This document shows positions 1 to 64,000 of a stretch of 64,000 bases of DNA, piece by piece. The position numbers and the translations under genes are program-made. The stretch is from Kineosporia corallincola (GTDB lineage Bacteria > Actinomycetota > Actinomycetes > Actinomycetales > Kineosporiaceae). Location of the stretch: the NCBI RefSeq assembly GCF_018499875.1, contig NZ_JAHBAY010000005.1, forward strand, positions 62,001 to 126,000, read 5' to 3'. A model generated the notes under the pieces. The model searched no databases and was not told the DNA's origin. It saw only the letters and a program-made list of their open reading frames with translations. How positions within the stretch are numbered: position 1 is the first letter of the stretch; every line of letters starts with the position of its first letter.

Positions 1-1520
1 ACCGAGACCTTGACGGTGGGGTGGTCGGTGTAGGTGACGGGGGTCTCCAGAATGTCGACGATGCTCACCCGCAGGGGGTCGGCACCGGCGTGGATGGCCT
101 TGGCCACCGCGGCCTCGCTGGCCTGGGCCACGGCCGCCTCCCGGTCGTGCAGGCTGCTGATCTGGTCGGCGCGCCCACCGGCCAGCGAGATGGCCGCGCC
201 GACGGCGTTGGCCACGTCCCCGTGCTCGGGCCGTAGTACCTGCCCGGCGCCGGGCAGGCCGTCCGGCACCAGGAACCCGCCTCCGCCCACCACGACCAGG
301 GGCAGGTCGGCCCGGCCCAGCGAAAGCCGTTCCACCGCGTCCTCCAGTTGCTGGCGGGCGTCCTCCAGGGCGGTCTTGAGCAGGGCGCTGGTGACCGGCG
401 GCAGCGACGGCAGCGAGCGGCCCCCGACCACGGCGCCGGCCAGGGCGGCCGCGTCGGTCAGGGTGGGGGTGCCGCCACCGAACAGCAACGCCTGCTCGGT
501 GATCCGGTGCCCCACCGAGCCGGGCCCGACCGCGCCGGTGCGCGGGTCGACGGTGGTGCCGCCGCCGATGCCCAGGCTGAGGATGTCAGGCATCCGGAAA
601 TTGGTTCGCACACCACCGATCTCGCGGGGCAGGGTGGACTCGCGGGGGAAGCCGTTGACCACCACGCCCAGGTCGGAGGTGGTGCCGCCGACGTCCACCA
701 CGATCGCGTGCTCGGCGCCGGACAGGTGCGCCGCGCCCCGGATCGAGTTGGCCGGGCCCGAACCGATCGTGAGCACCGGGTACTGGGCGGCGTAGTCCAG
801 CGACATCAGGGTGCCGTCGTTCTGGGCGAAGAAGGTGACCGCGTCGATGCCCTCCTCGGCCACCACGGTGACCAGTGCCTCGGTGACGGAGCGGGCCACG
901 CTGTAGAGGGCGGCGTTCAGCACGGTGGCGTTCTCGCGCTCCAGCAGCCCGGTCGGGCCGATGTCCTGGCTCAGGAACACCCGGGTGTGCGGGCCCAGGT
1001 GCTCGCGCACCAGCTCGGCCACGGCCAGTTCCTGCTCAGGTGAGGAGGGGCTGAAGATGCCGGTGACCGCCACCGCGTCGAAACCCTCGGTCCGGTCGAG
1101 GAACCGGCGGATGCCGTCACGGTCGAGGGGGGCGATCGGGGTGCCGTCGACCATGTGGCCGCCGCCGACCATGGCCGAGCCGGCCAGCACCAGGCCGGCC
1201 AGGCCCTTCGGCCAGCCCAGCAGGGGCGGGTACTCGGTGGCGGCCGGGGCGCCGAGCCGGATCGCGGCCACCCGGTCGAGGTCACGGCGGGCCACGATGG
1301 CGTTGGTGGCGTGCGTGGTGCCGAGCATCACCCGTGACACCCGGGAACGCTGCTCACCCAGCTGGGCCAGCACCGCCGCGATCGCCGCCCGGATCCCGCC
1401 GGTGACGTCGTCGCTGGTGGCCTGCTTGGTCGAGGCCAGCACCCGGCCGGCGCCGTCGATCACCACGGCGTCGGTGTTGGTGCCGCCGACGTCGACGCCC
1501 AGGGACAGGTCGCGGTTCAT
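1..1520 (-). CDS. Hydantoinase/oxoprolinase family protein, HyuA type (3' end outside window)
   Basis: The reading frame opens at ATG 1520 and stays open to the window edge, so the C-terminus is missing. The N-terminus MNRDLSLGVDVGGTNTDAVV is the actin-like ATPase motif of HyuA/HydA proteins. Later stretches (IVVDVGGTTSDLGVV and LSLGIGGGTTVD) fit the second phosphate-binding part of the same fold. This family hydrolyses hydantoins or 5-oxoproline with ATP. The start overlaps the stop of the upstream DUF917 gene by 4 nt (ATGA), so the two are translationally coupled. DUF917 and HyuA partners often sit together in such operons. The exact substrate cannot be told from sequence. Confidence 0.9.
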   Translation of the reverse strand, partial: MNRDLSLGVDVGGTNTDAVVIDGAGRVLASTKQATSDDVTGGIRAAIAAVLAQLGEQRSRVSRVMLGTTHATNAIVARRDLDRVAAIRLGAPAATEYPPLLGWPKGLAGLVLAGSAMVGGGHMVDGTPIAPLDRDGIRRFLDRTEGFDAVAVTGIFSPSSPEQELAVAELVREHLGPHTRVFLSQDIGPTGLLERENATVLNAALYSVARSVTEALVTVVAEEGIDAVTFFAQNDGTLMSLDYAAQYPVLTIGSGPANSIRGAAHLSGAEHAIVVDVGGTTSDLGVVVNGFPRESTLPREIGGVRTNFRMPDILSLGIGGGTTVDPRTGAVGPGSVGHRITEQALLFGGGTPTLTDAAALAGAVVGGRSLPSLPPVTSALLKTALEDARQQLEDAVERLSLGRADLPLVVVGGGGFLVPDGLPGAGQVLRPEHGDVANAVGAAISLAGGRADQISSLHDREAAVAQASEAAVAKAIHAGADPLRVSIVDILETPVTYTDHPTVKVS

Positions 1521-2611
1521 CGGGTGGTCTCCTTGAACGGGACGTAGGTCAGGTCGTAGCCGAAGGCCTGCGGGCCGGCCAGTTCCAGGCCGCGTGGGGT
1601 GCGCCAGATCGGGTCGCAGGCCCACGCCAGCACGGCCACCCGCTGGCCGTAGCGGAGCATCTCGGTGGTGATCGCCTGACCGGTCTCGGCGTCGATCACG
1701 GTGACGTTGTCCGGCACGCTGGCCAGCACCTCGCCGTCCTCCAGGACCACCAGGTTCTCGTTCTGTAGCTCCAGGCGCTGCAACCGGCCGCGGTCGGCGC
1801 CGGTCCCGGCGATGGTCACCGAGCCACGGGCGAACCCGTCCTCGGTGCGCCGGTCCAGGTCCGTGATCTTGCCGGTGAGCAGGATCGAGCCGCCCAGCTC
1901 GGCGGCCACCGCGGCGACCGGCTCGGAGGCCGACAGCAGGGCGTGCCCGACCCGGATCGCGGCGCTCACCGTGCCCTCGACCACCGCCCCCCGGGCGGTC
2001 TCGGCGGTCATCGGGTAGTGCGCGCCCAGGCAGATCGAGCCGCTGGCCACGGTCAGGGCACGGGCGTGCCGCTCCAGCCAGTGCAGGTCGATGGTCTTGA
2101 TCACCGACACGTTGCCGACCACGTCACTGAGGATCGCGAAGTCGCAGGGCAGCCCGGCCACGTTCATCGAGACCATCGCGGCACTCGGGAAGGCGCGGCC
2201 CATCCCGTCCGCATCGAGCAGTTTCAGGCCCAGGCGAGAGGCCCAGCCGACCGGGCTGACGCCGTTGCTGCCGCCGATCTCGGCCGCCATCAGGGCGGTG
2301 ATCGGGCGGCCGGCGGCGGCCTGCGCCTCCCGCACCAGCAGGTCGATCTGGTGCCGGGACGAGAGCATCTCGATGCCGACGGTGGGGGCGCCGATGCCGG
2401 ACATCAGCATCACCAGGTCGTCCGGGCCGAGCTCGTCGACCGTGACCAGGGGCACCGGGCCGTTCTCGAGCAGCACCTGCTCGGCCACGACCTGGGCGGT
2501 GTGCACGGCTCCGCCGCCGCCGGTGCCGAAGATCGCCGCACCGGCGGCCAGGGCCGCGACGTCCGCGGCCGCGACCTGGGCACCCGCAGAGGCTGGGGAG
2601 GTAGGAGGCAT
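1517..2611 (-). CDS. DUF917 family protein
   Basis: A 364-residue protein with the DUF917 features: an N-terminal glycine-rich stretch GTGGGGAVHTAQ, then MLMSGIGAPTVGIEML and MAAEIGGSNGVSP. DUF917 proteins are typically encoded beside hydantoinase/oxoprolinase genes, as here. Three in-frame starts are close together (GTG 2620, ATG 2617, ATG 2611). I chose ATG 2611 because a TATCGT box lies 7 nt upstream, as in leaderless actinobacterial genes. It is the first gene of an operon with HyuA and is divergent from the PucR-type regulator that probably controls it. Its biochemical role is not established. Confidence 0.85.
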   Translation of the reverse strand: MPPTSPASAGAQVAAADVAALAAGAAIFGTGGGGAVHTAQVVAEQVLLENGPVPLVTVDELGPDDLVMLMSGIGAPTVGIEMLSSRHQIDLLVREAQAAAGRPITALMAAEIGGSNGVSPVGWASRLGLKLLDADGMGRAFPSAAMVSMNVAGLPCDFAILSDVVGNVSVIKTIDLHWLERHARALTVASGSICLGAHYPMTAETARGAVVEGTVSAAIRVGHALLSASEPVAAVAAELGGSILLTGKITDLDRRTEDGFARGSVTIAGTGADRGRLQRLELQNENLVVLEDGEVLASVPDNVTVIDAETGQAITTEMLRYGQRVAVLAWACDPIWRTPRGLELAGPQAFGYDLTYVPFKETTR

Positions 2612-2618
2612 GAGCATC

Positions 2619-2624
2619 ACGATA
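2619..2624 (-). promoter_or_regulatory. Putative -10 box of leaderless promoter for DUF917-HyuA operon
   Basis: TATCGT on the minus strand, 7 nt before ATG 2611. It fits the TANNNT-N6/7-start pattern seen at several other genes in this window. No convincing -35 is visible. Confidence 0.4.
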
Positions 2625-2685
2625 GGAACCTTGCCGCTGCCGCCCTATGGTTCCGCGGTCCAGAGAATCTGTTCATACTGTGGCC

Positions 2686-4164
2686 GTGGCACAAGTGACG
2701 ATCGCGGACCTGGCCGCCCAGGCCGAGCGCCTGGGGCTCGTACTCAGCGCCGGCCCGGCCGGTGAGCAGGTGGTGGCGCGGGTCGAGGTGGCCACCCTGG
2801 AGCGGCTGGACAGTGCGCCGGCCGGTGCTCTGGTGATCGTCCCCGGTGACGCTCCCCCACCGCCCTACCGTCTCGACGTGGCGCTGCGGCAGGCCAGCGC
2901 CCGCCAGGTGACCGCCCTGGTCTTCACCACCGGCCTGACGCTGCCCACCACCGCGCGGATCCTGGCCGAACGCGGCGGCGTCACGGTCTTCGCCGCGCCC
3001 ACGGTGCGCCCGGCCGAGCTGGCGATGACGGTGGACAGGCTGCTCTCGGCCGGTGCCTCGGAGGCGATCATGCGGGCCGGGCACGGCATCGCCAAGGCCT
3101 CCGAGGCCGCCGCCGAGGGCCTGCCGGAAGACATCCTGGCCGCGGCCAACCGGGCGCTCGGCTCGGACCTGGTCCTGGTGCACGACCCGCACGTGCTCTG
3201 GTCGGCGACCGATGCGGTCTGTGTGGGCGAGGTCCCGATCGGGCGCCTGGCCGGGTCGGAGCTCGACCCCGCGGTGGCGGTGGCCCGCCCGGTGATCGCC
3301 TCGCTGATGTCCCGGGCGGCGCAGCGCCGCATCAGCGACCGGTTCGCGCCCACCCAGTCGCGGGCCGACCTGATCGTCGAGCTGATCCTGGCCGAGTCCT
3401 CGCGGGTGGAGGGCTTCGTGGCCCGCGCCGCCCGGCTGGGCCTGCCCCTCCAGCTGTCCCACGCGGCAGGCTGGTTGCGGCCCACCAGCCTGATCACCCC
3501 CGAGGCGCGGGCCCCACGCAGCGTGCAGCCGGCGGTCGAGCTCTTCGCCCTGCAACTGGCCGAGGAGCGCCCGGAGATGTGGCACGTGGCCTTCGTCCAG
3601 GACGACCTGATCCTGGTCTGCACCGAGGAACACGGCGCCGGCGACCACCAGCGCCGGCTGCGCGAGGTGGCCGAGCGCGTGCAGGCCCATGCCCAGAACC
3701 TGGCCGGCCCCGAGTGGGCCTACACCCTCGGCCTGGGCACCCCGCAGCTGGGCGCGGGCGGCCTGCGCTCCTCGGCCGCCGAGGCCCGCATCGCCGCCGA
3801 GTCTGCCGTCGCCGCAGGGCGACTGGGCAGCGTCGAGCTGACCGACGTCACCGGGCTGCGGCGGGTGCTGCTGGACGTCTACGCCTCACCCACCAGCCGC
3901 AGTCTGCTGGCCGACATCCTGCGCCCGCTCGACGCCCTGGGCCCCGAGCGGGCACACACCTCCGTGGTGACGCTGCTTTCCTACCTCTCCCACGGCAAAT
4001 CGCTGGCGCACGCCGGACGGGAGCTGAACCTGCACCCCAACGCCGTCGGCTACCGGCTCAAGCGGGTGCGCGAGGAACTCAAGCTCGACCTGGACGACCC
4101 GGACACCCGGTTCGCGCTCGAACTGGCCTGCCGGGTCAGGCTACTGGGGGCCGTCCGACGCTGA
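2686..4164 (+). CDS. PucR/CdaR-family transcriptional regulator
   Basis: About 492 residues. The N-terminal part is a PucR-like sensor domain (IADLAAQAERLGLVLSAG...), the middle region resembles the GGDEF-like CdaR section, and the C-terminus holds the HTH_30 helix-turn-helix (HAGRELNLHPNAVGYRLKRV, about residues 440-470). PucR proteins regulate purine, hydantoin or amino-acid catabolism and usually act on adjacent operons, here the divergent DUF917-HyuA genes. The frame extends up to ATG 2647. I prefer GTG 2686 because CATACT lies 6 nt upstream and the family domain begins just after it. Its 3' end overlaps the convergent hydrolase gene by 24 nt. Confidence 0.85.
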   Translation: MAQVTIADLAAQAERLGLVLSAGPAGEQVVARVEVATLERLDSAPAGALVIVPGDAPPPPYRLDVALRQASARQVTALVFTTGLTLPTTARILAERGGVTVFAAPTVRPAELAMTVDRLLSAGASEAIMRAGHGIAKASEAAAEGLPEDILAAANRALGSDLVLVHDPHVLWSATDAVCVGEVPIGRLAGSELDPAVAVARPVIASLMSRAAQRRISDRFAPTQSRADLIVELILAESSRVEGFVARAARLGLPLQLSHAAGWLRPTSLITPEARAPRSVQPAVELFALQLAEERPEMWHVAFVQDDLILVCTEEHGAGDHQRRLREVAERVQAHAQNLAGPEWAYTLGLGTPQLGAGGLRSSAAEARIAAESAVAAGRLGSVELTDVTGLRRVLLDVYASPTSRSLLADILRPLDALGPERAHTSVVTLLSYLSHGKSLAHAGRELNLHPNAVGYRLKRVREELKLDLDDPDTRFALELACRVRLLGAVRR

Positions 4165-5010
4165 GCCGATGCCGGCGGTCCGCGACAGCACGGCGACGAA
4201 CTCGGGCCACAGCTGGCGGGGTATGTCGTGGCCCATCTGCGCGTACAGGTGAATCTCGGCCTGCGGCAACAGTTCGGCGAAGGCCGTGGCCGCGCTGTGG
4301 TGCAGGACCTGGTCGCGCATGCCGTGAATCACCACCGCCGGGATGTTCAGGCCGCGCAGCTGCTCACGCCGTTCCAGGGGCCCGCGCAGCATCGCGTTCC
4401 ACTGCCGCACCAGACCGTCGGGCCGGTAGATGCGCCGGTAGTAGTGGCTGCCCAGGGCGGCCGACTCCTCGGCGTCGAACGGGAATCCGGGTGACTGGTA
4501 GTGCTTCTGGCCGCCCACGAACATGGTGACGTAGGCATCGTGGTCGAGCAGCTCGGGCGCGGCCGTCACCGGCTGCCCGTCCCCGTGCTCACCCACCAGG
4601 AACTCGGGCGCGCTGGAGGGCGAGGTCGACATCAGCCCCAGGCTCGCCACCCGCTCGGGGCGGCGGATCGCCACCAGCTGCGCGATGAATCCGCCCATCG
4701 ACATCCCGGTCAGGTGGGCCTGCTCGATGCCCAGGTGATCCAGCAGGGCGATCACGTCGTCGGCCATGTCGATGAGGTCGTAGTCGGCACTCAGCTCGTC
4801 GGGGCCGCCGGTCTGCTGCGACAGCCCGACGTCGCGGTTGTCCGGGCGCACCACGAAGAAGCCGGCTTCCACCAGCAGCGCCACGAAGTCGTCGGACCAG
4901 CCGATCAGCTGGGCCCCACCACCGTGCAACAGCACCAGCGCCCGGTGCGACGCCTCGCCGTCGGTCTCGTAGTAGACCTCCACCCCGGCGGGGGTAGTGA
5001 ACAGGGGCAT
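4141..5010 (-). CDS. Alpha/beta hydrolase
   Basis: A 289-residue single-domain alpha/beta hydrolase with no signal peptide. Visible features are the oxyanion loop LLHGGGAQ near residue 30, the nucleophile elbow GMSMGG (Ser104), an acid in VIHGMRDQV, and the C-terminal histidine in QMGHDIP. It resembles the group that includes aromatic-ester hydrolases and AclC/RdmC-like methylesterases. ATG 5010 shares its A with the TGA of the upstream ABC ATPase gene (TGATG), so it is the last gene of the peptide-transport operon. It may act on an imported ester or amide, which is an inference. Confidence 0.85.
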   Translation of the reverse strand: MPLFTTPAGVEVYYETDGEASHRALVLLHGGGAQLIGWSDDFVALLVEAGFFVVRPDNRDVGLSQQTGGPDELSADYDLIDMADDVIALLDHLGIEQAHLTGMSMGGFIAQLVAIRRPERVASLGLMSTSPSSAPEFLVGEHGDGQPVTAAPELLDHDAYVTMFVGGQKHYQSPGFPFDAEESAALGSHYYRRIYRPDGLVRQWNAMLRGPLERREQLRGLNIPAVVIHGMRDQVLHHSAATAFAELLPQAEIHLYAQMGHDIPRQLWPEFVAVLSRTAGIGSASDGPQ

Positions 5011-5768
5011 CAGGCGTCCTTGAGATCGAGGGGCTGACCGATGACGGGGATACAGCGCAGCAGCTCACGGGTGTACGGGTCGCCCGGGTCCTGCAAAACG
5101 GTTTCGGTGGGACCGTTCTCGACGATCCGGCCGTTACGCATCACCGCCACGTCGTCGGCGACATAGCGCACGACGGCCAGGTTGTGGGAGATGAACAGCA
5201 TCGTCAGGTTCAGGTCGGTGCGCAGCTCGCGCAGCAGGTTCAGCACCACTCCCTGCACGCTCACGTCCAGCGCCGAGGTGATCTCGTCGGCGATCAGCAC
5301 CGCCGGTTCGGCGGCCAGGGCCCGGGCGATGGTGATCCGCTGTCGCTGACCGCCGGAGAACCGGTCAGGACGCTCGCCGGCCCGGTCCGGGTCGATGTGC
5401 ACCAGCTCCAGCAACTGCCGGACGCGGGCCTGGCGCTCGGGCCCGCTCCAGCGCCGCCCGGTGGCCAGCAGTCCTTCGGCCACCGAGGTGCCCACCGGCA
5501 TCCGCGGGTCGAGCGCGGCCAGCGGATCCTGAAAGACCAGCTGCACCCGGCGGCGCGTGCGCCGGGTCAGCGCGGCCCCGTCCAGGCGCACGGCACCGCC
5601 GGCGGCCCGTTCGAGGCCCACGGCCACCCGGGCCAGGGTGGACTTGCCCGACCCGGACTCGCCGACCAGCCCGAGCGTGGTGCCCGGGCGCACCACCAGG
5701 GACGCGTCGTCCACCGCCGGGTGCCCGCCGAAGCGCACGCTCACCCGGTCGAAGACCAGTTCACTCAT
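5010..5768 (-). CDS. ABC transporter ATP-binding protein, DppF/OppF type
   Basis: A 252-residue ATPase with Walker A GESGSGKST (residues 37-45), signature FSGGQRQR, Walker B AVLIADE and the C-terminal oligopeptide/dipeptide transporter tail (DPYTRELLRCIPV). It energises the peptide/nickel-type importer encoded upstream. ATG 5768 overlaps the end of the fused permease-ATPase gene by 4 nt. Longer readings of the same frame upstream run antiparallel over that gene's coding sequence and are not real. At about 250 residues it is shorter than a typical DppF (about 330). Confidence 0.9.
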   Translation of the reverse strand: MSELVFDRVSVRFGGHPAVDDASLVVRPGTTLGLVGESGSGKSTLARVAVGLERAAGGAVRLDGAALTRRTRRRVQLVFQDPLAALDPRMPVGTSVAEGLLATGRRWSGPERQARVRQLLELVHIDPDRAGERPDRFSGGQRQRITIARALAAEPAVLIADEITSALDVSVQGVVLNLLRELRTDLNLTMLFISHNLAVVRYVADDVAVMRNGRIVENGPTETVLQDPGDPYTRELLRCIPVIGQPLDLKDA

Positions 5769-7477
5769 ACCGTCACCTCCTGCTCGGCCGGGGCCGCCTC
5801 GTCGGCGGCCACCCCGATCACCGGCAGCGGTTTCGAGCGGTCGGTGTTCATGTCGGGCACACAGGCGATCAGCCCTCGGGTGTAGGGATGCTGGGCCTTG
5901 CTCAGGTCGGCGGCGGCCAGCCGTTCCACCACCACCCCCTCGCGCATCACCACGATGCGGTCGCAGAACCCGCTCACCAGGGCGATGTCGTGCGAGATGA
6001 GCAGGATGGCGGCGCCGGTCTGCTCCCGGGCATCGTGCAGGGCCCGCAGCACCTGCCGCTGCACGGTGACGTCCAGGGCGGTGGTCGGCTCGTCGGCGAC
6101 GATCAGCCGCGGCGAGCCCATCAGGCCCATCGCGATCATCACCCGCTGGCGCATCCCGCCGGAGAACTCGTGCGGCAGCTGCCGGATGCGCCGGTCCGGT
6201 TCGGGGATCTGGACCAGCCGCAGGGCCCGCAGCGCCCTGGCGACCGCCTCGCCGCGGCCCACCCCCGCGTGCACCTGGCTGACCTCGGTGAGCTGACGCC
6301 CCACGGACAGGGCCGGGTTCAGCGAGGAGAGCGGGTCCTGGAAGATCATCGCCTGCTCCAGCCCCAGCTGCCGGCGCTGCGCGGAGGTGAACCGGCCGGT
6401 CATGTCGATGCCCCGGAACAGCAGCCGCTCGCACTTCACCTGGGCCTGCGGCCCGAGCAGCCCGGCGATCGCCATCGCGGTGACCGACTTGCCCGAGCCC
6501 GACTCGCCCACCACGCCGACGACCTCACCGGGCGCGATGCTCAGGTCGACCCCGTGCACGCGCTCGATGAGGGAACCGTCGTCGGTCCGGAACGAGACCC
6601 GCAGGTCCTTCACGTCGACCACGGCGTCGCCGTCCGGCCCGGCCGCGGCCACCGCGCCGCTGCGGGCCGCCCGCACGGTGTGCCGCCGTTCCTGGCTGAG
6701 CATCTCGCCCAGCAGCGAGAACAGCACCCCGGTCAGGACGATCGCGATCCCCGGCCCGATCGCCGCCATCGGCTCACGGTAGATGTCCTTGGCCCCGGCG
6801 TTCAGCAGCCGGCCCCAGTCGTACTCCGGCGCCTGCACCCCCAGCCCGAGAAAGCTGAGCGCGGCGAACGACAGCAGGGTGACCGAGGCGTGGGCGGCCA
6901 CGTTGACCACCAGCGGCGGCAGGATGTTGGGCAGCACGTGCCGGGCCGCCGTGCGTACCGGGTTGCTGCCCAGAAGCCCTGCGGCCCGCACGTAGTCGGT
7001 GTTGGCCACCGAGGCGGCCAGGGTGGAGACCAGGCGCGCGAACACCGGGATCCCGGCGAAACCGATGGCCAGCATCGCCCCGGTGGAGGTGGCTCCCCAG
7101 ATCACCGAGAAGAACAGCGCCAGCAGCAGCCAGGGGAACGACAGCAGGATGTCGATCAGACCGGTGAGCAGACGCCGGGGCAACCGTGGCAGCACGGCCG
7201 CGGTCACCCCGAGCAGCACCCCACCGGCCACCGAGATGCCCACCGCGCCCAGCGTCAGCAGCATCGACAGCCGGGTGGCCACCACCACCCGGGCGAACAG
7301 GTCGCGGCCCAGGTCGTCGGTGCCGAACAGGTGCTCGAGGCCGGCCGGGGCCTGCCGGCCGGCGAGGTCGCGCTCGGTGGCGGCATCAGCGAACAGCACC
7401 GGGCCCAGCACCGCCGCCGCGACCAGGAGCAGCAGACCGGCACACACCGCAACACCCTGCGGAGTAACACGTTTCAC
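5765..7477 (-). CDS. Fused ABC permease (DppC) and ATP-binding protein (DppD)
   Basis: A 570-residue fusion. Residues 1 to about 265 are a DppC-like permease with N-terminal anchor, the LFGTDDLGRDLFARV signature and the EAA loop (YVRAAGLLGSNPVRT). Residues from about 285 are a DppD-like ATPase with Walker A GESGSGKSV, signature EFSGGMRQRV, Walker B LIVADEP and the tail HPYTRGLIACVPDM. Permease-ATPase fusions are known in actinobacterial peptide/nickel importers. GTG 7477 lies 3 nt after the stop of the DppB-like gene. A continuous frame across both domains supports a true fusion rather than a missed stop. Confidence 0.92.
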   Translation of the reverse strand: MKRVTPQGVAVCAGLLLLVAAAVLGPVLFADAATERDLAGRQAPAGLEHLFGTDDLGRDLFARVVVATRLSMLLTLGAVGISVAGGVLLGVTAAVLPRLPRRLLTGLIDILLSFPWLLLALFFSVIWGATSTGAMLAIGFAGIPVFARLVSTLAASVANTDYVRAAGLLGSNPVRTAARHVLPNILPPLVVNVAAHASVTLLSFAALSFLGLGVQAPEYDWGRLLNAGAKDIYREPMAAIGPGIAIVLTGVLFSLLGEMLSQERRHTVRAARSGAVAAAGPDGDAVVDVKDLRVSFRTDDGSLIERVHGVDLSIAPGEVVGVVGESGSGKSVTAMAIAGLLGPQAQVKCERLLFRGIDMTGRFTSAQRRQLGLEQAMIFQDPLSSLNPALSVGRQLTEVSQVHAGVGRGEAVARALRALRLVQIPEPDRRIRQLPHEFSGGMRQRVMIAMGLMGSPRLIVADEPTTALDVTVQRQVLRALHDAREQTGAAILLISHDIALVSGFCDRIVVMREGVVVERLAAADLSKAQHPYTRGLIACVPDMNTDRSKPLPVIGVAADEAAPAEQEVTV

Positions 7478-7480
7478 GAA

Positions 7481-8482
7481 TCAGGCCTCCGCAATCGCCG
7501 AGCGTGGGTCGAGAACGGCCAGGGCCAGGTCGATGACCAGGTTGGCCCCCAGCACCAGCAGCGCGTACACCAGCACCACGCCCTGGATCAGCGGGTAGTC
7601 CTTGGCGGTGATCGAGGAGACGATCATCGAGCCGATCCCCGGCACGGTGAACACGGTCTCGACCAGAACGGTGCCGGCCACCAGCCCGACCAGCACCACC
7701 CCGCCGGCGGTCAGGGCCGCGGCGACGATGTTGGGCAGGGCGTGGCGCAGGTACAGCAGGCGCCCGGGCAGCCGCTTGCTGCGCGCCGTGGTCAGGTAGG
7801 GCGTGTCGAGCACCCGGAGCATCTCCACGTGGACGATCCGGGCCAGATAGGCGAGCGGGCCGGCGGCCAGGGCGAGCACCGGCAGCACGGCCTCGGCCGG
7901 GGTGCCCCAGCCGGCCGGCGGGAACAGTCCCAGACCGATGCTGAGGGTCGCCACCAGCAGCACCGCCAGCAGGAAGTTGGGGACCGCCACGAGCACCCCC
8001 AGTACCCCGGAGACGCCCAGGTCGAGGATGCGGTGCCGGCCCGAGCGGGCCGAGACGGCGGTGGCCACCCCGAGCGGGAACGCCCCCGCCACCGCTACCA
8101 GGAACGCCACCACGGCCAGGGTGAGGGTGGTCGGCAGCCGTTCGGCCAGCATCGCGGTGACCGGGCGCTGCGAGGTGACCGACAGACCCAGGTCGCCGCG
8201 CAGCAGGCCACCGAGGTAGTCGGCGAACTGGGCGCCCAGGGGCTGGTCGATGCCCAGCTGCTCGCGCAGGGCGTTCACCGTGGCCACCGGGGCGGTCGGG
8301 CCGAGAGCGGCGCGGACCGGGTCGCCGGGGACGAACTGAACCATGAAGAACACCGCCACCAGCACCACCGCCAGGGAGACGGCGGCACGGGCCAGGCGAC
8401 GCAGGAGGAAGACCAGCCGCGGCGCCCCCGCCCGGGAGCGGGACGGGGGCGCGACGACCGTGACAGGAGGGGCCGTGGTCAC
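7481..8482 (-). CDS. ABC transporter permease, DppB type
   Basis: A 333-residue inner-membrane permease with about six hydrophobic segments. It carries the family's periplasmic signature FVPGDPVRAALGP near residue 50, and LRHALPNIVAAALTAGG is the cytoplasmic coupling loop. It pairs with the fused DppC-DppD protein downstream. The start is GTG 8482, one base after the stop of the binding-protein gene. Confidence 0.92.
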   Translation of the reverse strand: MTTAPPVTVVAPPSRSRAGAPRLVFLLRRLARAAVSLAVVLVAVFFMVQFVPGDPVRAALGPTAPVATVNALREQLGIDQPLGAQFADYLGGLLRGDLGLSVTSQRPVTAMLAERLPTTLTLAVVAFLVAVAGAFPLGVATAVSARSGRHRILDLGVSGVLGVLVAVPNFLLAVLLVATLSIGLGLFPPAGWGTPAEAVLPVLALAAGPLAYLARIVHVEMLRVLDTPYLTTARSKRLPGRLLYLRHALPNIVAAALTAGGVVLVGLVAGTVLVETVFTVPGIGSMIVSSITAKDYPLIQGVVLVYALLVLGANLVIDLALAVLDPRSAIAEA

Positions 8483-8483
8483 G

Positions 8484-10079
8484 TCAGCCCAGCATCCGGA
8501 TGCTGGTGGGCTGGATCGAGCCGGTCACCTCGGCGGTGGCCCCGGCGAAGAAGATCGGCGACTCGGTCTGCGCCAGCGGGTACACGTCGGCCCGCTCGAC
8601 CAGCTGTGCCTCGGCGTCCTGCCAGATCCCGCAGGCGGTCTGGGAGTTTTCGGCGGTGAAGGCCTTCTCGGCCAGGGCGTTGTACTCCGGGTTCTTCACC
8701 CCCATGAAGTTGTAGCCGCCCTCCTCCGAGGTGGCGCCGTAGAAGAACAGGCTCAGGACGACCGGGGTGCCCGGGGCGAGCTGGATGAAACCCGTGTCCC
8801 AGTCGTAGGTCTGGTACAGGTCGGTGGACCAGCCGGTGGGGTCCTCGGCGACCAGTTCGGTCTGCACGCCGATCTCCTTCCACTCGGCCTGCACCTCCTC
8901 GGCCGCGGCGGCGTGGCTGGGGGTGCCCGCGTCGTAGAGGAAGCGGATGCTCAGCGGCTTGCCGTCCTTGGCCCGCATTCCGTCGGCTCCGGCGACGTAA
9001 CCGGCCTGCTCGAGCAGGGCGGCGGCCTTGCTCGGATCGCTGGCGGGCAACTGCCACTTCGGCCCGTCGGCCACGCACAGCAGGGGCGTCTGCACCACCA
9101 GCGACGTCATGTCGCTGCGGTACCCGTCGGTGACGATGTCGCCGACCGCCTCCCGGTTCAGCGCCAGGGTGAGGGCCTGACGCACGTTCTCGTCGGCCGT
9201 GGGCCGGTCGGAGCGCTCGTTGAACAGCATCTCGCCGATCGGGTTGGGCACACCCTTGCTGCTGTTTCCGGCCGCCTTCAGCCGGTCACGGTCGGAACCG
9301 GCGATGCCGGCCGCGTTCAGGCCGCCCGACAGCAGCAGGTTGGCGGCGGTGGACTCGTCGGTGACGACCTTGCCGACCACGGTGTCGGGCAGGCCCTCGG
9401 TCTGGCTGGTGACCCCGTCCGGGCCCCAGGTGTACCCGTCGCGCTTGGTGTAGGTGTACTCGCTGCCGGCCTGGGCCTTGGTCAGCTCGAACAGGCCGGT
9501 GCCGTTGGTGGCGTCCTTGAGCGTGTCCGGGTCGTCCAGGCCCTTCTGGCAGACCATCTCGACCGCCCCGGTGGAGGAGAGCAGGAACGGGTTGGTGGTC
9601 TTGCTGGTGATCGTCAGCTGGTTGCCGTCGGCCTCGGCCGACATGTCGGCGGTGATGTTCGAGCCGTTCCAGAATGTGCCGTTCTCGGCGTCGGCCTGGT
9701 AATTGATGTTGGCGGCGGCGGTGGCGGCGCTGAAGTCGCTGCCGTCGGAACAGGTGACGCCCTCCTTCAGGGTGTAGGTGATGGAGGTCGGCGTCTCCTT
9801 CCAGCTCTCGGCCAGCCAGGGGCGGAACTCGCCCTCGGCCGTGGTCTGCACCAGGGAGTCGTAGGCGTAGGGCACCAGGGCCCGCTGCACCAGGGACACC
9901 CCGGTGAGCGGGGACAGGCTGCCCGGGTCGTCGTTGAGGGCCAGGTTGAAGGTGCCGCCGGAGACGTAACTGGTGGACGCCGCCTCGGTCCCGCCGCCAC
10001 CACCGCAGGCGGTGAGCACGAGAGCGGCGAGCGCGGAGGTGGCAGCCACCGCGTAGGCCGGAGAATGTTTCCTGGTCAT
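8484..10079 (-). CDS. ABC transporter substrate-binding lipoprotein, SBP_bac_5 family
   Basis: A 531-residue extracellular solute-binding protein of the peptide/nickel class. The N-terminus MTRKHSPAYAV... ends in a lipobox LTAC with Cys25, followed by a glycine linker. The start at ATG 10079 has a good ribosome-binding site (GGAGG 10 nt upstream). The frame extends further upstream, but that part lacks a signal-peptide context. First gene of the five-gene operon binding protein, DppB, DppC-DppD, DppF, hydrolase. Ligand unknown: peptides, nickel chelates or opines are all possible. Confidence 0.92.
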   Translation of the reverse strand: MTRKHSPAYAVAATSALAALVLTACGGGGGTEAASTSYVSGGTFNLALNDDPGSLSPLTGVSLVQRALVPYAYDSLVQTTAEGEFRPWLAESWKETPTSITYTLKEGVTCSDGSDFSAATAAANINYQADAENGTFWNGSNITADMSAEADGNQLTITSKTTNPFLLSSTGAVEMVCQKGLDDPDTLKDATNGTGLFELTKAQAGSEYTYTKRDGYTWGPDGVTSQTEGLPDTVVGKVVTDESTAANLLLSGGLNAAGIAGSDRDRLKAAGNSSKGVPNPIGEMLFNERSDRPTADENVRQALTLALNREAVGDIVTDGYRSDMTSLVVQTPLLCVADGPKWQLPASDPSKAAALLEQAGYVAGADGMRAKDGKPLSIRFLYDAGTPSHAAAAEEVQAEWKEIGVQTELVAEDPTGWSTDLYQTYDWDTGFIQLAPGTPVVLSLFFYGATSEEGGYNFMGVKNPEYNALAEKAFTAENSQTACGIWQDAEAQLVERADVYPLAQTESPIFFAGATAEVTGSIQPTSIRMLG

Positions 10080-10238
10080 TGCAGTCGTCCTCCGACTAGT
10101 TCGCTGGGACTCGATCTGCTGGGGGGGGGTGAGGGACCGCCGGGTCCATGTGTCGAGGCTAGGAAGCGCTGATACGCCGGACAATGTGCCGGGAAGGCAA
10201 AGAATCGGGCGGCATTGTGGCGAGGGACCAAAATCGCC

Positions 10239-10658
10239 TCACAGCAGCAGGGATGACAGCAGCAGGCTGGTCTCGGAGTTCAGCACACCCTCGACCGAGC
10301 GGATCCGGCCCAGCACCGCGTCGAACTCCGCCAGTGAGGCGGCCCGGATGTCGGCGACCAGGTCCCAGGCGCCGTTGGTGGTGTGCAGCGAGACGATCTG
10401 CGGCAGCCCACGCAGCTGCTCGATCACCTGGGCGGTGGCCCGGCCCTCGATCCCGATGAACGAGACCGCACGCACCTCGCCCACCGCCCCGTCCCGCACC
10501 CGGGCGGTGAACCCCAGGATGACGCCGCTGTCTTGCAGCCGCTCGATCCGCTGGGTCACGGTCCCCCGGGTGACGCCCAGGCGACGGGCCAGCGAGGCGG
10601 CCGGCTCACGGGCGTCGGCCCGCAGGGCGGCGACGAGACGGCGGTCCAGAGCGTCCAT
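10239..10658 (-). CDS. Lrp/AsnC-family transcriptional regulator
   Basis: A 139-residue protein with an N-terminal winged helix (MDALDRRLVAALRADAREPAASLARRLGV, then TVTQRIERLQDSGVI) and a C-terminal AsnC/RAM ligand-binding domain (LHTTNGAWDLVADIRA). ATG 10658 is preceded by GGAGG with good spacing, so the 15 extra upstream codons are rejected. It is divergent from ornithine cyclodeaminase. Lrp-type regulators commonly control the neighbouring amino-acid catabolic gene, so local control by an amino acid such as ornithine or proline is a reasonable inference. Confidence 0.9.
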   Translation of the reverse strand: MDALDRRLVAALRADAREPAASLARRLGVTRGTVTQRIERLQDSGVILGFTARVRDGAVGEVRAVSFIGIEGRATAQVIEQLRGLPQIVSLHTTNGAWDLVADIRAASLAEFDAVLGRIRSVEGVLNSETSLLLSSLLL

Positions 10659-10749
10659 GCCAATTCCTCCTGGCGTCGGTCCCGGCGGATCGCCCGGTGA
10701 CACCGGGCGATCCGCCGGAACGGGCCGGGCAGATCGCCCGGTTCGTCGA

Positions 10750-10779
10750 TTGCCCGCCTGCGGCGGCGAAAACTACCGT
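10750..10779 (+). promoter_or_regulatory. Promoter of ornithine cyclodeaminase gene, probably leaderless
   Basis: TTGCCC (10750-10755), an 18-nt spacer and TACCGT (10774-10779) lie exactly 6 nt before ATG 10786, so the transcript should begin at or next to the start codon. Confidence 0.5.
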
Positions 10780-10785
10780 TGGAAC

Positions 10786-11808
10786 ATGCATTTCGTGAGC
10801 GTGAGCAATATGGCCCAGTGGGTCGCGGCCACCGGGCCCGAGGCCGTCATCGCCGGGATGACCGACGCCCTGGAACGAGACTTCCGGCGCTGGCCACAGT
10901 TCGAGAAGACCCCGCGCCTGGCCTCGCACTCGGACGTCGGGGTGATCGAGCTGATGCCGACCACCGACGGCGAGCAGTACGCGTTCAAGTACGTCAACGG
11001 GCACCCGGGCAACCCCCGGCACGGCCTCCAGACGGTCAGTGCCTTCGGGGTGCTGGCCGACGTCTTCACCGGCTACCCCACCTTCATCAGCGAGATGACC
11101 CTGCTGACCGCGCTGCGCACGGCCGCCACCTCGGCCCTGGCGGCCCGCTGGCTGGCCCCGCGCGGGGCCGAGGTGATGGCCATGATCGGGGCCGGTTCCC
11201 AGGCCGAGTTCCAGGCCCTGGGCGTGCGCTCGCAACTGGGGGTGCACCGGCTACGGGTGTTCGACGTCGACCCGCAGGCCTGCACCAAGCTGGTACGCAA
11301 CCTGCGGCCACAGGGTTTCGACGTCGAGATCGTCGACTCGCCCGCACAGGCCGTGCGCGGCGCGCAGATCGTCACCACCTGCACCGCCGACAAGGCCAAC
11401 GCCACCGTGCTGCACCGGGCCGACGTCCACCCGGGGGTGCACATCAACGCGGTGGGCGGTGACTGCCCGGGCAAGACCGAACTCGACCCGGCGATCGTGG
11501 CCGGCGCCGACGTCTTCGTCGAGTACCCCGAGCAGACCCGGATCGAGGGTGAGATCCAGCTCCAGCCGCCCACTTTCCCGGTCACCGAGTTGTGGCGGGT
11601 GATCGCCGGCGAGCGCCCGGGCCGGGTAGGCCCGGAACGCACCACGGTGTTCGACTCGGTCGGTTTCGCGATCGAGGACTTCACCGCCCTGGCCTACGTG
11701 CGCGAGGCGGTCACCGGCACCCGGTTCGCCGAGCAGATCGACCTGATCGCCGGCCCGGACGACCCGAAGGACCTGTTCGGCATGCTCGGCAGCCCGGTCC
11801 CGGCCTGA
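10786..11808 (+). CDS. Ornithine cyclodeaminase
   Basis: A 340-residue member of the ornithine cyclodeaminase/mu-crystallin family, which converts L-ornithine to L-proline and ammonia using NAD. Visible are KYVNGHPGNP (substrate-binding lysine region), the Rossmann segment AMIGAGSQAEFQAL and NAVGGDCPGKTELD, the hallmark of genuine cyclodeaminases rather than general mu-crystallin homologues. ATG 10786 is supported by the leaderless promoter directly upstream. The divergent Lrp-type gene is the likely regulator. A strong hairpin follows the stop. Confidence 0.9.
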   Translation: MHFVSVSNMAQWVAATGPEAVIAGMTDALERDFRRWPQFEKTPRLASHSDVGVIELMPTTDGEQYAFKYVNGHPGNPRHGLQTVSAFGVLADVFTGYPTFISEMTLLTALRTAATSALAARWLAPRGAEVMAMIGAGSQAEFQALGVRSQLGVHRLRVFDVDPQACTKLVRNLRPQGFDVEIVDSPAQAVRGAQIVTTCTADKANATVLHRADVHPGVHINAVGGDCPGKTELDPAIVAGADVFVEYPEQTRIEGEIQLQPPTFPVTELWRVIAGERPGRVGPERTTVFDSVGFAIEDFTALAYVREAVTGTRFAEQIDLIAGPDDPKDLFGMLGSPVPA

Positions 11809-11825
11809 TCCACCGGGGTCGCCGA

Positions 11826-11859
11826 GGCGGCCGGGCTCCCGGTCGGCAGCCCGGCCGCC
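11826..11859. terminator. Bidirectional hairpin terminator
   Basis: A perfect 12-bp stem (GGCGGCCGGGCT paired with AGCCCGGCCGCC) and a 10-nt loop lie between the convergent ornithine cyclodeaminase and PaiB-like genes. There is no U-tract, as is usual in high-GC actinomycetes. Confidence 0.6.
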
Positions 11860-11869
11860 CGGCCGCGGC

Positions 11870-12514
11870 TCAGCCGGTGCTCTCGGGCACCCGGACGGAA
11901 CTGCTCACCCGCTCGGCCAGTTCCAGGTTGCGGTAGGGCCCGGGCCCGCGCAGCGCCGCCACGATCCGCTCGCGCACCGCCGCGGGCTTGTCCTGGCTCA
12001 TCTTGTTCTTGGCCTCGAACCGGCTCACCCGCATCCGGAACCCCACGGTGCCGCGCACGATCCGCTCGGCGTAGGCCTCGTTGGCCAGGGTGGCCCGCAT
12101 CCGGAACGGGTTGGGCAGCGGATCCTCGAAATGGTCCACCAGCCGCTCCAGCTCGCGCAGGTTCTCGGCGTCGCTCAGGATCTCCGGCACCCCGTAGGCG
12201 TGCACCACCTCGAAGTTCCAGGTCGGCACGCCGACCGGCAGGTCGTACCAGCTCGGCGAGACATAGCCGCTGGGCCCGTAGAACACCACAACCAGCTCGT
12301 GCCGGCCCAGTTCGTGCAGCAGTTCGTCGGGTCGGCCGACGTGGCCGACCAGCACCAGCTCGTCCTCCCCCTCACCGCCCTCGAGCAGCACCGGGTAGTG
12401 CGAGACCACCAGCCCGGCCGAGGTGTGGCTGATCATCGTGGCCCACGGGTGGGCGGCGATCAGCCGCCGCACCTCGGCGACCTCGGGCACGGCGTAGGCC
12501 GGGGTGTGCCGCAT
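11870..12514 (-). CDS. PaiB-like FMN-binding negative transcriptional regulator family protein
   Basis: A 214-residue PaiB/FMN-binding split-barrel protein. The N-terminus HTPAYAVPEVAEVRRLI, the segment FYGPSGYVSPSWYD and the motif VPTWNFEVVHAYG are diagnostic. Bacillus PaiB was described as a regulator of sporulation and protease genes, but many homologues may be flavin enzymes. ATG 12514 overlaps the amidohydrolase stop (TGATG), and GTG 12517 is an alternative. Last gene of the six-gene uptake/oxidation operon, ending just before the shared terminator. Confidence 0.88.
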   Translation of the reverse strand: MRHTPAYAVPEVAEVRRLIAAHPWATMISHTSAGLVVSHYPVLLEGGEGEDELVLVGHVGRPDELLHELGRHELVVVFYGPSGYVSPSWYDLPVGVPTWNFEVVHAYGVPEILSDAENLRELERLVDHFEDPLPNPFRMRATLANEAYAERIVRGTVGFRMRVSRFEAKNKMSQDKPAAVRERIVAALRGPGPYRNLELAERVSSSVRVPESTG

Positions 12515-13989
12515 CACCGGCTCCCGGTCAGGGTGTCGTGCGTGAACCGGCCCGCCAGCAGGGTCGCCGCCACCGGCAGAGACCGTAGCTGGCTGGCCGT
12601 CACCGCGAACGGGTCGGCCTCCAGCACCGCCAGATCGGCCACGTCACCGACTCGTGGGCGCAGCCGCCCGCGCATGCTGGAGGCCAGCGCCACGTCCAGC
12701 GGCAGACACTGCTCCGGATGCCACGGTTCACGCTCGTCACGACTGCGGGAGGTGGCCGCGGCCACCGCCTGCCACGGGTCGAGCGGGGCCACCGGCGCGT
12801 CGGAACCGAAGCGCAGCGTGGCCCCGGCACGGTGCAGCGAACCGTAGGCGAACGCGCGGCCGGTGCGCCCGGCCCAGTGCCGGTCGGCCACGTCCCGGTC
12901 GTCCATGGCGTGCTCGGGCTGGATGCTGGCGACCAGGCCGAGCCCCGCGAACCGGGCGAAGTCCTCGTCACCGACCAGCTGAGCGTGCTCGATGCTGCCG
13001 GGCAGGCCGAGCTCGGCGAAGATCTCGATGACCTCGGAGTTGGCCCGGTCGCCGATGGCGTGCACGGCCGCCCCGATACCGTGGGCGGCGGCCCGCTCCA
13101 GCAGCTCCCGCAGTTCCTGCGGGCTCACCGTGGCCACCCCACAGCCGTGCACGAGGTCATGCTCCAGACCCGGGTACGGGTCCCAGCACAGTGCCGTGCG
13201 GGTGTTCAGCGAGCCGTCCACCACCACCTTGAGCCGGCCCATCGTGATCAGCCCCTGTGGTTCCAGCAGATCACCGGTACGGTGACCGTCCGCGATCGCC
13301 GCCGCCAGCCGCTGTGGCCAGACCGCCACCTCGACCCGCAGGGCGTCCACCCCCTGCGCGACCCGGGCCGGCCAGTCGGCGATGTTGTCCTCGTTCTCGA
13401 ACTCCACCACGCCCACCACACCGCGACGGGCCGCCGCCTGCGCCGCCGCCGCGTACTGGGCCACGGTGGGAGGAGCCGCTTCCACCAGACGACGGCCGGC
13501 CTCGAACCAGGCCGCCTCCCGCACCAGTCCCGACGCGTCCGGACGGGCACCGAGCCGGGCAGCGGCCGCCGTGTTCATCCACGCGCAGTGCAGGTCGCCG
13601 CTGATCAGCACGACCGGCACCGTCCCGGTGACCGCGTCCAGCCCGGCCAGCGTGGGCGGCTGCGACCAGGTGCCGTCACGGAACCCGTACCCCGACAGGA
13701 ACTTTCCGGTCACGCCGGGGAGCGCGCGGCGGACCGCCTCCAGCACCTCCGCCGCACTCGTGGTGCGCGTCAGGTCGAGCCGTGACTGCTGGATCGTCCA
13801 CTGGGTGAAATGCAGGTGCTCGTCCCACAACCCGGGTACCAGGACCCGGCCGTCGAGGTCGGCACCGGCGCCCGTACCCGGTGCGCTGCCGGCCGGGCCG
13901 ATCGAGGAGATCCGCCCGTCGGCGACCACCACGTCCACCAATTCTTCGCTCTGTAGCAGACGCGCGTTGCGCAACCAGACTTCACTCAT
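12514..13989 (-). CDS. Amidohydrolase family protein (amidohydrolase 3, YtcJ type)
   Basis: A 491-residue metal-dependent hydrolase of the amidohydrolase superfamily. DEHLHFTQWT near residue 58 gives the HxH metal ligands (HLH). Other family segments are ISGDLHCAWMNTAA, VVVDGSLNTRTALC, the metal histidine in AAVHAIGDRANSEV, the segment SIEHAQLVGDED and the catalytic aspartate in FGSDAPVAPLDP. YtcJ-like enzymes cleave exocyclic amide or carbamate bonds; the substrate is unknown. It overlaps the oxidase gene upstream and the PaiB gene downstream by 4 nt or less, so expression is coupled with amino-acid uptake and oxidation. Confidence 0.9.
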   Translation of the reverse strand: MSEVWLRNARLLQSEELVDVVVADGRISSIGPAGSAPGTGAGADLDGRVLVPGLWDEHLHFTQWTIQQSRLDLTRTTSAAEVLEAVRRALPGVTGKFLSGYGFRDGTWSQPPTLAGLDAVTGTVPVVLISGDLHCAWMNTAAAARLGARPDASGLVREAAWFEAGRRLVEAAPPTVAQYAAAAQAAARRGVVGVVEFENEDNIADWPARVAQGVDALRVEVAVWPQRLAAAIADGHRTGDLLEPQGLITMGRLKVVVDGSLNTRTALCWDPYPGLEHDLVHGCGVATVSPQELRELLERAAAHGIGAAVHAIGDRANSEVIEIFAELGLPGSIEHAQLVGDEDFARFAGLGLVASIQPEHAMDDRDVADRHWAGRTGRAFAYGSLHRAGATLRFGSDAPVAPLDPWQAVAAATSRSRDEREPWHPEQCLPLDVALASSMRGRLRPRVGDVADLAVLEADPFAVTASQLRSLPVAATLLAGRFTHDTLTGSR

Positions 13990-15116
13990 GCCGCACCCAC
14001 TGCCTCCGGGGCCACGAAGGCCGAGATGTCATCACTGGTACTGCCGTCGAGCGCGAGCTCGGCCAGCACCCGGCCGATCGCCGGGGCGAACTTGAACGCG
14101 TGACCGGCCCCGAGGGCCACCAGCACATCGGGATGACGCTCCAGCGGGCTGATCACGAAGTTGCGGTCGGGGGTGATCGCGTACTGGCAGGTGAGTGTGC
14201 GCAGTACCTCTCCGCTGCCGGGGACGGTGCGCCGCATGAAGCTGCTCAGCTCCTCCAGCAGGGCCGCCGAGGGGGCGAACGTGCGCTCGGCCGGGCTCAT
14301 CACGTTGTTCGACAGGTCGCGGGCGGCCTTGACGGTCGGCTCACCGTAGGTCGGGAAGCCGTAGAAACACTCCTCGTCCTCCCAGATCCACACCGGGAAA
14401 CGCTCCCGGTCGAACTGCCCCGGATCGGCCGGCCGGAAATAGGTCACCTGCTCCTGCATGGTGATCAACGGAATCCGCGCACCCAGCGGCTCCAGCAGCG
14501 TGTTCGTCCACGCGTCGGCGGCCAGCACCACCTTGCCGGCCAGCACGTCACCGGCCGGAGTGTGCACGATGACCCCGCCCTCGGTGGGCGTCAGCCGCTG
14601 CACCGGGGTGCGGTCGCGCAGGCTGGCCCCGTGCATGCGCGCGTGCATCTGAAACGCCGCCACCGACCGGGAGGCGTGCACGATGCCGGAGTCGGCCGTG
14701 TACACCGTCTCCACGTCCTCGCCGAGCCGGAACTGCGGCCAGCGCTGCGCCACCTGCTCCGGCGAGAGCAGCTCATAGGGCACCTGCGCCGCGCCCAGGC
14801 TGGTGGCGAAGTCACCGGCCGAGTAGGGGCCGGCCTTGGGGATGAACACCAGGCCGCCGGTCAGGGTGACCAGGTGCTCGCCGGAGTCCTGTTCGAAGGC
14901 CGCCCAGTCGCGGTAGGCCGACTGGGCCAGTCGCACGTAGGGTTCCGAACCGTACGACGTGCGGATGATGCGGGAGGTGTCGTGCGAGGCGCCGCGCACG
15001 TGCCCGAGCTCGAACTGCTCGAAGGCGACCACGCGGGCGTTCTTCCGGCTCAGGTAGTAGGCGGCGGCACTGCCCAGCGCGCCCAGGCCGACCACGGCCA
15101 CGTCGAACGTCTCCAT
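13986..15116 (-). CDS. FAD-dependent N-methyl amino acid oxidase (sarcosine oxidase / SolA family)
   Basis: A 376-residue monomeric sarcosine oxidase/N-methyltryptophan oxidase family protein. FAD is bound by VVGLGALGSAAAYYLS at the N-terminus, and LTCQYAITPD carries the cysteine that covalently holds flavin in this family. It oxidatively demethylates or deaminates secondary amino acids, yielding hydrogen peroxide. ATG 15116 has a strong ribosome-binding site (AAGGAG 7 nt upstream), so longer upstream readings are rejected. It lies between the amino-acid ABC ATPase and the amidohydrolase in one operon, suggesting that the transporter's cargo is its substrate. Confidence 0.9.
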   Translation of the reverse strand: METFDVAVVGLGALGSAAAYYLSRKNARVVAFEQFELGHVRGASHDTSRIIRTSYGSEPYVRLAQSAYRDWAAFEQDSGEHLVTLTGGLVFIPKAGPYSAGDFATSLGAAQVPYELLSPEQVAQRWPQFRLGEDVETVYTADSGIVHASRSVAAFQMHARMHGASLRDRTPVQRLTPTEGGVIVHTPAGDVLAGKVVLAADAWTNTLLEPLGARIPLITMQEQVTYFRPADPGQFDRERFPVWIWEDEECFYGFPTYGEPTVKAARDLSNNVMSPAERTFAPSAALLEELSSFMRRTVPGSGEVLRTLTCQYAITPDRNFVISPLERHPDVLVALGAGHAFKFAPAIGRVLAELALDGSTSDDISAFVAPEAVGAA

Positions 15117-15138
15117 GAAATCACTCCTTCTGTGAGAA

Positions 15139-15902
<764 letters not shown>

Positions 15903-15906
<4 letters not shown>

Positions 15907-16853
15907 CTCTGCTCCATTCGCCCGGGCTCACGCCGGCCCAGGAACACCGCCCGGAACGAGCGCTGCGGGGTGCGCAGATCACCGCGCCGGAAACGTCTTT
16001 CGAGATAGACCTGGCCGATCGTGAGCACGGTGGTCAGGATCAGGTACCACAGGCTCACCGTGATCAGCAGCGGGATCACCTGGTAGGTGCGCGAGTAGAT
16101 GGCCTGCACCTGGAAAAGGATCTCGGGGATGGCGATCACGCTGACCAGCGAGGTGGTCTTCAGCATGGCAATGGTCTCGTTGCCGGTCGGCGGAATGATC
16201 ACCCGCATCGCCTGCGGGAACACGATCCGGCGGAACACCTGACCCCTGCGCAGCCCGAGTGCCTGGGCCGCCTGGGTCTGTCCCGGATCGACCGACTGTA
16301 GCCCGGCCCGGACGATCTCGGACATGTAGGCGCCCTCGTTCAGGCCCAGCCCCAGGATCGCCGCCACGGTGGGGGTGATCAGCACGTTGGCGCTGCCGAA
16401 GGCGAACGTCGGTCCGGACGGAATGCCGATCGACAGCACCGGGTACAGCGCGGCCAGGTTGAACCAGAAGATCAGTTGCACCAGAAGCGGTGTGCCCCTG
16501 AAGAAACCGATGTACAGGGCGGCCGCGCCGGACACGACCGGGTTGTCCGACCGGCGGCCGACCGCCATCACCACGCCCATCGTGATCCCGGCCAGCATCG
16601 CCACCACGGTCAGCCAGATCGTGGTGACCAGGCCGTCGAGGACCTGCTCGTTGAAGAAGTAGCCGAACGCGATGTCCCACTGGAATCGCGGGTTGGTCAC
16701 CAGTGACCGCACCACCAGAGCAGCCCCGGCCAGCAGCACCACCGTGGTGATCCACTGGCCGTAACGGCGCACCGGAACGACTTTCACAACAGAGGACGCC
16801 GGTGGGCGCCCCGCCGCGGTGGTCACCTCGGTGCCCGTCTCAGTCGGCGTCAT
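15903..16853 (-). CDS. Polar amino acid ABC transporter permease (HisM/GlnP type)
   Basis: A 316-residue membrane permease with several hydrophobic segments and the family loops [11 protein letters not shown] and [27 protein letters not shown] (given here as two parts of the EAA region). An N-terminal extension of about 30 polar residues precedes the first membrane segment. It overlaps the binding-protein gene by 14 nt and the ATPase gene by 4 nt. Only one permease gene is present, so it probably acts as a homodimer. Confidence 0.94.
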
Positions 16854-17760
16854 CGGTGTGGACCTCCGACTCGGTGATCGCCCCGGATCCCACTCCCCAC
16901 TTGTCCAGGATCTTTCCGTAGGTGCCGTCGGCGATCAGCTGGTTCATCGCCGCGGCCACCGCCTTCTCCAGCCCCGATCCCTGCGGGAAGGCGAAACCCC
17001 AGGTGCTCGGGTCGTAGTTCTCCTCCAGCACCTCGAACTGCCCGTTGGAACGCTCGGCCTGGTAAGCCAGCGGCCCGTAGTCGGACATCGTGGCGTCGGC
17101 GCGGCCCGAGGTCAGGGCCAGGGCCGCGTCGGCCGCGGTCGGATAGACCGAGATGTCCATCTCGTCCTGGCCTGCGGCCGCGCACTTCTCGGCAAACACC
17201 GGCATGTAGTCGTCGGCGTAGACGGTGCCCTTCTGCACGGCGATCTTGTGCCCGCACATCGAGTCCAGGCTCAGGCCGAGCGGATTGCCGACCGGCACGA
17301 TCAGCGAGGTACCGCCGGAGAAGTTGCTGACGAAGTCCACCGCCTTCAGCCGGTCCTCGGTGATGCTGAACCCACCCGCGGCCATGTCCACCCGGTTGGT
17401 CTGCAACGCCGGGATCATCGCGTCGAACTTGATGTCCTGGAAGCTGATCTCCAGGCCGAGCACGTCACCGATCGCCCTCACCTCCTCGATATCCGCACCG
17501 GCGAGCGTCTTCTGGTCATCGGCGAGCAGGTAGAAGGGCGGATAGCCGGGACCGGCGGCGACGGTGATCTCACCGGCCGCGGCGATCTCGCCGGGCACCA
17601 GGGCGGCGATCTTCTCGTCGTAGGTGCCGGGCACGAAGTCGGAGCCGATCGCGGTCTGCGCCGCGACCGGGGCCGAACCGGCCGGATCACTGCCGCAGGC
17701 GCTCAGCAGGGTGGCCGTACCGAGGGCCGCGGCGACGGCGGCCAGAACTGACATTCTCAC
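16840..17760 (-). CDS. Amino acid ABC transporter substrate-binding lipoprotein (SBP_bac_3)
   Basis: A 306-residue solute-binding protein with a short signal peptide ending in lipobox LSAC (Cys22 from GTG 17760). Family segments include GYPPFYLLADD, FDAMIPALQTNRVDMAAGGFSITEDR (two adjoining pieces) and the hinge region ALALTSGRADATMSD. GTG 17760 has AAGGAG 5 nt upstream; ATG 17754 is a close alternative. First gene of the six-gene operon and divergent from the tandem IclR regulator at 17936. Confidence 0.93.
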   Translation of the reverse strand: MRMSVLAAVAAALGTATLLSACGSDPAGSAPVAAQTAIGSDFVPGTYDEKIAALVPGEIAAAGEITVAAGPGYPPFYLLADDQKTLAGADIEEVRAIGDVLGLEISFQDIKFDAMIPALQTNRVDMAAGGFSITEDRLKAVDFVSNFSGGTSLIVPVGNPLGLSLDSMCGHKIAVQKGTVYADDYMPVFAEKCAAAGQDEMDISVYPTAADAALALTSGRADATMSDYGPLAYQAERSNGQFEVLEENYDPSTWGFAFPQGSGLEKAVAAAMNQLIADGTYGKILDKWGVGSGAITESEVHTDDAD

Positions 17761-17935
17761 GAGAACTCCTTGCGGGCCGGGGAAGCGGGCGTGGAGGCAC
17801 AGATATGGGGGACCTTCGGAACTGGATCCGAATGTCTGCGGACGCTATAGCAGCGTTCTCCGGCGGCGCGGACGTGGTAGGTATGGACCGCAATCCGAAG
17901 ACAGAAGAATTGCCGATTCTGTGAACGGGGAAACA

Positions 17936-19429
17936 ATGACCGCTCGCGTGTCGACCGCGTTAACAATGGTGCAAATGATCGCTGGGCGAGGGGATCCCAC
18001 CGTGCCCGTCCCGGTCGGCACGCTCGCCCGCGACCTGGGCACCTCGCTCAGCCAGACCTCCCGGCTGGGCGCCGAACTGCACGGCCTGGGCCTGCTGGAG
18101 CCGGGCGAGGCCTACGGCACCTACCGGCTGGGCCCCGAGGCCGTCCGGCTCTCCGGCCGGGCCGCCGCGCCCTACGCCCGGGCGGTGCGCTATGCCCTCA
18201 CCCTGGCTGCCCACCAGACCGGCGAAACCGCCTGCCTGGCAGCCCGCTGCGGCTCCGCCCTGCTGATCACCGCCATGGTCGAGTCGCTGTGGACCCTGCA
18301 CGCACCCGCCGACCCCGGTGACGTCGTCGACGAACAGCACAGCGCGATGGCCCGGGCCGACCGCTCCCACCGCCCGCTGCCCGAAGACCCCGAACAGATC
18401 GACACCTTCGAGTCGACGATCGGCCGGTGCACCGAGATCGCCGCCCCGGTGCTCGGCCCGCAGGGCGAGAACGTGGCCGTGCTCGCCGTACGGCTTCCCG
18501 TGAACCGACTGGCACAGAACGGTTTCAGCGCCCACCGGGCCGTGCAGACCGCTCGGCGCAGCATCGAGAACGCGATCGCCCAGCATCTGAGCGCCCGCCG
18601 CCCGCTCACCGAGGCACCCGTCCGCGAGACCGTACCGACCGCGCCGACCGCGCTGCTGGCGTCCCTGTTCATCCTCCAGCACCTGGCCGCCGGGCCGGAC
18701 AGCCTGAGCGGCACGGCCCGCGCGGTAGGCCTGCGGACCGACCGCGCCCAGCGCCTGGTGGACTCCTGTGTCCGGGCCGGCCTGGTCACCACCGACAACA
18801 AGCGCACCCGTTACCGGCTCAGCTGGGCCGTGCACGCCTGGCACCGCAGGGCCACGGTGCCCGCCCTGGAGCGGCTGGGCTCCCCCTTGGCCGCCCTCAC
18901 AGCCGAGCGAACCCGGACCTGCGTGTTCCTCACGGTCTTGCACGGCATGCGCAGTTTCACGCTGGTGGAACACCTCTCGTCGCCCGGCGCGGGCCTGCGG
19001 ATGTCCCCGTGGCGCGGCCGCGCCCACCCGATCATCGGTTCCGACGGTGGGCCGGTGCTGGTGATGGACCTCGAACTGCCCGAGATCGCCGAGCTCTTCC
19101 CACCGCGCTACTCCCGCCTGGAACGCGACCGGTTCCTGCGCCGGGTGCGCCAGGTCGTGCAGGAGGGCGCGATCTCGATGGAGCCGTTCGACGACACCGG
19201 CATGCAGTCGGTCGCCGCTCCGGTGCGCGACTCCAGCGGGGCCGTGGCCGCCGCCGCATGCCTGGTCGGCACCACCGAGTACTTCGCCACCGACGGAGCC
19301 CGGCTGGAAGCGGCCGTGCGTCAGCTCGCCGACCAGCTCTCGCAGCTGTTGCAGTACCCCTCGGCTCCGGGCTCCGGGCAGGACGTGCCGCGGCCCCTGC
19401 GAGAATGCCGACGTGAGCAGGAACCGTGA
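17936..19429 (+). CDS. Tandem IclR-like transcriptional regulator (two IclR units in one chain)
   Basis: A 497-residue protein about twice the normal IclR length (about 250). Residues 1-215 form one unit: winged helix (ALTMVQMIAGRG..., SLSQTSRLGAELHGLGLLEPG) and an effector domain ending in ARRSIENAIAQHLSA. Residues about 225-470 repeat the plan: LLASLFILQHLAAGPDSLSG, a second helix-turn-helix (GLRTDRAQRLVDSCVRAGLV) and an effector domain ending in LEAAVRQLADQLSQLL. ATG 17936 follows a GGGGA ribosome-binding site; the frame extends further upstream without support. It is divergent from, and probably controls, the amino-acid uptake/oxidation operon. Confidence 0.85.
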   Translation: MTARVSTALTMVQMIAGRGDPTVPVPVGTLARDLGTSLSQTSRLGAELHGLGLLEPGEAYGTYRLGPEAVRLSGRAAAPYARAVRYALTLAAHQTGETACLAARCGSALLITAMVESLWTLHAPADPGDVVDEQHSAMARADRSHRPLPEDPEQIDTFESTIGRCTEIAAPVLGPQGENVAVLAVRLPVNRLAQNGFSAHRAVQTARRSIENAIAQHLSARRPLTEAPVRETVPTAPTALLASLFILQHLAAGPDSLSGTARAVGLRTDRAQRLVDSCVRAGLVTTDNKRTRYRLSWAVHAWHRRATVPALERLGSPLAALTAERTRTCVFLTVLHGMRSFTLVEHLSSPGAGLRMSPWRGRAHPIIGSDGGPVLVMDLELPEIAELFPPRYSRLERDRFLRRVRQVVQEGAISMEPFDDTGMQSVAAPVRDSSGAVAAAACLVGTTEYFATDGARLEAAVRQLADQLSQLLQYPSAPGSGQDVPRPLRECRREQEP

Positions 19430-19979
19430 GCCGCGCCGTCCGGACGTCACCACCGTCGAGGCCGTGGGAGGTGTCGAGTCGCTGGGGCTGGAGCTGCACG
19501 AGCCCGACGAGCGGTGGGCGCGGATCTACCGGGAGCACCGCGACCGGATCCGGGGCGCTCTGGGGGCGGCGGCCATCGGGATCGAGCACATCGGCTCCAC
19601 GTCCGTCCCCGGGCTGGCGGCCAAACCGATCGTCGACATCGTGGTGACGGTCGACGACATCACGGCCGAGGAGGACTATCTCGACGGGCTTCTGGCGGCC
19701 GGGTACGAGCTGCGGGTGCGTGAGCCGGAGCACCGCCTGGTGCGTACGCCGGCCCACGACGTCCATGTGCACGTCTTCGAGCACGACCATCCGGCGGTGG
19801 ACGATTACCTCCTCCTGCGCGACCGGCTGCGCTCCGACGCGGACGACCGCGCCCTGTACGAGAACACCAAGAGGACGCTGCTGCGCCGGCAGTGGGACGA
19901 CAAGAACGACTACACCCGGGCCAAGACGGAGGTCATCCTCGCGATCAAGGCCCGCGCACGGGAGGCCCGCGGGAAGTAG
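19413..19979 (+). CDS. GrpB family protein (UPF0157)
   Basis: A 188-residue GrpB-family protein of the nucleotidyltransferase fold, identified by IEHIGSTSVPGLAAKPIVD followed by the acidic VTVDD. Its C-terminal region (LLLRDRLRSDADDRALYENTKR) matches the usual family end. Relatives are predicted nucleotidyltransferases, some linked to CoA biosynthesis domains; the reaction here is unknown. GTG 19413 overlaps the end of the IclR gene by 17 nt, so they are probably co-transcribed. Confidence 0.85.
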   Translation: MSRNREPRRPDVTTVEAVGGVESLGLELHEPDERWARIYREHRDRIRGALGAAAIGIEHIGSTSVPGLAAKPIVDIVVTVDDITAEEDYLDGLLAAGYELRVREPEHRLVRTPAHDVHVHVFEHDHPAVDDYLLLRDRLRSDADDRALYENTKRTLLRRQWDDKNDYTRAKTEVILAIKARAREARGK

Positions 19980-20046
19980 CCGTCGAGACGCCGAACCAGG
20001 ACCAGCACCGGCCATCGCCACCGAATAGCCCGCCCGGCGCACGGAT

Positions 20047-20892
20047 TCAGGACCTCGCGCCAGGTCCGGGCGCGTGACGGCCGGTGGCGGCCAGGGTCCC
20101 GAGCAGGCGCAGAGCATGGACGTCGGGGGAACCCGGCTCCGCGTGGTAGACCACCAGTTCCTGTCCCGGCGCCGCCCGCACCGCGAAGCCCTGCGTCGTC
20201 AGGGTCAGCGGCCCCACGTCCGCGTGGTGGAACCGCTTGCGCTCCAGTGACTTACCCCTCACGTCATGACGGCTCCAGAGCTCGGCGAAGGCCCGCTCGC
20301 GCAGCAGGCCGCCCAGCACCTGCCGCACCCGGGGGTCGTCCGGCACCTCCCCCAGGCTCAGCCGCAGCCCGGCCACCGTGGTGCGGGCGACCTCGGCCCA
20401 GTCCGGGTAGAACGAGCGCGCGCCCGGGGTGCCGAACACCACCTCGGCCAGGTTGCGGGTGCCGGCCCAGCCGCCGAACAGCGCGTCGGCCAGGGCGTTC
20501 GAGGCCAGCACGTCGAACGCCCGGTTGTACACCAGCGCAGGGGTTTCCGGCCAGGCGTCGATCAGCTGGATCAGGCTCGGATGCACCCGGTCGGTGGCCG
20601 GCTGCGGCTCGCGCGCGGGTGAGGCACCGGCCAGGCGGAACAGGTGCCCGCGCGCGTCGTCCCCCAACCGCAGGGCAGCCGCGAGCGCGGCCACCACCTG
20701 GGCCGACGGGTGACGTTCGCGGCCCTGTTCCAGGCGCATGTAGTAGTCGGCGCTCACACCGGCCAGGGCGGCGACCTCCTCACGGCGCAGACCGGGCACC
20801 CGGCGCAGACCGCCGGTGGGAAGGCCGGCCTCGGCCGGGGTGATCTGGGCGCGGCGGCCGGTCAGGTAGTCGCCGAGGTCGGAACGGGCCAT
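20047..20892 (-). CDS. Helix-turn-helix regulator, XRE N-terminus with MmyB-like ligand domain
   Basis: A 281-residue protein. The N-terminal XRE domain reads LRRVPGLRREEVAALAGVSA then YYMRLEQGRERHPS. The remainder is an MmyB-like PAS-type ligand-binding domain (PALVYNRAFDVLASNALADA, RSFYPDWAEVARTTVAGLR). Such actinobacterial regulators often act on a neighbouring divergent gene. Here the neighbour is the nSTAND-WD40 gene, starting 104 bp away on the other strand, though fatty-acid or SDR targets elsewhere are equally possible. ATG 20892 is the natural start. Confidence 0.9.
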   Translation of the reverse strand: MARSDLGDYLTGRRAQITPAEAGLPTGGLRRVPGLRREEVAALAGVSADYYMRLEQGRERHPSAQVVAALAAALRLGDDARGHLFRLAGASPAREPQPATDRVHPSLIQLIDAWPETPALVYNRAFDVLASNALADALFGGWAGTRNLAEVVFGTPGARSFYPDWAEVARTTVAGLRLSLGEVPDDPRVRQVLGGLLRERAFAELWSRHDVRGKSLERKRFHHADVGPLTLTTQGFAVRAAPGQELVVYHAEPGSPDVHALRLLGTLAATGRHAPGPGARS

Positions 20893-20996
20893 GGGCCCGA
20901 TCGTAGGTCGCCCCGAACCGGCCCGGCAGCGCCGGGAGACCGAACATCATGCCGAAAGTGCCGATTACCCCCTAATCTGGGCGGCGGGGGTGAGGG

Positions 20997-23900
20997 ATGA
21001 CGGACGAGGGCCGCACCGGCGCGCGCCACTGGATGGCGCGGCTGCGCGGGCAGGCCACGCCGCAGGGCCTGTCGCTGGTCGCCGGGCTCGCCGCCGCCAC
21101 CAGCGCCGAGATCTGGCTGCCCGCACTCCTGACCGGCGGCACGGCCGGGGCCGCGGCGATCGTCGCCGGTGTCGGCGGGAACCTGATGGCCAGCGTCATC
21201 GAGGACGTGTGGCGGCACATCCGTGACGACCCGGCAGCGGCCACCTCCACCGGCAGCGCTGATGAACAGGCCAGGTTGCAGGCCCTGCTGGAGCAGACCT
21301 TCCAACGGCTGCTGTCCGAAGACGAACAGCGCGGTGTACGGCTGGTGTTCGAGCAGGAGGTGAACCGGTTCCTGCACCTGACCGGCGCCCTGGACGAGAC
21401 CGGCACCGACCCCGGCCTGCACGCCGGTCTGGTCGACGCGCTCAACGGGCTGGGCGGCGTGATCGCCACCGGCAACCGGATCATCCTCGACCAGGTGCAG
21501 GCCGGGCAGGACCGCGTGGACGAGTACGCCGCCCGGCAGACCGCGGCCCTGGCCCAGCTCATGCGCCTGGAACAGGTGCGGCAGGCCGAGATCCGCCGGT
21601 TCGCCGACAGCCGTACCCCGGTGGACGAGCCCGGTGAGCGCGACCCCCGCCAGGCCCCCTACCCCGGCCTCGACCCGGTGGGTCCCGCCGAGGCCGCGGC
21701 CGGGTTCTTCCACGGCCGCGACCAGATCCTGGCCGGGCTGCTGACCCGCCTGGCCGCGCGCACCCAGGACGAGGTGAGCCTGCTGGTCGTCACCGGCTCC
21801 TCCGGGGTGGGCAAGACCTCGCTGCTACGGGCCGGGCTGATCCCCGCCGTCGACAACGGCCTGCTCGACGTCCCCGGCTCGCGGGAGTGGCCGGTGGTGT
21901 ATCTCCAGCCGGGGCGTGACCCGCTGCGGGCGCTCGCCCACGGCATCACCCCGATGAACCATCCTGTCGGCGCCCTGCCGGACGACCTGGCCCGCGAGCC
22001 CAACGCGCTGGGCAACTCGCTGGGCCCCCTGCTGGAGGGACGGCCCGCCGGCGCCCGGGTGCTCATCGTCGTCGACCAGGCCGAGGAACTGTTCGCCCCC
22101 GGCCCTTCCGGCCAGGCCCGGGAAGCCTTTCTCAGCGCGCTGATCCGGGCCTCGACGAGGGACGCCGTGGTCCTGCTCAGTTTCCGGGCGGACTTCTACG
22201 CGCAGTTCGCCGCGCAGGAGATGCTGCGCGTCCACCTCGAGCACCACTCGCTGTTCGTGCCGCCGATGAGCCGCGCCCAGTTCCAGGAGGTCATCGAGGG
22301 CCCGGCCCGCGCGGCCGGGCTCACCCTCGGCCCCGGGCTGACCCGGGCCCTGCTCGACGACACCAGCGCCGAGTCGCTGCCGCTGCTGGCCCACACGCTG
22401 CGCCGGCTCTGGGAGGACAGCGACGGCAGCACGCTGCGGCTGGGCGACTACCGGGAGATGGGCGGGCTGGCCCACGCCATCAGCTCGACCGCCGAGAAGG
22501 TGTACAACGACCTGAGCGTCGGCCAGCGGCGGATCGTCCGCCCGCTGCTGCTGTCCATGGTCAGCATCGGCGACGGCACCCACGACACCCGCCAGAGCGT
22601 CGTCACCTCCGACCTCCTGAACTCCTTCCAGCACAAGAGCGCCGATGCCGCAACCGTTCTGCGCCGTCTGAACGAGGCCCGCATCGTCACCTCCGGCCGG
22701 CTCACCAGCACCCTGAGCCACGAGACCATCATCACGGCCTGGCCGGAGCTCCAGGGCTGGCTGAACGACGACCGCACCGGCCTGCGCCTGCACGAGGAAC
22801 TGCGTAACGCCGCGCTCTACTGGAACACCCACCGCGACGAGGCCGGAACCCTCTGGGGCGGAGTCCGGCTGGAGACCATGCAGGCGTGGTCCCGGCAGCA
22901 CCCGCGGGCCCTGACCACCCTCGACCAGGAATTCCTCACCGCGAGCCAGGAGCACCGCGACGCCGCCCGCACCGCCGAGCGCCGCCGGGCACGCAGAACG
23001 CGTTTGCTGGCCGGCGTCTTCGCCGTGCTGTTCGCCGTCGCCTCGGTGCTCGCCGTGGTCTCGCTCCGGCAGACCCGGGCCGTCGAGCTGTCCCGCAACA
23101 CCATCCTGGCCGGACAGCTGACCAGTCAGGCGCAGGACCTGCTGCGCACCGAACCGCGCCTGGCCACCCTGCTGGCCCTGGAGGCCGACCGCATCCATCA
23201 CACCGCCGCATCCGCCGACACGCTGGTCACCGCCGCCCACTCACCGGTCTTCCGCACCGTCAGCGGGCACACCGGCACCGTGACATCGGTGGAGTACAGC
23301 CCCGACGGAACACGTTTCGCGACCTCCAGCGACGACAAGACCGTAAGAATCTGGGACGCCCGCAGCGGCCGGGTGGTCCGCGTGATCACCGGGCACACCG
23401 ATTCGGTGAGGGACGTGACCTGGTCACCCGACGGCAAACTCATCGCCACCGGCGGCTGGGACGCCACCGCCCGGGTGTGGGACGCCGCGACCGGCAGACA
23501 ACTGCGCGAGATGGGCGCCACCGCGGACGAGAAGAACGTGCGGGCGCTGGCCGTCGCCGGCGTCGCGTTCAGCCCGGACGGGAAAACCCTGGCCACCGCC
23601 GACAACGTGCGGAACACCGGCAGGCTGTGGGATGTCGCCACCGGGAAACTGCTGCACACGCTCAAGGGCCACACCGACTACGTCACCGACGTCTCCTACA
23701 GCAGGGACGGGACGACCGTCGTCACCGTGAGCGCAGACAACAGCGCGCGTATCTGGTCGGCCGGCACGGGCAGGCTTCTGCACACCGTCCCGGGCGAGGA
23801 CAACGAGATCTCGCAGTTCGTGAGGCACAGTCCCGACGGAAAGACGTTCGCGACCGCCGGATTCAGCGGATCTGCCCGGGTGTGGGACGCGCGCAACGGT

Positions 23901-25184
23901 GAGAGCCACGGGTTCGTCACCCGGTCCGTCCTCCAGTCGGTGTCCGGCCTGGCCTACAGCCCCGACCAGAAGTACCTGGCCACGGCCACCCGGGGAGACC
24001 GCGTGCAGCTGTGGGACCTGCGCAAGGGAAATCTCATGCCGATCATGAGTCTCGAGAACGAGGACGTCTCCGGCGACGGCCTGGACTTCAGCCCTGACGG
24101 CACGACGCTGGCCATCGCCCTGGGCAACCGGGTGCGCCTGTGGACGCTCGGCACCGGTGACAGCGCACGCCTGATCGGCGACACGACCGACGCGGCGTCC
24201 GGGCTCGCGTACTCCCCGGACGGATCCACCCTCGTCACCGTCAATGCGCAGGACACGACGGTGAAATTCTGGGACGCCCGGGACGGCGACGCCCGGGCGA
24301 AGGTGGACCGCGACGTGGGCGGCACCGGCGAGGCTCAGTACAGCGCGGACGGCGCGGTGCTGGCCACCGGGGACGCCGGGGACATTGGGTTCAACGAGAC
24401 CACCGGCTACCAGGGCAACTTCGGCACCGTGCAGCTGCGCGACCCGGAAACCGGCCTGCCCACCGGAAAACTCAGCGTCAGGGGCACCCGGGTGATGACG
24501 ATGGATTTCGGCCCCGGCCACCTGATCGCGGTCGGCTACCAGGACGGCACCACCCGCATCTGGGACGCCGACACCCGCACCGTGGTCCGCACGATCACCG
24601 GGAACGACGGCGAGATCAGCAACCTGGCCTACAGCGGCGACGGCGCGATCGTGGCGATCGTCGGCGACGACAGCCGGATCGGGATCTGGGACGCCCACAG
24701 CGGCAGGCTGCTGCGCACGCTCGCCGGGCACACCAGCTACCTGACCGCCCTCGCCCTCAGCCCCGACGGGAAGACGCTGGCCAGCGGCGGGTACGACAAG
24801 GTCGTGCGACTGTGGGACGTCACGGGCGGACGCCAGGTGCACGTGATTCCCGACCACGAGGACCTGATCGACTCCCTGGCCTTCGGGCCGCGCGGTGAAA
24901 CCCTTGCCAGCGGCGGCGGTGACGGCACCGTGCGGATCTGGAGAACCGCGACCGCCACCCCACTGTTCACCCTCACCGGCCAGACCGGTGGGGAGAAGGT
25001 CCTGTCGTTCGGCCCGGACGGCACACAGCTGGCCGTCGGCAGCACGACCGGCGGGCCGGTACAGATCTGGGACACCCGGGCGGACGCCTCGAAGACCCGC
25101 CTCTGCGAGCGGGCCGGCCGCAACCTCACCCGCACCGAGTGGGACACGTACATCGGCGGGGACTACCGGCGCACCTGCGGCTGA
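20997..25184 (+). CDS. nSTAND NTPase with transmembrane segment and 14 WD40 repeats
   Basis: A 1395-residue protein. Residues 1-75 include a hydrophobic stretch (TSAEIWLPALLTGG to VAGVGGNLMASV). The nSTAND NTPase begins about residue 220 (APYPGLDPVGPAEAAAGFFH), with Walker A TGSSGVGKTS (about 266-275) and Walker B VLIVVDQAEELF (about 354-365). A single membrane segment follows (LLAGVFAVLFAVASVLAVVS, about 670-690). Fourteen WD40 blades fill about 748-1365 (VRIWD, ARVWD, GRLWD, ARIWS and so on), enough for two seven-blade propellers. The tail CERAGRNLTRTEW is a usual end for this class. STAND proteins act as signal-triggered switches; the effector here is not obvious. A short membrane-protein gene follows 95 bp downstream. 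Confidence 0.93.
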   Translation: MTDEGRTGARHWMARLRGQATPQGLSLVAGLAAATSAEIWLPALLTGGTAGAAAIVAGVGGNLMASVIEDVWRHIRDDPAAATSTGSADEQARLQALLEQTFQRLLSEDEQRGVRLVFEQEVNRFLHLTGALDETGTDPGLHAGLVDALNGLGGVIATGNRIILDQVQAGQDRVDEYAARQTAALAQLMRLEQVRQAEIRRFADSRTPVDEPGERDPRQAPYPGLDPVGPAEAAAGFFHGRDQILAGLLTRLAARTQDEVSLLVVTGSSGVGKTSLLRAGLIPAVDNGLLDVPGSREWPVVYLQPGRDPLRALAHGITPMNHPVGALPDDLAREPNALGNSLGPLLEGRPAGARVLIVVDQAEELFAPGPSGQAREAFLSALIRASTRDAVVLLSFRADFYAQFAAQEMLRVHLEHHSLFVPPMSRAQFQEVIEGPARAAGLTLGPGLTRALLDDTSAESLPLLAHTLRRLWEDSDGSTLRLGDYREMGGLAHAISSTAEKVYNDLSVGQRRIVRPLLLSMVSIGDGTHDTRQSVVTSDLLNSFQHKSADAATVLRRLNEARIVTSGRLTSTLSHETIITAWPELQGWLNDDRTGLRLHEELRNAALYWNTHRDEAGTLWGGVRLETMQAWSRQHPRALTTLDQEFLTASQEHRDAARTAERRRARRTRLLAGVFAVLFAVASVLAVVSLRQTRAVELSRNTILAGQLTSQAQDLLRTEPRLATLLALEADRIHHTAASADTLVTAAHSPVFRTVSGHTGTVTSVEYSPDGTRFATSSDDKTVRIWDARSGRVVRVITGHTDSVRDVTWSPDGKLIATGGWDATARVWDAATGRQLREMGATADEKNVRALAVAGVAFSPDGKTLATADNVRNTGRLWDVATGKLLHTLKGHTDYVTDVSYSRDGTTVVTVSADNSARIWSAGTGRLLHTVPGEDNEISQFVRHSPDGKTFATAGFSGSARVWDARNGESHGFVTRSVLQSVSGLAYSPDQKYLATATRGDRVQLWDLRKGNLMPIMSLENEDVSGDGLDFSPDGTTLAIALGNRVRLWTLGTGDSARLIGDTTDAASGLAYSPDGSTLVTVNAQDTTVKFWDARDGDARAKVDRDVGGTGEAQYSADGAVLATGDAGDIGFNETTGYQGNFGTVQLRDPETGLPTGKLSVRGTRVMTMDFGPGHLIAVGYQDGTTRIWDADTRTVVRTITGNDGEISNLAYSGDGAIVAIVGDDSRIGIWDAHSGRLLRTLAGHTSYLTALALSPDGKTLASGGYDKVVRLWDVTGGRQVHVIPDHEDLIDSLAFGPRGETLASGGGDGTVRIWRTATATPLFTLTGQTGGEKVLSFGPDGTQLAVGSTTGGPVQIWDTRADASKTRLCERAGRNLTRTEWDTYIGGDYRRTCG

Positions 25185-25279
25185 GGCTCCGGCCGATCGG
25201 CGACGACAACACGTCACCGGGCAAACGCCGCCCATGATAGCCGCAAACAGGCGAGGCACGATCTTGGTAGTTGTGTGGG

Positions 25280-25891
25280 GTGAGCACGGCAGCAGACCTC
25301 CAGCGCAACGCCCAGAAACTGCACGACGACCTGGTCACCGCGACCACCGTCGCCGGGGTACGCGTCGCGACGTTCGGCGCGGCCTGGCGCGCGGTCAGCT
25401 GGTGGACGCTGTCGGCGGCGGCCCGGCGGGGGTGGCCGTTGCTGCCGGTCGCCGGGGTCGTGGTGCTCGCGTTCCTCTTCCCGGTCGCCGCCTGGATCGT
25501 GCTCGCGCTCGTCGCCGGGCTCGCGGTGGTGATGACCACCGTCCCGGCCTACATCACGCTCAGCCGCTCCTGGACGCTTCTCGTGAACGAGCAGCGCACG
25601 GCCGTGATCGGGTTCCGGGTCTGGCACCACCAGGGCCGGGTGCAGCTGATCCTGGACTCCCACGTGGCCCGGCGCCCCGGGTCCGGGCACGGCAGGCAGC
25701 TGCGGGGCCTGCTCGCCGGGCGCCTGGCCGGGGTGCTGGAGCAGCACCCCGGCACGGTCGTGCGCTTCCGCGCCCGCAACGCCCGCCTGGCCGCGGTCTA
25801 CGGTGCGGAGCTCCAGGCCGTCCTGCCCACGAGCCAGGGGTGGGGCCATCACCTCGACCGCGCCGACGGAACAGCCCGCCGGGGAGCCTGA
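25280..25891 (+). CDS. Membrane protein of unknown function
   Basis: A 203-residue protein. A polar N-terminus (MSTAADLQRNAQKLHDDLV) is followed by two close hydrophobic segments (about residues 50-90: WPLLPVAGVVVLAFLFPVAA, IVLALVAGLAVVMTTV). A soluble C-terminus follows (about 90-203) with a conserved-looking core WHHQGRVQLILDSHVARRPG. GTG 25280 is preferred over TTG 25271. It follows the nSTAND-WD40 gene on the same strand by 95 bp and could be its partner. I do not recognise a family. Confidence 0.7.
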   Translation: MSTAADLQRNAQKLHDDLVTATTVAGVRVATFGAAWRAVSWWTLSAAARRGWPLLPVAGVVVLAFLFPVAAWIVLALVAGLAVVMTTVPAYITLSRSWTLLVNEQRTAVIGFRVWHHQGRVQLILDSHVARRPGSGHGRQLRGLLAGRLAGVLEQHPGTVVRFRARNARLAAVYGAELQAVLPTSQGWGHHLDRADGTARRGA

Positions 25892-25912
25892 GCCCATCCG
25901 GCGGGCGGCGCT

Positions 25913-26920
25913 TCAGGCCGGCAGGCTGCGGGCCTGAAGGCTGCGGGCCAGGTCCAGCACCGACTCCTCGACCGGCCGGGGGTTCCAGCCGAGCAGCTCC
26001 CGCGCCTTGCGGCCGGAGGGCTCGCGGGCCACACCGAGCTCCGAGACCACCAGCGCGGCGCGGGGATTCACCCGGGCGGCCAGCCGCACGGCCCAGTCCG
26101 GCAGGGTCCGCGACGGCACCCTGCCCGCGGCGTCCCCCAGGTTCTCCCGCAGCAGCGCGGCGATCTGGGCCAGGGTCAGCGCGCCGGCACCGGCCAGGAA
26201 CCGCTCACCGGCCGCGGCCGGATCGACCATGGCCCGCACGTGCAGGTCCGCGACGTCCCGCACGTCCACCACCGCGACGGTGATCCGCGGCAGCGCCGGC
26301 AGGGTCCCCTTCAGCAGGCTGTCGACCATGCCCGCCCACAGCGACAGGTCCGCGCCCAGCGCCGGGCCGAACACGGCCGGCGGGTTGACCACCGCCAGCT
26401 CGGTGCCGCCCCCGGCGGTGAACTCCCAGGCCGCGCGCTCGGCGGCCAGTTTCGACTTCGAGTAGGCCGCCATCTGCGGGGCGTCCGGGTCGCTCCAGTC
26501 GGCCTCGGTGAACGTCGTCCGGTCGCCGTGCCCGTACTTCACCGCGGCGAACGACGAGGTCAGCACGGTGCGCCTGACGCCGGCCGCACGGGCCGCGCGC
26601 AGCACCCGCAGGGTGCCCTCCCGGGCCGGCTCGATGACCTCCGCCTCGTCGCGGGGCCTGGCCTGCGGAACCGGTGACGCGACGTGCAGGACGTAGTCGC
26701 ATCCGTCCATCGCCGGCTCCCAGCCGGCCTCGGCGGTGAGATCGGCGACGGCGAAGGACAGTGCGTCACCGTCCTCACCGGTCATCGCCCGCACGTCGGC
26801 CTCCCGCCGCAGCGACCGCACCGTCGTGCGCACCCGGTACCCCTCCTGGAGCAGCCGCAGGACGCAGTGCGACCCCACGAATCCCGATCCGCCGGTCACC
26901 AGCACCAGTTCGCCGCTCAC
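25913..26920 (-). CDS. NAD-dependent epimerase/dehydratase, dihydroflavonol-4-reductase-like
   Basis: A 335-residue extended short-chain dehydrogenase. The nucleotide-binding motif VTGGSGFVGSH is at the N-terminus. The catalytic pair lies in AYSKSKLAAE (YxxxK), with the upstream TSSFAAV as the serine region. Close relatives are annotated as cinnamoyl-CoA or dihydroflavonol reductases, but bacterial substrates are mostly unknown. GTG 26920 follows an AGGGG ribosome-binding site; the longer frame upstream reads through non-coding sequence. The gene is convergent with the membrane-protein gene. Confidence 0.88.
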   Translation of the reverse strand: MSGELVLVTGGSGFVGSHCVLRLLQEGYRVRTTVRSLRREADVRAMTGEDGDALSFAVADLTAEAGWEPAMDGCDYVLHVASPVPQARPRDEAEVIEPAREGTLRVLRAARAAGVRRTVLTSSFAAVKYGHGDRTTFTEADWSDPDAPQMAAYSKSKLAAERAAWEFTAGGGTELAVVNPPAVFGPALGADLSLWAGMVDSLLKGTLPALPRITVAVVDVRDVADLHVRAMVDPAAAGERFLAGAGALTLAQIAALLRENLGDAAGRVPSRTLPDWAVRLAARVNPRAALVVSELGVAREPSGRKARELLGWNPRPVEESVLDLARSLQARSLPA

Positions 26921-26967
26921 ACACGTCCCCTCATCCGTCCAGATCATCCACCTGGAAGGGACACACC

Positions 26968-27216
26968 GTACTTCGACCCGAACCGCACTCAGCGCTGCCC
27001 CCCGAAGGCCGCGCAGCGATCTTCTCCGTCGCCGAGCTTCTACTCCATCGCGCGCAAGAGGCGCACGAGGTCCGCACCGACACTGACCTGGCAGAGATCC
27101 TGAAACTGGCCGGGGGCATCGCCAAGATCCCGGCCAGCGAACCGGCCGAGATCGGCCACCTCCTGGAGATAGCTCTCGACGGTCTGCGCCACCGCTCTGG
27201 CAAACTGAAAGCCTAA
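26968..27216 (+). pseudogene. Possible 5'-truncated small protein remnant
   Basis: A frame with coding-like composition ends at TAA 27214-27216 and encodes about 80 residues, with a helical stretch (VAELLLHRAQEAHEVRTDTD, then LAEILKLAGGIAKIPAS). No ATG, GTG or TTG occurs in frame between 26968 and the helical part, and upstream the frame runs antisense to the epimerase. Either a remnant whose 5' end was lost or a chance frame. I recognise no family. Confidence 0.25.
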
Positions 27217-27573
27217 CGAGAAGAGACGTTTCGTGACCCGGCCGGGAACCGTCAGTCGAGGGCATCGGGACCGCACAGGGAGCCGGAACAGCACACGCGC
27301 CATGACGCTTCACACCGCCGGGCGCGATATCGGGTGCATGCTGAGCATGGCGGCCCGAGGGCTGTGACAGCTCGGTGGACGCGCTCGGGAACGAAGCAGT
27401 GGCGATCGAGCCGGCTCGGCCCCGCCGTGATGCCATCGGCGTGGTGGATCGCCGGTAGGCGCTGCCTGATCGTGTCCCGGGTCGCCCCATCCGCTGCCGA
27501 TGGCGGTTGTGAGGGCGTCATCACGAGAACTGCGGGTGCTGCGTGTAGGACGGGCGCTGACCGGTCGTCCCGT
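27217..27573. other. Intergenic region, 357 bp, no gene recognised
   Basis: Short frames here lack coding signature or recognisable family. It separates the possible remnant from the 3' end of the MEKHLA gene and is the left border of the scarred island. Confidence 0.5.
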
Positions 27574-28017
27574 TCATTCTTTCCAGCGCCTTATCATCGC
27601 CGCTTGACCTGCGGGAGAACCATCGGCCTGAGCCAGATTCCAGACCGTCGTCTGCTCGATCCAGAAGCAACGGCCATGCTTGGTGATCCGTCGCCCACGA
27701 TAATTCTCGGCGTACCCCCGGCGGGCAACCGCTTCCATGAACACCTGCCGGTCGTCACGATCGTCCTCGTCGGCGGACAGCCGGGAGGGCAACCCGACGA
27801 ACTCGTCCCAGCTGTAGCCAAAGATGCTCTGAGCCGTCAGGTTTGCATACACGAACACGGGGTCCGGGGCGGTATCGTGCACGAGCAGGCCGAACGGCGC
27901 CTGGTACAGCCAGGCGGCAGCCTCGGCGCCTCGGAGGTTGGGGGCCACAAGATCGGTGCCCGTCCTTCTTGAGTAGCTCGTGATGAGCAGGTCCGCGAAG
28001 TCGGCGCTCGTCTTCAC
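27574..28017 (-). CDS. MEKHLA domain-containing protein
   Basis: A 147-residue protein that is almost entirely a MEKHLA domain, a PAS-related fold named from plant HD-ZIP III proteins and also found in bacteria. Diagnostic segments are LLITSYSRRTGTDL, DPVFVYANLTAQSIFGYSWD, GLPSRLSADE and the C-terminal FWIEQTTVWNLAQADGSPAG followed by QAAMI. GTG 28017 overlaps the TGA of the upstream ketol-acid reductoisomerase gene by 4 nt (GTGA), which fixes the start and implies coupled translation. The frame upstream of GTG is antisense-like and not supported. Likely a cytosolic small-molecule or redox sensor; the function is not known. Confidence 0.85.
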   Translation of the reverse strand: MKTSADFADLLITSYSRRTGTDLVAPNLRGAEAAAWLYQAPFGLLVHDTAPDPVFVYANLTAQSIFGYSWDEFVGLPSRLSADEDDRDDRQVFMEAVARRGYAENYRGRRITKHGRCFWIEQTTVWNLAQADGSPAGQAAMIRRWKE

Positions 28018-29495
28018 TGAACGGAAATATTCACGGAGGGCCGCATCTCGGCGCAGATTCGCAGAACCTCGTGAATGGGATGATTCTCGAACGCCTTGAT
28101 CAAACCGGAGTCCAAGTCTGTGCTCTTCTGGTCGATGGCCGGATAGGCGGCCTGCGTCAGCAGGTAGTCGAACCGCGGCGCCCACTTACGGGCACCGAGA
28201 CGGGCCGTGGTAGAGCAGTTGTCGACCATGTAGGCAATTCCGCGAGCGTGCATGTACGGATTCAACGAGTCGGTTGCCTCGATCACGGACTCGTTGGCGA
28301 TCTCGGAGTAGGGATGACCCTTCTCGACCAGGGTGTCGATCTGACCCATCATGACGCCGCAGAAGGTACCGGCGGTGAACGGGTCCAGCGGCAGAGCGTC
28401 GTCGTCCCGGTCGCGCCGTGCTACCTCGCCCGCCTGCCACATCTCGGCCTGGTCGATCTTGCTCATCGGGAACCGGTCGAGGCGCTGCCCGGCGAGAATG
28501 ACGCTGCGAATTTCGTTGCCGGAAGAGACCTCGTCATAGATCTCGTGAGTGAGCTCGAGACCCACCGGATAGGCGGCCGCGTAAGCCTGCGCGAATTCTT
28601 CCTTCTGAGCCGCGTCGAGCTTGCGGTACAGGCCGATCAGGCCATCTGCCGAAACAGTGCGGGAGATGGGTCCGGTCACGCAGTCCACCGAGCGACGGTA
28701 GGCGGAGGTCTCGTCCAACCCCTGGGCGCGCAGGCGCCGGTAGAGACTCTCGACAATGCCATGGACGCCTCCGAGGAGGATCGAGCGCTCACCTGTGAGG
28801 TCAGACAGGTACTCCGAGCGTAGGGTGGTCTGAAAGGTGTAAGGGGCGCCCAGGCCCACCGACCAGCCCAGCGCCCGTTCAGTGGCGCGGCCCGTGACGT
28901 CCTGCTCAACAGCGAAACTGGCATTGATTCCGGCGCCGTTGGTGTCAGAACCCTGCAGGTACAGGGCACGGACCGAAGCGCCCATCCCCTTGGGACAGAC
29001 GGCGATGACATCGACGGTCTCCGGGAACCGCTCCCCCTTCTGCTCCAGGTGCCCCAGAAGGAAGCCATGAGAGAGCCCCAGAGTCGTGCCAGGGCGAAGC
29101 GCCTGAAAGATGCTCTGATACAGAGCAGCCTGAGCCGCGTCCGAGATCAGCAGCAGCACCAGGTCAGATGCAGCGATGACCGCGAACAACTCCCCCAGTG
29201 TGCCCTGCTCCTCGCTGAAACCAGCCTTCCGGGCGGCCTCACGCGAGGAAGATCCCTCGCGGAGCCCGACAACCACCTTCACGGAGCTGCCGGCCAGCGA
29301 GTCCCGCAGGTTCTGGGCCTGAGCCGATGCCTGCGGACCCCAGCCGATCACACCGATCTGCTCAACACCCTCAAACGCCTGGGGCAGTCGGTCGAACAGA
29401 TCACGCCCACCCCTGACAATGCCCTCCCGGGTATCGTTCAGAACAATGTATTCCTTGTCGAAAGTGGTGGTTTCGAAATCCAGTTGCACTTTCAC
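28014..29495 (-). CDS. ilvC: Ketol-acid reductoisomerase, class II (plant-type)
   Basis: A 493-residue KARI, the second enzyme of valine/isoleucine biosynthesis (acetolactate to dihydroxyisovalerate, Mg2+ and NADPH). Length and sequence match the long class II form of plants, algae and some bacteria, not the about 335-residue class I enzyme usual in actinobacteria. Matching blocks are GVIGWGPQASAQAQNLRDSL, VIAVCPKGMGASVRALY, NGAGINASFAVEQDVTGRAT, FTAGTFCGVMMGQID, SYSEIANESVIEATDSLNP with MHARGIAYMVDNCSTTARLG, and RKWAPRFDYLLTQAA. ATG 29495 is the natural start. It is coupled to the downstream MEKHLA gene, and no other ilv genes are visible nearby. Confidence 0.92.
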   Translation of the reverse strand: MKVQLDFETTTFDKEYIVLNDTREGIVRGGRDLFDRLPQAFEGVEQIGVIGWGPQASAQAQNLRDSLAGSSVKVVVGLREGSSSREAARKAGFSEEQGTLGELFAVIAASDLVLLLISDAAQAALYQSIFQALRPGTTLGLSHGFLLGHLEQKGERFPETVDVIAVCPKGMGASVRALYLQGSDTNGAGINASFAVEQDVTGRATERALGWSVGLGAPYTFQTTLRSEYLSDLTGERSILLGGVHGIVESLYRRLRAQGLDETSAYRRSVDCVTGPISRTVSADGLIGLYRKLDAAQKEEFAQAYAAAYPVGLELTHEIYDEVSSGNEIRSVILAGQRLDRFPMSKIDQAEMWQAGEVARRDRDDDALPLDPFTAGTFCGVMMGQIDTLVEKGHPYSEIANESVIEATDSLNPYMHARGIAYMVDNCSTTARLGARKWAPRFDYLLTQAAYPAIDQKSTDLDSGLIKAFENHPIHEVLRICAEMRPSVNISVQ

Positions 29496-29769
29496 TCCTC
29501 ATTCAGCTGGCGTTGATGGCGCCCCTCGGCACCATAGGGTTCCGCCCTGCGGACCTTTTTGTCCAAATCCGAGAAGAGTGAGGACTCCTCACGCTGAGCC
29601 GTCACCATGTGGCCGGATCATCAGGGTGTCCCCGCGATGAGCAGGCCGGAGGGCAGCCAGTAGGGGTGGACGCCGTCCTGTCGCCAGGGGGTTTGGGCAT
29701 CTGATGGCACCGATGATGTCCGCCCGAAAATCCCTCAGGCGGCGGACAGAGGGGCCAACCGGGGACGCG

Positions 29770-30408
29770 ACCGTGCGGGCCCTCGCCCTCGGCCTGATCC
29801 CGGTGGCCCACGCCCTCGGCCGTCTCGGGATCGGCCTGTACGTGTAATCCCTGGCCGTCTCGTCCCTGCTGCATTCCTGGTGCTCCGCAGGCCGTTACAC
29901 GCTCCTGGCCGACGTGCTGCACCCGGACGACCACCTGGCCGGGATCGCGTCAGTGCTCGGCGGGCCGGTCACGGCCCATCTACGCAGCCTGCCGTTCTGG
30001 ACCATCACCGTGGGCGCGGTGGCCCTCGTGGGCCTGGCACTGCTGCCACTGGGCGCCGGCGCACCCACCACCGTGTCGGTCATCGCCTTCGCCCTGGGCG
30101 GTCTCACCTGGGCGCCCTATCTGTCCACCACCATGGCGCTCCACCAGCGCCGTAGCGGCCGCGCAGTTGCCGCCCGTGCTCGCCGTGAACAGCGCGGTGG
30201 CCGTGCCGGCGGCCCCGCTCGGGACCGTGCCAGGAGGTGTTCCGTCGACGGATGGGGCGCCCGCGAGACGCTCCTGTGCTCGTCGATCGCCCTGATGCCG
30301 ATCGCGTTCCTGGCCGTCGTCCTGCTGTGCCTGCCGCGCCCGGACGGCAGAATCCACGGCAGAGCACCACGTTTCCTCCCGGCAACGGCCCGTGACCCGC
30401 TACCGTGA
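29770..30408 (+). pseudogene. Decayed MFS transporter (C-terminal half)
   Basis: Frame continuity is broken. TVRALALGLIPVAHALGRLG runs into TAA at 29845-29847, then the same frame resumes with YTLLADVLHPDDHLAGIASV, a hydrophobic segment and FALGGLTWAPYLSTTMALHQ. Near 30160 the reading shifts: QLPPVLAVNSAVAVPAAPLG lies in another frame, and near 30235 it returns to SVDGWGARETLLCSSIAL and a last membrane segment. At least one stop and two frameshifts, plus a missing N-terminal half, mark a degraded major facilitator gene. Confidence 0.7.
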
Positions 30409-30432
30409 GAGCCCCGAAGCGAAGGAGAGTCC

Positions 30433-30858
30433 ATGGGCAAGGTCGTCATGTACGCATCGGTGTCGGTGGACGGCTTCATCGCGGACGAGAACGACCAGCC
30501 CGGGCCGCTGTTCGACTGGCTGACCGAGGGCGACGTCCCGCTCGACGAGAACGGCTTCCTCAAGGTCTCACAGACGTCCTACGACCACGTCCGGCCGTAC
30601 TGGGACCAGATCGGGGTGACCGTCACCGGCCGCCACGTGTTCGACCTGACCGACGACCGGGACGGCACTCCCCCCAGCGGCATCGACCATGTCGTCGTCG
30701 TGACCCACCGGACAGGCCCGAGGGCTGGCACCCCGGGGCGCCGTTCCACTTCGCCGACGGCGTCGAGGCGGGCATGGCCAAGGCACAGGAACTCGCGGGT
30801 GAGCACCTGGTCGAGGTGGCCGCCGGCGACGTCGGCGGCCAGGCGCTCACCGCGGGGC
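30433..30858 (+). pseudogene. Dihydrofolate reductase-like (RibD C-terminal) gene, frameshifted and truncated
   Basis: It starts well: AAGGAG, then ATG 30433 and MGKVVMYASVSVDGFIADEN, the DHFR/RibD-C family N-terminus. After DHVVVVTHRTGP (about 30720) the frame shifts: PEGWHPGAPFHFADGVEAGM and HLVEVAAGDVGGQALTAGL continue in another frame. The gene then ends abruptly near 30858 where transposase-like sequence begins on the opposite strand. The family's last third is missing. Insertion of an IS256-type element followed by decay explains the break. Confidence 0.75.
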
Positions 30859-31498
30859 TGACGGATCTTGACCACGATCGCGTCGATGAAGACAGCCGGG
30901 TAGACACGGTCGAGCGAGCGGTGCAGCCACTCGGTCATCTCGGCAATCACGGCGTCCGTGATCCGTGAAACCTGGTCCTGACCGACGCTGGCGCCGTAGA
31001 CCCCCGCGAAGTGCGCCGAGACTTCTCCAATCGTCAAACCCTTCGCGGTGAAAACAAAACGATCTAATCGATGGATCCCAGACGACGCTGACGCTTCTTC
31101 ACGATCACCGGCTCGAACGAGCCCTCACGATCACGCGGAACGTCGATCTCGACCGGCCCCACGCCGCTCAGGACGGTCCTGGACCGCTTCCCGTTCCGCG
31201 AGTTACGCCCGTTGCGGCCCTGCGGATCGTGGGCCTCATAGCCGAGGTGCTCGACCATCTCGGCCTCCAGCGCGGCCTCCAGGACCCGCTTGGTCAGCTG
31301 CGCCATCAACCCTTCCGGACCGACCAGATTTGCCCCCGTGGCCCTGGCCTGCGCCACCAGATCCACGGCCAGACGCTGCTGCTCGTCCCGTATCAGGAAC
31401 GCCCCGATGATCTCACCAGCCTCACCCGAAACCTGTTCCTGGCTATCACCACTCGTGGATCGCTGAGCCCCCGCCATGGGCTCGATGCTGTCGGACAT
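30858..31498 (-). pseudogene. IS256-family (mutator type) transposase remnant
   Basis: ATG 31498 begins MSDSIEPMAG, and the frame carries the IS256 N-terminal blocks LVGPEGLMAQLTKRVLEAAL, EMVEHLGYEAHD, GVGPVEIDVPRDREGSFEP and VKKRQRRLGSID. A TAG at 31064-31066 and a 1-nt shift just after break the frame. The continuation FTAKGLTIGEVSAHFAGVYG, VSRITDAVIAEMTEW and VYPAVFIDAIVVKIR lies in another frame. The C-terminal half, including part of the DDE core, is absent. The element is inactive and ends inside the DHFR-like gene. Confidence 0.85.
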
Positions 31499-31807
31499 GT
31501 CCTGCTCCTGTCCGCCAATCACTCAAGATCGGCAGGTCAGGCCGGACCGCGTTACCCCCTTCGTAGGACAGTCCCACTGCGCGCCGTCGAAGGACACCGT
31601 GACGGCACCGACCAGCTCTGGGCGACCTGCAGCTACGTGCCCTGTCGACTTCGCGCCGGAGCCCATGCTCCGGCAATACCGAGCAGGCAGGTGGAGTCGA
31701 TCTGCCGCAACCACGCAGCGTGAGCACGAATACCCGTGAAGCGTTATGGGCACTGAATGGGCAGCACATCCTCTGGCCCCTCCTGCATCACCCCCCGAAC
31801 CTGAAGC
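31499..31807. other. Intergenic region, about 310 bp, unresolved
   Basis: It lies between the transposase remnant and the AraC-type gene. Overlapping short frames exist on both strands but none is recognisable. It may hold further insertion-element debris. No terminal inverted repeat could be paired with the other end of the IS256 remnant. Confidence 0.4.
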
Positions 31808-32179
31808 GTGTCGAAAATTGCCGAACGTTCATCCGATCCTCGGGTGCACCGCGTCACCCTCGTCATGACGGAACGAATCAATGAGCGACTCACCGTGGTG
31901 GATCTGGCGGCCGAGGTACAAATGAGCCCGCACCACTTTCTCCGGATGTTCCGTCGGGCTGTGGGCGAGACTCCGCACCGCCACCTGATCCGGCTGCGGG
32001 TCGAGCGGGCGAAACAGTTCTTGGAATCCGGACGGATGGTCAGCGAAACCGCTGCTGGCTGCGGCTTCTCGAGTGCCTCGCACTTCTCCGCAGTGTTCCT
32101 GCGGGAGACCGGGGTGCGACCCTCGCGATGGCCTCTCAGCTCAGCGAAGTCTTCCGAGCTGTCCGGAACGCGTCCCTGA
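31808..32179 (+). CDS. AraC-family DNA-binding domain protein (short)
   Basis: A 123-residue protein consisting of the AraC/XylS double helix-turn-helix only: RLTVVDLAAEVQMSPHHFLR, MFRRAVGETPHRHLIRLRVE, MVSETAAGCGFSSASHFSAV and FLRETGVRP. No sensor domain is encoded. GTG 31808 is the first usable start; the missing N-terminal two thirds may have been lost when the island to the left was rearranged. Its last 44 nt overlap the convergent epoxide hydrolase gene. It may be functional as a stand-alone regulator. Confidence 0.7.
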   Translation: MSKIAERSSDPRVHRVTLVMTERINERLTVVDLAAEVQMSPHHFLRMFRRAVGETPHRHLIRLRVERAKQFLESGRMVSETAAGCGFSSASHFSAVFLRETGVRPSRWPLSSAKSSELSGTRP

Positions 32180-33305
32180 TCTCGGCAACCAGGACGTCGG
32201 GCTGCTCCCAACCGGAAAAGTGACCGCCGAAAGGCGGTTCGTGCCAGGAAACCAGGTTCCGATAGCGGCGCTCGGCCCAACGGCGTACGACGGGGAAGGG
32301 CTCGTACGGGAAGACCGTGCAATAGGTAGGGACGTCCACCGGTTGCTGGTTCTGCGCCTCAGCCGTGTTGGGCGTCCATCGTTGGGCGTCCCAGTACCAA
32401 CGGACGCTGGAAGCGCCGGTTTGGGTGAACCAGTAGAGGGCAATGTTGTCGACCTGCTGGGCAAGTGAGATTCCGCCCCCGGCTTCGGGGCGGGTGTCGG
32501 CGAAGGCGTCGAGCCGCTCGCCCAGCCAGGCTGCGAGGCCGGAAGGGGAATCGACCAGCGAGTACCCCAGTGTCTGGGGGCGTGCTCCCTGCACCAGCGC
32601 GTGGGTGCCGGCGCTGTACAGGAAGTGGTCCCGCTGCCGGATCCTGGCCGCCTCGGCTTCGTCGGCCGAAGCCCGGTCCTCGGGCAGGGGCGAGACGATC
32701 GGCATGGTCAGGTGCAGGGCGAGCACCCGATCGGGTTCGCGCCGGGCCAGCTCCGTGCTGACGAAGGCCCCCCAATCGCCGCCGTGGGCCCCGAACCGCA
32801 GGTAGCCGAGGACGGCCATGAGTTCGGCCCACGCGGCCGCGGTCCGACCAGGATGCCAGCCCGGTTCGGCCGGACGCTCGGTGAAGCCGAACCCGGGCAG
32901 AGAGGGGACCACCACGTGGAAGGCGTCATCCGCGGAACCACCGTGCGCCACCGGATCCGTCAGGGGGCCGATCAGCTTCTCGAACTCCAGCACCGAGCCG
33001 GGCCAGCCGTGCGTGAGAACCAGCGGGACGGCGTTGGGCTCAGCGGACCGTACGTGCCAATACGCGATGTTCAGGCCGTCCACCTGCGTTCGGAAGTGCC
33101 CGAGGGCGTTCCACCGACGTTCCAGGGCTCGCCAGTCGTGCTGCTCCCATGCCTTCAAGACAGCGGTGAGGCGCTCCAACTGAACGCCCTGACCAGTATC
33201 CGCGACGGTTTCACGGTCAGGAAGCCGGGTTACGGCCAGACGAGCGCGCAGAGCAGTAAGTTCGGAGTCGGGAATGTGAATCGGGAAGGGTTCGATCTCA
33301 GGCAC
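32136..33305 (-). CDS. Epoxide hydrolase (EHN-type alpha/beta hydrolase)
   Basis: A 389-residue epoxide hydrolase with the N-terminal EHN domain (about residues 5-110: LERLTAVLKAWEQHDWRALE). Catalytic features are the oxyanion motif HGWPGSVLEFEKLI, the nucleophilic Asp in AHGGDWGAFVS and the catalytic His in PFGGHFSGWEQPD. It converts epoxides to diols. GTG 33305 sits 6 nt after TATGGT, a leaderless arrangement that supports this start. A second gene of the same family occurs at 41955. Confidence 0.9.
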   Translation of the reverse strand: MPEIEPFPIHIPDSELTALRARLAVTRLPDRETVADTGQGVQLERLTAVLKAWEQHDWRALERRWNALGHFRTQVDGLNIAYWHVRSAEPNAVPLVLTHGWPGSVLEFEKLIGPLTDPVAHGGSADDAFHVVVPSLPGFGFTERPAEPGWHPGRTAAAWAELMAVLGYLRFGAHGGDWGAFVSTELARREPDRVLALHLTMPIVSPLPEDRASADEAEAARIRQRDHFLYSAGTHALVQGARPQTLGYSLVDSPSGLAAWLGERLDAFADTRPEAGGGISLAQQVDNIALYWFTQTGASSVRWYWDAQRWTPNTAEAQNQQPVDVPTYCTVFPYEPFPVVRRWAERRYRNLVSWHEPPFGGHFSGWEQPDVLVAEIRDAFRTARKTSLS

Positions 33306-33311
33306 CCTTCG

Positions 33312-33317
33312 ACCATA
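33312..33317 (-). promoter_or_regulatory. -10 box of leaderless promoter for epoxide hydrolase
   Basis: TATGGT on the minus strand, exactly 6 nt before GTG 33305. Confidence 0.45.
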
Positions 33318-33451
33318 GGCCGGACCGGGTCTGCGCTCGATGCGTAAAATTGCTTACTTGCCGTTGGCGCTGGGCCCTTTCGACGGCAGGAAACCCAGCG
33401 GTGATCTCCAGCATGTCGCCCACTGCGGCTCACCCCCTCAGATGCCGTGGG

Positions 33452-33457
33452 TAGGGT
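33452..33457 (+). promoter_or_regulatory. -10 box of probable leaderless promoter for AAA/HTH gene
   Basis: TAGGGT on the plus strand, 7 nt before ATG 33465. It supports that start over the upstream ATG 33447. Confidence 0.4.
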
Positions 33458-33464
33458 GGTCTCC

Positions 33465-35426
33465 ATGGCGGTGCTGAAGGAACGGCTCAGCAGAGTGCGG
33501 CGCAAGTCCTTTGTCGGGCGCGCGGCAGAACTGGAAACGTTCCGAGCAGCGCTGTCCGCTCCCGGAGTGCTCTTTGTCCACGGACCCGGTGGGATGGGCA
33601 AAAGCACTCTGCTGGAGGAGTTTGCCGCGGTCGCAAGGGATGCCGGCCGTTCAGTGGTGCACATGGACGCGCGGCACGTGCGGCTCAGCCCGGACGCCTT
33701 ACCCGCGGTGCCCGCCTTCGGACGTACGGTGCTCCTGATAGACACCTATGAGCGGCTGGAACCGGTTGATGACTGGGTTCGTGAGGAGTACCTGTCGTCC
33801 CTGCCCGATGACGTGGTGGTGGTCATCGCGGGGCGGCGCCCGCCCGGCCCACGATGGCGGGCCGATCCGGCTTGGCGGTTGCTGACCCGGGAGCTGCCTC
33901 TGGACAACCTGCGGCCCCACGAGGGACGCGGATACCTCCAGGCCCAGGGAGTGGCCGAGGAGGTGCACGAGGGGCTGCTGCGGGCCAGCCACGGTCATCC
34001 GCTGACACTCTCGATGCTGGCCGACGCCACCAACCGCGGCCTGCGGGCCACCTCGCTGGCAGAACTGCCGGACGTGGTCGCGGCGCTGCTGGCCCAGACC
34101 GTCGAGTCGGTCCCCTCGCCCCGTCACCGGGCCGCGCTCGAGGTGTGCGCCCACGCGCCGGTCACCAGCGGGGACTTGCTACGGTCGGTGGCCGGGGACG
34201 AGACCGGTGAACTGTTCACCTGGCTGCGCACGCTTGCGTTCGTGGTCGACGGGCCCTACGGGCTGTACCCTCACGACGCGATCCGGGATGCGCTCGATGC
34301 CGACCTGCGCTGGCGTGATCCCCAACGGTACGCCGAACTCGACCGCCGGCTGGTGACAGCCCGGTTGCAGCAGCTCCTGGCGACCACGGACGAACGAGAG
34401 CGCCTGCAAATGGTGGTGGACTCGATCATGCTCGGCTCGACCCGATCCTCTGAGGACAGCTGTAGCGCCCCGTCCCCCACGCTTCAGGCGTATGCCGACC
34501 ATTTCCGTGAAAGCGATCGGACGTCGATCGTCACCATGACCGAAGCATGGCAGGGCCCGGAACAGGCGGCTCTGGTGGAGTTCTGGCTCGATCGCCGGCC
34601 CGAGGCGTTCCGCGTCTTCCGGGCGCCGTCCGGCGAATCCCGCGGCTACGCCACCGTTCTGGATCTCACGGAGGCCGACCTCGGTCTGGATCCGAAAGCG
34701 GACGCGATGTGGCGCATCGCACACGAGCAGGCTCCGCCTCGCACCGGCGAGAAGATCCGGGCGTGGCGATTCTTCCTGGACCGCGACCAAGGGCAGCAGC
34801 CGTCGCCCTCGACGACGCTGTTCACGGCCTGCCAAGTAGTGGACGCACTGGTCCGCAAGAACACCGCGTGGACGCTGGTAGGAGCCTGCACCGACCCGGC
34901 CAGGTGGAGCCCGACGATGGCCAACCTCGACTTCTGGCCGGTCGGCGAAGGCGAGGCTGCACCCGAGGTGTTCGGACACGACTGGCGCCGCCGGGACCCC
35001 ACCGAATGGCTGAAGTGGGTGCACGCTCGGCACACCGGCGGACACTCGCCGGCAGAGGATCCATCACAGGATCGAGTCATCCTGTCCCGGATGGATTTCG
35101 ACGAAGCCGTTCGGGCCGGCCTGCGTGATCTGCACCGACCTGAGCAGTTGGCGGCCAACCCTCTCCTGCGCTCGCGCGTGGTGGACAAGAACCGGAGCCA
35201 GGGGCGAACACCGGACCAGACGCTCACCCGGCTGTATCAGACAGCTCCGTTGCCACCAGACCTTCAGGACCTGATCACGCGTACCTTCCTGAACCCCGCC
35301 CCGAAACAACAGCGCGTCGCGGCTGATCTGCATCTGTCGTTCAACACTTTTCGCCGCCGCCGCGATCAGGCGGTAGCCCGCATCGCCGACTGGCTCTGGG
35401 AACAAGAGATCGGGCCTCGCGCCTGA
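33465..35426 (+). CDS. AAA/STAND-type ATPase with C-terminal helix-turn-helix
   Basis: A 653-residue protein. The N-terminal NTPase has Walker A GPGGMGKST (residues 40-48) and Walker B TVLLIDTYERL (about 88-98), followed by winged-helix-like sequence (SLAELPDVVAALLAQTVESV). The central region (about 350-500) resembles acetyltransferase-like sequence (FRVFRAPSGESRGYATVLDL) and may bind an acyl-CoA or other ligand. The C-terminus has a sigma-region-4/LuxR-like helix-turn-helix (QRVAADLHLSFNTFRRRRDQ). Overall a signal-dependent transcriptional regulator or conflict-system switch; its target is unknown. It is divergent from the epoxide hydrolase, a possible regulated partner. Confidence 0.82.
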   Translation: MAVLKERLSRVRRKSFVGRAAELETFRAALSAPGVLFVHGPGGMGKSTLLEEFAAVARDAGRSVVHMDARHVRLSPDALPAVPAFGRTVLLIDTYERLEPVDDWVREEYLSSLPDDVVVVIAGRRPPGPRWRADPAWRLLTRELPLDNLRPHEGRGYLQAQGVAEEVHEGLLRASHGHPLTLSMLADATNRGLRATSLAELPDVVAALLAQTVESVPSPRHRAALEVCAHAPVTSGDLLRSVAGDETGELFTWLRTLAFVVDGPYGLYPHDAIRDALDADLRWRDPQRYAELDRRLVTARLQQLLATTDERERLQMVVDSIMLGSTRSSEDSCSAPSPTLQAYADHFRESDRTSIVTMTEAWQGPEQAALVEFWLDRRPEAFRVFRAPSGESRGYATVLDLTEADLGLDPKADAMWRIAHEQAPPRTGEKIRAWRFFLDRDQGQQPSPSTTLFTACQVVDALVRKNTAWTLVGACTDPARWSPTMANLDFWPVGEGEAAPEVFGHDWRRRDPTEWLKWVHARHTGGHSPAEDPSQDRVILSRMDFDEAVRAGLRDLHRPEQLAANPLLRSRVVDKNRSQGRTPDQTLTRLYQTAPLPPDLQDLITRTFLNPAPKQQRVAADLHLSFNTFRRRRDQAVARIADWLWEQEIGPRA

Positions 35427-35442
35427 CCGGGCCCAACCATGG

Positions 35443-35525
35443 CTAGTGACAGCCCATCCGGTCGGTCAGGATCTTGACCGGGACCCCACCCAGGTGGGTG
35501 AACGCCTCCGCCAGGAAAACCACCT
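35443..35525 (-). mobile_element. IS21-family transposase (IstA) fragment
   Basis: About 27 codons on the minus strand read QVVFLAEAFTHLGGVPVKIL then TDRMGCH and a stop (TAG 35445-35443). This matches the integrase-core stretch of IS21-type IstA proteins around the LTDRM motif. Nothing else of the element remains. Confidence 0.6.
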
Positions 35526-35643
35526 GTCCTGAAGAGATTCGGCGTCAACCTCTTTCAGGCATGCGCTGCCCCTGGCGCGCCGAGGCACTTACTACGAGGG
35601 CGCCGCCCGCTGCGTCCGTGCCTACGCGCCCCGCAGCCCGGGT

Positions 35644-35684
35644 CGCCGCCCGGGCACCTCGGAATCAGGGTGCCCGCGGCGGCG
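35644..35684. terminator. GC-rich hairpin between convergent genes
   Basis: GGGCACC (35652-35658) and GGTGCCC (35669-35675) pair around a short loop, and flanking CGCCGCC/GGCGGCG extends the stem imperfectly. It lies between the ends of the AAA/HTH gene and the chemoreceptor gene, so a bidirectional terminator role is likely. Confidence 0.4.
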
Positions 35685-35821
35685 CGAACGTCATGAGCGC
35701 TGCGTACGACGCCGCATGAACCCAGACCTCACCACAGCAGCCAGCGCGGCGGTGACGGCCATGCCCGCGCAGGCTGAAGACACGGTCATGAGAAGCCACG
35801 CGAAGCGGCGTGAGTGGTCAC

Positions 35822-36922
35822 TCAGTGCCGAAATCGACTCACCAAGGCATTGAGCTGCCCAGCCACGGTCGTCAGGTTTCCGGCCGCGACCCGACTGGCA
35901 GAGGCTGAACGGGAAGTCGCATCGGTGATCTCGGCGACGGTGCTGAAGTTGACGAGTACCTGGTTGCTGCTCTGGGCAGCAGTGTTGATCGACTCGGTCA
36001 TCTCCCGGGTCGTGGCGGACTGTTCCTCCACCGCCGAGGCGATCATCACGCTGAACTGGGCGATCTGGCTGATCACCTCACCGATTCGTTGCACCGCCTG
36101 ACTGGCGGCGTCACTCTTGGACTGAATGGCATCAATCCGGGCCGTGATGTCCTCCGTGGCGCGGGCGGTCTCCTGGGCCAGCTGCTTCACCTCGTCCGCG
36201 ACCACAGCGAAGCCCTTGCCGGCGTCTCCGGCCCGGGCTGCCTCGATGGTGGCGTTCAGAGCCAGCAGATTGGTCTGTTCCGCGATCGAGGTGATGAGCC
36301 GGACCACGTCGCCGATCTGGGTGCTGGCCTCACCCAGCTCGGTCAGCTGGGAACCGGTCGTCTGTGCCATCTGCAGTGACTCGTTCGCCACGTCGGCCGC
36401 CTGCGAGGCGGTGCTGGCGATCTCCCGGATCGAGGCAGTCATCTCCTCCGCTCCGCTGGCCACCGACTGAACGCTGCCGTTGACCTCGTCGGCCGACTCG
36501 GCGGCCTGCGTGGCCTTGCCGGAGGCTTCCTGTGCGCCTGACGTCAGGCTGTCGCTGATCGAACTGAGCTCGCTCGCGGCGCTCGAGAGAGTGACGGCAT
36601 CACCGGCCAGTTCGGTGATCGACGCCCGCAGCGTGGCGGTCGCCATGTCCAGATCCCTACCCATGAGGCCGAATTCGTCGGTGGGGCTGAGCTGCGCCGA
36701 ATGCGTCAGATCCCCCTTGGCCAGCGCCCCGATCGCCTGGCGGATCCGTTCTACCCGGCTGCTGATGGATCGCGTCATGCCGGTCGCGATGGCTGCCATC
36801 ACGACGAGCAGAACCAGCCCCGCACCCACGATGGTGTCTCGGGCCAGGGACGCCGAGCTCGCGGCCGCGTCCTGCCGCTGGCTCAGGAGCGAACCCTCCT
36901 CCTCGGCCATGTCGGTGGTCAC
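35822..36922 (-). CDS. Methyl-accepting chemotaxis protein, C-terminal part (split by frameshift)
   Basis: A 366-codon frame beginning at GTG 36922. It holds a membrane segment (TIVGAGLVLLVVMAAIATGM), a HAMP domain (SRVERIRQAIGALAKGDLTH), and a full MCP signalling coiled coil with the highly conserved hairpin tip EQTNLLALNATIEAARAGDA. By itself it lacks the sensor domain. The preceding frame (36919-37425) supplies the first membrane segment and CHASE3-like sensor and overlaps this one by 4 nt. Together they form one ordinary chemoreceptor with a 1-nt deletion near 36930. Either a recent mutation, a sequencing error, or an unusual two-protein receptor. Confidence 0.85.
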   Translation of the reverse strand: MTTDMAEEEGSLLSQRQDAAASSASLARDTIVGAGLVLLVVMAAIATGMTRSISSRVERIRQAIGALAKGDLTHSAQLSPTDEFGLMGRDLDMATATLRASITELAGDAVTLSSAASELSSISDSLTSGAQEASGKATQAAESADEVNGSVQSVASGAEEMTASIREIASTASQAADVANESLQMAQTTGSQLTELGEASTQIGDVVRLITSIAEQTNLLALNATIEAARAGDAGKGFAVVADEVKQLAQETARATEDITARIDAIQSKSDAASQAVQRIGEVISQIAQFSVMIASAVEEQSATTREMTESINTAAQSSNQVLVNFSTVAEITDATSRSASASRVAAGNLTTVAGQLNALVSRFRH

Positions 36923-37425
36923 GGTGGTGATGTCGCCATGACAGTCTTGCCCTGGTTGGTCAGGACCACGTCTCGAGCCGCCCGGAAGCTCTGCTCCCGG
37001 CGCAGGTCGATGGTGTTCTGCATCTCGGACAGTTTCGCCGTGATCAGAGGGGCCAGGGTGTCGAGACGCTTCTGCTGACGAGCGTTGTCGGACGTCAGCT
37101 CCCGCAGCTCCTCCTGCTGGCTCTCCAGGTCGGACTGGGCTTGCGTGTACGGGGCGAGGTAGTCGTCCTGGCCGGTGATCAAGAAACCTCGTTGGCCGGT
37201 CTCGGCGCTGGTCAGGCTGCTGCGGACGGAGGCGATCACCATGAGCACCTGATATGTGTGTTCGACCTGGTCACCGTTGTTTGAGAGCGTGCCCACGGTG
37301 TTGAACAGCATGGCGAAAACCAGCCCGACCAGCAGGGCGATCACAGCGAACGTCGCGACCAGGTTCCGGCCGACCGTGGAGAGGAGGCGTTGAACGCCAG
37401 AACCGGTCGTGATACCTGAGGTCAT
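36919..37425 (-). CDS. Methyl-accepting chemotaxis protein, N-terminal sensor part (split by frameshift)
   Basis: A 168-residue frame. It has an N-terminal membrane segment (LVATFAVIALLVGLVFAMLF) and a CHASE3-like four-helix sensor (VIASVRSSLTSAETGQRGFL then ITGQDDYLAPYTQAQ). It ends at TGA 36919 right after LTNQGKTVMATSPP. One base earlier the other frame reads DITTVTTDMAEEEGSLL, the natural continuation, so a single-base deletion between 36925 and 36935 splits the receptor. ATG 37425 is favoured by a GGGAG element 9 nt upstream; ATG 37431 is possible. Confidence 0.8.
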   Translation of the reverse strand: MTSGITTGSGVQRLLSTVGRNLVATFAVIALLVGLVFAMLFNTVGTLSNNGDQVEHTYQVLMVIASVRSSLTSAETGQRGFLITGQDDYLAPYTQAQSDLESQQEELRELTSDNARQQKRLDTLAPLITAKLSEMQNTIDLRREQSFRAARDVVLTNQGKTVMATSPP

Positions 37426-37431
37426 GCCCAT

Positions 37432-37839
37432 GCTCTCCCGCGTCGTTAACGCTCCCGGACCCTTTCGGACATGTCTTCGTACGGCCCCCGGCGCAGCTGA
37501 AGGTCTTTGCGATGGCCGGAATACAGCCTGAAAGGCCCAGAAGCGCAACGTTCCGGCGGGCGCCGAGCGCTCTCGCTGAAAGGCTGACTCCCGCTCCGAT
37601 CCCCCGCCACAGGCTCAGAACGATGCTCTACACCCGACCGGGAAGGGACTGCATCCGCTGCCGTGCCGCAGCAAACCACGATCGTGGAAGCAGCCACCCG
37701 TGCATGCTGTCACGCCGCAGCGAATCGCTGCCCTCGTCCTGCCCGTCGCACGCGCCGCAGGCCCACCAACAGCTCACCAAAGCCGTTCCGGTCCAGGCAT
37801 CAGAACCTGTGGCGCAGCAGGCTGGAACGGGCCCGTCCG
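37432..37839. other. Intergenic region, about 410 bp, no gene recognised
   Basis: It holds the upstream region of the chemoreceptor gene and the 3' flank of the MerR gene. Frames here are short, arginine- and proline-rich and resemble no family. Confidence 0.45.
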
Positions 37840-38214
37840 CTAGTCGGTACACGCCCCCGGTGTGGTGGCGATGTGAATGACATCGTCCAGCAGGGCGCGG
37901 CTTTCGGTGAGAGCATTGATCTGCCGGTCGATGCGTTCGCGCTCGGCGCGCAGCATACCCAGAACCTCGTCGTTCATCGTCCGGGTGTCGACGGTGGGCA
38001 GCAGCACGGCGATGGCCCGGCTCGGCAGCCCGGCGGCGAACAGATACTGGATGAGCTGGACGCGGGATGCCGCGCTCTGCGGGTAGTGCCGCTGGCCGCT
38101 GGCGCTGCGGGCCGGGCTGAGCAGGCCCTGCTCCTCGTAGTAGCGCAACGCGCGGGTGGTCACGCCGGTGCGCGCGGCCAGGTCACCGATGCGGATCTCG
38201 GTGGCACTCGTCAC
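37840..38214 (-). CDS. MerR-family transcriptional regulator
   Basis: A 124-residue MerR protein. The winged helix is clear: IRIGDLAARTGVTTRALRYY then EEQGLLSPARSASGQRHY. It is followed by the dimerisation coil (LRAERERIDRQINALTESRA). No metal-binding cysteine pair is present, so it is an organic- or redox-signal type. GTG 38214 follows AAGGA closely. It is divergent from the short-chain dehydrogenase at 38293, the probable target. Confidence 0.9.
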   Translation of the reverse strand: MTSATEIRIGDLAARTGVTTRALRYYEEQGLLSPARSASGQRHYPQSAASRVQLIQYLFAAGLPSRAIAVLLPTVDTRTMNDEVLGMLRAERERIDRQINALTESRALLDDVIHIATTPGACTD

Positions 38215-38292
38215 AGTCCTTGCCCTTCACGTCGGCGTCAACTCCTAGCGTAACTCCCGCCAGATCCGCTATCGCACAGGAGATGACGAACC

Positions 38293-38988
38293 ATGCAGGT
38301 GAAGAACTCGGTCGCGCTGGTCACCGGGGCCAACCGGGGCCTGGGCCGGCACTTCGCCCAGGCGCTGCTGGAGCGCGGCGCCGCGAAGGTCTACGCCACC
38401 GCCCGCCGGCCCGAGCAGATCGACCTGCCGGGGGTGGAGACGCTGCCGCTGGACATCACCGACGAGCAGGCCGTGGCCCGGGTCGCCGACCTCGCCCAGG
38501 ACGTGACGCTGCTGGTCAACAATGCCGGCGCGTCGACCGGCACCGACCTGGTCACCGGCGACAAGGCGCTGATCCGGCAGGAGCTGGACACCTTCTTCTG
38601 GGGCACGCTGGAGATGACGCGCGCCTTCGCGCCGATCCTGGCGGCCAACGCGGGCGGCGCGATCCTGAACATCAACTCGGTGATGTCGTGGTCGGCCTAC
38701 CGCGGGGCGAACGCCTACCACGTGGCCAAGGCCGCGGAGTGGGCCCTGACCAACGGCTCCCGGCTCGAACTGGCCGACCAGGGCACCCAGGTCACCGGCC
38801 TGTTCCTGGCGATGACCGACACCGGGCACCAGGAGTGGTGGACCGGCCCCCTCAACCGTCCCGAGGACGTCGTGCGCGCCGCCCTGGACGGGCTGGAGGC
38901 CGGCCGCCTGGAGATCGTCGTCGACGAGATGAGCGCGGGCGCGAAAGCCCTTCTCGCACAGGATCCGGGGGTGTTCACCGGCCAGTGA
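38293..38988 (+). CDS. Short-chain dehydrogenase/reductase
   Basis: A 231-residue classical SDR with the cofactor motif VTGANRGLG, the NNAGAS motif, catalytic serine in NINSVMSWSA and the YxxxK pair in AYHVAKAAEW. The ATG follows a GGAG ribosome-binding site. MerR/SDR divergent pairs of this type are common in actinomycetes. The substrate is unknown. Confidence 0.9.
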   Translation: MQVKNSVALVTGANRGLGRHFAQALLERGAAKVYATARRPEQIDLPGVETLPLDITDEQAVARVADLAQDVTLLVNNAGASTGTDLVTGDKALIRQELDTFFWGTLEMTRAFAPILAANAGGAILNINSVMSWSAYRGANAYHVAKAAEWALTNGSRLELADQGTQVTGLFLAMTDTGHQEWWTGPLNRPEDVVRAALDGLEAGRLEIVVDEMSAGAKALLAQDPGVFTGQ

Positions 38989-39055
38989 CCCCCAGCGGGC
39001 GGGGTGGGCGGTACCGATCGGGTGCCGCCACCCCCCGCACGAGGCCGAGCCGGAG

Positions 39056-40267
39056 TCAGCCCGCGTCCGCGAGCACCCATTCGTCGTCCCGGAGGATCTC
39101 CACGGTGCCGCCGGGCCCGCGGCCGGTGACGGTGATGCCGGCGCCCCCGATGACCACGTCGGTGTGCACCCCCGCCTGGTTGAGGCCGCGCTCGAACAGC
39201 TGCTCGGGCGTCATCGCGTCGCCGCCCGGCACGGCGAACGCGAAGCCCTGGCCCCAGGCCACGTGGCAACCGGCGTTCTCGTCGAACAGCGTGTTGTGGA
39301 AGACGAGGCCGCTGCGGGCGATCCGGCTGTCCCGGTCGACCAGCGACACCTCACCGAGATGTCTTGCCCCGGGCTCGGAGTCGAGCTGGGCACGCACCAC
39401 GTCGGCGCCGGAGTCGGCCCGGACGTCGGTGATCGCGCCGTCGTGGAAGGTCACCTCCAGGCCGGTCACCAGCTGCCCGGCCACGACCACCGGCTTGGTG
39501 AGCCGGATCCGGCCCTCGGCGGTGGTGCGGTCAGGGCTGGTGAACACCTCCTCGGTGGGGAGATTGGGCAGGTACACCACACCCGAGGGGTCGGCGCCGC
39601 CGCCACCGGTCCAGCAGCAGCCGGGGATCAGGCCGACGGTCAGGTCGGTGCCCTCCCCCACGTACCGGATCTCGGACAGGTCCAGCGCGTCCAGCCGCCG
39701 CGCGCGTCCGGCCAGCGTGGCCGAGCGTTCCGTCCAGGCTGCCACCGGGTCGTCCTCGTCCAGCCGCATGGCCGTGGCGACCGCCTCCCACAGCCGCTCC
39801 ACGTCGGGCTCGCCGAAGATCTGCGTGGCCCAGCCGGGGTTGGGAGCGGCCACGATCGTCCAGCGGATGTTCCCGGAGATCAGGTTCTTTCGCAGCTCCC
39901 GGAGCTCGTCGGTGGGCTGGGCGGCCACCTTCACCGGGTCGAGGCCGTCGAACAGGTGCGGGTCGGCGTCCCCGCTCAAGGTGATCAGGGCGACGCCCTG
40001 CTCACGCCACTCCTGGATGCGCCGCAGCGCCCACCCGCGGGAGGCCTTCAGCGCGTCCAGACCGGCGTGGGTCACCGCCGAGCGGCGGATCAGCGGGTCG
40101 TTCCACTCCACCTCCACCCACGACGCCCCGGCCCGGTAGGCCGCCTCGGTGACGGCCCGGGCGATCTCCAGATGGCTGGTGTCCGAGCGCACCACCACGC
40201 CCTGACCGGGCTGGACATTGGCCCCGACCCGGACGGCCAGGTCGGCGAATCGTTCGATCAGGCTCAT
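39056..40267 (-). CDS. Aminopeptidase, M29 family
   Basis: A 403-residue thermophilic-type metallo-aminopeptidase. It matches M29 at FADLAVRVGANVQPGQGVVV, YRAGASWVEVEWNDP, EVFTSPDRTTAEGRIRLTKP, and the metal-ligand region HLGEVSLVDRDSRIARSGLV with FHNTLFDENAGCHVAWGQGF. These enzymes remove N-terminal residues from peptides, using two metal ions. ATG 40267 is the natural start. The gene stands alone on its strand, with a hairpin-bearing gap upstream. Confidence 0.92.
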   Translation of the reverse strand: MSLIERFADLAVRVGANVQPGQGVVVRSDTSHLEIARAVTEAAYRAGASWVEVEWNDPLIRRSAVTHAGLDALKASRGWALRRIQEWREQGVALITLSGDADPHLFDGLDPVKVAAQPTDELRELRKNLISGNIRWTIVAAPNPGWATQIFGEPDVERLWEAVATAMRLDEDDPVAAWTERSATLAGRARRLDALDLSEIRYVGEGTDLTVGLIPGCCWTGGGGADPSGVVYLPNLPTEEVFTSPDRTTAEGRIRLTKPVVVAGQLVTGLEVTFHDGAITDVRADSGADVVRAQLDSEPGARHLGEVSLVDRDSRIARSGLVFHNTLFDENAGCHVAWGQGFAFAVPGGDAMTPEQLFERGLNQAGVHTDVVIGGAGITVTGRGPGGTVEILRDDEWVLADAG

Positions 40268-40509
40268 GCCGCAACGCTAGTCGGCACGGCCATGCCCCGG
40301 CCCGGGCATGTGCGGTACCCACCATCACCTACCGCAACGGCGCCGGCCCACCGGCCCTGCGCCGGGACCGTCCGGTCGCCAGCACGCTCGACGGTTGCGC
40401 AGCTGGACGATCCGGTGCTGTGCGAGGTGCGGGGCGGGCCGCGCGGGTCCCTGCCGTGACCATGGAACTGGTGACCTGATCCGGCGTCCGCGCGGGAGGC
40501 GTCCTCAGT

Positions 40510-40546
40510 TTTTGACACCGGCCAGACGGCCTGGGTGGTGTCAAAA
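40510..40546. terminator. Hairpin TTTTGACACC...GGTGTCAAAA (repeat copy 1)
   Basis: Arms at 40510-40519 and 40537-40546, with an inner GGCC-AGAC-GGCC helix. It lies 11 nt beyond the macro-domain gene's stop. Read on the minus strand it shares TTTGACACCACCCAG with the plus-strand hairpin at 59793. Confidence 0.5.
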
Positions 40547-40556
40547 CCGAAAAGGG

Positions 40557-41054
40557 TCAGGCCGCCAGAGCCCGCTCCCAGAACTTGCGTGTGCGTTCGT
40601 CGAAAGCCACCAGAAGGCACAACCGCAGCGAGGTCTCGATTCTCCGCAGCGCCTGCACGCTCACCTGGCAGGCCTCGAACAACGGATACCCGAACGCCCC
40701 TGTGGACAGGGCTGGGAAGGCCACACTCCCGGCCCCCACCTCGTCGCACTGCCTCACACTGACCCGGTAGGCGGACGCGAGTAACTCGGCGGCCGGGTCG
40801 TCCACACCGTACCGCGGGCCCACCGCGTGAACGATGTGCCGCACCCGCGGCCCCAGGCCGAACGCCGGCGTCCGCACCGCCTCACCCGGCGGGCAGGGGG
40901 CCAGAGGACGCAGCGCCTGCAACAACTGCGGGCCAGCCGCACGATGCACGGCGCCGTCGACGCCGCCACCGCCGATCAGCGGCGCGTTGGCGGCCGTGAC
41001 GACGACGTCGACGTCGCAGGCGGTGATGTCACCCCGGACGACCTGGATCTCCAT
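40557..41054 (-). CDS. Macro domain protein (probable ADP-ribose-linked deacylase)
   Basis: A 165-residue single macro domain. GDITACDVDVVVTAANAPLI then GGGGVDGAVHRAAGPQL is the ADP-ribose-binding loop, and ALSTGAFGYPLFEACQVSV is the second diagnostic loop. Related proteins remove O-acetyl or ADP-ribosyl groups from ADP-ribose or modified targets. The first asparagine of the usual NAAN motif is a threonine here (TAAN). No ADP-ribosyltransferase is seen beside it. Confidence 0.9.
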   Translation of the reverse strand: MEIQVVRGDITACDVDVVVTAANAPLIGGGGVDGAVHRAAGPQLLQALRPLAPCPPGEAVRTPAFGLGPRVRHIVHAVGPRYGVDDPAAELLASAYRVSVRQCDEVGAGSVAFPALSTGAFGYPLFEACQVSVQALRRIETSLRLCLLVAFDERTRKFWERALAA

Positions 41055-41076
41055 GCGCCCCAGCCTGCCAGACGCC

Positions 41077-41862
41077 TCACCGGGTCCAGACGTAGGCGGT
41101 GGCGGACGAGACCCGCAGCAGGCCGCTGCGTTCCAGGATCGGGCGGGAGTACTCGGTGGAGTCGCTGTGGATCAGCGTCCGGCCCAGGTCCAGGGCCGCC
41201 CGCGCCCGGGCGGCGGTCAGGGCCCGGTAGATGCCCCGCCCGCGCCAGTCCCTCAGCACCGCGCCGCCCCAGACCCCGGCGAAGTCGCTGTCGGGCACCG
41301 GCTCGAGCCGGCCCGCGCCAACCATCCGCCCGCCGGTCTCGGCCACCCACAGCTGCATGCCGTCGTGCCGGGCCAGGCGGCGCAGCAACGCATCGGCCAT
41401 CTCGGTCGAGGGCTCCTCGCCGAAGGCCTCGTCCGACATGGCGCTCATCGCCCGCACGTCTGCCTCCCCGGTCACCCTCCGCAGCGTCACACCGGGGGTG
41501 GGGACGTCGACGGCCAGGGCCCTCGCCTCGCCGACCATGATCGACTCCGGCTCACCCCGGACGAACCCGTGCCGCACCAGCGCCCCGGCCAGACCGGGAG
41601 CCCGGTCGTGATCGCGGGCCTTCCACCGCACACTCACGATCCGGGGATCGGCCCGGTAGTGCTCCAGTGCCCCCGCGACCAGGTCGTCGAGGCCGGCCTC
41701 GGTGGCAACGCCGAGATCCCGGTAGGTGACGTAGCCGCGGCCCCCGGCGAAGGTGACCAGGCGCAACGGGCCGAGCCGGGTGACGTCGATCTGGCTCGGC
41801 GTCTCGGAATCGGTGCGCAGCTGCTCGTCGTACAGCTTCAGAAAGTGCATGGCGTCGCTCAT
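41077..41862 (-). CDS. GNAT-family N-acetyltransferase
   Basis: A 261-residue acetyltransferase. The C-terminal GNAT core is seen in LWVAETGGRMVGAGRLEPVP, GAVLRDWRGRGIYRALTAAR (acetyl-CoA-binding motif A; RGRGIY) and ERSGLLRVSSATAYVWTR. The N-terminal 110 residues may be a second, degenerate GNAT fold. ATG 41862 is favoured over the frame's first ATG at 41886. The acceptor substrate is unknown. Confidence 0.82.
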   Translation of the reverse strand: MSDAMHFLKLYDEQLRTDSETPSQIDVTRLGPLRLVTFAGGRGYVTYRDLGVATEAGLDDLVAGALEHYRADPRIVSVRWKARDHDRAPGLAGALVRHGFVRGEPESIMVGEARALAVDVPTPGVTLRRVTGEADVRAMSAMSDEAFGEEPSTEMADALLRRLARHDGMQLWVAETGGRMVGAGRLEPVPDSDFAGVWGGAVLRDWRGRGIYRALTAARARAALDLGRTLIHSDSTEYSRPILERSGLLRVSSATAYVWTR

Positions 41863-41954
41863 CGCCGTCCAGACTGGGCACTGCACCGCCCCGGCGCAAC
41901 CGGTTTCCGCGCGGAGTCCAACCAGGGACGCCCGGGGGCACCCGGGCGGGACCC

Positions 41955-43118
41955 TCAGGTCGCGGGGGTATCACGGAAGAAGGCCGTGATGTCGCCGGCC
42001 AGCAGGGCCGGCTCTTCGTGGGCAGCGAAGTGCCCGCCGCGGGGCATCTCGGTGAACCGGGTGACCCGGTAGATGCGCTCGGCCCAGCTGCGCAGCGGCG
42101 GAGCACCCAGGTCTGCGGGGAAAACAGCCACAGCGGTGGGAATTTCGACGCGCAGCGGTTCGGTCGCACCGGCCTGGGTGCGCTCGTAGTAGGGACGGAA
42201 CGACGTGGACACCGTGTCGGTGAACCAGTACAGCGAGGCCTGGGTCAGCAGGAAGTCGTCGCTGAAGCGGGTGGACACGTCACCGCCGCAGTCGCTCCAG
42301 GCCCGGTACTTCTCCAGGATCCAGGCCAGCAGCCCGGACGGGGAGTCGCTGAGGCCCTGAGCCAGGGTGAGGGGCCGGGTGCCCTGCTGGTGGCCATAGG
42401 CCCCCTCGTCGTCCACCCACTTCCCCCAGGCGCGCTGGTAGGCGCGCTCGGCGTCCGTGAGGTCCGTGATCCCGGGCCGTGGGGTGTTGTCGATCGCCAG
42501 CAGATGGATGCCGGTCACCGCCTCGGGATGGGCCCGGGCGAGCCGGCCGGTGATGCCGGCCCCGAGGTCGCTGCCGTGAGCCCCGTACCGCTCGAAACCC
42601 AGTTCGTCACGCATGAGCCGGTGCCACAGCTCGTGGGTGGGCGTGCCGTCCATGGCCGGGCGCTGCGGCGAGAAGCCGTAGCCGGGGATGGACGGGACGA
42701 CGACGGTGAACGCGTCCGCCGCCCGGCCGCCGTACCGTGAGGGGTTCGAAAGGCGTTGCGCCAGCTCGGTCATCTCCAGGAACGAGCTGGGCCAGCCGTT
42801 GGTCGCGACGATCGCCGGGGCGTGCTGGCGCTCGGCGTCGAAGCGCAGGTAGTGCACGGGCGTGCCGTCGATGTCGGCGAACCGGGAGGGCAGGGCGTTG
42901 ATCGCGGCCTCGTGCGAGCGCCAGTCGTAGTCGGTGGCCCAGCGGTGCACCAGGCGGCGCAGGTCGTCGCCGTCGGTGCCGGCCTGCCAGGGAGCGACCG
43001 GCCAGGACCGGGCGAAGCGGGTGTTGCGCAGGCGGGTGCGCAGGTCGTCGAGGTCGCTGTCGGACACCTCGATGAGGGGGCGGACGTCGGTCTCCGGGGT
43101 CTTCCACGTAGTCGACAC
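41955..43118 (-). CDS. Epoxide hydrolase (EHN-type alpha/beta hydrolase), second copy
   Basis: A 387-residue enzyme of the same family as the one at 32136. EHN domain near residues 10-110, oxyanion region NGWPSSFLEM, nucleophile region AHGSDLGAGI (Asp) and catalytic His in RGGHFAAHEEP. GTG 43118 gives MSTTWKTPETDVRPLIEVSD, a normal family N-terminus; the frame extends to 43145 without support. It is divergent from the CGNR zinc-finger gene, which may regulate it. Confidence 0.88.
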   Translation of the reverse strand: MSTTWKTPETDVRPLIEVSDSDLDDLRTRLRNTRFARSWPVAPWQAGTDGDDLRRLVHRWATDYDWRSHEAAINALPSRFADIDGTPVHYLRFDAERQHAPAIVATNGWPSSFLEMTELAQRLSNPSRYGGRAADAFTVVVPSIPGYGFSPQRPAMDGTPTHELWHRLMRDELGFERYGAHGSDLGAGITGRLARAHPEAVTGIHLLAIDNTPRPGITDLTDAERAYQRAWGKWVDDEGAYGHQQGTRPLTLAQGLSDSPSGLLAWILEKYRAWSDCGGDVSTRFSDDFLLTQASLYWFTDTVSTSFRPYYERTQAGATEPLRVEIPTAVAVFPADLGAPPLRSWAERIYRVTRFTEMPRGGHFAAHEEPALLAGDITAFFRDTPAT

Positions 43119-43167
43119 CAGCAAAACGTAAATCCGGTGTCGCACGCGGTCAACACCAGTTACCGCT

Positions 43168-43173
43168 TATAGT
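43168..43173 (+). promoter_or_regulatory. -10 box of leaderless promoter for CGNR gene
   Basis: TATAGT lies exactly 6 nt before GTG 43180, the clearest leaderless arrangement in the window. The short 61-bp divergent gap also serves the epoxide hydrolase promoter. Confidence 0.55.
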
Positions 43174-43179
43174 GGTGTC

Positions 43180-43758
43180 GTGAATGCTGAGCGCACGGAT
43201 CTGGGCCTGATCGAGCAGTTCCTCAACACCCTCGACCTGCGCAGCTTCACCCGGCACGGCGCCAGCCACGTCACCACCGACCGGCTGAGCTCCCCCGGCG
43301 CCCTCTCGGCGTGGCTCGCGGAGCACGACCTGAGCTCCGGCGGCACCCTGGACACCGGCGCCCTGGACACCGCCCTGGCCCTGCGCAGCGCCCTGCGTGA
43401 CGCGCTGAGCGAAGACCTGGACGAAGCCTCGCACGAGGACCCGACCGGCGAGAACGCCGACCGGATCACCTTGGCCCTGGCTGCTTTTCCGGTTCGCCTG
43501 ACCACCCACCCGACGGGCGGCCTGCGCCTGAGTGCTGCCAGCGGCGTCCCTGGTCTGGACGCCCTGATCGAGACCGTGGCGACCGCAGCGGCCACCGGGA
43601 GCTGGCGCCGGGTGAAACTGTGCGCCTCACAGGACTGCCGCTGGGCGTTCTACGACACCTCGCGCAGCGGCGGCGGACGCTGGTGCTCGATGGAGGTCTG
43701 CGGCAACCGGCACAAGACCCGCGCCTACCGTCAGCGACGCGACCCGGGCGCCGCCTGA
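43180..43758 (+). CDS. CGNR zinc finger (ABATE domain) protein
   Basis: A 192-residue stress-type regulator. The N-terminal ABATE-like region (EQFLNTLDLRSFTRHGASHV) is followed by a C-terminal CGNR finger: KLCASQDCRWAFYDTSRSGG then RWCSMEVCGNRHKTRAYRQR, with the four zinc cysteines and the CGNR signature. GTG 43180 is fixed by the leaderless promoter. Probably a repressor of the divergent epoxide hydrolase, which is an inference from position. Confidence 0.9.
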   Translation: MNAERTDLGLIEQFLNTLDLRSFTRHGASHVTTDRLSSPGALSAWLAEHDLSSGGTLDTGALDTALALRSALRDALSEDLDEASHEDPTGENADRITLALAAFPVRLTTHPTGGLRLSAASGVPGLDALIETVATAAATGSWRRVKLCASQDCRWAFYDTSRSGGGRWCSMEVCGNRHKTRAYRQRRDPGAA

Positions 43759-43783
43759 GCACCCCGACTGCGAGCCCGCCCTC

Positions 43784-45922
43784 TCAGAGGTCGGCGATGT
43801 CCACCGTGATCTCACTGTTCGCCCGCCCGACGCAGGTCAGCACGTATCCGTCCGCCTTCTGCGCCTCGCTCAGGCAGTTCGGCTCGCTCATCCGCACCCG
43901 CCCACCCAGCAGTTTCACCACGCACTCGCCGCAGTTGCCGACGGTGCAGGAATACGGCATCGGCAGGCCCGCCGCCAGACCGGCGTCCAGAACTGTTTCG
44001 CCGGAGGGTATCTCGGCCGATCCGATGTCGGCTCCGGCGTCGACCACCCGCATCCGGTGGGTCAGCCCGGTGCCGGGGACGGCGTCGTCCACCGCACCAC
44101 TGAAACTCTCCGTCCGGATCCGCTCGTCCGGCACCCCGCCGTCGAGCAGTGCCTGCCGGCAGACGTCCATCATCGGGCCCGGGCCGCACAGGTGGTACCG
44201 CGCGTCGGCGGAAGGCCTCACCCGGGCCAGCCAGTGCCTCAGCGACTCGCCGGTGATCCGGCCGGTGCGCCCTGCCCAGTCGGCGCCCGGACGGGTCAGC
44301 TGGTGCGTCACGTCGAGCCGGCCCGCGTTCTCCCGGGTCAGCCGGGCCAGTTCGGCGGAGAAGATCAGCGCCTGCTCGTCGCGGTCGCCGTGCAGCAGAA
44401 GCATCCGGGCGCCGTCGCCGGTGGCCGTGCGGGCGCGGATGGCGCTCATCATCGGCGTCACGCCGCTGCCGGCGGCGATCATCACGACGTCGCCGTCACC
44501 CGCCGGGCCGAACAGACTGCCGAAGGGACCCCGGACCTCGAAGACGTCTCCTGGTCGCACCTTTTCGTTGACGTGGGTGGAGAAGACGCCCGCCCGGCGG
44601 ACGGTGATCTCCAGTTCGCCCGAGCCCGGCGCACCGGACGCCGAGTAGGCCCGCCGCAGCACGCGCCCATCCACCTCGGTGGACACCGTGAAGAACTGGC
44701 CGGGAGCGAAATCGACTGCGGCGCCGTCACTCAGCACCAGGGTGACGGCGTCCGGCGTCTCCCGGCGCACGGCGAGCACTTCCAGCCGGCGCACGAGTCC
44801 TGAGGGACGCCGGGAGGGCGCCGGTTCGGCGGTGGCCGTGTACCCCTCCTTCTCCAGCGCCGATCCGGTCTGCCGGCCCATGAGCCGGCGGGTCAGGTTC
44901 GGGTGGCGGCGCAGCAGGGCCGCGAGCGCGCGGATCAGCGGCCCGCCCCGCACGGCCGGGTTGGCGGCCAGGTGCCCGGCGGCCAGGACGTTCAGGTCGG
45001 GGATGCTGTTCTGGTCGACGTGCGCGGTCTGGTCCCACAGCCGGGCGCGGCGGACCGCTGGGCTGTCGTCGAGCACGGCCTGCTCCACCCGGACCAGCAG
45101 GGCCGCGTGCGGCGCCATGCCGCGCAGGGCCATGCCGGCCAGCAGGTCCGGGTCGGTGGTGACGGTGGCGCGGCCGGTCACGTTCAGCACCTGATCGCGG
45201 CCGGGAACCAGCACGGTCAGGGCGATCCGGTCGTCGCGCAGCAGGTTGTGCAGGGTGTCGGCGCGGCGGTTGCCCCGGCGGTCGGGGATCGCGAGGGTGT
45301 GCCCGTCGAGCACCTGGACGAATCCCGGGCGGTCGCCGCGCGGGCTGGTGTCACTGTCGGTGGGCGCGTTTCCGCTGGTGCAGAGCAGGAACGGCGCGAC
45401 GGCCAGGAAGTCCCGGACGGCAGGGTCTTTCAGCGACCCTTCGGCGATGCCTTCCCGGGGTGCGGCCCGGCCGGCCGCCGGCTGCCACAGCCGGGCGCGG
45501 CCGACGGCGCGGGCGCAGTGCACGAACATCTCCTCCACCTGCACCACGGCGCGCGTGCCGTCGCGCTTCAGCATTCTGCCGTTGAGCCGGAGGGTCTCGC
45601 TGACGCCGGGGAAGAGGAAGACGAACGAGACGCCGCTCCCCGTGGCGGGCTCCGGCTGCCCGGCGGGCAGCTGGAGCGCGATGCGCTGCGGGGAGAGCAC
45701 CTGGAGGAACCCGGGCCCGTCGCCCACCAGCGTGCCGCGCCGGGTGCCACCGGCGTCCTGGTAGCCGAAACCCGCGATCGGGGAACACATCAGCACCGGG
45801 GCGGTGGCGCGGTCGACGTGGTCGATCTGTTTCATCATGACGGCGGACACCGGGCGGCCCAGCAGGTCTTCGATCTCCTGGTCGGTGGTCAGTGCCGCGC
45901 GGACGGCGTCGGCGACGGTCAT
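43784..45922 (-). CDS. Pyridoxamine-phosphate-oxidase-like / FNR / ferredoxin fusion oxidoreductase
   Basis: A 712-residue multidomain flavo-iron-sulfur protein. Residues about 20-330 contain two split-barrel PNPOx-like segments (APVLMCSPIAGFGYQD; PFLLCTSGNAPTDSDTSPRG). Residues about 375-610 are a ferredoxin-NADP reductase module (GQFFTVSTEV, RRAYSASGAPGSGELEI, IAAGSGVTPMMSAIRA, HLCGPGPMMDVCRQALLDGG). Residues about 625-712 are a plant-type 2Fe-2S ferredoxin (SCTVGNCGECVVK, then CVGRA). It should move electrons from NAD(P)H through FAD and the cluster to a partner. Its gene lies 53 bp after the siderophore-interacting protein gene in the same direction. Confidence 0.9.
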   Translation of the reverse strand: MTVADAVRAALTTDQEIEDLLGRPVSAVMMKQIDHVDRATAPVLMCSPIAGFGYQDAGGTRRGTLVGDGPGFLQVLSPQRIALQLPAGQPEPATGSGVSFVFLFPGVSETLRLNGRMLKRDGTRAVVQVEEMFVHCARAVGRARLWQPAAGRAAPREGIAEGSLKDPAVRDFLAVAPFLLCTSGNAPTDSDTSPRGDRPGFVQVLDGHTLAIPDRRGNRRADTLHNLLRDDRIALTVLVPGRDQVLNVTGRATVTTDPDLLAGMALRGMAPHAALLVRVEQAVLDDSPAVRRARLWDQTAHVDQNSIPDLNVLAAGHLAANPAVRGGPLIRALAALLRRHPNLTRRLMGRQTGSALEKEGYTATAEPAPSRRPSGLVRRLEVLAVRRETPDAVTLVLSDGAAVDFAPGQFFTVSTEVDGRVLRRAYSASGAPGSGELEITVRRAGVFSTHVNEKVRPGDVFEVRGPFGSLFGPAGDGDVVMIAAGSGVTPMMSAIRARTATGDGARMLLLHGDRDEQALIFSAELARLTRENAGRLDVTHQLTRPGADWAGRTGRITGESLRHWLARVRPSADARYHLCGPGPMMDVCRQALLDGGVPDERIRTESFSGAVDDAVPGTGLTHRMRVVDAGADIGSAEIPSGETVLDAGLAAGLPMPYSCTVGNCGECVVKLLGGRVRMSEPNCLSEAQKADGYVLTCVGRANSEITVDIADL

Positions 45923-45975
45923 GCTGGTCCTCTCCTCGGTCCAGGCCTCTTCCGGTCCAGTTCTCAGTCCGGTTC

Positions 45976-46695
45976 TCAGTCCAGGCCCGTGCGGCCGGGG
46001 GTCCAGAAGGGTTTGGTCAGCACGTTGCGGCGGGGCCAGCCCCTCTCCTGCACGAGGTGACGGCGCACCATCTGGACGGTGCGGGCCTCACCGGCCAGGT
46101 AGGCCCGGCCCGGTTCCTCCGGCAGGGTCAGGGCACGCACGGCGTCCACCAGCCCCTCGGACGACGCGGCCGGCCTCCCGGCGCGGAAGACCCAGTCGAT
46201 GTCGCCCTTTTCCCGCCCCAGGTCCAGCTGGTCGTCCGGGCCGCCGGTCTCCAGCCGGGCGAAGACCGGGGCGTCGTCCGGCAGGGCCCGCAGCATGGGG
46301 CCGAAAGCCACCTGCGCCGTCTCCTCCCCGGCGAACAGGTGATAGGCGGCCGGCGCGGTGACGAAGGTGCCCTGCGGTTTGATCAGCATCACGTCCTGGC
46401 CGGGCGCGACCGTGCGCGACCAGGCGGCACCGGGCCCGTCGCCGTGATCCATCATGATCAGCCGCATGTCCTGGCCGTCGTAGTCCCACACGCTGTAGGT
46501 GCGCAGCGCGCCGACGAGCCAGTCGACGGCGGCCGGGCTGTCGGCCACTTGGAGGCGCACCTGCTGGCCGGGCACCCAGGCGAGCCCGCTCAGCCCCGGG
46601 CCCGACAGCGTGACCTGACGCAGACGCGGCGTCCTCTGCTCGACGGATCGCACCTGGGCCTGCACCAGCAGGCGGTCGGCCAGACGTCGTCTCAC
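45976..46695 (-). CDS. Siderophore-interacting protein (FAD-dependent ferric-siderophore reductase family)
   Basis: A 239-residue SIP family protein with an FAD-binding domain (PGQQVRLQVADSPAAVDWLV, LRTYSVWDYDGQDMRLIMMD) and a C-terminal NAD(P)H-type domain (AGEETAQVAFGPMLRALPDD; YLAGEARTVQMVRRHLVQER). The family reduces ferric siderophores to release iron. GTG 46695 follows GAGGAG with good spacing, so the upstream 40 codons are rejected. It is the first gene of a pair with the FNR-ferredoxin fusion and is divergent from an AraC regulator. Confidence 0.88.
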   Translation of the reverse strand: MRRRLADRLLVQAQVRSVEQRTPRLRQVTLSGPGLSGLAWVPGQQVRLQVADSPAAVDWLVGALRTYSVWDYDGQDMRLIMMDHGDGPGAAWSRTVAPGQDVMLIKPQGTFVTAPAAYHLFAGEETAQVAFGPMLRALPDDAPVFARLETGGPDDQLDLGREKGDIDWVFRAGRPAASSEGLVDAVRALTLPEEPGRAYLAGEARTVQMVRRHLVQERGWPRRNVLTKPFWTPGRTGLD

Positions 46696-46747
46696 CGTGT
46701 TCTCCTCGCGTTTCCTCAGGCTGTCCGGGCCCCCTCGACCCACCGTA

Positions 46748-46777
46748 GGATGGCTGCCCTGCGAATGGCGGCCATCC
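46748..46777. promoter_or_regulatory. Inverted repeat, candidate operator for AraC / SIP divergent promoters
   Basis: GGATGGCTGCC (46748-46758) and GGCGGCCATCC (46767-46777) form 11-bp arms with one mismatch and an 8-nt spacer, centred in the 141-bp gap between SIP (start 46695) and AraC (start 46837). Confidence 0.5.
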
Positions 46778-46836
46778 GATAACGCGCAGCGGCCAACCTG
46801 CTCCCGCCGCCTCACCGACGCGGAAGGATCCCGAGG

Positions 46837-47592
46837 ATGAACGAGCTGCCCGCCTCACCGATCCTGAGCATTCAGCGCGCCGAGACCTCGGTGATCAACA
46901 GTGCGCCCTCGCACCGCCATCCCGAGCCGGTGCTGGTGTGGACCGAGACCGCGACGCTCCAGGGCACGATGGGGTCGCGGGAGTGGCTGATCCCGCCCGG
47001 CTACGGGATCTGGGTGCCCGGCTTGGTCGAGCACGGCGAGGGCCACGTGCTGCGCGAAGGCGACCTGTCCATCATCCATTTCACCGCCGAGGGCTGCCCG
47101 ATCGACTGGGCCGAGCCGACCGGTGTCGTGGTCGGGCCGCTGCTGCGTGAGCTGCTGCGGCACCTGCACGGACTGGACCAGCACGACCCGAGCCGCCCCC
47201 TGGCCGAGGCCCTGATGTTCGAGCTGCTCACCCCGGTGGCCACGCACGACATCCAGGTCACGATGCCCTCCGACCCGCGGGTGCGGGCCGTGGCCGAGCA
47301 GCTCCTGACCGACCCCGCCGACCCCCGCGACCTGCCGGCCTGGGCCGACCACGTGCACACCAGCGTCCGCACGCTGTCCCGGTTGTTCCGCACCGAGACC
47401 GGGATGAGCTTCGCGGACTGGCGCACGCAGACCCGCATCCGGGCGGCCGTGCACCTGCTGGGCACGGGCAAGCCGGTGAGCGCCACCGCCCACGCCGTCG
47501 GCTACACCCGGCCGAGCGCGTTCATCAGCGCCTTCCGCCGGGTCACCGGGCACACGCCGGGCACCTACCGGCCGGAGCCGGTCCCCCGGTAG
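46837..47592 (+). CDS. AraC-family transcriptional regulator
   Basis: A 251-residue regulator with an N-terminal cupin-type ligand domain (RHPEPVLVWTE-like segment, then REWLIPPGYGIWVPGLVEHG) and a C-terminal double helix-turn-helix (SVRTLSRLFRTETGMSFADW, then AVGYTRPSAFISAFRRVTGH). It is divergent from the SIP / FNR-ferredoxin pair and probably regulates it through the inverted repeat between them. Confidence 0.9.
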   Translation: MNELPASPILSIQRAETSVINSAPSHRHPEPVLVWTETATLQGTMGSREWLIPPGYGIWVPGLVEHGEGHVLREGDLSIIHFTAEGCPIDWAEPTGVVVGPLLRELLRHLHGLDQHDPSRPLAEALMFELLTPVATHDIQVTMPSDPRVRAVAEQLLTDPADPRDLPAWADHVHTSVRTLSRLFRTETGMSFADWRTQTRIRAAVHLLGTGKPVSATAHAVGYTRPSAFISAFRRVTGHTPGTYRPEPVPR

Positions 47593-47619
47593 ACCCCTCA
47601 CCCGGGTCCCGTCACCCCG

Positions 47620-47686
47620 GCGCGCAACCGCCCCCAGCGCGCAACCACGTCGGCGCGCAGCCACCCCCAGCACGCAGCCACCGCCG
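47620..47686. repeat. Minisatellite, four units of 16-17 nt
   Basis: Imperfect tandem units based on GCGCGCAACCGCCCCCA at 47620, 47637, 47653 and 47670, in the gap between the AraC and serine-protease-homologue genes. Confidence 0.6.
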
Positions 47687-47706
47687 GGCATGCGGTCAAC
47701 CCCGGC

Positions 47707-47738
47707 GCACGGTCACGCCGAAGCACGGTCACGCCGAA
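47707..47738. repeat. Perfect 16-nt tandem duplication
   Basis: GCACGGTCACGCCGAA occurs twice, head to tail. Same intergenic gap as the preceding minisatellite. Confidence 0.65.
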
Positions 47739-47852
47739 GCCGTCCCCCGGCCACGAACGGCCGGTGACCCGATCGCGGCGTGCCGTGCGGGCGTCCTCAC
47801 CTCCCAGGCCCGATACTCGATCGTCGGCCGGCGCGCTCAACGGGGGTAAGAG

Positions 47853-48569
47853 ATGGTGGTAGGCGGCTTTTCGGTGACTCCGGGCGAGATCCCCTGGGCC
47901 CTGGCACTACGCCGCAACGGGATGCACGTGGGCACCGCGACGCTCCTCGCCACACCCGGCGGGTCCGAACTGCTCTCGCGCACCGTCCTGATCACGGCCC
48001 ACCAGGCCTCGACCCTGTCCCCGGCGGGCACCGAGGTGGACACCGCCACCAACATCATCCTGCCCGAGGCCGACGCCGTGCGGATACCGGTGGAACGATT
48101 CGTCACCCACCCCGGCTTCGACCCCGTCTCGCTGCGCGACGACATCGCCGTCGTGCACCTGAGAACCGGCCTGCCGGGCGGGATCCAGCTGCCCACGCCC
48201 AGCATCGCCCCGCTCGCCGGGACGACGGCCCGCGTCGCCGGCTGGGGCGCGCTGGGAGAGGACGGACCCAGCCCCAACGTGCTCCAGCAGGTGGACCTGA
48301 CCGTCCTGACCGACGCCGAGGCCGTCGACGCCTACGGTGACGACTTCGGCGACGGGATGCTGGCCGCCGGCGATCCCGGCGGGGGCAAGGGCACCTGGGA
48401 GGGGGACGACGGGAGCCCGCTGACCTACCGCTCCGCCGACGGGAACGAGTACCTGGCCGGTATCAGTTCCTGGCGCCGGGGGTGCGGACGGGCCGACCGG
48501 CCCGACGTGTTCACCCGGGTCAGCCACTATCTCGGCTTCATCGAGACCAACCGGGCCCCGTCGTCCTGA
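47853..48569 (+). CDS. Serine protease homologue (S1/trypsin fold), catalytic serine replaced
   Basis: A 238-residue trypsin-like domain. Met is followed directly by VVGGFSVTPGEIPWALALR, which mimics the mature N-terminus of trypsins, with no signal or pro-peptide. His50 (LITAHQA) and Asp97 (RDDIAVVHL) match the catalytic His and Asp. The GDSGGP motif reads GDDGSPL (residues 184-190), with Asp186 in the catalytic serine position. The disulfide cysteine after the active histidine is also absent. Probably an inactive protease homologue used for binding, or an enzyme with altered chemistry. ATG 47853 is the first usable start. Confidence 0.85.
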   Translation: MVVGGFSVTPGEIPWALALRRNGMHVGTATLLATPGGSELLSRTVLITAHQASTLSPAGTEVDTATNIILPEADAVRIPVERFVTHPGFDPVSLRDDIAVVHLRTGLPGGIQLPTPSIAPLAGTTARVAGWGALGEDGPSPNVLQQVDLTVLTDAEAVDAYGDDFGDGMLAAGDPGGGKGTWEGDDGSPLTYRSADGNEYLAGISSWRRGCGRADRPDVFTRVSHYLGFIETNRAPSS

Positions 48570-48578
48570 AAGCCCTTC

Positions 48579-49400
48579 CTACGCGGGCAGGATCGGTTCC
48601 TGGAGCTCCGTGACCCAGTCGGACGGGTCACCCGTGCCGTAGTTCAGGTACAGCTCGCGGGCGTACCCGGCCGACCGGTACCCGTGGGCCGCCAGCCAGA
48701 AGGCGAGTTGCTGCCCGGTGGCGACCACGTCGTCCATCGGCCCGTGGTGCACGATCGTCGCCGCCCGCTCCAGGCCGGGCAGGTCGACGACCTCGAAGTC
48801 GTACGCCGGGTCCGGCGCCACGTCGACCTGGCAGCCCGCGTGCACGATGACGCCCCCGTCCGGGGCGTCCTCGTACCAGGAGACGCCGGGCCCCGAGGGC
48901 CTCACCTCGGCGCCCTCGAGCCGGGCGAACAGCTGTTCGTACAGCGGCCCGATCACCGGGCTGATCGACTCCGGCCCGAAATCCGCTGCCGGCGCCGACA
49001 ACTGGGCCAGACGCGTGGCCGGGACCGGCTTGATCTGAACGTCCTCACTGGGCATGAAGCCCTCCTTCTCGATCATGGAGAGTCGCACCTCGACCTGGCC
49101 GAGCCGGGCGGTGTCCCGGCGCAGTTGCTCCTCGAGCTCGGACCGGCGCAGCCGCAGCATCCCCCGCAGCTCCCCGGTGCCGACCCTCTCGTCGAGGATC
49201 GAGCGCACCTGCTCCAGGGTGAGCCCCAGCTCCTTCAGCGCCACGATCCGGTTCAGCCGTGACAGCTGCCCGGCCTCGTAGGACCGGTACCCGGTGGCCG
49301 GGTCCACGGCCGCTGGCCGCAGCAGCCCGATCCGGTCGTAGTGCCGCAGCATCCGTACCGAGACCCGGCCGTGCCTGGCGAAATCTCCGATGGTGAACAT
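48579..49400 (-). CDS. MerR-family regulator with GyrI-like effector-binding domain
   Basis: A 273-residue protein. The N-terminal MerR winged helix reads FTIGDFARHGRVSVRMLRHY then DRIGLLRPAAVDPATGYRSY. A coiled linker (LRRSELEEQLRRDTARLGQV) leads to a GyrI/TipAS-like ligand domain (VSWYEDAPDGGVIVHAGCQV; YELYLNYG-type end). ATG 49400 is preferred over the frame's first codon at 49427. A textbook MerR promoter lies immediately upstream, suggesting autoregulation. Multidrug-binding regulators such as BltR/BmrR have this plan. Confidence 0.9.
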   Translation of the reverse strand: MFTIGDFARHGRVSVRMLRHYDRIGLLRPAAVDPATGYRSYEAGQLSRLNRIVALKELGLTLEQVRSILDERVGTGELRGMLRLRRSELEEQLRRDTARLGQVEVRLSMIEKEGFMPSEDVQIKPVPATRLAQLSAPAADFGPESISPVIGPLYEQLFARLEGAEVRPSGPGVSWYEDAPDGGVIVHAGCQVDVAPDPAYDFEVVDLPGLERAATIVHHGPMDDVVATGQQLAFWLAAHGYRSAGYARELYLNYGTGDPSDWVTELQEPILPA

Positions 49401-49410
49401 GACGACCTCA

Positions 49411-49441
49411 GGTCTACGGGGTGACACGGTGTCAGGGTCAA
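49411..49441 (-). promoter_or_regulatory. MerR-type promoter with 19-bp spacer and palindromic operator
   Basis: On the minus strand TTGACC (49436-49441) and TAGACC (49411-49416) are separated by 19 bp, as in MerR-controlled promoters. The spacer contains the palindrome TGACACGGTGTCA (49422-49434). The gene starts 10 nt after the -10 box. Confidence 0.65.
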
Positions 49442-49471
49442 CGGCTGGCCCTCAGGTGACGGTCTGCCGCG

Positions 49472-50010
49472 TCAGTCCGCCCCGCCGTCCGGGCTGATGA
49501 AGAAGTTGTCCCGGAACAGCCCGGTCGGGTCGTAACGCCGCTTCAGCTCCCGCAACCGGCCGAGGTGGGAGGGAGGGAAGGCCCGGCCGAGAACGTCGTC
49601 GCCCTGGTCGGTCTCGAAGCTGAGGTAGAGCCCCTGGAGATGGGGGACGATCCTCTCCCAGTACCGGTCGAGCCCGGACGCCCGGGTGCCCAGCGCGGCG
49701 ACCGAGAAGTTCGCCGAGCGCCACGCGTACGCCGTGGCCCCCGGGTCGACGTCGGACACCGCCCCGCCCACGGCCCGGATCTGGAAGAAGTACGAGGCCC
49801 CGGCGTCCAGCAGAGCAGCTGCCTCCCGGGCGAATTCGGGGGTGATGTGCTCGACCAGCCCCGAGTGCGAGTGCGGTTCGCCGCGCCCCTGCTGGGGCTG
49901 GTCACTGGTGAAGGCCCCGATCACGTCCTCGTAGGTGGCCAGGCCCACGGACTGGTCGGACAGCGGGGCGATGTCGGCGACGGGCTGGAGCCGGGCGACG
50001 ATCGTGTCGA
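49472..50010 (-). pseudogene. FAD-linked oxidase, C-terminal fragment (BBE domain)
   Basis: The frame from about 50010 to 49472 encodes only the C-terminal third of a berberine-bridge/6-hydroxynicotine-oxidase-type protein (ARLQPVADIAPLSDQSVGLA; ALLDAGASYFFQIRAVGG; YWERIVPHLQGLYLSFET; LKRRYDPTGLFRDNFFI). The FAD-binding PCMH domain and most of the substrate domain are missing. Upstream the frame becomes antisense to an HxlR-type gene. The break at about 50000 marks a deletion or rearrangement joining two truncated genes tail-out. Confidence 0.75.
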
Positions 50011-50291
50011 TCGTGGAGTTCGTGGGCCGCCGCTGGACCAGCGGCATCATGCTGGCCCTGGGCCGCGGCGCCACCCGCTTCAGCGAGATCGAGGCCGTGG
50101 TCGAGGGGCTCGCCGCCCGCATGCTCGCGCTGCGCCTGCGGGAACTGGAGCACCGGCACCTGGTCGAGCGCACCGTGGCACCGACCACACCGGTCTCGGT
50201 AACCTACACGCTCACCCCGCGGGGCCAGGAGCTGCTCACGATGTTGCACGGACTCGCCGTCTGGGGCGAACGCTGGGAGTCGGGCCGCTGA
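50004..50291 (+). CDS. HxlR-family helix-turn-helix protein, N-terminus truncated
   Basis: About 95 residues of an HxlR winged helix: IVEFVGRRWTSGIMLALGRG, TRFSEIEAVVEGLAARMLAL, RLRELEHRHLVERTVAPTTP and VSVTYTLTPRGQELLTMLHG. HxlR proteins normally start 10-20 residues earlier, often with a CP motif; here that part is replaced by sequence antisense to the FAD-oxidase fragment. GTG 50004 or ATG 49971 could serve as starts, so it may still be made. I place it as a probably expressed but rearranged regulator. Confidence 0.6.
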   Translation: MSIVEFVGRRWTSGIMLALGRGATRFSEIEAVVEGLAARMLALRLRELEHRHLVERTVAPTTPVSVTYTLTPRGQELLTMLHGLAVWGERWESGR

Positions 50292-50435
50292 GCCGGTCCT
50301 CGGCCGCGCGGCCTCTTCGCCCAGGTCATCCTCTGGTCGGATCCAGCACGATCGTTCCCCGGCGGGATGCGCCGCAGGTCGTCGGCCCCCTAGCGTGGGC
50401 CCGGCCCGTGACGCAGCAACGAGGAGCTAGGCAAC

Positions 50436-52046
50436 GTGAGCACACCGACGAGAACCACCCTGGTGATCGCGGCCCTGGCCGCCGTCACCATGGCCGGCAC
50501 CGGCCTGGCCCACGGGGTGAACGGCGGCGGGACGGCCACCAGAAGCAGCAGCCTGGGCAGCACCACGAGCAGCACCACGAGCAACAGTCTGGGCAGCACG
50601 GTGAGCAGCAACGCGAGCGCGCAGGTGAGTGCCGCGGACATCGCGGCCGCGCGGTGGAAACCGTGCACGGACGCCCCGAAGGTGGACTGCGCGAAGGTCA
50701 CCGTTCCGGTGGACTGGTCGAAACCGGACGGCGAGAAGATCAGGATCGCCCTGGCCCGGCGCGAGGCCACGAACCCGAAGACGCGGATCGGCTCGCTGCT
50801 GTACAACCCGGGCGGGCCGGGGGTGTCCGGGGTGGCCATGATCAAGGGCAGCGCGGCGTCGGCGTTCAGCAAGAAGGTGCGCTCGCGGTTCGACATCGTC
50901 GGGTTCGACCCGCGCGGCGTCGGGTCGAGCACGGCGGTGCGGTGCCCGGCGGGTGGGGCCCGGGAGCGGGTGCTCACCGAGAAGGTCACCGACACGCTGT
51001 TCGCCGGAAAGGGCCTGTCGGGCAAGAAGCTCCGGCAGATCCGGGCCGCCAACCGCAAGGACGGGCAGACCTGCCGTGAGCTCAGCGGCGCGGTCGCCGA
51101 TCACCTCGATTCGCTCAGCGTGGCCCGCGACATGGACGGGATCCGCTCGGCCTTGGGCGACGACAAGCTGACGTTCTACGGCCTGTCGTACGGCACGCTG
51201 CTGGGCCAGCAGTACGCGACGCTGTTCCCGGGGCGGGTGCGGGCGCTGCTGCTCGACAGCAACCTGGACCACAGCCTGTCCGGGACCGGGTTCCTGGTCA
51301 GCCAGGCCGCGGCGGTGCAGGACAGTTTCGACCAGTACGTGGCCTGGTGCGACCGCAGCTCGACGTGCACCCTGCACCGGCAGGGGGCGCGGGCAGTGTT
51401 CACGAAGCTGCGGCTGCGGGCGCAGCGGGGCAGGCTGCGTGACCCGGACACCGGCGAGAAGGTCGGCGTCTCCATGCTGATCGACACCACGCAGACGTTC
51501 CTGTCCGGGCCGGACTGGACGTCGCTGTCCAGCTGGTACTCCGGGCTGCTGAGCGGCCGGGTGGTCGGTGACTCCGAGCACCTGCGGACCGCGTCATACG
51601 GCAGGGACCCGGGCGAGAAGAGCGCCGACGGCATCTTCTGCTCGGACTGGCGCACGCAGTTCACCGGTGCGGCTCAGCTGCGCACCACGGTGAAACGGAT
51701 GAGGGCTGTGGCCCCGGACATGCGGATGTCGAGCATGGCGATGGGCACGGTGCTGGGCTGCCAGGGCTGGCCGACGGCGGTGCGGGCCCCGCAGGCGAAG
51801 CTGAAGTGGGCCGGCGTGCCGGCGGTGCTGCTCGTCAACAGCCTGCACGATCCGGCCACGCCGTACTCCGGGGCGCGGGACGTGGCCCGGCAGTCCGGCG
51901 CCCGGCTGCTCACCTACAACGGGTGGGGGCACGGCGTGATCGGGCGCAGGGGCACGGGCAGCTGCCTGCGTGACGCGGCCACGCTCTACCTGGTGAACCT
52001 GAAGGTCCCGGCGTCCGGCAGGCACTGCGCCGCGGCCAAGGTCTAG
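50436..52046 (+). CDS. Secreted alpha/beta hydrolase, tripeptidyl aminopeptidase (Tap/S33) family
   Basis: A 536-residue exported hydrolase. The N-terminus MSTPTRTTLVIAALAAVTMA is a signal peptide, followed by a Ser/Thr/Asn-rich low-complexity linker (about residues 35-62). The hydrolase has NPGGPGVSG (oxyanion), DPRGVGSS, nucleophile FYGLSYGTLLGQQ, acid HDPATPYSGA and His in GWGHGVIG, plus the C-terminal TAP-like domain. Related Streptomyces enzymes release tripeptides from extracellular proteins. GTG 50436 is followed by a normal signal peptide. Confidence 0.9.
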   Translation: MSTPTRTTLVIAALAAVTMAGTGLAHGVNGGGTATRSSSLGSTTSSTTSNSLGSTVSSNASAQVSAADIAAARWKPCTDAPKVDCAKVTVPVDWSKPDGEKIRIALARREATNPKTRIGSLLYNPGGPGVSGVAMIKGSAASAFSKKVRSRFDIVGFDPRGVGSSTAVRCPAGGARERVLTEKVTDTLFAGKGLSGKKLRQIRAANRKDGQTCRELSGAVADHLDSLSVARDMDGIRSALGDDKLTFYGLSYGTLLGQQYATLFPGRVRALLLDSNLDHSLSGTGFLVSQAAAVQDSFDQYVAWCDRSSTCTLHRQGARAVFTKLRLRAQRGRLRDPDTGEKVGVSMLIDTTQTFLSGPDWTSLSSWYSGLLSGRVVGDSEHLRTASYGRDPGEKSADGIFCSDWRTQFTGAAQLRTTVKRMRAVAPDMRMSSMAMGTVLGCQGWPTAVRAPQAKLKWAGVPAVLLVNSLHDPATPYSGARDVARQSGARLLTYNGWGHGVIGRRGTGSCLRDAATLYLVNLKVPASGRHCAAAKV

Positions 52047-52870
52047 ATCGCGCGGCGGAGCCGGCTGAGCCACTCGTGGCGCAGCCGGTCCCGGCCGGGC
52101 AGTTCGTCGTCGCGGTCCCAGCGCCAGGTGGCGATCATGGCCGTCATGACGACGCGGCAGTCGTTCAGCACCCGGGGGTCGGCCCCCGGGTAGTGCGCGG
52201 CGACGTCGTCCGGCGTGTGGGCGAGGTCGTACTCGACCGGTCCGCGGCAGCAGGTCTCGAAGTCGACGAACAGCGGCCGGTCTCTCGTCGTCACCAGGTT
52301 GCCCGGATGCGGTTCGCCGTGCAGGAACTGCTCGGGCACGGCCGATTCCGCGACAGCCCGGCTGCCGTCCCGCAACGCTCCTGCCAGCAGTTCCCGGTCC
52401 GCGGTGGCGAGGTCGGGCGTCCTCGCGTGATCGGCCAGGCGGTCCAGGGCGACGGCGACGCGGTCGGTGAAATGCGGTGCGGGCAGGTCGATCCCGCGCA
52501 TTCCGGTGTGCAGATCGCGCAGGGCGTGGGCGTACTCGGCCGGGGTGAGCGGGCGTGCGACCGGCTCGTGGTAGGTCCAGAAGGTGACGGCGTAACCGTC
52601 GCGTTCGTGCACGCGAGGCTCGATGCCCGGGGCGGGCAGCGCCACCGGGGCGCCCGACGCGGCCAGGTGCGCGGCGACGTCGAGCTCGAACCGCGCGATC
52701 TGGACGGCGCCGGGCTCGGCCAGCGGCGCCACCCGGGCCAGCACCTGCCCGGGCAGCAGGCGCAGGGTGAGCTTGTTCGAGTTCTGGAGCACCACCGCAT
52801 CGTGGGCCCCGAGCCCCAGGGAGGCGGCGAGCGCCGACGTCGTGGCGATCGCGTGCCCGGTTCTGCGCAT
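52043..52870 (-). CDS. Aminoglycoside phosphotransferase (APH) family protein
   Basis: A 275-residue APH/choline-kinase-fold protein. The catalytic loop reads FLHGEPHPGNLV and the metal loop LFVDFETCCRGPVEYDLAH. In the usual HxDxxxxN motif the aspartate is a glutamate here. The N-terminal lobe carries KLTLRLLPGQVLARVAPL with the ATP-binding strand. Many such family members are not drug-resistance enzymes, so no resistance claim is made. The stop overlaps the convergent Tap gene by 4 nt. Confidence 0.85.
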   Translation of the reverse strand: MRRTGHAIATTSALAASLGLGAHDAVVLQNSNKLTLRLLPGQVLARVAPLAEPGAVQIARFELDVAAHLAASGAPVALPAPGIEPRVHERDGYAVTFWTYHEPVARPLTPAEYAHALRDLHTGMRGIDLPAPHFTDRVAVALDRLADHARTPDLATADRELLAGALRDGSRAVAESAVPEQFLHGEPHPGNLVTTRDRPLFVDFETCCRGPVEYDLAHTPDDVAAHYPGADPRVLNDCRVVMTAMIATWRWDRDDELPGRDRLRHEWLSRLRRAI

Positions 52871-52968
52871 GGGGGCAGTCTGCTCGCGCGGGCCCGGGAG
52901 GTGAACCCAATTTTCGGGGATCCTGGGGTGAGGGTGACGAACTCCTTCTCACACACGCGGGGGCAGCG

Positions 52969-53412
52969 ATGTGGGCACAACTCATCGGCACGGGTCTGGG
53001 CGGGCTGCTGGTGCTGGCCACGAACTTCGTGGTCGCCCGCCAGCAGCATTCCTTCGAGCACAGGAAGATGCAGCTGGAGCTGAAGGAGCGGCTGCGCGGC
53101 GAGAAGTTCAAGCTCATCGAGGAGTTCTGGCGCACGGCCCGCGTTCTGGAGGGCTGGGCGGTCACGCTTCAGGAACAGCACGGAACGCGACCCCGGCAGG
53201 GACAGGCCTGGGACGACTTCTGGAACGTGCACGTCCTTCTGGAGTCCGTGATGAGTGACGAGAACTGCGTCCACCTGAACGCTTTCGCCGACCGGTTGCG
53301 GCGTGCCGTGCGCAACGACAACCAGGACGAGCCGGTGTGGGCCTATCTCAAGCCCAGCAGGATCGAGTTGCGCCACGCCTTCCGCCGCGAGCTGGAGATC
53401 TACGTGGCCTGA
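52969..53412 (+). CDS. Membrane-anchored protein of unknown function
   Basis: A 147-residue protein. One N-terminal membrane segment (LIGTGLGGLLVLATNFVVAR) is followed by a charged alpha-helical cytosolic part (QHSFEHRKMQLELKERLRGE). A helical C-terminus follows. No family is recognised. Its end overlaps the convergent WYL-regulator gene by 13 nt. Confidence 0.7.
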   Translation: MWAQLIGTGLGGLLVLATNFVVARQQHSFEHRKMQLELKERLRGEKFKLIEEFWRTARVLEGWAVTLQEQHGTRPRQGQAWDDFWNVHVLLESVMSDENCVHLNAFADRLRRAVRNDNQDEPVWAYLKPSRIELRHAFRRELEIYVA

Positions 53413-54395
53413 CCGGCCTGACCGGCCGCCGCGCACCGACGGGCCAGCTGCGTGAAGGCCTCGGTGAGTTCGGACGGCCGGACCTCGGTGATGCCCGCGC
53501 CGAATCCGGCGAAGGCGGCAGCGAGGCTGTTCCACGACCAGGAGCCGAGGGTGAGCCGGCAGCGGCCAGGGCCACCGGCGTCTTCCAGCACCCCGTCGCG
53601 GATGTACGGGGCCAGGGTGGCGGCGTCCACGTCGAGCACGACGGTTCCGGTGCACGGCCAGGCCCCGGTGCTGTCGCCGGAGCCGCGGAACCGGCTGATG
53701 ACGAAGGCGCTCACGTCGTCCCCCGGTAGCGGGCGGGGCGTGAACCGGGGGCCGTTCGGGGTGCGCAGGCTGATCCGGTCGGCGCGGAAGGTGCGCCAGT
53801 CCTGGCGTTCCAGGTCGTAGGCGACCAGGTACCAGCGGCCGTCCCAGGTGATCACGTGGTGGGGTTCGGCCCGGCGGGCGGGACGCCCGGGGTCGCCGGT
53901 GCCGTAGTCGAACCGGAGCACCTCGCGGGCCGCGACGGCGGCGCTGAGCGCGAGCAGCACGTCGGCGTCGACCGACGCCGGCGGCTGCGTGCTGGGCCGC
54001 TCGACCGCGGTGATCCGCACGGCGTCGATGCGGTGACGTAGCCGGGTGGGCATCACCTGCCGGATCGTGTTCAGCGCCTGGAGGGCGGGTTCGGCCAGTC
54101 CGTGGCCCGGGCCGGTGGCGGCCACCTGGAGCGCGACGGTGAGGGCCACGGCCTGGTCGTCGTCGAACAGCAGGGGCGGCAGGTCGGTGCCGGCGCCGAG
54201 CCGGTAGCCGCCGTCGGGTCCCTTGGCGGCGCCGATCGGGTACCCGAGCTCACGCAGCCGGTCGACGTCGCGGCGCACCGTGCGCAGGCTGACGTCGAGA
54301 CGGTCGGCCAGCAGGGTGCCCGGCCAGTCGCGGCGGGTCTGCAACAGCGACAGCAGGGCCAGCAGCCGGGCGGAGGTTTTCGGCACGACGTCCAT
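53400..54395 (-). CDS. YafY-type transcriptional regulator (HTH_11 + WYL domain)
   Basis: A 331-residue regulator. The N-terminal winged helix reads SARLLALLSLLQTRRDWPGT then LADRLDVSLRTVRRDVDRLR. The WYL domain (RAEPHHVITWDGRWYLVAYD) and a C-terminal WCX-like domain follow. ATG 54395 is used; the frame begins at 54416 without support. It is divergent from the VOC protein gene (start 54484), the usual target in such pairs. Confidence 0.9.
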   Translation of the reverse strand: MDVVPKTSARLLALLSLLQTRRDWPGTLLADRLDVSLRTVRRDVDRLRELGYPIGAAKGPDGGYRLGAGTDLPPLLFDDDQAVALTVALQVAATGPGHGLAEPALQALNTIRQVMPTRLRHRIDAVRITAVERPSTQPPASVDADVLLALSAAVAAREVLRFDYGTGDPGRPARRAEPHHVITWDGRWYLVAYDLERQDWRTFRADRISLRTPNGPRFTPRPLPGDDVSAFVISRFRGSGDSTGAWPCTGTVVLDVDAATLAPYIRDGVLEDAGGPGRCRLTLGSWSWNSLAAAFAGFGAGITEVRPSELTEAFTQLARRCAAAGQAGQAT

Positions 54396-54483
54396 GATGC
54401 CCGCAGTAGGTGACACATCCTGGCACCTACCCCTGCGAGGGTCTTCCCGTCAGCCGGAAAGACGAGTGAGCAGGAGAGACATC

Positions 54484-54897
54484 ATGGGCGTCACCACCAC
54501 CGTGCACCTGAACTTCCAGGACCAGGCCCGCGAGGCGCTGGAGTTCTACCGGTCCGTGTTCGGCGGGCAGGTCGTCGCGTTCACCTACGGCCAGAGCCAG
54601 AACGTCGAGCACCCGGCCGACACCGACCGCGTGGTCTGGGGCGAGGTGCGCACCCCGAACGGTTTCCACGTGATGGCCTACGACGTGCGCGAGAGCCAGA
54701 GCTACGACGCCGGCGACCGGCCGTTCTACGTGTCGGTGCGCGGCGACGACGCCGAGGAGATCACCGGTTACTGGAAGAGCCTGTGCGAGGGCGCCACGAT
54801 CCTGACCGACCTCGGGCCGTCCGGCTGGTCACCGCTGTACGGCATGCTCAAGGACCGCTTCGGCGTCACCTGGGTGCTCGACATCGCCGCCTTCTGA
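54484..54897 (+). CDS. VOC family protein (PhnB / glyoxalase-like)
   Basis: A 137-residue vicinal oxygen chelate protein of the PhnB/3-demethylubiquinone methyltransferase-like subgroup (LNFQDQAREALEFYRSVFGG, VMAYDVRESQSYDAGDRPFY, SPLYGMLKDRFGVTWVLDIA). ATG 54484 follows GGAGAG. Part of the WYL-VOC divergent pair; the AlkZ-like gene follows 34 bp downstream in the same direction. Specific substrate unknown. Confidence 0.9.
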   Translation: MGVTTTVHLNFQDQAREALEFYRSVFGGQVVAFTYGQSQNVEHPADTDRVVWGEVRTPNGFHVMAYDVRESQSYDAGDRPFYVSVRGDDAEEITGYWKSLCEGATILTDLGPSGWSPLYGMLKDRFGVTWVLDIAAF

Positions 54898-54931
54898 TCA
54901 CCCGTAGCCACCACCAGGAAGGGACACGACC

Positions 54932-55993
54932 GTGACAGCACCTCTCAGCATGCGGGCGCTGGGCCGCGCCACCCTGGCCCGGCAGCACCTGCTCGCCCGC
55001 ACCGGCGCACCGGTGCTGGACACGGTCGCCCACCTGGGCGGGCTCCAGGCCCAGGAACCCCAGGAGCCCTTCGTTGGCCTCTGGTCACGCCTCGAAAGAT
55101 TCGCCCCGGCCGAGCTTTCCGGGCTTCTCGAAGAGCGCCGGGTGGTCCGGATGCACCTGATGCGGCGCACCGTGCACCTGATGACCGCGCAGGACGCCCA
55201 CTCCTGGCGCCCCCGGCACCACGCGCTGCTGCGGCAGAAGATCCTCGGGGTGTACAAGAACGACCTGTCGGGCGTCGATCTCGACCAGCTCACGGCCCGG
55301 GCCCAACAGCTCATGGACGACGAAACCCCCCGTTCCCTCGGCGACGTCGGCCGCGAGATGGCCCGGTTCTGGCCGGGAACCAGTCCGCGGGCGCTGGGCG
55401 AGGCGGTCGTGGCCGCGCTCGTGCCGATGGTCCAGATTCCCCCGCGAGGCGTCTGGCGCAGCACGGGCGGGGCGCTGTACCGGCCCCTGGACGCCTGGAT
55501 CGGTGAGGAGGTCCAGGCGGGCGCGGACCAGCACGACCACGACCTGATCCGGCGCTACCTGGGCGCTTTCGGCCCGGCCTCCAGCGCCGACCTGCGGGCC
55601 TGGTGCGGTCTGGCCGGACTGCCCGCCTCGCTCGCGACGCTGCGCGAGGAGCTCGTCGAACTGCGCGACGAGCGCGGGCGCCGCCTGCTCGACCTGCCCG
55701 GCGCACCCCTGCCCGACCCGGAAACCCCGGCACCCGTGCGGTTTCTGCCGTCGTTCGACAACGCTGTGCTCGGCTACCACGAACGCAGCCGCATCATCGA
55801 CGACGAGTACCGCCCGCTGTCGGTGACCGGCGCCCGGTTCGTCCTCGTCGACGGCCGGGCCTGCGCCACCTGGACCACAGGCAAGAGCGGCGGACAGGTC
55901 GTCGTCCACCCCTTGAGGCCCTTCACCCGCGCGGAGAACACCGAAATCGCCGACGAGGCTGAACGACTCAGCACCTTCCTCGCCACCGCCTGA
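54932..55993 (+). CDS. Winged-helix DNA-binding protein, AlkZ/HTH_42 family (putative DNA glycosylase)
   Basis: A 353-residue HTH_42 protein (formerly DUF1006). It contains the QxQ motif GGLQAQEPQEP near residue 38, diagnostic of AlkZ-type DNA glycosylases that unhook interstrand crosslinks or remove alkylated bases, plus LHLMRRTVHLMTAQDAHS-type core sequence and a C-terminal DNPA-like segment VRFLPSFDNAVLGYHERSRI. GTG 54932 follows GGAAGGGACACGACC. Related genes often sit in antibiotic clusters as self-protection, but none is visible here. Confidence 0.88.
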   Translation: MTAPLSMRALGRATLARQHLLARTGAPVLDTVAHLGGLQAQEPQEPFVGLWSRLERFAPAELSGLLEERRVVRMHLMRRTVHLMTAQDAHSWRPRHHALLRQKILGVYKNDLSGVDLDQLTARAQQLMDDETPRSLGDVGREMARFWPGTSPRALGEAVVAALVPMVQIPPRGVWRSTGGALYRPLDAWIGEEVQAGADQHDHDLIRRYLGAFGPASSADLRAWCGLAGLPASLATLREELVELRDERGRRLLDLPGAPLPDPETPAPVRFLPSFDNAVLGYHERSRIIDDEYRPLSVTGARFVLVDGRACATWTTGKSGGQVVVHPLRPFTRAENTEIADEAERLSTFLATA

Positions 55994-56028
55994 GACCCGG
56001 CCGGAGGACGCCGTGACCGCAGCGGGAC

Positions 56029-56856
56029 TCAGCCGTTGTGGTCCGGGTCCGAGCCGATGCGCCCGCCGCGGTCCAGCTCAGCGATCGCCGCCAGGTCGTC
56101 GGCGTCCAGGGCGAAGTCGAACACGTCGGCGTTGTCGCGAATCCGGCTGGGTGTGACCGACTTCGGGATCACCACGAGGCCGTTGTCCAGGTGCCAGCGG
56201 ATCACCACCTGGGCCGGGCTCTTGCCGTGCCTGGCCGCGATCTTCTCCAGCACCGGATCGGTCAGGACCTGGTTCTGCGCCAGCGGGCTCCACGACTCGG
56301 TCACCACCGACAGCCGCTCGTGCTCGGCCCGCATCGGCCGCTGCTGGAAGTAGGGGTGCAGCTCGATCTGGTTGAGCACCGGGGTGACACCGGTCTCGGC
56401 GACCAGCCGGTCCAGGTGGGCGCCGGTGAAGTTGGAGACGCCGATCGAGCGCACCAGGCCCTGCTCGCGCAGCGCGATGAACGTCTGCCAGGTCTCGACG
56501 TACAGGTTCTGCGCCGGGCACGGCCAGTGGATCAGCAGCAGGTCCAGGTGGTCCAGACCGAGCCGCTCCAGGCTCTTCTCCGCGGCCACCCGGGCGGCGT
56601 CGGCGCCCTGGTCGCCGTTCCACACCTTGGTGGTGACGAAGACCTCGTCCCGTGCCACGCCGGACTCGCGCAGCCCGGCGCCCACCGCTTCCTCGTTCTC
56701 GTAGGCGGCCGCGGTGTCCACGTGCCGGTAGCCGGCCTGGAGCGCCTCCCGCACCGCCGCCGTGGCCTGCTCCGGCCGGGCCTGCCACACGCCCAGACCG
56801 AGCTGGGGGATGCTGTTGCCGTCGTGGAAGGTGATCCGGGTGGGCTGATTTGTCAC
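56029..56856 (-). CDS. Aldo/keto reductase (2,5-diketo-D-gluconate reductase type)
   Basis: A 275-residue AKR barrel. Catalytic tetrad: Asp in HVDTAAAYENEEAVG, Tyr in the same segment, Lys in VTTKVWNGDQG and His in LLLIHWPCP. NADPH is bound by IPKSVTPSRIRDNADVFDFA. GTG 56856 overlaps the stop of the upstream membrane-protein gene by 4 nt (GTGA), so the two are coupled; longer readings of this frame run antisense over that gene and are rejected. Confidence 0.92.
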   Translation of the reverse strand: MTNQPTRITFHDGNSIPQLGLGVWQARPEQATAAVREALQAGYRHVDTAAAYENEEAVGAGLRESGVARDEVFVTTKVWNGDQGADAARVAAEKSLERLGLDHLDLLLIHWPCPAQNLYVETWQTFIALREQGLVRSIGVSNFTGAHLDRLVAETGVTPVLNQIELHPYFQQRPMRAEHERLSVVTESWSPLAQNQVLTDPVLEKIAARHGKSPAQVVIRWHLDNGLVVIPKSVTPSRIRDNADVFDFALDADDLAAIAELDRGGRIGSDPDHNG

Positions 56857-57827
56857 GAAAACTCCCTTGCTGGTGCGGCGATCGCGTTCAGCCGACACCC
56901 TAGGCGGCGATGTCGCAGCCGCCAGCCCAGGATCACCGCCGCGCCCACCGGGATCTCCAGGCCGAACGTGAAGAAGCGGTACAGCAGCGCCCCCGCGAGC
57001 GCCGGCCCGGGCTCCGCGCCGGCCGCCGTCAGGCAGGTCAGCAGCGTCAGCTCGGCGGCCCCGGCGCCGCCCGGGGTCAGCGGCACCGTGGTGACCAGCC
57101 GCTCGATCCCGACCACGGCCAGCACCAGCAGGAACGGCTCGTGCACGGCCAGGCCGATCAGGCACAGGTGCAGCAGCACGCCCAGCAGCAGCATGTACCC
57201 GAGACCGTTGAGCACCAGCCGGCCCCACGAGGCCCGCAGGGCCTGACCGATGTCCTCCCGCAGAGCCGCCACCAGCGTCCCCACCCGACCGCGGTGACGA
57301 CCACGGGCGAGCAGCCCGCACACCAGCAGCAGGGCCACCGCCACCCCGGCGCTGACCAGCACCGGACCGCGCGCGAGCGCCACCTGCGGGCCGTAGGCCA
57401 GGAACCCGCCCAGGCAGGCCACCCCGAACAGCACCCGCAGCAGCACGGTGCTGATCTGGTTCAGGGTGAAGTAGCTGGTGGTGGCGCGGGCGCTGAACCC
57501 CCACGAGCGGATCATCGCGGCACTCACCCCGAAACTCAGGGCGCCGCCCAGGGGCAGGCTGTTGGCCACCGCGCTGCCGGCCAGGCACAATCCCAGCGCC
57601 CGGCCCGGACTCAGCCCCGGCAGGCACGCCGTCACCTGCCCGGCCCGGGCGCAGTGCCCGGCCCACCACAGCACGGTCAGCACCGGCAGCCAGGCCGGTT
57701 CCAGGCCGAGCACGGCGTGCCCGGCCGCGGACCAGCCCGCTCCCAGGGCCGTCACGGCGCGCACGACCAGCCAGATCATCATCGGCACCGACAGCACCAG
57801 CACAGCGGTGCGCGCATGCGCGTTCAT
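56853..57827 (-). CDS. UPF0104 / lysylphosphatidylglycerol synthase transmembrane family protein
   Basis: A 324-residue integral membrane protein with about eight hydrophobic segments. The family signature is seen in GRALGLCLAGSAVANSLPLG and IERLVTTVPLTPGGAGAAEL. These proteins are homologues of the MprF flippase half, without the synthase domain. ATG 57827 is preferred over 57866. It is the first gene of a coupled pair with the aldo/keto reductase. Confidence 0.88.
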   Translation of the reverse strand: MNAHARTAVLVLSVPMMIWLVVRAVTALGAGWSAAGHAVLGLEPAWLPVLTVLWWAGHCARAGQVTACLPGLSPGRALGLCLAGSAVANSLPLGGALSFGVSAAMIRSWGFSARATTSYFTLNQISTVLLRVLFGVACLGGFLAYGPQVALARGPVLVSAGVAVALLLVCGLLARGRHRGRVGTLVAALREDIGQALRASWGRLVLNGLGYMLLLGVLLHLCLIGLAVHEPFLLVLAVVGIERLVTTVPLTPGGAGAAELTLLTCLTAAGAEPGPALAGALLYRFFTFGLEIPVGAAVILGWRLRHRRLGCRLNAIAAPAREFS

Positions 57828-57910
57828 GCGGTCATGATGGGTAGCCGCCGGCGAACACAGCGCCACGCCGGCGGCTTCCCCCGCGCGAACATCAGGCGAA
57901 CGTGACCGGC

Positions 57911-58204
57911 TCAGCCACCCATCAGGCGGGTCACCTGGTCCACGGTCAGCGGGTGGTCGATGATCTCGGGCGGGATCGACAGCAGCACCTCGCCGCGCGG
58001 TCCCGACGACAGCACCACGCCGTCGAAGCGGGCCGGCGAACCCGGTGCCAGCGACGTCACCCAGGCGCCGAGCCAGGGTAAGGGAATGGTGCCGTGCAGG
58101 ATCTCGGCGTACCAGAACTCGACCAGGTCGGGCTCTTTCACCCGCGCCAGCACCTGGGTGCGCTCGCCGTGCACGGTGACGACGGCGATCCGGACGCTCA
58201 GCAC
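57911..58204 (-). CDS. Hypothetical protein, 97 residues
   Basis: A small soluble protein (MLSVRIAVVTVHGERTQVLA ... WYAEILHGTIPLPWLG ... GEVLLSIPPEIIDHPLTVDQ). No family is recognised. GTG 58204 gives a compact folded-looking chain. A strong ribosome-binding site and short upstream ORF (58198-58242) overlap its start, suggesting coupled translation. Longer forms of the frame up to 58375 have non-coding-like composition. Confidence 0.6.
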   Translation of the reverse strand: MLSVRIAVVTVHGERTQVLARVKEPDLVEFWYAEILHGTIPLPWLGAWVTSLAPGSPARFDGVVLSSGPRGEVLLSIPPEIIDHPLTVDQVTRLMGG

Positions 58205-58242
58205 GGCGCCCGTCCGGTGTTCTCGTGATGGACCATGGTCAT
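58198..58242 (-). CDS. Possible 14-codon upstream ORF (leader peptide)
   Basis: GGGGAGGAGCG directly precedes ATG 58242, the best ribosome-binding site in this gap. The ORF MTMVHHENTGRAPC ends at TGA 58200-58198 and overlaps the GTG start (58204) of the 97-residue gene in another frame. It could deliver ribosomes to that start, or mark a frameshift at the gene's 5' end. Confidence 0.35.
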   Translation of the reverse strand: MTMVHHENTGRAPC

Positions 58243-58450
58243 CGCTCCTCCCCGTCCGGAGCCTGTTCCCTCGGGCACCACCGCTCGCCGGGACGACGAC
58301 ACCGATGCCTGTACTCAGATCACCGTGCGTTCGCCGGTTTGTCCAGGGCGGAGCGGGATGTGTGCCGTGTCCCATACGCCGGGTTCACAGCTGGTTCACA
58401 ACTGGTTCCGACACCGGGCACCGTCCCACTGGACGGCGGGGTGATCGGTC

Positions 58451-58456
58451 TAGTCT
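58451..58456 (+). promoter_or_regulatory. -10 box of leaderless promoter for aminotransferase gene
   Basis: TAGTCT lies exactly 6 nt before GTG 58463. Confidence 0.45.
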
Positions 58457-58462
58457 GGCGGC

Positions 58463-59680
58463 GTGCAGATCCGCCAGTCGAAAAAGCTGAATCATGTCGC
58501 CTACGACGTCCGTGGACCGGTGCTCGCCGAGGCCATGCGGCTGGAGGCCGAGGGCCACCAGATCCTGCGGCTGAACATCGGTAACCCCGCGCCGTTCGGG
58601 TTCGAGGCTCCGGAAGACCTGCTGCGCGACATGATCCACCAGCTGCCGCAGGCGCACGGTTACAGCGATGCCAAGGGCATTCTGCCGGCGCGGCGCGCGG
58701 TGGTGCAGTACCACCAGGGCAAGGGCGTGACCGGGCTGGACGTGGACGACGTCTGGCTCGGCAACGGCGTGTCCGAGCTGATCAGCATGAGCCTCCAGGC
58801 ACTGCTGAACGACGGCGACGAGCTGCTGGTGCCCAGTCCTGACTACCCGCTGTGGACGGCGACGACCACGCTGGCCGGGGGCCGGGCCGTGCACTACGTG
58901 TGCGACGAGAGCTCCGGCTGGCTGCCCGACCTGGCCGACCTGGAGGCCAAGATCACCGACCGCACCGTCGGCATGGTCATCATCAACCCGAACAACCCGA
59001 CCGGCGCCGTGTACCCGCAGCAGGTGCTGGAGGGCATGATCGAGATCGCCCGCCGCCACGACCTGATGCTGCTGAGCGACGAGATCTACGACCAGATCCT
59101 GTACGACGACGCGCAGCACGTGGCCACCGCGTCACTGGCCCCCGACCTGTTCTGCCTGACCTTCAACGGTCTGTCGAAGGCCTACCGGGTGGCCGGTTTC
59201 CGGGCCGGGTGGATGGTGGTGTCGGGGCCGAAGACACAGGCCGCCGACTACCTGGAGGGCCTCCAGATCATGGCCAACCTGCGGCTGTGCGCGAACGTGC
59301 CCTCGCAGCACGTGATCGCCACGGCCCTGGGTGACGGCCCGCGCAGCATCACCGATCTGACCCTGCCCGGCGGCCGCCTGATGGAACAGCGCGACGTCAC
59401 CTGGGAGATGCTCAACCAGATCGACGGGGTGAGCTGCGTGAAGCCGACCGGCGCGCTCTACTGTTTCCCCCGCCTCGACCGCAAGGCGTTCCCGATCGAG
59501 GACGACGAGGCCTTCGTGCTCGACCTGCTGCGCGAGCAGAAGGTGATGGTGGTGCACGGGCGTGGCTTCAACTGGGCCGCCCCCGACCACTTCCGGATCG
59601 TCACGTTGCCGCACGCGGAGGTGCTGAAAGACGCGATCGGCCGGATCGGCGAGTTCCTCGACAGCCGCCGGCAGCGCTGA
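58463..59680 (+). CDS. alaA: PLP-dependent aminotransferase, AlaA type (alanine aminotransferase)
   Basis: A 405-residue class I aminotransferase. N-terminus QIRQSKKLNHVAYDVRGPVL is characteristic of AlaA. PLP-binding features are NPNNPTGAVYP, the Asp/Tyr pair in LLSDEIYDQILYDD, the Schiff-base lysine in FNGLSKAYRVAGFRAGW and the substrate arginine near FRIVTLPHAEV. It makes alanine from pyruvate and glutamate. GTG 58463 is fixed by the leaderless promoter. A strong hairpin ends the transcript 37 nt after the stop. Confidence 0.92.
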   Translation: MQIRQSKKLNHVAYDVRGPVLAEAMRLEAEGHQILRLNIGNPAPFGFEAPEDLLRDMIHQLPQAHGYSDAKGILPARRAVVQYHQGKGVTGLDVDDVWLGNGVSELISMSLQALLNDGDELLVPSPDYPLWTATTTLAGGRAVHYVCDESSGWLPDLADLEAKITDRTVGMVIINPNNPTGAVYPQQVLEGMIEIARRHDLMLLSDEIYDQILYDDAQHVATASLAPDLFCLTFNGLSKAYRVAGFRAGWMVVSGPKTQAADYLEGLQIMANLRLCANVPSQHVIATALGDGPRSITDLTLPGGRLMEQRDVTWEMLNQIDGVSCVKPTGALYCFPRLDRKAFPIEDDEAFVLDLLREQKVMVVHGRGFNWAAPDHFRIVTLPHAEVLKDAIGRIGEFLDSRRQR

Positions 59681-59716
59681 CCGAAAACCTTTGAGGACGA
59701 CGCGAGCGCGAGTCTT

Positions 59717-59748
59717 CTCGCCCGGGTGCTGATTGGTACCCGGGCGAG
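59717..59748 (+). terminator. Terminator hairpin downstream of aminotransferase gene
   Basis: A perfect 11-bp stem CTCGCCCGGGT / ACCCGGGCGAG with a 10-nt loop, 37 nt after the stop codon. Confidence 0.65.
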
Positions 59749-59792
59749 GGGCCCGGGCCGTTGGGGCCGGGCACCGGGACATCCTTTTGATG

Positions 59793-59827
59793 TTTGACAC
59801 CACCCAGACGCTCAGGGTGGTGTCAAA
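59793..59827. terminator. Hairpin TTTGACACCACCC...GGGTGGTGTCAAA (repeat copy 2)
   Basis: Perfect 13-bp arms (59793-59805, 59815-59827) and a 9-nt loop. It shares its arm and part of its loop with the hairpin at 40510-40546 read on the other strand. It sits between the aminotransferase terminator and the lipoprotein gene. Confidence 0.55.
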
Positions 59828-60005
59828 AATGACAGGGCTCCCCCGGTGCCGGCTTCGCCCTCCTCCCGGCCAGGTCCGGAACCGGCTGTGTGCCCCGTCA
59901 CCAAGATTTTTCCGACCCGAACCCGGTTCTCCCGCATCTCACTTTCTGTACGGCGCACCGACCGGAGCGCCTCATCGCAGTCGTGACGAACGCAAGGGAG
60001 TGGAC

Positions 60006-60662
60006 ATGGCAAGGCTCAGGAGTGTGGCGGCAGCAGGAATCCTGGTGACGGGTGCGCTGGTCACCTCGGCCTGCGGGTCCGACTCGGCCTCGGCCTCGGC
60101 GGGCCGTCTGGAACCCGCGGGATCGACGGCGACCACCACCACGACGCCCGCGACCAGCTCGGCGACCGGGACGCAGGACGCCGCGGAGACCGAGGTCGAG
60201 CCCGCGGACGACGAGACGACGACGAAACCGGCCGACGACGGGGACAGTTCGTCGTCCACGCTCCCCTCCAGCGGCAAGGGCGTGACGATCGTGCCCGCCG
60301 ACGGTTTCGAGGGCGGCCTGACCCTGGAGGACGAAGGGCTGTCGATGACGGACGACGACAGCGGCCGTCAGCTCTTCACCTTCAAGGAACTGGCCAACGA
60401 CCTGTACCAGGTGAAGGCCACGGACAGCTCGGGCGAGCTGGCCCCGCTGTGCTGGCGGGCACCGGACGCCGACGAGATCGGCCCCTCCCCCATCGTCGCC
60501 GGCCAGTGCGACGCCGACAGCGAGAAGCAGCAGTTCCGGATCTACCAGGTCGGCGACCAGGGCTGGGTGATCAGCCGGACCGGTGCGGGCAACATCGTGC
60601 TGGGCAGCAACGGCCTGGAGTACGACGACAGCAGGTCGACGAAGTGGCGCATCAACAGCTGA
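60006..60662 (+). CDS. Lipoprotein of unknown function
   Basis: A 218-residue lipoprotein. Signal peptide MARLRSVAAAGILVTGALVT ends in lipobox TSAC (Cys23). A low-complexity Thr/Ala/Ser/Asp linker (about residues 35-85) leads to a C-terminal globular domain (about 90-218) with two cysteines (APLCWRAPDADE; VAGQCDADSEKQQFRIYQVG) that may form a disulfide. The end FRIYQVGDQGWVISRTGAGN resembles ricin-like lectin repeats weakly. ATG 60006 follows AAGGGAG. Confidence 0.8.
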   Translation: MARLRSVAAAGILVTGALVTSACGSDSASASAGRLEPAGSTATTTTTPATSSATGTQDAAETEVEPADDETTTKPADDGDSSSSTLPSSGKGVTIVPADGFEGGLTLEDEGLSMTDDDSGRQLFTFKELANDLYQVKATDSSGELAPLCWRAPDADEIGPSPIVAGQCDADSEKQQFRIYQVGDQGWVISRTGAGNIVLGSNGLEYDDSRSTKWRINS

Positions 60663-60684
60663 CATCCACGGGTGCCGGCTGACA

Positions 60685-60744
60685 CGGGTCCGGGTGGTAC
60701 GGGTCCGGGTAGTACGGGTCCGGGTGGCACGGGTCCGGGTGGCA
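60685..60744. repeat. Minisatellite, four units of 15 nt
   Basis: ACGGGTCCGGGTGGT and close variants at 60685, 60700, 60715 and 60730. It could encode collagen-like GTGPG in one frame, but no start, ribosome-binding site or domain supports a protein. Confidence 0.65.
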
Positions 60745-60866
60745 CGCCGCCCGGCCCCGCACCCGCGTCCGGTCAGCCCGTGCCGATCCGTCGCACCATT
60801 CGCTGGTTCCGTACCGGAGTCGGCCCGGGCTGCCCGGAAGGCGGCCATTTTGTCGGACCCCGTAGC

Positions 60867-60872
60867 TATGGT
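60867..60872 (+). promoter_or_regulatory. -10 box of leaderless promoter for DUF4240 gene
   Basis: TATGGT lies 7 nt before ATG 60880. Confidence 0.4.
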
Positions 60873-60879
60873 CGGGTTC

Positions 60880-61863
60880 ATGGACGAGGTGGGGTTCTGG
60901 CGAGTCGTCTCCGAGACCGGCGGTTCAGCGCGGGCGGTGGGGCTGGAGCGGTTGGGGTGGGCGCTGCGGCGCCTTCCGGCCGGTGAGGTCGAGCAGTTCG
61001 CGTTGCTGCTGGTGGGCAAGATGTATGCCCTCGACACCACGGCACATTTCGAGGCGCCGGTGTTCGGCGCCGATCATGGTGAGCCGGTCGATCCGGAACC
61101 CGTCGACGCGGAGCTGTTCGTGAACGTGCGGCTGGCCGTGGTGCTGGCGGGCCGGCAGACCTACGACGAGGTGCTGGCCGATCCCACGGCCCTGTCCCGG
61201 CGGGCCTGGCCCGAGCTGTTCGCGGCGCACGGTCTGCTGCACCGTGTCGAGCAGGTGTGCGCCGAGCGCGGCGTGGCGGGCGGCATGCCCGGCCTCGACC
61301 TGGCACAGACCGGCTCCAACCCGCTGTTCGCCCCGGAGTTGTTGCTGCCCGGGGGTTTCGATCCGCCGTCGAACCCGTGGCTGGGCCTGACCTGCCGGCC
61401 GGACCAGGCCGCGTTCGGCCGTTCCCTGCCCGGGCCCCGCGCCCAGTTGCAGTTCACCCTGCTGCTCGACGCGGTGCTCGACCAGCTCGCGGCGGTCGAC
61501 GGGTTCCGGGAGTTGTTCGCGGCCCACGGTTTTCGGGCGGTGCTCCTGACGCTGGAGCTGGGGCCCGCCGGCTGGCCGCCGGCCACCGGCTTCCGCGACG
61601 ACGGCGACCGGCTGCACGTCGACCTGCACCGTCCCTTCCCGCTGCACGAGCCGACGCCGCACCAGATCACCGACTGGGCCCGGCAGGTGCTGACCGAGGC
61701 ACTCGACCTGGCGGCCCGGCATCTGAACCGATCTGGGGGAACCAGGCAGGAAGGGCCCGGCCACGGCGCACCGGAACACGACGAACCGGACCAGAGCGAC
61801 TCGGAGCGTGGGGGCGAAAGTACCCGCGGGCAGGGGCATCGCACCTGGCGCGGGCGCCTCTGA
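60880..61863 (+). CDS. DUF4240 domain-containing protein
   Basis: A 327-residue protein. The N-terminal about 130 residues (MDEVGFWRVVSETGGSARAV; LLVGKMYALDTTAHFEA-like stretch) resemble DUF4240, a common actinobacterial domain of unknown function. The middle is less clear, and the last 50 residues are polar and disordered-looking (GGTRQEGPGHGAPEHDEPDQ). ATG 60880 matches the domain's usual start and the leaderless promoter; ATG 60868 is 12 nt upstream. Confidence 0.75.
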   Translation: MDEVGFWRVVSETGGSARAVGLERLGWALRRLPAGEVEQFALLLVGKMYALDTTAHFEAPVFGADHGEPVDPEPVDAELFVNVRLAVVLAGRQTYDEVLADPTALSRRAWPELFAAHGLLHRVEQVCAERGVAGGMPGLDLAQTGSNPLFAPELLLPGGFDPPSNPWLGLTCRPDQAAFGRSLPGPRAQLQFTLLLDAVLDQLAAVDGFRELFAAHGFRAVLLTLELGPAGWPPATGFRDDGDRLHVDLHRPFPLHEPTPHQITDWARQVLTEALDLAARHLNRSGGTRQEGPGHGAPEHDEPDQSDSERGGESTRGQGHRTWRGRL

Positions 61864-61882
61864 ACCCGGGCGCGCATGGTCC

Positions 61883-61967
61883 GGGCCCGTGTCACCTCTC
61901 GGCCCGTGTCACCTCTCGGCCCAGCCGCTCCCCCGGCCCGTGCCACCCCTCGGCCCAGCCCACCCCC
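61883..61967. repeat. Minisatellite, five units of 17 nt
   Basis: Imperfect units of CGGCCCGTGTCACCTCT at 61883, 61900, 61917, 61934 and 61951, in the 124-bp gap between the DUF4240 and TetR genes. Confidence 0.65.
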
Positions 61968-61987
61968 AAGCCAACGCCCGCGTCGGC

Positions 61988-62578
61988 TCAGCCGGCCAGC
62001 CGGCGCATGAAGTCGTCGAGCTGTGCCAGCTGCCGCTGCGCCGTGGCCACGGTCGGGGCGAGGGTGGCCTCGATCTGGAGTCCCATGAGCATCGACACCA
62101 GCTCGTCCGCCACGGTGATCAGGTCGAGGTGCGCGGGCAGGTCACCGTCGGACCTGGCCTCGTTCAGGTGGGCGACCATCTCGGTGCGCCAGCCCGCGGT
62201 GATCCCGGCGTACAGCGTGGCCTTGTCCGGCGAGTTCAGGGCCTGCTGCCAGAAGTTGATGGCCAGCCGGGCCTCCGCCAGCCGCTCGGCGTCCAGCGGC
62301 ATGATCTCCAGGCACAGCGTGCGCAGACCGCCCAGGCCGTGCCGGTCCGGGTCGGCGCGGTCGGCACGGCGGTTGGTGGCGGCCACGATGTGCTCGAAGG
62401 CGGCCGTCAGGGCGGCCTCCTTGCTCGGGAAGTAGTAGCGCAGCGCCCCGTTCGAGGCCCCCGACACCTCGGCGATGCGCCGCGTGGTGACCGCCTGGAT
62501 CCCCTCGTCGGCGATCAGCCGCCAGACCACCTCGACGATCTCCCGCCGCCGCACGTCATGGTCCACGATCTTCGGCAC
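61988..62578 (-). CDS. TetR-family transcriptional regulator
   Basis: A 196-residue TetR protein. The N-terminal helix-turn-helix is VWRLIADEGIQAVTTRRIAE then VSGASNGALRYYFPSKEAAL. The C-terminal ligand domain (LAINFWQQALNSPDKATLYA) resembles the TetR_C_6 group. GTG 62578 is taken as start; the frame begins with TTG 62602. Its target is unknown; the small membrane-protein gene lies upstream on the same strand. Confidence 0.88.
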   Translation of the reverse strand: MPKIVDHDVRRREIVEVVWRLIADEGIQAVTTRRIAEVSGASNGALRYYFPSKEAALTAAFEHIVAATNRRADRADPDRHGLGGLRTLCLEIMPLDAERLAEARLAINFWQQALNSPDKATLYAGITAGWRTEMVAHLNEARSDGDLPAHLDLITVADELVSMLMGLQIEATLAPTVATAQRQLAQLDDFMRRLAG

Positions 62579-62656
62579 TGCCCGAGCCTTTCCCTGTCGC
62601 AAACGTCCGGTCCCAGCCTACGGGCCGGGCGGACGCGGCGAGGGGCGGGAGCTCGT

Positions 62657-62812
62657 TCAGAAGGCGATGAAACATCCCAGGACGGCCAGGAGCAGACCGG
62701 TCACGGCGATGACCCGGCCGGCGATGCCGAGGTACTGGGCGAGTGCCCCCAGGGCGATGCACAGCAGGCCGACCATCAGGGTCGCCAGTCCTGCGTATCT
62801 TCTCGGGGTCAT
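62657..62812 (-). CDS. Small membrane protein, 51 residues
   Basis: ATG 62812 to TGA 62657-62659 encodes a 51-residue chain with two hydrophobic segments (AGLATLMVGLLCIALGALAQ; VIAVTGLLLAVLGCFIAF). A TACGAT -10 box lies exactly 6 nt before the ATG, supporting a real leaderless gene. It fits small two-helix proteins but I recognise no family. Confidence 0.6.
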   Translation of the reverse strand: MTPRRYAGLATLMVGLLCIALGALAQYLGIAGRVIAVTGLLLAVLGCFIAF

Positions 62813-62818
62813 CGCCGC

Positions 62819-62824
62819 ATCGTA
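62819..62824 (-). promoter_or_regulatory. -10 box of leaderless promoter for small membrane protein
   Basis: TACGAT on the minus strand, exactly 6 nt before ATG 62812. Confidence 0.5.
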
Positions 62825-62963
62825 ACCAGCCTGACCGGCGCCGGCTCAGTCACCGCACCCGTCCGCCGCAGCGCGGGCCCGCACGTGCAGGTGGCCCCGC
62901 ACTGCACGGCGAAACTGATCCGCTCCCCGCTCCGCGAGCCACGCCACTGCCGGCACCCGCCCG

Positions 62964-63755
62964 TCAGACGCCCGCCGTCACCAGTTCGTCGATCGCCCCG
63001 GCCGGACCGGTGCGGGTGAACCACTCCACGCCGTAGGCCGACCGCAGGTCGTCCTGCTGGAGGTGGGCCGGGTCGATCTGGCTGGAATGTGCCTGGAGCG
63101 CGGCCAGTTTGGCGGCGAAGTCGGCGGTCCCGGCCTGGTAGTGCGTGACGATGCGGGAGGCCGGCAGCCCGACCGGCACGCTCGGCAGGCCGGCCCGGCC
63201 GGCCGCGTCGTTGGCCCCGAGCACCAGGTGCCGCACGGCCCGGTCGCGCAGCCCCTCGGCGTCCACCGTGGCCTCGTAGTAGGTGAGTTCCGGCCTGCTG
63301 CGGGCCACTTCGGCGACCGAGCGGTGCACCGCGACGTGGTCGGGGTGCGGGTAGATGCCGCCCTCGTCGTAGCCGACCAGGGTGTCGGCGCCGGCGCGGG
63401 CCACGATCGCACCGATCTGGCTCGCCACCGTGGCGACGGGCTGGCGGGCCAGGGCGTGGTCGGGCTGAACACCGCCCAGACCGGAGTCGGCCCAGCCGAG
63501 GGTGACCAGCTCGTGCACGCCGAGCACCTCGGCGGCACGCTCCAGCTCGCGGGCACGCACGCTGCCGACGTGACGGCCCTCGCCGGCCAGGTCCTGACCG
63601 GCCTGGCCGTCGGTGGCCACGACCAGGGTGACCCGGGCACCGCCCCGGGCCAGGGCGTGCATCACGGCGCCGGTGAAGATCGTCTCGTCGTCCGGATGGG
63701 CGTGGACGAATACGACAGAACGAGTGGGAGCAGGGGAAACGGGCAGGACGGACAT
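62964..63755 (-). CDS. PIG-L family deacetylase (LmbE/MshB-like)
   Basis: A 263-residue zinc deacetylase. The zinc motif HAHPDDETIF is near residue 18 and the third ligand lies in YPHPDHVAVHRSVAEVA. GYDEGGIYPHPDHVA and VVATDGQAGQDLAG fit the MshB/Mca-like fold, which removes acetyl groups from GlcNAc-type sugars. ATG 63755 follows GGAG. The frame continues 81 codons upstream through a 12-nt minisatellite with no start signal, so that part is excluded. The chain is shorter than true MshB (about 300). Confidence 0.88.
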   Translation of the reverse strand: MSVLPVSPAPTRSVVFVHAHPDDETIFTGAVMHALARGGARVTLVVATDGQAGQDLAGEGRHVGSVRARELERAAEVLGVHELVTLGWADSGLGGVQPDHALARQPVATVASQIGAIVARAGADTLVGYDEGGIYPHPDHVAVHRSVAEVARSRPELTYYEATVDAEGLRDRAVRHLVLGANDAAGRAGLPSVPVGLPASRIVTHYQAGTADFAAKLAALQAHSSQIDPAHLQQDDLRSAYGVEWFTRTGPAGAIDELVTAGV

Positions 63756-63813
63756 GCGCGGGAACTCCGGTGGCAAGAAACGGTCGGTGGGGGCGGGGGT
63801 CAGCCCCGACAAC

Positions 63814-63873
63814 AGCTCGCCGGGCAGCTTGCCGGGCAGCTTGCCGGGCAGCTCGCCGGGCAGCTCGCCGGGC
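63814..63873. repeat. Minisatellite, five units of 12 nt
   Basis: AGCTCGCCGGGC and a one-base variant (AGCTTGCCGGGC) repeat at 63814, 63826, 63838, 63850 and 63862, upstream of the PIG-L deacetylase start. Confidence 0.7.
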
Positions 63874-64000
63874 AGCAGGAGATCACCATGGTCGTCGTCG
63901 CAGGCAGCATGAGGAACCCCCGTCCGATCACAAGGAACCGCTTCAGAATTCTCGACAAGATTACTCGACTTACCGCCCACAAGGCCAGGCGAGAACACCC

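Follow-up and report, generated by a model that had tools for sequence, protein, structure and literature searches.

A plant-type ketol-acid reductoisomerase gene recurrently paired with a MEKHLA-domain gene in actinomycetes

The gene pair and its surroundings

Two overlapping genes are located on the reverse strand of the window, which is the whole 64,000-nucleotide stretch of Kineosporia DNA analyzed here. The first, at positions 28014–29495 (−), is a frame of 493 codons without a stop. It carries both Pfam domains of ketol-acid reductoisomerase (KARI), namely KARI_N (PF07991, E = 4.3e-31) and KARI_C (PF01450, E = 6e-36), and its nearest relatives of solved structure are the rice (3fr7) and spinach (1qmg) enzymes, which match over the full length with 627–630 bits and 59% identity. 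This full-length match to the plant enzymes, the combination of KARI_N with a long KARI_C, and the size of approximately 490 amino acids correspond to the class II form, and the score against the general ilvC model of NCBIfam (205 bits, cut-off 226) falls just below the threshold. D232 and E236, the metal ligands by comparison with spinach KARI, are retained together with the sequence blocks SEYLSDLTGER, NESVIEA, and CSTTARLG. The metal- and substrate-binding residues of the spinach enzyme (D315, E319, E492, E496, and S518) have their counterparts in the window protein. Judged from its sequence, the gene is an intact plant-type class II KARI. Its dN/dS values against six relatives (0.09–0.16) are rough because dS is about 1 or more and thus near saturation, but purifying selection appears to act on it. 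A ribosome-binding-like GAGGAG read off the sequence at 29495–29500 (−) precedes a GTG at 29489 by five bases; this GTG is therefore a likelier start than 29495 and would give a product of 491 amino acids.

The second gene (27574–28017, −) codes for a single-domain, PAS/LOV-like MEKHLA protein of 147 amino acids, which matches profile PF08670 (E = 5.6e-47) with 159.7 bits (curated cut-off 23.7) over positions 2–142 of 143. The stop codon of the KARI gene and the start codon of the MEKHLA gene share the four nucleotides GTGA (28014–28017, −). Thus, the Pfam matches, the solved relatives, and the shared GTGA bear out the first-pass annotation, which had described a class II KARI overlapping a 147-residue MEKHLA protein by 4 nt.

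The same annotation had placed the pair in a zone of decayed genes, and several probable marks of decay were indeed recognizable in the sequence. Two pieces of Mutator-family transposases (PF00872) were found beside the pair, one at 30579–31037 (−; 3.9e-15) and one representing the N-terminal part at 31064–31522 (−; 2.9e-22); a relative in L024 matches the N-terminal piece and part of the other. A frame at 26761–27216 (+) matches only the C-terminal part of a TetR family (PF21597, 1.3e-9, positions 41–105 of 105) and no other family, and is a probable remnant. A short frame at 31808–32179, adjoining an epoxide hydrolase gene, contains an AraC-type DNA-binding domain, the only domain found in it. 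A decayed MFS gene suspected by eye at 29914–30408 had no Pfam match and is not claimed. The KARI gene has a G + C content of 62.8% and a GC3 of 77.5%, the flanks a G + C content of 70.1%; in the relatives with a downstream MEKHLA gene, GC3 amounts to 88.5–98.2% in 9 of 10 cases and to 86.5% in L041. Elsewhere, the window encodes a 1395-amino-acid nSTAND1 NTPase with WD40 propeller repeats (20997–25184) and a 659-amino-acid AAA_16/nSTAND-like ATPase (33447–35426), neither of which had a PADLOC match. A defense system was rejected, as none of the four window proteins searched was matched in PADLOC, and an RNA element was likewise rejected, as the region 27300–30400 had no Rfam match.

Distribution and phylogeny of the plant-type KARI

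A scan of species genomes returned at least 465 relatives (at least 588 stretches), of which the best 80 loci were used. Among these 80, 21 actinomycete loci had 67–82% identity to the window KARI, and 59 loci with at most 64% identity belonged to many phyla and included a few other Actinomycetota. Because the best 80 of at least 465 relatives were used, the clade may be larger than the 27 members treated here. Among the matches listed, the plant-type enzyme is found in many bacterial phyla, and in actinomycetes it is a patchy accessory gene. In the genus it occurs in three of six genomes, and none of seven other members of the family searched had it. At E ≤ 1e-60, matches were obtained in 3 of 396 genomes of an order sample (all Kineosporia), 2 of 394 of a class sample, and 2 of 396 of a phylum sample, with the window's own genome counted each time. 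Three Streptomyces plasmids bear the plant-type KARI. Carriage by phages or other viruses is not supported, as a pattern search of viral contigs found no close relative and five phage records matched only partially, with 29–35% identity.

The window sequence and 26 other actinomycete KARIs formed one clade (SH-aLRT 99) in a quick tree built from 91 KARIs; this clade was recovered (100/99) in a more careful tree of 40 sequences comprising the 27 clade members and 13 of the 62 outgroup members, without L133 and L134. The KARIs of the Acidimicrobiales joined this clade (93 in the quick and 99/96 in the careful tree). A plant origin of the gene, as might be read from the plant-like blocks emphasized in the first-pass annotation, was not borne out: although both trees are unrooted, a recent plant-to-bacterium transfer is not supported, because the clade groups with the Acidimicrobiales and the plants form a separate branch.

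Within the clade, the window KARI pairs with a copy from Catenuloplanes (92 in the quick and 99/94 in the careful tree) apart from its congeners (L025 and L026), whose gene pair lies at a locus common to both and different from that of the window. The window MEKHLA likewise pairs with the Catenuloplanes copy (86/70). Inheritance of the window copy together with those of the congeners is thus not favored, but approximately unbiased (AU) tests grouping the window with its congeners did not reject it (p = 0.236 for KARI and 0.14 for MEKHLA). Distances among KARIs and among MEKHLAs were concordant across the 11 pairs with a downstream MEKHLA (Mantel r = 0.825, p = 0.0002), to which shared descent of the hosts contributes. 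Since these distances agree, the pairing with Catenuloplanes appears in both trees, and the composition differs from that of the flanks, the joint transfer of KARI and MEKHLA that had been proposed from the window sequence is likely.

A second KARI beside the housekeeping enzyme

Elsewhere, the genome encodes a class I KARI of 343 amino acids directly after the genes of the large and small subunits of acetolactate synthase (the former partial in the locus). The window KARI therefore is an accessory copy, in agreement with the earlier suggestion that it is a second KARI. Three further weak KARI_N matches in the genome probably represent other NAD-binding proteins. The same holds for the clade as far as it was searched: its KARI is additional to a class I KARI in all 19 actinomycete genomes searched (not including those of L045, G004, G005, and the plasmid hosts), whereas outside the clade the plant-type enzyme is the sole KARI at E ≤ 1e-12 in 20 of 20 genomes, mostly MAGs, chosen from 60 loci. 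In close actinobacterial relatives, the class II gene was not found as a sole, vertically inherited ilvC. Acetolactate synthase genes (ilvB/ilvN) were found near none of 29 KARI loci (the 27 of the clade plus L133 and L134, some ending at a contig edge).

At eight positions that are conserved across at least 90% of the 62 outgroup KARIs, no less than 85% of the clade sequences carry a change (N162D, R177A, I233L, G238A/S, A243G, T350A, Y378F, and A380G; L133 and L134 omitted). I233 and G238 flank the putative metal ligands D232 and E236. In Pseudonocardia spinosispora (L055:5562-11473), a single-module NRPS gene with a terminal reductase is located directly upstream of the clade KARI, indicating a possible biosynthetic use. 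MFS-type transporters occur near three clade KARIs without MEKHLA (L046, L052, and L053), two of which (L046 and L053) also have FCD/GntR regulators nearby.

An acquired tRNA synthetase of a second type protects against mupirocin, and by analogy the class II KARI could serve as a spare target that still works in the presence of a natural inhibitor of the class I IlvC, with MEKHLA binding or sensing the inhibitor. We consider this rather unlikely. The consistently additional status of the enzyme, its spread across families and onto the three plasmids, the transporters near some copies, and the location of I233L, G238A/S, and A243G next to the metal-binding helix would fit such a role, as would the lack of ilvB/ilvN neighbors. 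The latter is not special, however, as these genes are also absent from 57 of 60 outgroup loci, and G238A is shared by two of three KARIs of a second actinomycete group outside the clade (L137–L139). Transporters are common in general, and at most loci none was noticed nearby; L055 is the only locus in which a biosynthetic (NRPS-like) gene was seen directly beside KARI. We know of no natural KARI inhibitor, and none appeared in the accessible portions of the literature searched for natural products inhibiting KARI.

A further possibility, which we regard as doubtful, is that the enzyme has drifted toward another ketol or keto acid for a specialized metabolite or a redox task, with MEKHLA assisting. 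The eight altered positions and the NRPS gene in L055 are consistent with such a change of substrate, and KARI paralogs in Streptomyces are known to diverge, including toward reduction of a proline precursor and supply for valanimycin, according to the portions of the source available (PMC4353338). Against it, the recognized catalytic blocks are kept, and pathway genes common to the surroundings of the pair are absent. Either a spare target or a changed substrate could be compatible with a regulatory MEKHLA protein.

Pairing with MEKHLA across the clade

A search of gene neighborhoods, which the first-pass annotation had proposed, found the pairing in 14 of the 27 clade loci, so that the adjacency is not unique to this genome. 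In 11 loci the MEKHLA gene lies directly downstream of KARI on the same strand (the window, L025, L026, L037–L041, and L043–L045). It lies upstream on the same strand in three (L023, L047, and L056, in the last of which the match runs from residue 19 and is preceded by a stop), and two others have upstream fragments (L030 and L050, the latter spanning only 0.36 kb upstream). At the remaining 11 loci no MEKHLA gene was found within approximately 3 kb, with the sequence of L036 reaching some 1 kb downstream. None of 59 loci outside the clade had MEKHLA beside KARI, several of them covering just 3–5 kb. The KARI proteins of L030, a plasmid of S. mirabilis, and of L050 from S. diastatochromogenes are identical; MEKHLA is interrupted on the plasmid and a fragment in S. 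diastatochromogenes.

The gene caller placed a 4-nt GTGA or ATGA overlap in 10 of the 11 downstream pairs; in the other (L025) it picked an ATG 12 nt further on, and a GTG is present at the minus-4 place. When the neighbors of the 27 loci were clustered, the next most common one occurred in at most 6 loci, with closely related loci sharing more, and the module thus consists of two genes in changing surroundings. No 10-mer upstream of 24 loci (without L050 and without the near-copies L030 and L043) stood out above two mononucleotide shuffles as a common motif. AfsR/BTAD-type regulators were observed near KARI or MEKHLA in L025 (by Pfam), in L026, L049, and L052 (by clustering), and in L040, L045, and L123 (by eye), and in L123 an unlinked MEKHLA gene overlaps a BTAD-type gene by 4 nt; about 23 BTAD genes were counted per genome.

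MEKHLA genes also stand alone beside unrelated genes, including in the congeners G001 and G002, which lack a plant-type KARI. Two unlinked copies on Streptomyces plasmids (L031 and L034) are located near a 6-carboxytetrahydropterin synthase gene and cupins. Five of the 19 genomes searched for class I KARI have no MEKHLA and one has a weak match only, and MEKHLA is therefore not needed for retention of the clade KARI.

The relationships of the linked MEKHLAs were analyzed in a tree of 26 sequences, 12 of them unlinked (three from the genus, four from 113 plasmid records, and five from the 19 genomes; the fragments of L030 and L050 were omitted). A single clade of the 14 linked MEKHLAs was ruled out by the AU test (p = 8.35e-6), as was one group of the three linked MEKHLAs of the Streptomycetaceae (p = 0.00116, a set named after the tree had been seen), whereas one group of all 11 downstream MEKHLAs was allowed (p = 0.256). 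The simplest reading of these sequence relationships is that linkage arose repeatedly, perhaps three times, from different MEKHLA lineages and in both gene orders. Some pairs could also have been separated afterwards, adding to the scatter, and the rejection of a single clade would also fit gains followed by separations.

If both genes simply travel often, they might have become neighbors without any functional link. The frequency of MEKHLA genes on plasmids (the 113 records), the position of the window pair among transposase pieces, and the clade loci that lack MEKHLA agree with this explanation. It is nevertheless very improbable in our opinion, as unlinked MEKHLA genes are rare (five good copies in the 19 genomes), the same KARI clade occurs with MEKHLAs of more than one lineage and in either gene order, and the frequency of adjacency together with the conserved overlap lies far beyond chance by our informal estimate.

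The MEKHLA protein and a possible regulatory role

The best AlphaFold2 model of the window MEKHLA, calculated with 10 sequences, had a pLDDT of 91.7 (four of five models 91–92, the fifth 52) and predicts a PAS fold with two additional N-terminal helices. Top Foldseek matches of this model were LOV and other PAS domains; a profile search of the protein (A2) against solved structures gave nothing at E ≤ 0.01. A LOV-type blue-light photoreceptor was considered and rejected. Taking GXNCRFLQ with its photoactive cysteine as the LOV motif, HMMER aligned GLPSRLSA of the MEKHLA protein with GRNCRFLQ, which puts Ser78 in the place of the reactive cysteine; serine is found there in all 26 MEKHLAs compared, and the neighboring LOV asparagine corresponds to Pro77 in the window protein. 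N59, S78, R90, Y106, R107, R110, and Q138 are invariant in the same 26 proteins, which suggests a polar, perhaps anionic ligand. With dN/dS values of 0.22–0.41, again rough at a dS of about 1 or more, selection looks weaker in MEKHLA than in KARI. The protein contains no DNA-binding domain.

At some other plant-type KARI genes a different putative sensor was found. All three loci of the second, more divergent actinomycete group (L137–L139; G998, G798, and G797) have a LysR-type gene divergent from KARI, as do 9 of 60 outgroup loci (not detected at 51). NCBIfam model NF008722 names this gene IlvY; four of five proteins tested (three of the second group and two of the outgroup) scored above its cut-off, and the fifth reached 245.6 of the required 246 bits. 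The divergent ilvY-ilvC arrangement is known from E. coli; IlvY senses the KARI substrates. No IlvY gene was adjacent to KARI at any of the 27 clade loci (with an upstream span of 1.1 kb in L043 and 0.36 kb in L050). We prefer a regulatory role of MEKHLA mainly because it is the clade lacking IlvY that acquired a PAS-type sensor.

We accordingly give about an even chance to the proposal that the pair constitutes a small, horizontally spreading operon of an accessory class II KARI and a MEKHLA protein as its dedicated ligand-sensing regulatory partner. The accessory KARI would work beside the housekeeping class I IlvC, and the PAS pocket of MEKHLA would bind a small anionic ligand such as a keto acid, an acetohydroxy acid, a flavin, or a nucleotide; the sensing of a ligand or redox state by MEKHLA is a reasonable inference. 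Because MEKHLA has no DNA-binding domain, it is proposed to set the activity, stability, or assembly of KARI by protein–protein contact, taking the place held by the substrate-sensing activator IlvY near certain other KARI genes of the plant type. Plant-type KARIs of other phyla, which have no adjoining MEKHLA, presumably work without it. In its most specific form, which is put forward tentatively and is in our judgment more probably wrong than right, MEKHLA would be a PAS-type counterpart of IlvN that senses a branched-chain metabolite or flavin and gates the accessory KARI, this protein-level sensor having replaced IlvY, probably more than once. To our knowledge no biochemical role of a stand-alone bacterial MEKHLA protein has been described; a regulatory role would be the first, and a defined enzyme partner offers a direct handle on it. 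The existence of an accessory plant-type KARI in actinomycetes also bears on the choice of targets for KARI inhibitors.

Comparison with known systems

Both protein families are known, but a conserved KARI-MEKHLA operon was not found in the literature searched: no paper on the pair was retrieved with both terms or with second ketol-acid reductoisomerase. In the accessible portions of the literature on class II KARI in connection with actinobacteria, self-resistance, horizontal transfer, natural-product inhibitors, or Actinoplanes, nothing on the clade KARI was found. An E. coli-like class II KARI has been described, as far as the available part of the source indicates (PMC8985424).

The window KARI resembles the chloroplast enzymes of rice and spinach in its long class II form, sequence identity, and catalytic blocks. 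It differs from them in its separate branch and in the eight altered positions of its clade, whose members moreover are accessory rather than sole KARIs and are often paired with MEKHLA. With the KARI paralogs of Streptomyces it shares the status of a second actinomycete KARI. According to the part of the source available, there is evidence that S. coelicolor ilvC2 and Svi2 of the valanimycin cluster have diverged in function, the S. coelicolor pair are duplicates with 97% identity, and Svi2 belongs to an ilvBNCE operon (PMC4353338). By our inference these paralogs are class I enzymes, whereas the window KARI is of class II, horizontally spread, and without ilv neighbors.

The MEKHLA domain of plant HD-ZIP III proteins negatively regulates the activity of REVOLUTA, as reported in the accessible part of the source (PMC4496561). 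The window protein belongs to the same family but is a stand-alone bacterial protein without a fused homeodomain. Its predicted PAS fold is shared by short LOV flavin photoreceptors, but these have cysteine and asparagine at the places of Ser78 and Pro77. Like the IlvY-ilvC arrangement, the KARI-MEKHLA pair places a (putative) sensor gene beside a KARI gene; unlike IlvY, MEKHLA lacks a DNA-binding domain and is encoded in the same direction as KARI, whose gene it overlaps when located downstream. In the proposed operon, MEKHLA would relate to KARI roughly as the ACT subunit IlvN relates to IlvB.
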